Shown here in pieces: positions 1 through 15,095 of a stretch of 15,095 bases of DNA. Source of the stretch: an uncultured bacterium (GTDB lineage: Bacteria > Patescibacteriota > Patescibacteriia > CAIQCM01). Location of the stretch: NCBI GenBank assembly GCA_903870305.1, contig CAIQCM010000044.1, forward strand, positions 1-15,095, written 5' to 3'. The notes beneath the pieces are model-generated. The model ran no database searches and was not told where the DNA came from. It was given only the letters and a program-made list of their open reading frames with translations. The position numbers and the translations under genes were made by a program. How positions within the stretch are numbered: position 1 is the first letter of the stretch; each line of letters opens with the position of its first letter.

Positions 1-12
1 AGTGATGATTGG

Positions 13-32
13 ATTCCCGCCTTCGCGGGAAT
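13..32. repeat. short GC-rich intergenic hairpin repeat
   Basis: An 8-bp perfect stem (attcccgc and gcgggaat) closes a cttc loop. It sits in the motif ggattcccgccttcgcggga followed by atgac, just upstream of the first gene. Sequences of this form (ggattcccgc...gcgggaatgac) are a widespread type of bacterial intergenic repeat. No U-run follows on either strand, so it is not a standard intrinsic terminator. Confidence 0.6.
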
Positions 33-46
33 GACAGGCGAAAAAT

Positions 47-1789
47 ATGCAAGATCGCAATCAGAAAATAATTATCGCCGTGTTGGCGTTACTTTTGGTC
101 GTCGTCTCCGGCGCGCTGGTGTGGCAATCATTTTTCGCGGAGAAACCCGAACAGGTCGCTGTCGCGCCGGTGGAAAACCAAAATCTCAACATTCCGCCCG
201 CGAACGTCAATACTGCGATACCAAAAGCGGTTCCTCACGATATCATTAACGAAAAAACGATCGACTTTGCCACCGTATCCGTTGATTTACAACGTGGCAG
301 CGATCGAAAAAATTTATAAAATCACCATTCCGTCGATGAAAAACGACGCGACCGGCGACCCGATAATCGCACCAACCTTCATAAAGGTAGGAACATTCAA
401 TTCTGGCACCAACAAAGGCAGCGACTTATACAAGATAATTGCCGGCTGCACCATGGGCGACGCCAATTGCATCGCAGCATTGGCGACCTTTGATCCAACT
501 CAGAAAAAGTTCAAGGTTTTCGGCTCTTATTCGGCAACAATGCCCCGCGATCCAAAAAATATACTCACCGATGAAACCATGACCGCGTCGAACTCAAATT
601 TGGCTCTGGTAAATGCCCTTAACGTACCGCTTGAAAAATTAAGCTATATCTCAACGGAAACTATCCCTGACTTTGCGGTTCCAAGCGCCGTCGCACTTGC
701 CGGCGGCTACGGATTGACCCAGCAATCAGTGCCAAGCGGTGCGCTTGGGAACGTGCAACCAACGGCGGTCGGCGAAGCGATCGACGGAACAAAGGTTTAT
801 GTTGACATGAACCAATATTTCCTCCGCCTTCCGTCAAATGAATACATTCTCTACAAGATCACCATTCCCTTCTTCGCCGATGAGCGCATCCCGCAAATAA
901 ACTGGAACGACCCGTCGATAAAACCGACCGACTACACGCCAACATACGCGAGCGGTTGCGGCGGCGGCAAGTCCTTTAATATCGCCACGCCCGGCGATGT
1001 CACTTTGCCAAGCGACCGCTTTGTCGTGGCAGGAAAACCATCACCGGCGAGACCGTCTATGTTCCCAAAGACAGCAACGATACGCTCATCGCTAACGCCT
1101 ACCAGGCGAGCAGTTATAATAACGGTGACAAAAAGATCACCCAACAAGAATTCGCCGCGCTCGTCCCGATCTTCATTACCCAGGACCCGTTCGGCCAAGC
1201 GCTCATCTGGACGCGATCGGACGCCCAGCCCATGGCCGAATGCGGCAAGCCGGTGGTGTATCTCTATCCAACTCAGACCGAAGCCGTTAGCGTGAAACTC
1301 GGAAGCAACATCACCGTTAAAAAGAGCGAGCCGGCTTACGGCAACGGTTGGAATGTGACCGCTGAACCCAATGGCACGCTCACGACCGCTGACGGAAAAA
1401 CATATCCAAATCTTTATTGGGACGGCAACGGCGCGTCATACAATACGCCAACGACCGGATTTGTGGTCGCATCGAAAGATGTTGAAGCAACCTTCAAATC
1501 AAAACTCGCGCAACTCGGCTTGAACGCCAAAGAAATTTCCGACTTCAACGACTTCTGGTTGCCAATCGTCACCAAGTCGCCGTATGCGCTCATCTCCTTC
1601 GTCCCTCAAGCCGAATGGAGCAAGGCCGCGCCGCTTAGCATCTCCCCCGCCCCGCAAACCCTGATCCGCGTCTTTATGGACTGGAAGCCGCTCGCGGAAC
1701 CGATCAATGTCGCGCCGCAAACACTTCCCCCAACGCCAGCGCGCGCCGGCTTCACCGCCGTCGAATGGGGCGGATTGCTATACCGCTAA
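47..1789 (+). pseudogene. anchored surface protein with KPVVYLYP C-terminal domain, copy 1, double frameshift
   Basis: Three consecutive open segments together form one protein of about 580 residues that parallels the intact neighbour at 1976-3979. The N-terminus (MQDRNQK, then a hydrophobic run IIIAVLALLLVVVSGAL) is a signal-anchor segment. It is open to about 288 in frame 2, continues in frame 3 to about 1033, and returns to frame 2 to the stop at 1789. The likely lesions are one extra T in gatttac (286-288) and one missing A in ggaaaacc (1034-1037). The net shift is zero. Restored, the segment around 1034-1232 reads GKTITGETVYVPKDSND and further on QDPFGQALIW, matching VYFLKDHSD and KDPFGRWVEW of the paralogue. 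The C-terminal domain (from 1238, ECGKPVVYLYP to EWGGLLYR) is about 86% identical to copy 2. It lacks the Ig-like insert of copy 2. Function is unknown; an extracytoplasmic location is inferred. The indels lie in homopolymer runs, so sequencing error is an alternative to true decay. Confidence 0.8.
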
Positions 1790-1790
1790 C

Positions 1791-1886
1791 GGTCATCCCG
1801 AAGCGCAGCGAGGGATTTCAACGTCTCTAGCCCAGCTTCGAGTTTTCTCGCGTTGGACAAAGCGACCGGACATGCTCGAAATGACG
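1791..1886. repeat. intergenic inverted-end repeat (gtcatcccgaagcgcagcg type)
   Basis: Starts right after the copy 1 stop. The left end reads gtcatcccgaagcgcagcg and the right end gctcgaaatgacg, whose reverse complement cgtcatttcgagc imperfectly matches the left end. Inner arms also relate (agcttcgag and ctcgcgttgg segments). The gtcatcccgaagcgcagcgagg form is typical of a very widespread bacterial intergenic repeat. There is no open frame of note, and I assign no function. Confidence 0.5.
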
Positions 1887-1888
1887 AT

Positions 1889-1923
1889 AAAAACATCCAG
1901 CCCAAAAGGCGGGATGTTTTTTC
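1889..1923 (+). terminator. rho-independent terminator after copy 1
   Basis: Arms aaaacatcc and ggatgtttt, with an inner gcc/ggc pair around a caaaa loop, are followed on the plus strand by a run of six T. This is a standard intrinsic terminator. The A-rich left flank would also give a weak U-run in the opposite direction. It separates copy 1 from the promoter of copy 2. Confidence 0.85.
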
Positions 1924-1950
1924 GACAAAAAGCGATCGAGACCGTATACT
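1922..1950 (+). promoter_or_regulatory. predicted sigma70-type promoter of copy 2
   Basis: A -35 box TCGACA (1922-1927, 5 of 6 to TTGACA) is separated by exactly 17 nt from a -10 box TATACT (1945-1950, 5 of 6). Predicted transcription starts near 1957, giving a leader of only about 10-20 nt before the start codons at 1967 or 1976. The promoter abuts the terminator of the preceding gene, so copy 2 should be transcribed on its own. Confidence 0.65.
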
Positions 1951-1975
1951 TAACAACCATTAATAAATGGATCTT

Positions 1976-3979
1976 ATGAAAAATGTTCGTACGCAAAAAA
2001 TACTCATTGCTGTTTTGGCCATCCTGCTTGTCGTCGTCTCTGGCGCCTTGGCGACAAAATTTTTTCTCCAACCCTCCAGGCGACCAGTACCGCAACCAAA
2101 TCACCAAGCCCGGTTAAACACGAACACCTCCACCGAACAACCCACCAATGAGAATACCAATGAAGCGACTGATTCTAACACCAACACGACGATCGGACCA
2201 TCACTCTCAATAAACGATCTAGGCCTGCCGACCAACTATCAACCCGTTGTCAAAGATGGCATCGTGGTTTTTTCCGGGAAATCCACAACAGAAGACCTTG
2301 AAGTATGGGTGAACACCATCAATGGTACAGGAGACCCGGTCGGACGCTGTTACCCCAATTGCAGTACAAGTTCAAAACCTGGCGCAACTTGGACCATTTC
2401 AATTCCATCTTATGTTTTTTTGAACGGCGACAATCATATCAACCTCGCCTTTGATCTGGCTTCCGCAAAAAATCGATACGGATCGGCCGACCTAGAATTT
2501 AACTTGAACATTCCTGAGCTAGAAACGATTTCTGTCGATTGGCTAACGCCGCCGCAAACGGAACCCGTTGAAAAAGTTTCCAGCTATATTGGCACGACCA
2601 TCAAAAAAATATCGGAAATAGCATCCGACCCCGGATCAAACGAACCTTCATATATTTTTGTTGGAACGGTAACGAGCGGAAAATACTCTGGTGACAAAAT
2701 TTTTCGTATCGACAATGCCTGCACCCTTGGCTGCGTTTCCGTTGATGCGCTTGCGGTTGCCGATAGCCGCCAGCATAAATTCCATATTTTAAAACGCTAT
2801 TCCAATTCCTGGGATGATCCTGAATCGCCCCTTACCAAAATATCCGACGCCGACGATTACACGACCATCGCCGACCTAGAGAGCCCCGCCGTGATCAAGC
2901 TGAAAAAAGATGGATATGCGCTGACCAAAATGATGACTGCTACCGGGCTGGCTGATCAAAAAAATGCCAAAAAAATTGGTGAAGCGGCGGACGGAACGAT
3001 CATCTACCAATATAGCGACAACCGACCGGCGATCCGTCTCAAAAACGGCGAATTGATTAAATACGACATGTCGATTCCGTTTTACAACACACGCATTCCT
3101 TCCATAACGTGGTCCGACGGCACGACGGGCGGTAATGATTATACCCAAGAGACGCAAAGCGGCTGTGGCGGAACGGCCTGGATGGTGAAACCCGATAATT
3201 TTGATGTCTCCTCGCTTATCCTAGCCGGCCAGACGTCAACCAACGAAAATGTGTATTTCTTAAAAGATCATTCTGACACCAAGGTGCTATATGATGCATG
3301 GCTCACATGGATGTCTTCCGACAAAACAACATACGAACAATTCCTTGCCAAAAAACCAATATTTTATTGGAAAGACCCGTTTGGACGCTGGGTCGAGTGG
3401 GAAACAACGACAGCTATTCCCCAAGCCGAATGCGGCAAACCGGTGGTGTATCTCTATCCTACGCAGACCGAAACCGTTAGCGTAAAGCTCGGAAACAATA
3501 TCACCGTAACGAAGAGCGAGCCGATCTATCAAAACGGTTGGAATGTGACCGCTGAACCAAACGGCACACTCACAACCGCTGATGGAAAGACGTTCCCATA
3601 TCTTTATTGGGACGGAAAAGGCGCTAGCTATGATCCGCAAACGACCGGGTTCGTTGTTGCGCGCAATAATGTTGAAGCGACATTCAAAGAAAAACTCGCA
3701 CGGCTTGGATTGAATGAAAAAGAGATCGCCGACTTCAACGAATTCTGGCTGCCGATCGTCACCAAGTCGCCGTATGCGCTCATCTCGTTCGTACCGCAAG
3801 CTGAATGGAGCAAGGCCGCGCCGCTTTCCATTTCCCCCGCTCCCAACACCGTGATCCGCGTCTTCATGGACTGGAAACCGCTTGCCGAACCGATCGATGT
3901 CGCGCCGCAAATCTTGCCCCCGACACCAACGCGCGCCGGCTTCACCGCCGTCGAATGGGGTGGGTTGCTGTATCGATAA
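1976..3979 (+). CDS. anchored surface protein with Ig-like insert and KPVVYLYP C-terminal domain, copy 2
   Basis: Intact protein of 667 residues from ATG 1976. ATG 1967 adds three residues; 1976 aligns with copy 1 and has GGA about 6 nt upstream. Order of parts: a short basic N-terminus and a hydrophobic segment ILIAVLAILLVVVSGAL (about residues 9-25), which is a probable uncleaved membrane anchor; an Asn/Thr/Pro-rich linker (about 35-75); a beta-rich, Ig-like stretch (about 85-180) absent from copy 1; a middle domain weakly similar to copy 1; and a C-terminal domain (from about 485) with ECGKPVVYLYP, NGWNVTAEPNGTL, LYWDGKGASY, SPYALISFVPQ and a final EWGGLLYR. I have seen KP[VI]IYLYP-type domains in uncharacterised bacterial surface proteins but know no established activity. 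The middle domain contains paired Cys (ACTLGC) that could form a disulfide outside the cell. It has its own promoter and a strong terminator at 4029-4059. The function is not assigned. Confidence 0.9.
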   Translation: MKNVRTQKILIAVLAILLVVVSGALATKFFLQPSRRPVPQPNHQARLNTNTSTEQPTNENTNEATDSNTNTTIGPSLSINDLGLPTNYQPVVKDGIVVFSGKSTTEDLEVWVNTINGTGDPVGRCYPNCSTSSKPGATWTISIPSYVFLNGDNHINLAFDLASAKNRYGSADLEFNLNIPELETISVDWLTPPQTEPVEKVSSYIGTTIKKISEIASDPGSNEPSYIFVGTVTSGKYSGDKIFRIDNACTLGCVSVDALAVADSRQHKFHILKRYSNSWDDPESPLTKISDADDYTTIADLESPAVIKLKKDGYALTKMMTATGLADQKNAKKIGEAADGTIIYQYSDNRPAIRLKNGELIKYDMSIPFYNTRIPSITWSDGTTGGNDYTQETQSGCGGTAWMVKPDNFDVSSLILAGQTSTNENVYFLKDHSDTKVLYDAWLTWMSSDKTTYEQFLAKKPIFYWKDPFGRWVEWETTTAIPQAECGKPVVYLYPTQTETVSVKLGNNITVTKSEPIYQNGWNVTAEPNGTLTTADGKTFPYLYWDGKGASYDPQTTGFVVARNNVEATFKEKLARLGLNEKEIADFNEFWLPIVTKSPYALISFVPQAEWSKAAPLSISPAPNTVIRVFMDWKPLAEPIDVAPQILPPTPTRAGFTAVEWGGLLYR

Positions 3980-4028
3980 TTCTCATCGTTTGACGCGCCA
4001 AAGAAACATCACATAACAAAGCAAATAC

Positions 4029-4059
4029 AAAAAAGACCATCGTTTTGACGGTCTTTTTT
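4029..4059. terminator. bidirectional rho-independent terminator
   Basis: The arms aaaaaagacc and ggtctttttt enclose a loop with one further mismatched pair region (atc...gac). T-runs occur at the 3' side on both strands, so it can end copy 2 from the left and the PaaX/Cas2-like gene from the right, which fits the convergent arrangement. Confidence 0.85.
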
Positions 4060-4067
4060 GCTTTCGC

Positions 4068-4109
4068 CCTTAGGACAGTTATTCTCGATCGAGAATAACT
4101 GTCCTAAGG
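4068..4109. repeat. perfect 42-bp palindrome, downstream flank of the PaaX/Cas2-like gene
   Basis: Both halves are exact reverse complements with no spacer. The half-site is ccttaggacagttattctcga, whose centre is 4088/4089. Its inner 19 bases (ttaggacagttattctcga) recur exactly at 4677-4695 on the other side of the gene. It lies 8 bp beyond the TAG stop of that gene. No U-run follows, so it is not an ordinary terminator; a terminator is already present next to it. Confidence 0.95.
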
Positions 4110-4117
4110 CATTTGTG

Positions 4118-4672
4118 CTAATTTCCATAGGCCTTATATATTCTGACCCATTTTTCAATCTTTAAAATATTCACAATGCGCCTGATCCCGGCGCTCACTT
4201 CTTTTTGAATGCACCAAACGCTTCGTTGGTGGTAAACAAAACCGATCCTCTTCAACATATTTCTGAATTGATCGCGGGCGGCATGGGCCGCTTCGGGTAT
4301 ATCAAAAATAACCATGCAATATTCTCCGATTGGAAGCAGTGGGGATCGATATCCGAGCATGGTCTCGATCGCCGCTATTTCACCGCTTTCCGTAAGTGTT
4401 TCCACGACCAAACGACCGATCTCTTTACTCTCGATCCATCCTTTCTTTTTAAGTCGATTAAACGCGCGGCAATATGTCCGGTGATATTCCTCGCATTCAG
4501 CCATATATTCGCGCGCGTCTTCGATCGACATGCCCATGCATAAGCTTTGATGACTTCTCAAAAAATTCATGTCATCAACCAACTCGAACAGGCCGATAAG
4601 AATATGCCCCGCAGCTGTAAGCGATTTTACAGCCGCACATTTTGCCGCTTTTTTAAGCTTTTCTTTGTTCAT
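4118..4672 (-). CDS. PaaX-like protein: winged helix plus Cas2-like domain
   Basis: 184 residues from ATG 4672. An upstream in-frame start at 4741 would translate the palindrome and a neighbour's terminator, so it is rejected. The N-terminal part (about 10-105) is helical and ends in a winged-helix-like stretch (FNRLKKKGWIESKEIGRLVV, then a wing-like ETLTESGE). The C-terminal part (about 117-184) follows the PaaX C-terminal/Cas2 ferredoxin-fold pattern: strand YCMVIFDIPE with Asp124 where Cas2 carries its conserved Asp, helix RDQFRNMLKRIGF, strand HQRSVWCIQ, helix SAGIRRIVNIL, strand WVRIYKAYG. PaaX proteins are DNA-binding repressors, so self-regulation through the palindrome at the start codon is the simplest role. 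No Cas1, repeat array or phenylacetate genes are nearby. It is monocistronic between terminators. Family assignment is by motif reading and moderately sure; a nuclease or DNA-transposition role is only conjecture. Confidence 0.8.
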   Translation of the reverse strand: MNKEKLKKAAKCAAVKSLTAAGHILIGLFELVDDMNFLRSHQSLCMGMSIEDAREYMAECEEYHRTYCRAFNRLKKKGWIESKEIGRLVVETLTESGEIAAIETMLGYRSPLLPIGEYCMVIFDIPEAAHAARDQFRNMLKRIGFVYHQRSVWCIQKEVSAGIRRIVNILKIEKWVRIYKAYGN

Positions 4673-4676
4673 ATTT

Positions 4677-4714
4677 TTAGGACAGTTATTCTCGACCGAG
4701 AATAGTTGACTTAA
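4677..4714. repeat. imperfect palindrome at the start of the PaaX/Cas2-like gene; possible operator
   Basis: Begins 4 bp upstream of ATG 4672 (minus strand). The left 28 bases match the perfect palindrome at 4070-4097 except for one base (ttaggacagttattctcga, then cgagaata). The outer right arm has diverged (gttgacttaa in place of actgtcctaa), leaving a core inverted repeat tattctcg/cgagaata. Its position across the only room for a promoter makes it a natural operator. It could equally be one end of a mobile unit. Confidence 0.75.
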
Positions 4715-4747
4715 TAAAAAACGCCTAGGGGTTCCGCCCAAGGCGCT
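4713..4747 (-). terminator. rho-independent terminator for the minus-strand unit ending with the 45-residue protein
   Basis: On the minus strand the arms cgcct and aggcg, with inner ggg/ccc pairing around a short loop, are followed by TTTTTTATT. It lies about 90 bp beyond the stop of the small membrane protein gene and just before the palindrome of the next gene, so it isolates the two units. Confidence 0.75.
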
Positions 4748-4833
4748 CTATTGCTTTCTAGTCGCAACCATTTTTAAAATTGTTAATGCTCGCCCGCCGG
4801 CCGCCGGCCGGTATTTCCAACCCAACGTCTTTA

Positions 4834-4971
4834 TTATTGTTGGATGCCGGCGGATTGTTCGACCGCTTCGACCGGACCGGTGCGATGCTCTGCGTAATAC
4901 CAATAGACCGCGCCGACTGCAACGATGATGGCGGCGGCAATGAGTTTGATGGTGCTGCGCTTTGAGATCAT
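4834..4971 (-). CDS. 45-residue single-pass membrane protein
   Basis: Encodes 45 residues starting MISKRSTIKLIAAAIIVAVG and continuing AVYWYYAEHRTGPVEAVEQ. There is one hydrophobic segment (about 10-25), preceded by basic residues, and an acidic tail outside by the positive-inside rule. The ATG overlaps the TGA of the preceding gene as ATGA, which indicates translational coupling and is the main reason to believe in so short a gene. Terminator-like pairing at 4713-4747 closes the unit. No family was recognised. It may be a small partner subunit of the C-terminally anchored protein upstream. Confidence 0.7.
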   Translation of the reverse strand: MISKRSTIKLIAAAIIVAVGAVYWYYAEHRTGPVEAVEQSAGIQQ

Positions 4972-5639
4972 GATTTTTTATTCCTGGCTTTTTTCCATCT
5001 ATAGAATACCACCACGAGCGCGGCCAAGACAACAGCGCCGACAAAAACCTCATCATTCAAGCCCATATTCCAAGCGTTTTTGGCGCGAGTTACAAGATCG
5101 GCCAAACCGTTCCGGGGCGCCAAACTCGGCGTGCACGCCATGGCGGTGTCCGGCACGTAATCGACGGTGAGACGCGCCGCATCGCCCGATACTATCCCCG
5201 CCTTCCAATAAGCCGGCGCGGTCTTGGCAACTTCGGCATAGGGAATGTTGAGCGTATATCCGTCGGCGCCGATCGAATATGTCGCTTTGGTCGGAACAAG
5301 CGTAAACGCGTTGGCCTTCGCGTCTGTCACCGTTTCCTTTATCAGCTTCCAAGCGCCGGCGTTATAAGAGAGGCCGTAGATCGTATCCGCGCTCAAGCCG
5401 GGAGCGACGGTCGCGTTGTTTTCCATGCGGCCGTCGACATCCAGGTACAGCGCGACTGTCACGGAAAGCCGCGGATTCTGCACTGCCGGGGCGACGGTCT
5501 TAACCAACATTTTCCATCCGTCGGCGCCACTAACCATTTGCGCCGAAGAAATATCAATAGCGTCGGAACCGGTCACGAGCGGACCTTTGAGCGAGGCCAT
5601 GTCGCTAATGTTATCCAAAATCAAACGACAATCAGACAT
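4968..5639 (-). CDS. unknown protein with beta-rich body and C-terminal membrane anchor
   Basis: 223 residues from ATG 5639; a TTG at 5660 in the same frame would add seven. The body is predicted beta-rich (SVTVALYLDVDG, IYGLSYNAGAWKLI, GYTLNIPYAEVAK), loosely like exported beta-sandwich or CBM9-like domains. That resemblance is only an impression. Near the C-terminus lies one hydrophobic segment (about 197-213, VFVGAVVLAALVVVFY) followed by a basic tail RWKKARNKKS, typical of a stop-transfer anchor with the tail in the cytoplasm. Oddly, no signal peptide is visible at the chosen start, although such a topology normally needs one. Either export is signal-less (tail-anchored) or the true start is not resolved. 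It overlaps the next gene by ATGA, so the two are likely made together. Confidence 0.8.
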   Translation of the reverse strand: MSDCRLILDNISDMASLKGPLVTGSDAIDISSAQMVSGADGWKMLVKTVAPAVQNPRLSVTVALYLDVDGRMENNATVAPGLSADTIYGLSYNAGAWKLIKETVTDAKANAFTLVPTKATYSIGADGYTLNIPYAEVAKTAPAYWKAGIVSGDAARLTVDYVPDTAMACTPSLAPRNGLADLVTRAKNAWNMGLNDEVFVGAVVLAALVVVFYRWKKARNKKS

Positions 5640-5649
5640 AACAGATGTA

Positions 5650-5712
5650 AGAACTAACAACTAAGAACTAAATTCCAAGGAAAATTCCAAATTCCAACGG
5701 CCAAATTCCAAG
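5650..5712. repeat. low-complexity intergenic repeat, attccaa/aactaagaacta type
   Basis: Runs of aactaa(c/g)aactaa are followed by repeated aaattccaa units. In base usage and motif (aagaac-c/t-aa, aatttccaa) it resembles the inverted repeats at 7728-7874 and 11052-11161, but only one orientation is present here. It forms the leader of the 4968-5639 gene. Confidence 0.5.
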
Positions 5713-5715
5713 ATA

Positions 5716-5865
5716 TCATTGATTCCGGAATTTCGGAGGCAGGTTTTTGTCAGGACGGTTGTCGAGGCGGCTTTTTTGATTCACCATGACCGCGCGAACG
5801 CGAAAAGTCGCGGGGGTTCGATACCGCGTGACATTACGATTGGTTTTACGGGCGTAGTTCTTCAT
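5716..5865 (-). CDS. possible 49-residue basic protein
   Basis: An uninterrupted frame from ATG 5865 to TGA 5716 encodes MKNYARKTNRNVTRYRTPAT and continues with FRVRAVMVNQKSRLDN and a Pro/Lys/Arg-rich end. Lys plus Arg make up about a quarter of the residues and there are few acidic ones, as in ribosome- or nucleic-acid-binding small proteins. It lies in an otherwise gene-free stretch between two repeats. There is no clear Shine-Dalgarno sequence; an AAGGA is about 17 nt upstream, which is too far. It may be chance, though the composition is biased and the frame is coherent. No family was recognised. Confidence 0.4.
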   Translation of the reverse strand: MKNYARKTNRNVTRYRTPATFRVRAVMVNQKSRLDNRPDKNLPPKFRNQ

Positions 5866-5879
5866 GGCCGCTGATGCGT

Positions 5880-5989
5880 CCTTGACTCGATGCCAATATA
5901 CGAATTGTACGAATCTGGCGAATGACGTTACGAATTAGCATCGGATTAGTTATATTCGTAGGGATTAGTATATTAGCATCGAGCCAAGG
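5880..5989. repeat. ~110-bp palindromic dispersed element, copy 1
   Basis: The ends are inverted repeats: TCGATGCYAATATAC inward from both sides, extended outward by ccttg/caagg. Both arms then carry tacgaat. The reverse complement of 12021-12120 aligns over about 99 bp with roughly seven mismatches and one single-base gap (about 92%). It lies directly after the DUF2207 gene stop. It has no coding frame and should fold into a long imperfect hairpin in RNA or DNA. Confidence 0.85.
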
Positions 5990-6003
5990 GCGGCGATCCG
6001 ACC

Positions 6004-7707
6004 CTACCATGAGCCGCCCCCGCCGCCGCCGAAGCCGCCGCCGCCGAAACCGCCGCCGCCGAAGCCGCCGCCGCCGCGCGAGGACGGCGCCACGGAGAGA
6101 TTACGACCGATCGTTGAGGTTGCATTCGTAAGCGTGTTTGCAAACAGGAGCGGCGACCAGCCGTTCATCATTCCTCCGCGGTACCATGACGGCGGCTGCC
6201 TGTCGATGCCCTCAAAGATCCTGGCCCACTTGTCCACCACGCCAAAGACCATTGCATACGGCAAAAACGTTTCGAAAATATTTTCTTTTTCTTCCCACTG
6301 CAATTTATATTTTTCGGCCTTGGATAAATATTCCTTAAAACCGAGCGCTTGCGCGTAAGCGGCCGTCCCTTTGACGGTCCGCGCCGGCATGAAGTAGCCA
6401 AAGAACATGACGATCGCGCCGGGAAGCAAAAGCGAGACCGCGGAGGTTGTTCCGTTCGCCATAAAGCCGCGCATTAACCAGAAAGCGGCGACCGTGTAAG
6501 CGACGCCGATGCCGAAATATACCGACCTAACGATCACCGGGCTTTTTGCAAACCAGCCGCGACGAACGGCGGCCTCGGCCATTTGTTTTTTCGCCGCCGC
6601 GGCGGTGGTGTAAAACTCATTTTTTAGATCGGCGACATCGACCACACTTCCGACGCTAGCACCGGCGCCGAAGATACCGCTAAGGATCAACAACTCGTAA
6701 TCAGCGAGCGATCCGTCGCCGGGAGCCACCTTCTTCAATTCGAAAGAATATGACGACGAAGGGATGATGATATTTGTGGACGGCGACTCGATGATGTTGA
6801 GGTATCCCTTGATCGCCAAGTGAACAATGGTCGCGGTAAGTCCGGCGTTGTCGATCTTCTCCGAAAACAACAATTCCATCTCGGCCGGATTGACGCCATC
6901 GGGCGGTTCGTATTGAACGACCATCGGACCCTGAACCTTAGGGTCGCGGCCTTTCTTGAACCACAGGAGGAACATGACAATGAAGACGATGATCGGAAAA
7001 AAGACGATCCAGTTGTCGGCAAGCCAATCTTCTACTACTTGCGAGGCGGTGGGCGGCGCGACGATCCCCTTCGGCCAACCGACAACGATCGTAAGCGGCT
7101 TGCCGCCGACCTCGTTAAATTGAGCCGTACTGTCTTTGGTCGCTTGAACGCAATCGCCGGGAGTGCTTGAGCCGAGCTCGGTGAAACACTTGGTCGCAAT
7201 AGACGCCGCCTTGACCGTCCCCGGCAAAATAACCGCAGCGGTGATATGGTCCGGCATCCCCAAGTCGCCCCACGGCTCGGTGATCACATTCCAATACAGC
7301 TGATCTTGGTCCGACAAATACAGAAGCGCACGGGAAACGGTATAAGTGATAACGTATGTCTGGGCACCGCTCACCAGAACGTTAGCGTCGCCGATCTTCA
7401 CTTCTTCGTTATCGCCAGCAGACGAAACGGAATATTCCAAATTATTCCCGCTCGCATCGGTAACGGAAATTACCTTTACGCGAAGGTTGAACGGGTTGCC
7501 GGCGGCGGTCGCATATTTAACCGGGATATCGCGAAAGATTCCGTGCCGCTGGTCTGAGAAATCGACGTTCACCGTTTCTTGAATTGTTAAAACCGAGGTC
7601 GGACCGACCGTTATCTTCTGGTCAAACGACGAAAAACCGCTAGCCATTGCGGGAGTAGCTGCGAGAAATAATGTTACTGCAAAAAATAATTGGGCTATTT
7701 TTTTCAT
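6004..7707 (-). CDS. DUF2207-type membrane protein with glycine-rich tail
   Basis: 567 residues from ATG 7707; an earlier in-frame start at 7773 would translate the upstream repeat, and the chosen start gives a clean signal peptide (MKKIAQLFFAVTLFLAATPA, cleavage after AMA at about residue 22). An extracytoplasmic beta-rich domain follows (ITVGPTSVLTIQETVNVDF, RHGIFRDIP). Then come a membrane segment at about 232-250, the family-typical KKGRDP just inside, a cytoplasmic domain, two further membrane segments (about 392-412 and 421-441), the motif LGFKEYLSKAEKYKL, and a tail of GGGGF repeats ending GGGGGGSW (544-567). This architecture matches DUF2207 predicted membrane proteins, whose biochemical role is unknown. 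The upstream repeat supplies a plausible -35 box. The gene stands alone, with repeats at both ends. Confidence 0.9.
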   Translation of the reverse strand: MKKIAQLFFAVTLFLAATPAMASGFSSFDQKITVGPTSVLTIQETVNVDFSDQRHGIFRDIPVKYATAAGNPFNLRVKVISVTDASGNNLEYSVSSAGDNEEVKIGDANVLVSGAQTYVITYTVSRALLYLSDQDQLYWNVITEPWGDLGMPDHITAAVILPGTVKAASIATKCFTELGSSTPGDCVQATKDSTAQFNEVGGKPLTIVVGWPKGIVAPPTASQVVEDWLADNWIVFFPIIVFIVMFLLWFKKGRDPKVQGPMVVQYEPPDGVNPAEMELLFSEKIDNAGLTATIVHLAIKGYLNIIESPSTNIIIPSSSYSFELKKVAPGDGSLADYELLILSGIFGAGASVGSVVDVADLKNEFYTTAAAAKKQMAEAAVRRGWFAKSPVIVRSVYFGIGVAYTVAAFWLMRGFMANGTTSAVSLLLPGAIVMFFGYFMPARTVKGTAAYAQALGFKEYLSKAEKYKLQWEEKENIFETFLPYAMVFGVVDKWARIFEGIDRQPPSWYRGGMMNGWSPLLFANTLTNATSTIGRNLSVAPSSRGGGGFGGGGFGGGGFGGGGGGSW

Positions 7708-7711
7708 TATT

Positions 7712-7740
7712 ATTATATTGCGATAAAAACCAAGAACCAA
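7712..7740 (-). promoter_or_regulatory. predicted promoter of the DUF2207 gene, -35 box inside a dispersed repeat
   Basis: On the minus strand, TTGGTT (7740-7735) lies 17 nt before a perfect TATAAT (7717-7712). The ATG starts only 4 nt after the -10 box, so the transcript would be leaderless or nearly so. The -35 lies in the ccaagaaccaa repeat unit. Confidence 0.5.
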
Positions 7741-7874
7741 GAACCAATTTCCAAGCCAAGAAACAAAAACCAACTTCTGACTCCATCAACAAACACCAGA
7801 ACCAAAAAATGACTTAAAACTTGATTCTTTGTTCTTAGTTTTTTTTGGAAATTGGTTCTTGGTCCTTGGTTCTT
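7728..7874. repeat. inverted repeat of the ggaaattggttcttgg family, copy A
   Basis: The left arm (7728-7754, reverse complement ttggaaattggttcttggtt followed by cttggtt) pairs with the right arm (7847-7874, ttggaaattggttcttggtc followed by cttggtt) with about one mismatch in 27. About 90 bp of A/C-rich sequence lies between. The right arm runs into the stop codon of mltG and the left arm into the promoter of the DUF2207 gene, so it fills the whole gap between them. Confidence 0.8.
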
Positions 7875-8877
7875 ACTTAAGGTACTTTGCCTTAGCGGCG
7901 TTCTGTTCGTCAAGCGTTTGCGAATAGATCACGGTGCCGTCGGGCGCGGTGAGGAAATACAGGTACTTGTTGGGCGTCGGCGTTTGCGCCGCGGCTATCG
8001 AATCGAGTCCGGGGTTGCAGATCGGCGTCGGCGGCAAGCCGGCATATTTGTAGGTGTTCCACAGCGAGTCGGTGCCAAGGTCTTTCGAGGAAACGGACGG
8101 CGAACTTTTTCCGGTCGCGTAGTTCACCGTCGAATCAAACTGAAGCGGCATACCCAAAGCAAGTCGGCGCTTAATAATGTCGGCGACCTTGGCGCGATCG
8201 GCCGGGTCCTTGACCTCGCGCTCGATAAGCGATGCCAAGACCAGCGTCGAATAATCCGGAGCGGGCGAAAGCGAGGCGACCTTAATGAGGTAATCATCAA
8301 GCATCCGGCGCACGACGGTGTTTGCGTCGGTTCCGGCGTAAAAACGGTAAGTGTCCGGAAAAAGATAACCTTCAAGCCCGGCGTTCGCCGGTTTATAAGC
8401 AAGGAACGAATAATCATTCACAAGCGATGTGTCGATCTTGGCGGACGCGGCCGGCGCGCCGGTCGCCTTAAAAAGATCCGCGGAGGACGCGATCACTTTA
8501 GATAGAACCAAGCGAGCGGCAATGTCGCGCAGGTTATAACCTTCGGGGATAGTGACGCTGATCTCGGCTTGCCCTTGCACCGAAAGCGTTTTGATCGCAT
8601 CAACGGCGGACATGCCTTCTTTGAAAATGAAAGTGCCGGCATGCAGGTCTTTTAAATGCCCGGACAAGTCGGCGACGGCGGTGAAAACGGCCGTCGATGA
8701 AATAACGCCCGACCTTTTCAGAATATCGGCGATCTCGCTCGTTGTCATGCCACGCGCGATCACGATCGGCTCGGAGAGGGCGCCGGCGGCGGGCTTTTTC
8801 AGATACGCCTCATAGGCCGCAAACAGAACGGCGATGATGACGACAAAGGAGACGCCGATGCTGACAAGTTTGGTCAT
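7873..8877 (-). CDS. mltG: endolytic murein transglycosylase MltG (YceG-like)
   Basis: 334 residues, close to the usual MltG length. This inner-membrane enzyme cleaves nascent peptidoglycan strands and sets glycan chain length. There is a single N-terminal membrane segment (about 5-22), then a LysM-like region (IVIARGMTTSEIADILKRSG; HAGTFIFKEGMSAVDAI), then the catalytic YceG domain. Hallmarks are GLEGYLFPDTYRF (168-179), LASLIERE with the expected catalytic Glu219, LQFDSTVNYA (246-254) and NTYKYAGLPPTPICNPG (274-290). All core motifs are present. The ATG overlaps the TGA of the upstream PAP2 gene as ATGA, so the two are coupled; both act on cell-wall assembly. The 3' end merges with a dispersed repeat. 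Confidence 0.95.
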   Translation of the reverse strand: MTKLVSIGVSFVVIIAVLFAAYEAYLKKPAAGALSEPIVIARGMTTSEIADILKRSGVISSTAVFTAVADLSGHLKDLHAGTFIFKEGMSAVDAIKTLSVQGQAEISVTIPEGYNLRDIAARLVLSKVIASSADLFKATGAPAASAKIDTSLVNDYSFLAYKPANAGLEGYLFPDTYRFYAGTDANTVVRRMLDDYLIKVASLSPAPDYSTLVLASLIEREVKDPADRAKVADIIKRRLALGMPLQFDSTVNYATGKSSPSVSSKDLGTDSLWNTYKYAGLPPTPICNPGLDSIAAAQTPTPNKYLYFLTAPDGTVIYSQTLDEQNAAKAKYLK

Positions 8878-9440
8878 AAGGAAGATTCTCGACTCGGCTT
8901 CGGCCTCACTCGAATAATATTATTATGCTTGGTGTGCAGGAAATAATGGATCAGGCGGTGAACCAGGAACGCGCAGACGAACCCGAGGAACGCGCCGGCG
9001 ATGACATCCGACAAATAATGAACGCCGACAAAGACCCTGCCAATGGCGATGAGCGCGGCGAGCGCCAAAAGCGCGCCGCCCCAGCGCCTGTCAACCAAAT
9101 ATATCGCACCGGCCGCGGCAAAAGCGATTGAAGCGTGGTCCGACGGAAATGATTTGTCGAGAGCCGATTTATTGATGAGCAAATGCGCCGCCGTTAGCGC
9201 GGCAAAAGGGCGCGGACGAAAATAGATGAGTCCGATCCCCTCGCTTACCAGCCACGCAAGCGCCCCGGAGACGATCGCCGAGGCAAAAGCCCACGAACGG
9301 CGCCGGTCTTGGATGAAAAACGCAACGACCGCGGCCGCTTCGATCCAAATGAGGACTGAGGCGCAAAAAATTCCGATCGCATCAAGCACGGGTGAAAGTC
9401 CGACAAGTCGTTGGATCGCGTAAAAAATTGCCGTGTCCAT
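8874..9440 (-). CDS. PAP2-family membrane phosphatase (likely undecaprenyl-diphosphate phosphatase)
   Basis: 188 residues from ATG 9440; a longer in-frame start at 9590 would overlap the preceding gene by over 120 bp and add a non-membrane basic stretch, so it is rejected. It is a multi-pass membrane protein with the PAP2 phosphatase motifs FRPRPF (74-79), FPSDHA (98-103) and RVFVGVHYLSDV (135-146), including the expected Ser/His of motif 2 and Arg/His/Asp of motif 3. The Lys that often precedes RP by seven residues in motif 1 is absent (Gly here). BcrC-type relatives recycle undecaprenyl diphosphate for peptidoglycan synthesis. The ATGA overlap with mltG supports a cell-wall role, but phospholipid or other isoprenoid phosphates are possible substrates. 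Confidence 0.9.
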   Translation of the reverse strand: MDTAIFYAIQRLVGLSPVLDAIGIFCASVLIWIEAAAVVAFFIQDRRRSWAFASAIVSGALAWLVSEGIGLIYFRPRPFAALTAAHLLINKSALDKSFPSDHASIAFAAAGAIYLVDRRWGGALLALAALIAIGRVFVGVHYLSDVIAGAFLGFVCAFLVHRLIHYFLHTKHNNIIRVRPKPSRESSL

Positions 9441-9463
9441 GCTGGGGAACTTTATCTTTTTTC

Positions 9464-11035
9464 TTACTTCGCGTCCAGGCGATCTAATGATTCCGCGGCG
9501 CTCGAGAGACGGCGCAAACGCACGGGCGCCGAGATCACCTCCTGTCCGCTCGATCCGCGCAGATCGAGCGGGAACGATTCGGTCTTCCAATACCCCTTGC
9601 TCGTCGCGGTAAGGTAGAAGATATTTTGCCCGACGACGAAATTGTATCGGCCGCGACCGTCGGTTACGCGCGTTTCAATAAGTTTGTTGTATGGCGAAGA
9701 GAACAAACGGACCACGGCATGGCTCACCGGACGACCGGTCTTTTCGTCCTTGACCGTGCCCCATTCAGCCGGCTGTTTTGGATGCGACAAGCGCCGAAAG
9801 ATCAGATAAAGCGCGATGTTGAACGCCAAGAGACCGCCTATAAGCGCGGTGGGCGTGATCGCGAAAGCGATGAGGGTAAGAACCGTGCCGATGAGCGAAA
9901 CGGCGTAACGGACATTATTTCTGACGAACCGCCTGATGAAATCGCGGTCGCTCAGGTCCGAGCCGGCCGGATCCAGCGGGATCGACGGATTCACTACCTG
10001 CCCCGCACCCGGCACCGAGAACTTTTGGCCGAAATACAGATTGGCAAATTGACCGTCCTCATGTTCGCCGGCCATGGTCGTTGCCGGAAACACGTATCCC
10101 GACTTGAGCGCCTCCAGGCGGTAGGTGCCTTTGCCCGCGAAGAAAAAGATGCGGCCGGCTTTGTCGGTCACGCGCGTTTGCACGACCCGCCGCGTGTCGG
10201 CGTCGATAAGGCGAACGATCGCCAGGTCGACCGGCATTTTTTTCTGCGAATCGTAAACAACACCCCAAGAATAATCCTTGCGCTTTCTTAAAAACAGGAA
10301 CGGCTGGGTGATGAGCATGAAAATGAGCGCGCCGAGTGAAGAAAGACCCGAAGCCGTCGAAACGATCGCGGCCGCGGTCGAGATCGGCACGACCACTTTC
10401 GTCGAAACGGCATCAACCGTCGGGTCGTTGCGCACGGCGTTCACGGTGCCGGCGGCCGAATCGACAAGCGGCATGATCGCGCCGGTGAAACCGTCGACCG
10501 GGGTGGTTTGGGACCTGGCCAAGATCTTGGCCGCTTCCGGGGGCGGCGCGAGCTTATTTTCGATCGGCCCGGCCACATAGGCCCCGGCCGCAAGTCCGTT
10601 TACCGGCGCCTCCAGAATGAATTCGATGTTGAAAGCCGGACAAACGTCAAGCTCGCAATGCGTGCCGTCGTTATTCAGGGAATAATACAGATAATCGGAG
10701 CCGGCGCCGGGAGGATTTGAGGGAACGCTTTCCAAATATATCTCGCCGTTCAAATTATCGGAAAAGCCGTTCGAGGTGAGCTCCTTGGCGCCGGCGCGAC
10801 CCAGCGCCAACCCGCCCGGGCCGGGTGTGCGATCCCCCGGGTAACCGCCTTTGCCGTCGTAAAAAAATTCCAAAGCCGTGCGGACAGAGTCCATATCGGC
10901 GAGGCGCCTGGCATTCCTCGCCCTCATGCGCGAGCTTGAATAATCGACCGTGGCGATGGTCGAAAGCAGACCAATGATGGTCATGACCGTCAAAAGCTCG
11001 ATCAACGTAAAACCGTGGCGATATTTTTTCACCAT
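9464..11035 (-). CDS. pseudopilin-like protein fused to two carboxypeptidase-regulatory-like domains
   Basis: 523 residues from ATG 11035, which has a perfect TATAAT just upstream. The N-terminus is a class III/type IV prepilin signal: basic VKKYRH, then GFTLIELLTVMTIIGLLSTI with Gly8 as cleavage site and Glu13 at position +5. A pilin-like ectodomain follows (ARRLADMDSVRTALEFFYDG; CELDVC could form a disulfide). Then come a hydrophobic segment (about 220-249) ending FLRKRK, repeat domain 1 (about 255-317, WGVVYDSQKKMPVDLAIVRL, with TDKAGRIFF), two closely spaced membrane segments (about 376-413), and repeat domain 2 (about 424-490, WGTVKDEKTGRPVSHAVVRL, with TDGRGRYNF). The two repeats are clearly homologous and resemble carboxypeptidase-regulatory-like beta-sandwich domains. 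Charge distribution suggests that both repeats face the cytoplasm, which is unusual. Ordinary pseudopilins are 130-200 residues. The PAP2 gene starts 23 bp downstream. A structural or assembly role in a type IV pilus-like machine is inferred. Confidence 0.85.
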   Translation of the reverse strand: MVKKYRHGFTLIELLTVMTIIGLLSTIATVDYSSSRMRARNARRLADMDSVRTALEFFYDGKGGYPGDRTPGPGGLALGRAGAKELTSNGFSDNLNGEIYLESVPSNPPGAGSDYLYYSLNNDGTHCELDVCPAFNIEFILEAPVNGLAAGAYVAGPIENKLAPPPEAAKILARSQTTPVDGFTGAIMPLVDSAAGTVNAVRNDPTVDAVSTKVVVPISTAAAIVSTASGLSSLGALIFMLITQPFLFLRKRKDYSWGVVYDSQKKMPVDLAIVRLIDADTRRVVQTRVTDKAGRIFFFAGKGTYRLEALKSGYVFPATTMAGEHEDGQFANLYFGQKFSVPGAGQVVNPSIPLDPAGSDLSDRDFIRRFVRNNVRYAVSLIGTVLTLIAFAITPTALIGGLLAFNIALYLIFRRLSHPKQPAEWGTVKDEKTGRPVSHAVVRLFSSPYNKLIETRVTDGRGRYNFVVGQNIFYLTATSKGYWKTESFPLDLRGSSGQEVISAPVRLRRLSSAAESLDRLDAK

Positions 11036-11041
11036 GGCTAC

Positions 11042-11070
11042 ATTATAATGTAAAAACCGAGAACCAACAA
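11042..11070 (-). promoter_or_regulatory. predicted promoter of the pseudopilin-fusion gene
   Basis: A perfect -10 TATAAT (11047-11042, minus strand) lies 6 nt before the ATG. A weak -35 (TTGTTG) lies 17 nt upstream within the dispersed repeat. Predicted transcription would begin at or next to the A of ATG. No Shine-Dalgarno sequence is present. Confidence 0.45.
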
Positions 11071-11161
11071 CCAATTTCCAAGCCGATAATTATTTAAATT
11101 TGGTTATTAGTCCTTGGTTCTTTATTCTTATTTGGAAATTGGTTCTTGGTCCTTGGTTCTT
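11052..11161. repeat. inverted repeat of the ggaaattggttcttgg family, copy B
   Basis: The left arm (11052-11081) reads ccgagaaccaacaaccaatt followed by tccaa. The right arm (11131-11161) reads ttggaaattggttcttggtc followed by cttggttctt and is identical over about 28 bp to the right arm of copy A. A third partial unit (ttggttattagtccttggtt, 11100-11119) lies between them. As with copy A, it fills the gap between the 3' end of one gene (mutM) and the promoter of the next. Confidence 0.8.
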
Positions 11162-11168
11162 ATCAATG

Positions 11169-11996
11169 TCATTGTTGACAAGCCGGGCACCAGTACGTTC
11201 CTCGGCCGGCGAGTTTGGTTTTCTTGATCACGCCGCCGTCGCGGCGCAAACAGGATTCACCTTCACGGCCGTAAACCTTAAGATTTTTTACGTTATCCCC
11301 CGCCTCCCCCATGGCATCGACATAAGCGTCGGCCGAAGTGCCGCGAACGGCGATCGATCCAAGGAGGACCTTGCGGATCCCCTTCAATAATTCAACGATC
11401 TCTTTTTTTGAAAGATCACCGGCGGCGCGATCGGGGCGGACGCGGGCGAAATGCAGCGCTTCGGCGGCGTAAATATTCCCGATCCCCGCGATGCTACTCG
11501 GATCCATAATGAGCTGCTTGATCTTCACGCGCGGCCGCTTATTAAAACAAGCGGACAAGGCGGCAGCGTCAAAATTTTTGTCCAGCGGCTCGGGTCCATA
11601 TTTTTGCGCGGCAAGATATTTTTCCAATTCGCTTTTCGAGAATAATTTTAAAAATCCGAACCGGCGATAATCCTCCCACATGAGTTGCTCGCCGTTCGAA
11701 AGCTTGAAAATGACAAAAGTGTGTTTTGCCGGCGGCGCGTTTTTGCCCACGAGCAAAACGCGGCCCGTCATTTTTAAATGGATCGCGAGAGAGCGGCCGT
11801 TTCCAAGATCAATCATCAAAAGTTTGGCGCGGCGGCGAACGGCGATGATCTTCGCGCCGACCGTCCCCTTTTTTAAAGCGGCGGCGGACACGTTCAATCG
11901 CTTAATCGACAAAACTTCGGTCGCTTTGATCATTTTCCCGACCACGGCTTTCTCCAACTGTCTGCGGATTGTTTCGACCTCGGGTAATTCAGGCAT
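11169..11996 (-). CDS. mutM: formamidopyrimidine-DNA glycosylase (Fpg/MutM), zinc finger lacking one Cys
   Basis: 275 residues, normal Fpg length. The enzyme removes oxidised purines such as 8-oxoguanine and cuts the abasic site. The N-terminus PELPEVETIRR carries the catalytic Pro (after Met removal) and Glu. Also visible are Lys58 in RRRAKLLMIDL, IHLKMTGRVL, DYRRFGF (intercalating Arg-Phe region), GIGNIYAAEALH with Asn174, and the C-terminal finger with Arg266 in GRGTYWCPACQQ. The finger normally has four Cys (CxxC...CxxC). Here the first pair reads C249-L-R-R252, so the second Cys is Arg (codon CGC, one transition from TGC). Activity and zinc binding may be altered, or another residue may serve as ligand. 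Immediately upstream lie a GC-rich hairpin (12002-12020) and a palindromic element. No Shine-Dalgarno sequence is visible. Confidence 0.95.
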   Translation of the reverse strand: MPELPEVETIRRQLEKAVVGKMIKATEVLSIKRLNVSAAALKKGTVGAKIIAVRRRAKLLMIDLGNGRSLAIHLKMTGRVLLVGKNAPPAKHTFVIFKLSNGEQLMWEDYRRFGFLKLFSKSELEKYLAAQKYGPEPLDKNFDAAALSACFNKRPRVKIKQLIMDPSSIAGIGNIYAAEALHFARVRPDRAAGDLSKKEIVELLKGIRKVLLGSIAVRGTSADAYVDAMGEAGDNVKNLKVYGREGESCLRRDGGVIKKTKLAGRGTYWCPACQQ

Positions 11997-12001
11997 ATAA
12001 T

Positions 12002-12020
12002 GCTGGCCTTTTGGGCCAGC
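12002..12020. other. strong short hairpin just upstream of mutM start
   Basis: A 7-bp perfect stem gctggcc/ggccagc encloses a ttttg loop, ending 6 nt before the mutM ATG. There is no T-run on either strand. It would occupy the ribosome-binding region of a leadered mutM mRNA, so it could limit translation. Alternatively it is the remnant of a terminator-like element after gpmI. Confidence 0.5.
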
Positions 12021-12128
12021 GGCTCGATGCTAATATACTAATCCCTACGAATATGACAAATACGATACTAATTAGTAACGTCATTCGTTAGATTCGTATC
12101 AATTCGTATATTGGCATCGATCCAAGGC
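12021..12128. repeat. ~108-bp palindromic dispersed element, copy 2 (inverted relative to copy 1)
   Basis: This is the reverse complement of the element at 5880-5989, about 92% identical by eye over 99 bp. The terminal inverted repeats tcgatgctaatatac (left) and the complement of tcgatgccaatatac (right) are present, with ccaagg outside the right end. It lies between the 3' end of gpmI and the 5' end of mutM. The pair bounds a 6-kb block carrying five genes. Confidence 0.85.
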
Positions 12129-12152
12129 CGCGCCTTATATAAGGGCGCGGCC
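12126..12152 (-). other. strong hairpin spanning the gpmI stop codon
   Basis: A 9-bp GC stem (ggccgcgcc/ggcgcggcc) encloses a tta-tataag loop region. The gpmI TAA stop (12135-12137) is inside the loop, so the last codons form one arm. No U-run follows on the minus strand. It may protect the 3' end of the mRNA or slow ribosomes; a weak terminator is possible. Confidence 0.5.
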
Positions 12153-13718
12153 CGTCATTTCGTCCGGCTGCGGCAGATCCATGATCTTTAAAACGGTGGG
12201 CGCGACATCGCCCAGCACGCCGGCCGGCGGCACGACCGAGAGGTCTGAACCAACGCCTTCGGGAAGGCCCATGTTCATGCCTTCATAGCGCTTGCCGACC
12301 ACGATAAGCGGCACGGGGTTGGTGGAATGTTCTTTATCTTTGCCGCCCGTCTGCAGATTTTTGACCTCTTCGGCGTTGCCATGGTCGGATGTTATGAGTA
12401 CGACTCCATCGCGGGCGAGCGCGGCCTCGACAACACGGCCGACGCAAGCGTCGGTAAACTCGCAAGCCGCAACGGTGGCGGCAAAGTCGCCGGTGTGCGC
12501 GACCATGTCGGGCGCGGCGTAATTAATAATGATCAGATCGTAAAGATTGTCTTGAATGGCGCCAATCACCTTGGCCGTCACCTCGGCTTCCGACATCTCC
12601 GGCTTTTGGTCATAGCTCGCGACCCGCGGCGACGGCACCAAAATGCGTTCTTCGCCGGGAAACGATTCTTCGCGCTGGCCGTTCATAAAAAAAGTGACGT
12701 GCGCGTATTTTTCCGTTTCCGCAACATGCAGCTGGCGAAGCCCGGCGTCGGAAACGACCTTGGCCAGGCACTCGCTGATGAGGTCCGGCGGAAAAGCCAC
12801 GCGCGTCGGCAGGCCCTTTTCAAATTCGGTCATGGTCATGAAGAATATTTCCGGTTGGTACACGCGCTCGAACTTGTCAAAATCCGGCAAGACAAAGGCC
12901 TTGGTCAGTTCGCGCGCCCTGTCCTCGCGGAAATTCCAAAAAATAATCGCGTCCTTGGGGCCAACGACGGCAACGGGGCGGCCATTTTCAGTTATCACGG
13001 TCGGAACGATCTCTTCGTCAAAGACCTTTTTCTCATAACTCGACTTGATCGCGGAGAGCGGATCATCGGCGCGCTCCCCCGCGCCCTCGGCTATTGCGCG
13101 ATACGCTTTTTCCACCCGATCCCAGCGATTGTCGCGGTCCATTGCGTAGTAGCGGCCGCAAACGGTCGCGACCTTGCCTGTCTTGTTGCGCTTAATGGCC
13201 TCGAGCGTCTGCGCCATAAAGTCGGCGCCGGAATTGTAAAGCGTGTCGCGGCCGTCCATGATCGCATGAATGAAAACATCGGTCAGTTTTTCCTTGGCCG
13301 CGAGCTTAAGGAGCGCAAAAAGGTGGTCTTGGTGGCTATGAACCCCGCCCGGCGAGAGCAAGCCGATAAGGTGTAGGCGCGACTTGTTTGTTTTGGCGTA
13401 ACGCATCGCGTCCAAGAAGGCGCTGTTCTCGAAGAATGAACCGTCGGCGATCGCTTTGTTCACGCGCGGGCAGGTTTGATAGTACACGCGGCCGGCGCCG
13501 ATATTAAGGTGCCCGACCTCCGAGTTGCCCATCTCGCCCCAATTTAACCCCACCTCGGAAGAAGCGGCGGCGACCGTCATGGACGGATACCCCAAGACCA
13601 GCCGATCAAGAACCGGCGTTTTGGCGGCGGTAATGGCGTTTCCGGCCGAATCCGGCGCCACCCCCCAGCCGTCCAAGACAATAAGAACAACGGGCTTTGG
13701 CCTGATTGTTTTTTCCAT
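12135..13718 (-). CDS. gpmI: 2,3-bisphosphoglycerate-independent phosphoglycerate mutase
   Basis: 527 residues, in the usual range for GpmI. The enzyme interconverts 3- and 2-phosphoglycerate in glycolysis in the cytoplasm, using two Mn ions and a phosphoserine. Seen in order: VLDGWG with Asp16; EMGNSEVGHLNIGAGR with catalytic Ser66; GGVHSHQDH (His127); DGRDT (154-158); GRYYAMDRDNRWDR (188-201); FREDRARE (263-270); EKYAHVTFFMNG with Lys337; PDMVAHTG with Asp404 and His408; TSDHGNAE with Asp445 and His446; and HSTNPVP with His464. All metal and catalytic residues are present. The common NPDMVGHTG motif reads APDMVAHTG here, a mild deviation. ATG 13718 has AGGAT about 8 nt upstream. It shares a 24-bp gap with a divergent gene. 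The stop codon lies within a strong hairpin. Confidence 0.97.
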   Translation of the reverse strand: MEKTIRPKPVVLIVLDGWGVAPDSAGNAITAAKTPVLDRLVLGYPSMTVAAASSEVGLNWGEMGNSEVGHLNIGAGRVYYQTCPRVNKAIADGSFFENSAFLDAMRYAKTNKSRLHLIGLLSPGGVHSHQDHLFALLKLAAKEKLTDVFIHAIMDGRDTLYNSGADFMAQTLEAIKRNKTGKVATVCGRYYAMDRDNRWDRVEKAYRAIAEGAGERADDPLSAIKSSYEKKVFDEEIVPTVITENGRPVAVVGPKDAIIFWNFREDRARELTKAFVLPDFDKFERVYQPEIFFMTMTEFEKGLPTRVAFPPDLISECLAKVVSDAGLRQLHVAETEKYAHVTFFMNGQREESFPGEERILVPSPRVASYDQKPEMSEAEVTAKVIGAIQDNLYDLIIINYAAPDMVAHTGDFAATVAACEFTDACVGRVVEAALARDGVVLITSDHGNAEEVKNLQTGGKDKEHSTNPVPLIVVGKRYEGMNMGLPEGVGSDLSVVPPAGVLGDVAPTVLKIMDLPQPDEMTGRALI

Positions 13719-13734
13719 AGTTTGATCCTATAAT
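13706..13734 (+). promoter_or_regulatory. divergent promoter region between gpmI and the small helical protein gene
   Basis: On the plus strand a perfect TATAAT (13729-13734) has TTGTTT (weak -35) 17 nt upstream, inside the start of gpmI. The ATG at 13743 begins 8 nt after the -10 box, so the transcript should be leaderless. On the minus strand TATTAT (13735-13730) overlaps the same box and could serve gpmI. The whole intergenic gap is 24 bp. Confidence 0.5.
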
Positions 13735-13742
13735 ACCATACT

Positions 13743-13943
13743 ATGCCGGACACGACCGCAATGAACGAGGTCTTAAGACAGGTGGCGGACGCCTACCGCG
13801 TGTTCTCGTTGGAGCTCCGGGCCATTCAAATAAAAAAAGCCGATCTGGTTAAATCCATTCTGGAACGCGTTGAACGCGAAAAAACCGCCGATGTTCATCA
13901 GATAATTAAAGAAATGATCTATGACCGCAAGGCCAAGAATTAA
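13743..13943 (+). CDS. 66-residue helical protein of unknown function
   Basis: Starts MPDTTAMNEVLRQVADAYRV and continues with alternating charged and hydrophobic residues (RAIQIKKADLVKSILERVE, HQIIKEMIYDRK), giving one or two amphipathic helices and no membrane segment or signal peptide. A leaderless-type promoter precedes it. Its last 23 bp overlap the start of the next, longer gene in another frame, so the pair probably forms an operon with coupled translation. No family was recognised; a small adaptor or partner of the downstream protein is a guess. Confidence 0.75.
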   Translation: MPDTTAMNEVLRQVADAYRVFSLELRAIQIKKADLVKSILERVEREKTADVHQIIKEMIYDRKAKN

Positions 13944-15095
13944 CCGCGATTTTGAACCCGGAGCCGGACCCAACGCCGACATGGATCCGGATGTTGATGT
14001 CCGTGTTGAACCGGATAAAAGCGGCGATGATGCGAAAGAAAAAAAGGATATCGAGCGGGCGCGTGATACGCTCAGAAAGATCAATACGCAGAGCGGTGAA
14101 TTATTGAACGACCTCAACGAGATCGTGGCGGGCAGGATAGGCGCGGGCGAACCGATCAAGATCACAAAAGTAGAAGGAGCAGAAGCGACCGAACTAAAGA
14201 AAGAGCTGGGGCGCACCGTCGACAAAACCCGCATCCATAAACTGACCGGCGATCGCGACGAAGACCTTTATCAGTTGAACTTGTATTGGACCGAATCATT
14301 GGATAAAGACAAAGCGGAAACGACCGAGTGCGATCTCGACCTGTACCGCGGACTGGTAAAGCACGGCTCGGTGCAAAACAAGGACACCAAAAAATATACG
14401 AACGTAAGCGCCGAGGGGCAAAAGAGGTTTGATGATCTGGAGGGGCCGGCGATCACCAAAGCGGTCGTCGCCAGCATGGCGGCGGGCGAAATTCCGTGGA
14501 CAACCAACGGGCTTTTTGCCGCGATCGGCATGGTCCAGGCGGACAAGTCGCCCATAACCGGCAAGCGATATGGAGCCGAGCCGAAAAAACCCGATGCCGA
14601 TGTCATTGATATAAAGACAGGGAAAAAGATATTAGCGGGCGCCATCGCGGGCGCGGCTTTGGGCGCGGCGCTCGCCGGAGCCGGCCGGGATCATGAGCCG
14701 CAGCGCAACATCGCTTCCGAGCGCGAGCAAACGGCCAAAGAACTTGAAACCGCTCTGGGCGAGGCGCATGATATTGACAATGACGCTGCGATCTTGTCTG
14801 AGTTGACCAATCTGCCGGTCGATCGCGAACGCTTGCTCACGATCTCGCGCAACATGGCCATGATCGCCGAATATTTTAAGCTAATCGACAACCCGAGCAT
14901 AAGCGATAAGGATTTTTATGCGACCACGATCGAACCCGGCTTGGCCAAAAAAGGCAAGGAGCGTGACCTCTTCATCGAAACCGCGCTCACGAACGCGACC
15001 AAGCAGTGCGGGAAGTTGAAAGAAGACGCAATCAAGCGCGTAAACGATCTTCAAGCCAAACTTGACGGACTTGATCATGAGCTAGTCCAACTGGA
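13921..15095 (+). CDS. unknown protein with glycine-zipper segment and coiled-coil-like tail (3' end beyond window)
   Basis: An open frame of 391 codons runs from ATG 13921 to the window end without a stop. A later start at 13981 is possible. The N-terminus is hydrophilic and acidic (MDPDVDVRVEPDKSGDD), then helical and charged. A middle region is compact (GAEATELKKELGRTVDKTRI; DLYQLNLYWTESLDKD). Around residues 241-260 there is a small-residue hydrophobic segment, ILAGAIAGAALGAALAGAG, a glycine-zipper pattern seen in membrane-inserting or pore-lining segments. Afterwards come long charged helices (REQTAKELETALGEAHDID; KLKEDAIKRVNDLQAKLDGL) suggesting coiled coil. No signal peptide is visible. 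It overlaps the preceding small gene by 23 bp. I do not recognise a family. Confidence 0.8.
   Translation, partial: MTARPRINRDFEPGAGPNADMDPDVDVRVEPDKSGDDAKEKKDIERARDTLRKINTQSGELLNDLNEIVAGRIGAGEPIKITKVEGAEATELKKELGRTVDKTRIHKLTGDRDEDLYQLNLYWTESLDKDKAETTECDLDLYRGLVKHGSVQNKDTKKYTNVSAEGQKRFDDLEGPAITKAVVASMAAGEIPWTTNGLFAAIGMVQADKSPITGKRYGAEPKKPDADVIDIKTGKKILAGAIAGAALGAALAGAGRDHEPQRNIASEREQTAKELETALGEAHDIDNDAAILSELTNLPVDRERLLTISRNMAMIAEYFKLIDNPSISDKDFYATTIEPGLAKKGKERDLFIETALTNATKQCGKLKEDAIKRVNDLQAKLDGLDHELVQL

What the first reader, a model, noticed from the sequence alone, without database searches (positions are those of the whole stretch)
4068..4714. PaaX/Cas2-like gene bracketed by two related palindromes: possible self-contained regulatory or mobile unit
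The gene at 4118-4672 (winged helix plus Cas2-like ferredoxin fold) has a perfect 42-bp palindrome 8 bp past its stop and a degenerate copy 4 bp before its start. The two share 27 of 28 bases on one side (ttaggacagttattctcga plus cgagaata). No cas1, CRISPR array or catabolic genes are nearby. One palindrome at the promoter would fit autoregulation. A second, better-preserved copy behind the gene does not fit a simple operator and recalls REP/RAYT-like units, where a small DNA-processing protein is flanked by the palindromes it acts on. The unit sits between two terminators, as an insertion would. The mobility idea is conjecture.
Basis: partly seen in the sequence, partly recalled or inferred. 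Interest (0 to 1): 0.78.

Follow-up and report, generated by a model that had tools for sequence, protein, structure and literature searches.

The report
Palindrome-bracketed Cas2-like gene units
A small DNA-binding gene with a Cas2-like fold sits between two matching DNA palindromes, and the same arrangement, with a different palindrome each time, recurs in many related small-genome bacteria, some of which also hold loose copies of the palindrome, so it looks like an undescribed kind of selfish or genome-organising unit.

Summary
The gene at 4118-4672(-) encodes a winged helix plus a Cas2-like domain, bracketed by a perfect 42-bp palindrome and a 33/38 copy. Both other homologues found in the same genome have their own, different, matching palindromes. 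Of 112 loci tested in the class, 78 have a palindrome on one side matched on the other (73 of 100 with full flanks; mismatched pairings 35 of 1960). A set from outside the class gave 17 of 26 (7 of 650). Most centres are CGATCG or CGGCCG; arms differ between loci and track protein relatedness. In one family, 33 of 59 core sites lie away from any known unit, mostly between codirectional or convergent genes, and some are identical over 36-44 bp to a unit's palindrome in that genome. One unit is missing, palindromes included, between the same two genes in a same-genus genome. This is REP/RAYT-like architecture on an unrelated Cas2/PaaX-fold protein; ten searches of open-licence papers found no account of it. 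Movement, binding and cleavage are inferred; this window's palindrome has no loose copies in its genome, and 34 of 112 loci fail the pairing test.

The parts
4118..4672 (-). Gene for a 184-aa protein: winged helix (about 1-111) plus Cas2-like ferredoxin domain (about 115-184)
4068..4109 (.). Perfect 42-bp palindrome 8 bp past the stop (centre CGATCG)
4677..4714 (.). Second, imperfect copy of the palindrome (centre CGACCG), ending 4 bp before the start codon
4027..4061 (-). Terminator-like hairpin between the unit and the convergent gene 1967-3979; could serve either gene
   Evidence: weak: 7 sites against 3.3 expected
4724..4742 (-). Terminator-like hairpin between the gene 4968-5660(-) and the unit
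   Evidence: weak, as above

Best explanation
The gene and its two palindromes are one unit of a widespread family (its named relatives are Patescibacteria) in which a winged-helix/Cas2-fold protein recognises the particular palindrome that brackets its own gene. Shown from sequence: the pairing rule, the common centre, the link between protein relatedness and palindrome sequence, loose copies in some genomes with arms particular to that genome, related units at unrelated sites within genomes, and one site without the unit. Inferred: the protein dimerises through its Cas2-like domain, places its winged helices on the two half-sites, represses its own promoter at the upstream copy, and (with its invariant Cas2-type Asp) nicks or synapses palindromes, so that the palindrome, and rarely the whole unit, is copied to new intergenic places. 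In function this would be a REP/RAYT-like selfish or domesticated element built on a different protein fold. In the window's genome this copy appears to be resident, without dispersed repeats.
For: Pairing: 78 of 112 loci, 73 of 100 with full flanks, against 35 of 1960 mismatched pairings; second set, 17 of 26 against 7 of 650 (found with a profile made from pair-bearing loci); the three copies found in the own genome are each bracketed by their own repeats. Long palindromes: 133 in 54.5 kb beside the gene against 31 in 242 kb elsewhere in the same loci; 57 centres CGATCG, 25 CGGCCG. Palindrome similarity rises with protein identity (1917 pairs, Spearman 0.28; 0 of 500 permutations reach it). 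At the same locus in sister species both palindromes changed together in 2 of the 4 pairs aligned (L015/L014, L093/L074). Core TGTCCRNNYGGACA: 59 sites in 8 gene-bearing genomes of family f16 (0-15 each) against 5 sites, none in a long palindrome, in 19 genomes of other families without the gene. By position 33 of the 59 do not flank a known unit; no family member on the 36 stretches fetched around loose copies, 32 in f16 and 4 in G059. 12 of 32 loose copies match a gene-side palindrome of the same genome at 34-36 of 36. Selected on the central 18 bp only, same-genome sites still agree at 45-75% at arm positions 13-18 (50 pairs), different-genome sites at 13-32% (131 pairs), and agreement is near background beyond 20. 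Placement of 29 classed loose copies: 11 convergent, 17 codirectional, 1 divergent, against 3, 21, 10 for other gaps. Related units in one genome share the gene and not the flanks. Empty site in G016 against G155. Asp124 and Ser151 in 112 of 112.
Against: No loose copy of this palindrome in the own genome. No near-identical unit copies: within-genome identity is at most 74%, and four sister-species pairs are syntenic, so movement is old or rare. No target-site duplication above background at 32 loose copies. 34 of 112 loci fail the pairing test, including L010 of the same genus and 4 of 8 G029 copies; 9 of 26 in the second set. The one hit outside the group, Syntrophus L008, a partial match, has no matched pair. 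The upstream palindrome is often near the start codon, as an operator would be (median centre -59). The four loose copies of G059 lie just upstream of codirectional genes, one beside a TTGACA box before rplU, as operators could; without G059 the placement is 11, 13 and 1 of 25. 13 of 32 loose copies match another genome's palindrome better than any gene-side one of their own genome, and four f16 loose copies lie within 400 bp of a contig end, where a gene could be cut off. The empty site could be a loss. The control genomes are from other families, so gene and lineage effects are not separated.
Confidence: 0.6

Rival explanations
1. Plain autoregulator with two operators: the dimer binds both palindromes, loops its own gene and represses it; loose copies are further binding sites of a small regulon.
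For: The closest solved full-length fold is the repressor PaaX; the upstream copy sits near the start (median centre -59; 4 bp from the start in the window); A/T-rich arm positions 9-12 and no G-U bias fit a double-stranded binding site; the four G059 loose copies lie upstream of gene starts.
Against: 11 of 29 classed loose copies lie between convergent genes and 1 between divergent ones; loose copies identical over 36-44 bp with genome-particular arms that end near position 20; the downstream copy is the better palindrome in 37 loci against 18 of 59.
Confidence: 0.22
2. Chromosome-organising or centromere-like sites: the protein is an architectural factor and the palindromes are its anchor points.
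For: The profile of the winged helix weakly matches AspA and TubR, plasmid-partition proteins by recall; few, dispersed, intergenic sites.
Against: Several different palindrome-protein pairs per genome and patchy distribution, 66 of 380 genomes.
Confidence: 0.08
3. The palindromes are bidirectional transcription terminators or mRNA-stabilising hairpins and their link to the gene is incidental.
For: Downstream copies lie close behind the stop, and many loose copies lie between convergent genes; the terminator scan also flags the window palindrome.
Against: Unpaired arm positions show no G-U excess (21 G-T, 23 A-C); sequence tracks the protein; the f16 core is not found as a long palindrome in 19 genomes without the gene.
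Confidence: 0.06

Closest known systems
REP elements with RAYT (REPtrons)
   Same: A small gene flanked by two palindromes, repeat-specific protein/palindrome pairs, copies between unidirectional and convergent genes (PMC2817692 passages; PMC3733652 abstract and one section).
   Different: No conserved His pair or Tyr, no GTAG/CGTC tag, longer palindromes mostly without a loop, few copies, none loose in the window's genome.
PaaX family regulators
   Same: Winged helix plus Cas2-like domain.
   Different: 184 aa against 305 in the solved PaaX chain; 25.8 bits against the PaaX cut-off of 264.55; no aromatic-catabolism gene among the neighbours checked.
Cas2 of CRISPR adaptation
   Same: Ferredoxin fold with the Asp at the end of its first strand.
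   Different: Joined to a winged helix; no cas1 among the neighbours checked; databases name several relatives Cas2, which is probably misleading.
IS200/IS605 elements and PATEs
   Same: Palindromes near both ends; core deletion can leave palindromes alone (PMC3119063 passages).
   Different: The only gene of the unit matches PaaX_M and Cas2 profiles, not a transposase.

Membership tests
REP/RAYT | Gene flanked by two copies of a palindrome | tested here: met
REP/RAYT | The two copies in inverted orientation | tested here: inconclusive
   A perfect palindrome has no orientation (window); with asymmetric centres some loci are direct (L005, L087, L095), some inverted (L030, L056)
REP/RAYT | The same palindrome dispersed in intergenic space of the genome | tested here: inconclusive
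   Seen in family f16, G059, G334 and G300; not for the window's palindrome in its own genome
REP/RAYT | HUH motif and catalytic Tyr (Y1 transposase) | tested here: not met
   No His or Tyr among positions conserved at 75% or more over 112 proteins
REP/RAYT | Unpaired GTAG or CGTC tag beside the palindrome | tested here: not met
   110 palindromes: 0-4 occurrences per tag and side within 8 bp, about 2 expected
REP/RAYT | Transposition or cleavage of palindrome DNA | not testable with these tools
   needs an assay
PaaX (phenylacetate regulator) | NCBIfam PaaX equivalog score | tested here: not met
   25.8 against 264.55 bits
PaaX_M domain | Pfam PF20803 above its cut-off | tested here: met
   48.7 against 24 bits
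Cas2 of CRISPR adaptation | Cas2 profile above its cut-off | tested here: met
   29.7 against 24.5 bits, residues 118-180 only
Cas2 of CRISPR adaptation | cas1 and a CRISPR array beside it | tested here: inconclusive
   No cas1 among 8 neighbouring ORFs checked; arrays only by a tandem-repeat scan
IS200/IS605 or PATE | TnpA/TnpB, or a palindrome derived from such an element | tested here: inconclusive
   The unit's gene matches no transposase family; the palindromes were not compared with IS605 ends

The most novel reading that the evidence does not exclude
A new class of mobile palindrome, driven by a winged-helix Cas2-fold nuclease in place of an HUH transposase: the protein cuts or synapses its own palindromes and spreads them, each lineage with its private palindrome. 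It would be a living example of a Cas2-type fold working outside CRISPR on palindromic DNA repeats, and so bear on where the adaptation machinery came from.
Probability: 0.35. Interest if true: 0.92.

Novelty: new variant of a known kind. Interest (0 to 1): 0.8.

Why it matters
A family found in 121 of 379 sampled genomes of the phylum, most tested copies with a palindrome pair of their own, would be a sizeable undescribed repeat system in small, poorly understood genomes. It offers many protein-DNA pairs to test, it probably explains a number of stray Cas2 annotations, and it would show the REP/RAYT design arising on an unrelated fold.

Tried and rejected
Considered and set aside. RNA hairpin function: unpaired positions show no G-U bias. 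Arms kept symmetric by compensating changes: a first count seemed to show it (68 two-arm against 32 one-arm differences between the copies of a locus), but those sites had been picked for being palindromic. With the partner chosen by its centre only, one-arm differences prevail, 106 against 37, over 58 loci, and 344 of 464 outer pairs are complementary. I withdraw the claim. Half-palindromes as terminal inverted repeats of a transposon: gene-side arms are not better kept than outer arms (14 of 38). Target-site duplication: none above background at 32 loose copies. CRISPR-like duplication of one repeat: orientation is mixed and the empty site keeps no palindrome (best score 7 against 18 and 18 in the unit). 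Phage, plasmid or viral-contig carriage of the window protein: no match. Rfam: no match in the window. PADLOC: only Cas2 profiles and one weak CARF match; PHROGs: one weak family of unknown function.

Led nowhere. Window against G001: the syntenic stretch ends at a contig edge. C15 copy against G001: only a short repeat. L084 against its family: pgk is found without unit or palindrome but with another upstream gene, so not a strict empty site. Papers, ten searches, listings with titles and starts of abstracts only unless said: palindrome-associated transposable element (one paper then looked at in passages); PaaX+Cas2+palindrom+transpos (none); four of six of Cas2, palindrom, Patescibacteria, CPR, mobile element, PaaX (6 papers, none on this by title or abstract start); RAYT+Cas2+palindrom (none relevant by title); PaaX+Cas2 (none); REPIN+RAYT (8 of 18 listed); PaaX+palindrom (one looked at in passages, not about this family); Parcubacteria+palindromic and others (12 of 598 listed; two of these then looked at); PaaX+candidate phyl (one unrelated); PaaX-like+mobile genetic element (none). 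The library holds open-licence papers only.

Limits. The 112 loci are the best-scoring matches plus the C50 copy; one row in range (G019:C11), the weaker rows and the unlisted rows were not fetched. Start codons were guessed from the profile. Gene calls beside loose copies are simple ORFs; of 37 sites, 5 fell in short, probably spurious ORFs and 3 near contig edges, and they were left out of the placement count. In some searches the centre was required to begin with C/T and end with G/A, so the centre profile there is partly by selection; one search had no such filter.

Full report
What is there. The window is contig C44 of an unnamed 0.95-Mb, 160-contig genome; named relatives of the protein are Patescibacteria. 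The gene at 4118-4672 on the minus strand codes for 184 residues: a winged helix followed by a Cas2-like ferredoxin domain. A perfect 42-bp palindrome lies 8 bp past the stop and a 33-of-38 copy 4 bp before the start. In 100 base shuffles of the window no palindrome scored above 10; this one scores 21.

The rule in the same genome. Two further homologues lie on other contigs, at 54% and 31% identity. Each has its own matched repeats, unrelated to the window's: GTACCACTTAYGCG and its complement around the C15 copy, and around the C50 copy three CACGRYCGTG cores on each side, spaced 38 and 37 bp on both sides. The window's palindrome itself was found nowhere else in that genome.

The rule in the class and the phylum. 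A profile of the family hits 66 of 380 genomes of the class at E 1e-6 and a broader profile 121 of 379 of the phylum. I took 112 loci and asked whether a hairpin in one 300-bp flank has a matching sequence in the other. 78 of 112 do (73 of 100 with full flanks), against 35 of 1960 pairings of flanks from different genomes. A stricter version, hairpins on both sides matching each other at score 20 or more within 350 bp, gave 35 of 112 against 1 of 1466; the window's own locus fails that version, as its upstream copy is imperfect. A second set of 26 loci from outside the class gave 17 of 26 against 7 of 650; the profile that found them was made from pair-bearing loci and the window. Long palindromes are about 19 times denser beside the gene than elsewhere in the same loci (2.44 against 0.13 per kb). 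The failures are real too: 34 of 112 do not pass, among them the copy in the same-genus genome (L010) and 4 of 8 copies in G029.

What the palindrome looks like. 57 of 133 centres are CGATCG and 25 CGGCCG. Counting outward, position 3 is C in 92% (partly by my filter), positions 9 to 11 are 89-96% A or T and position 12 78%, and positions 13 to 16 are mixed. Unpaired positions show no G-U excess (21 G-T, 23 A-C). I first read the arms as kept symmetric by paired changes, but a count without selection on symmetry goes the other way, 106 one-arm against 37 two-arm differences; what is symmetric is mainly the better copy of each locus. A binding site contacted by a dimer over about 16 bp on each side would fit; that is inference. 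Palindromes resemble each other more when the proteins do. Of four syntenic sister-species pairs aligned, two have both flanking palindromes changed in step and two have them little changed.

Loose copies. In G059 the palindrome of one unit hits four further intergenic places. In family f16 the core TGTCCRNNYGGACA occurs 59 times in 8 gene-bearing genomes (0 to 15 each); 19 genomes of other families without the gene hold 5, none of them in a long palindrome. By position 26 of the 59 flank a known unit and 33 do not. I fetched these 33 and the four of G059 on 36 stretches; no family member lies on them, though four f16 sites are within 400 bp of a contig end. Of 32 with enough flank, 12 match a gene-side palindrome of the same genome at 34 to 36 of 36 bases, one of them over 44 of 44 (L179 and L043), while 13 match some other genome's better. 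Taking pairs by the central 18 bp only, sites of one genome go on agreeing at 45-75% at positions 13 to 18 (50 pairs) and sites of different genomes at 13-32% (131 pairs); beyond 20 both are near background. So what is repeated within a genome is the palindrome, about 36-40 bp, and little else. Of 29 classed loose copies 11 lie between convergent genes, 17 between codirectional ones and 1 between divergent ones; other gaps in those stretches give 3, 21 and 10 (Fisher p 0.001 for convergent against divergent). REPs lie between unidirectional and convergent genes too (PMC3733652, abstract). The four G059 copies, all codirectional, lie just before the next gene, where an operator could be. I saw no target-site duplication.

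Movement of the unit. Related copies in G059 share the gene, at 73-74% protein identity, and not their flanks; each has its own repeat on both sides (L075, L077, L084). In G155 the unit L071 lies between two genes whose counterparts in G016, of the same genus, are separated by a short spacer with no such gene and no palindrome above score 7, against 18 and 18 in the unit; by eye, a promoter-like stretch before the downstream gene is shared. Either G155 gained the unit or G016 lost it cleanly. Against frequent movement: no within-genome pair exceeds 74% protein identity, and four sister-species pairs are syntenic.

Mechanism. The Asp at the end of the first Cas2 strand, Asp124, is conserved in 112 of 112 proteins, as is Ser151; no His or Tyr is conserved at 75%, so this is not an HUH/Y1 enzyme. 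I think the protein binds its palindrome as a dimer, keeps its own gene in check at the upstream copy, and at some rate lets the palindrome, seldom the unit, spread. Binding is indirectly supported by sequence; the rest is inference. The strongest rival is a two-operator autorepressor with a small regulon, which explains the pair but not so well the identical 36-44-bp loose copies between convergent genes.

Against what is known. The design is that of REP/RAYT: a gene flanked by two palindromes, repeat-specific protein lineages, copies in spacers (PMC2817692, passages; PMC3733652, abstract and the section on tyrosine transposases). It fails the catalytic and tag criteria, so it is not a member. 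It is not a PaaX orthologue, and nothing I found ties it to CRISPR. Ten paper searches found no account of it, in a library that holds open-licence papers only.

Noticed in passing
L006:279-380 and 1025-1126: The third homologue of the own genome (contig C50) has three CACGRYCGTG cores on each side, spaced 38 and 37 bp on both sides, a small cluster instead of a single palindrome.
   Followed up: partly
L180 (G136:C12:4348 and 4484): Two loose palindromes, each like a different unit of that genome (34/36 to L024 and 34/36 to L043), lie 136 bp apart with no gene of the family on the stretch.
   Followed up: no
window 4118-4672: Several database names call these proteins Cas2 and the NCBIfam cas2 model passes its cut-off; counts of solo cas2 in this group may be inflated by the family.
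   Followed up: partly
window 47-1789 and 1967-3979: Two related genes in tandem, alike at their C-terminal ends; the second is one open frame of 670 aa, the first is spread over shorter frames (47-319, 267-1295, 1232-1789).
   Followed up: no
window 7714-7876: Short CCAAGAACCAAGAACC-type repeats in both orientations, with many short matches across the same-genus genome G001; a similar tandem repeat at 11098-11163.
   Followed up: no
window 11-35: Hairpin GGATTCCCGCCTTCGCGGGAATGAC near the window's start; from recall, no call, it resembles a repeat seen in many bacterial genomes.
   Followed up: no
L183 and L185 (G136): A third type of loose palindrome (TACGGATTTATGTCCAGCTGG) with no well-matching unit found in that genome (best 26 of 36); the gene may be lost or unassembled.
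   Followed up: no
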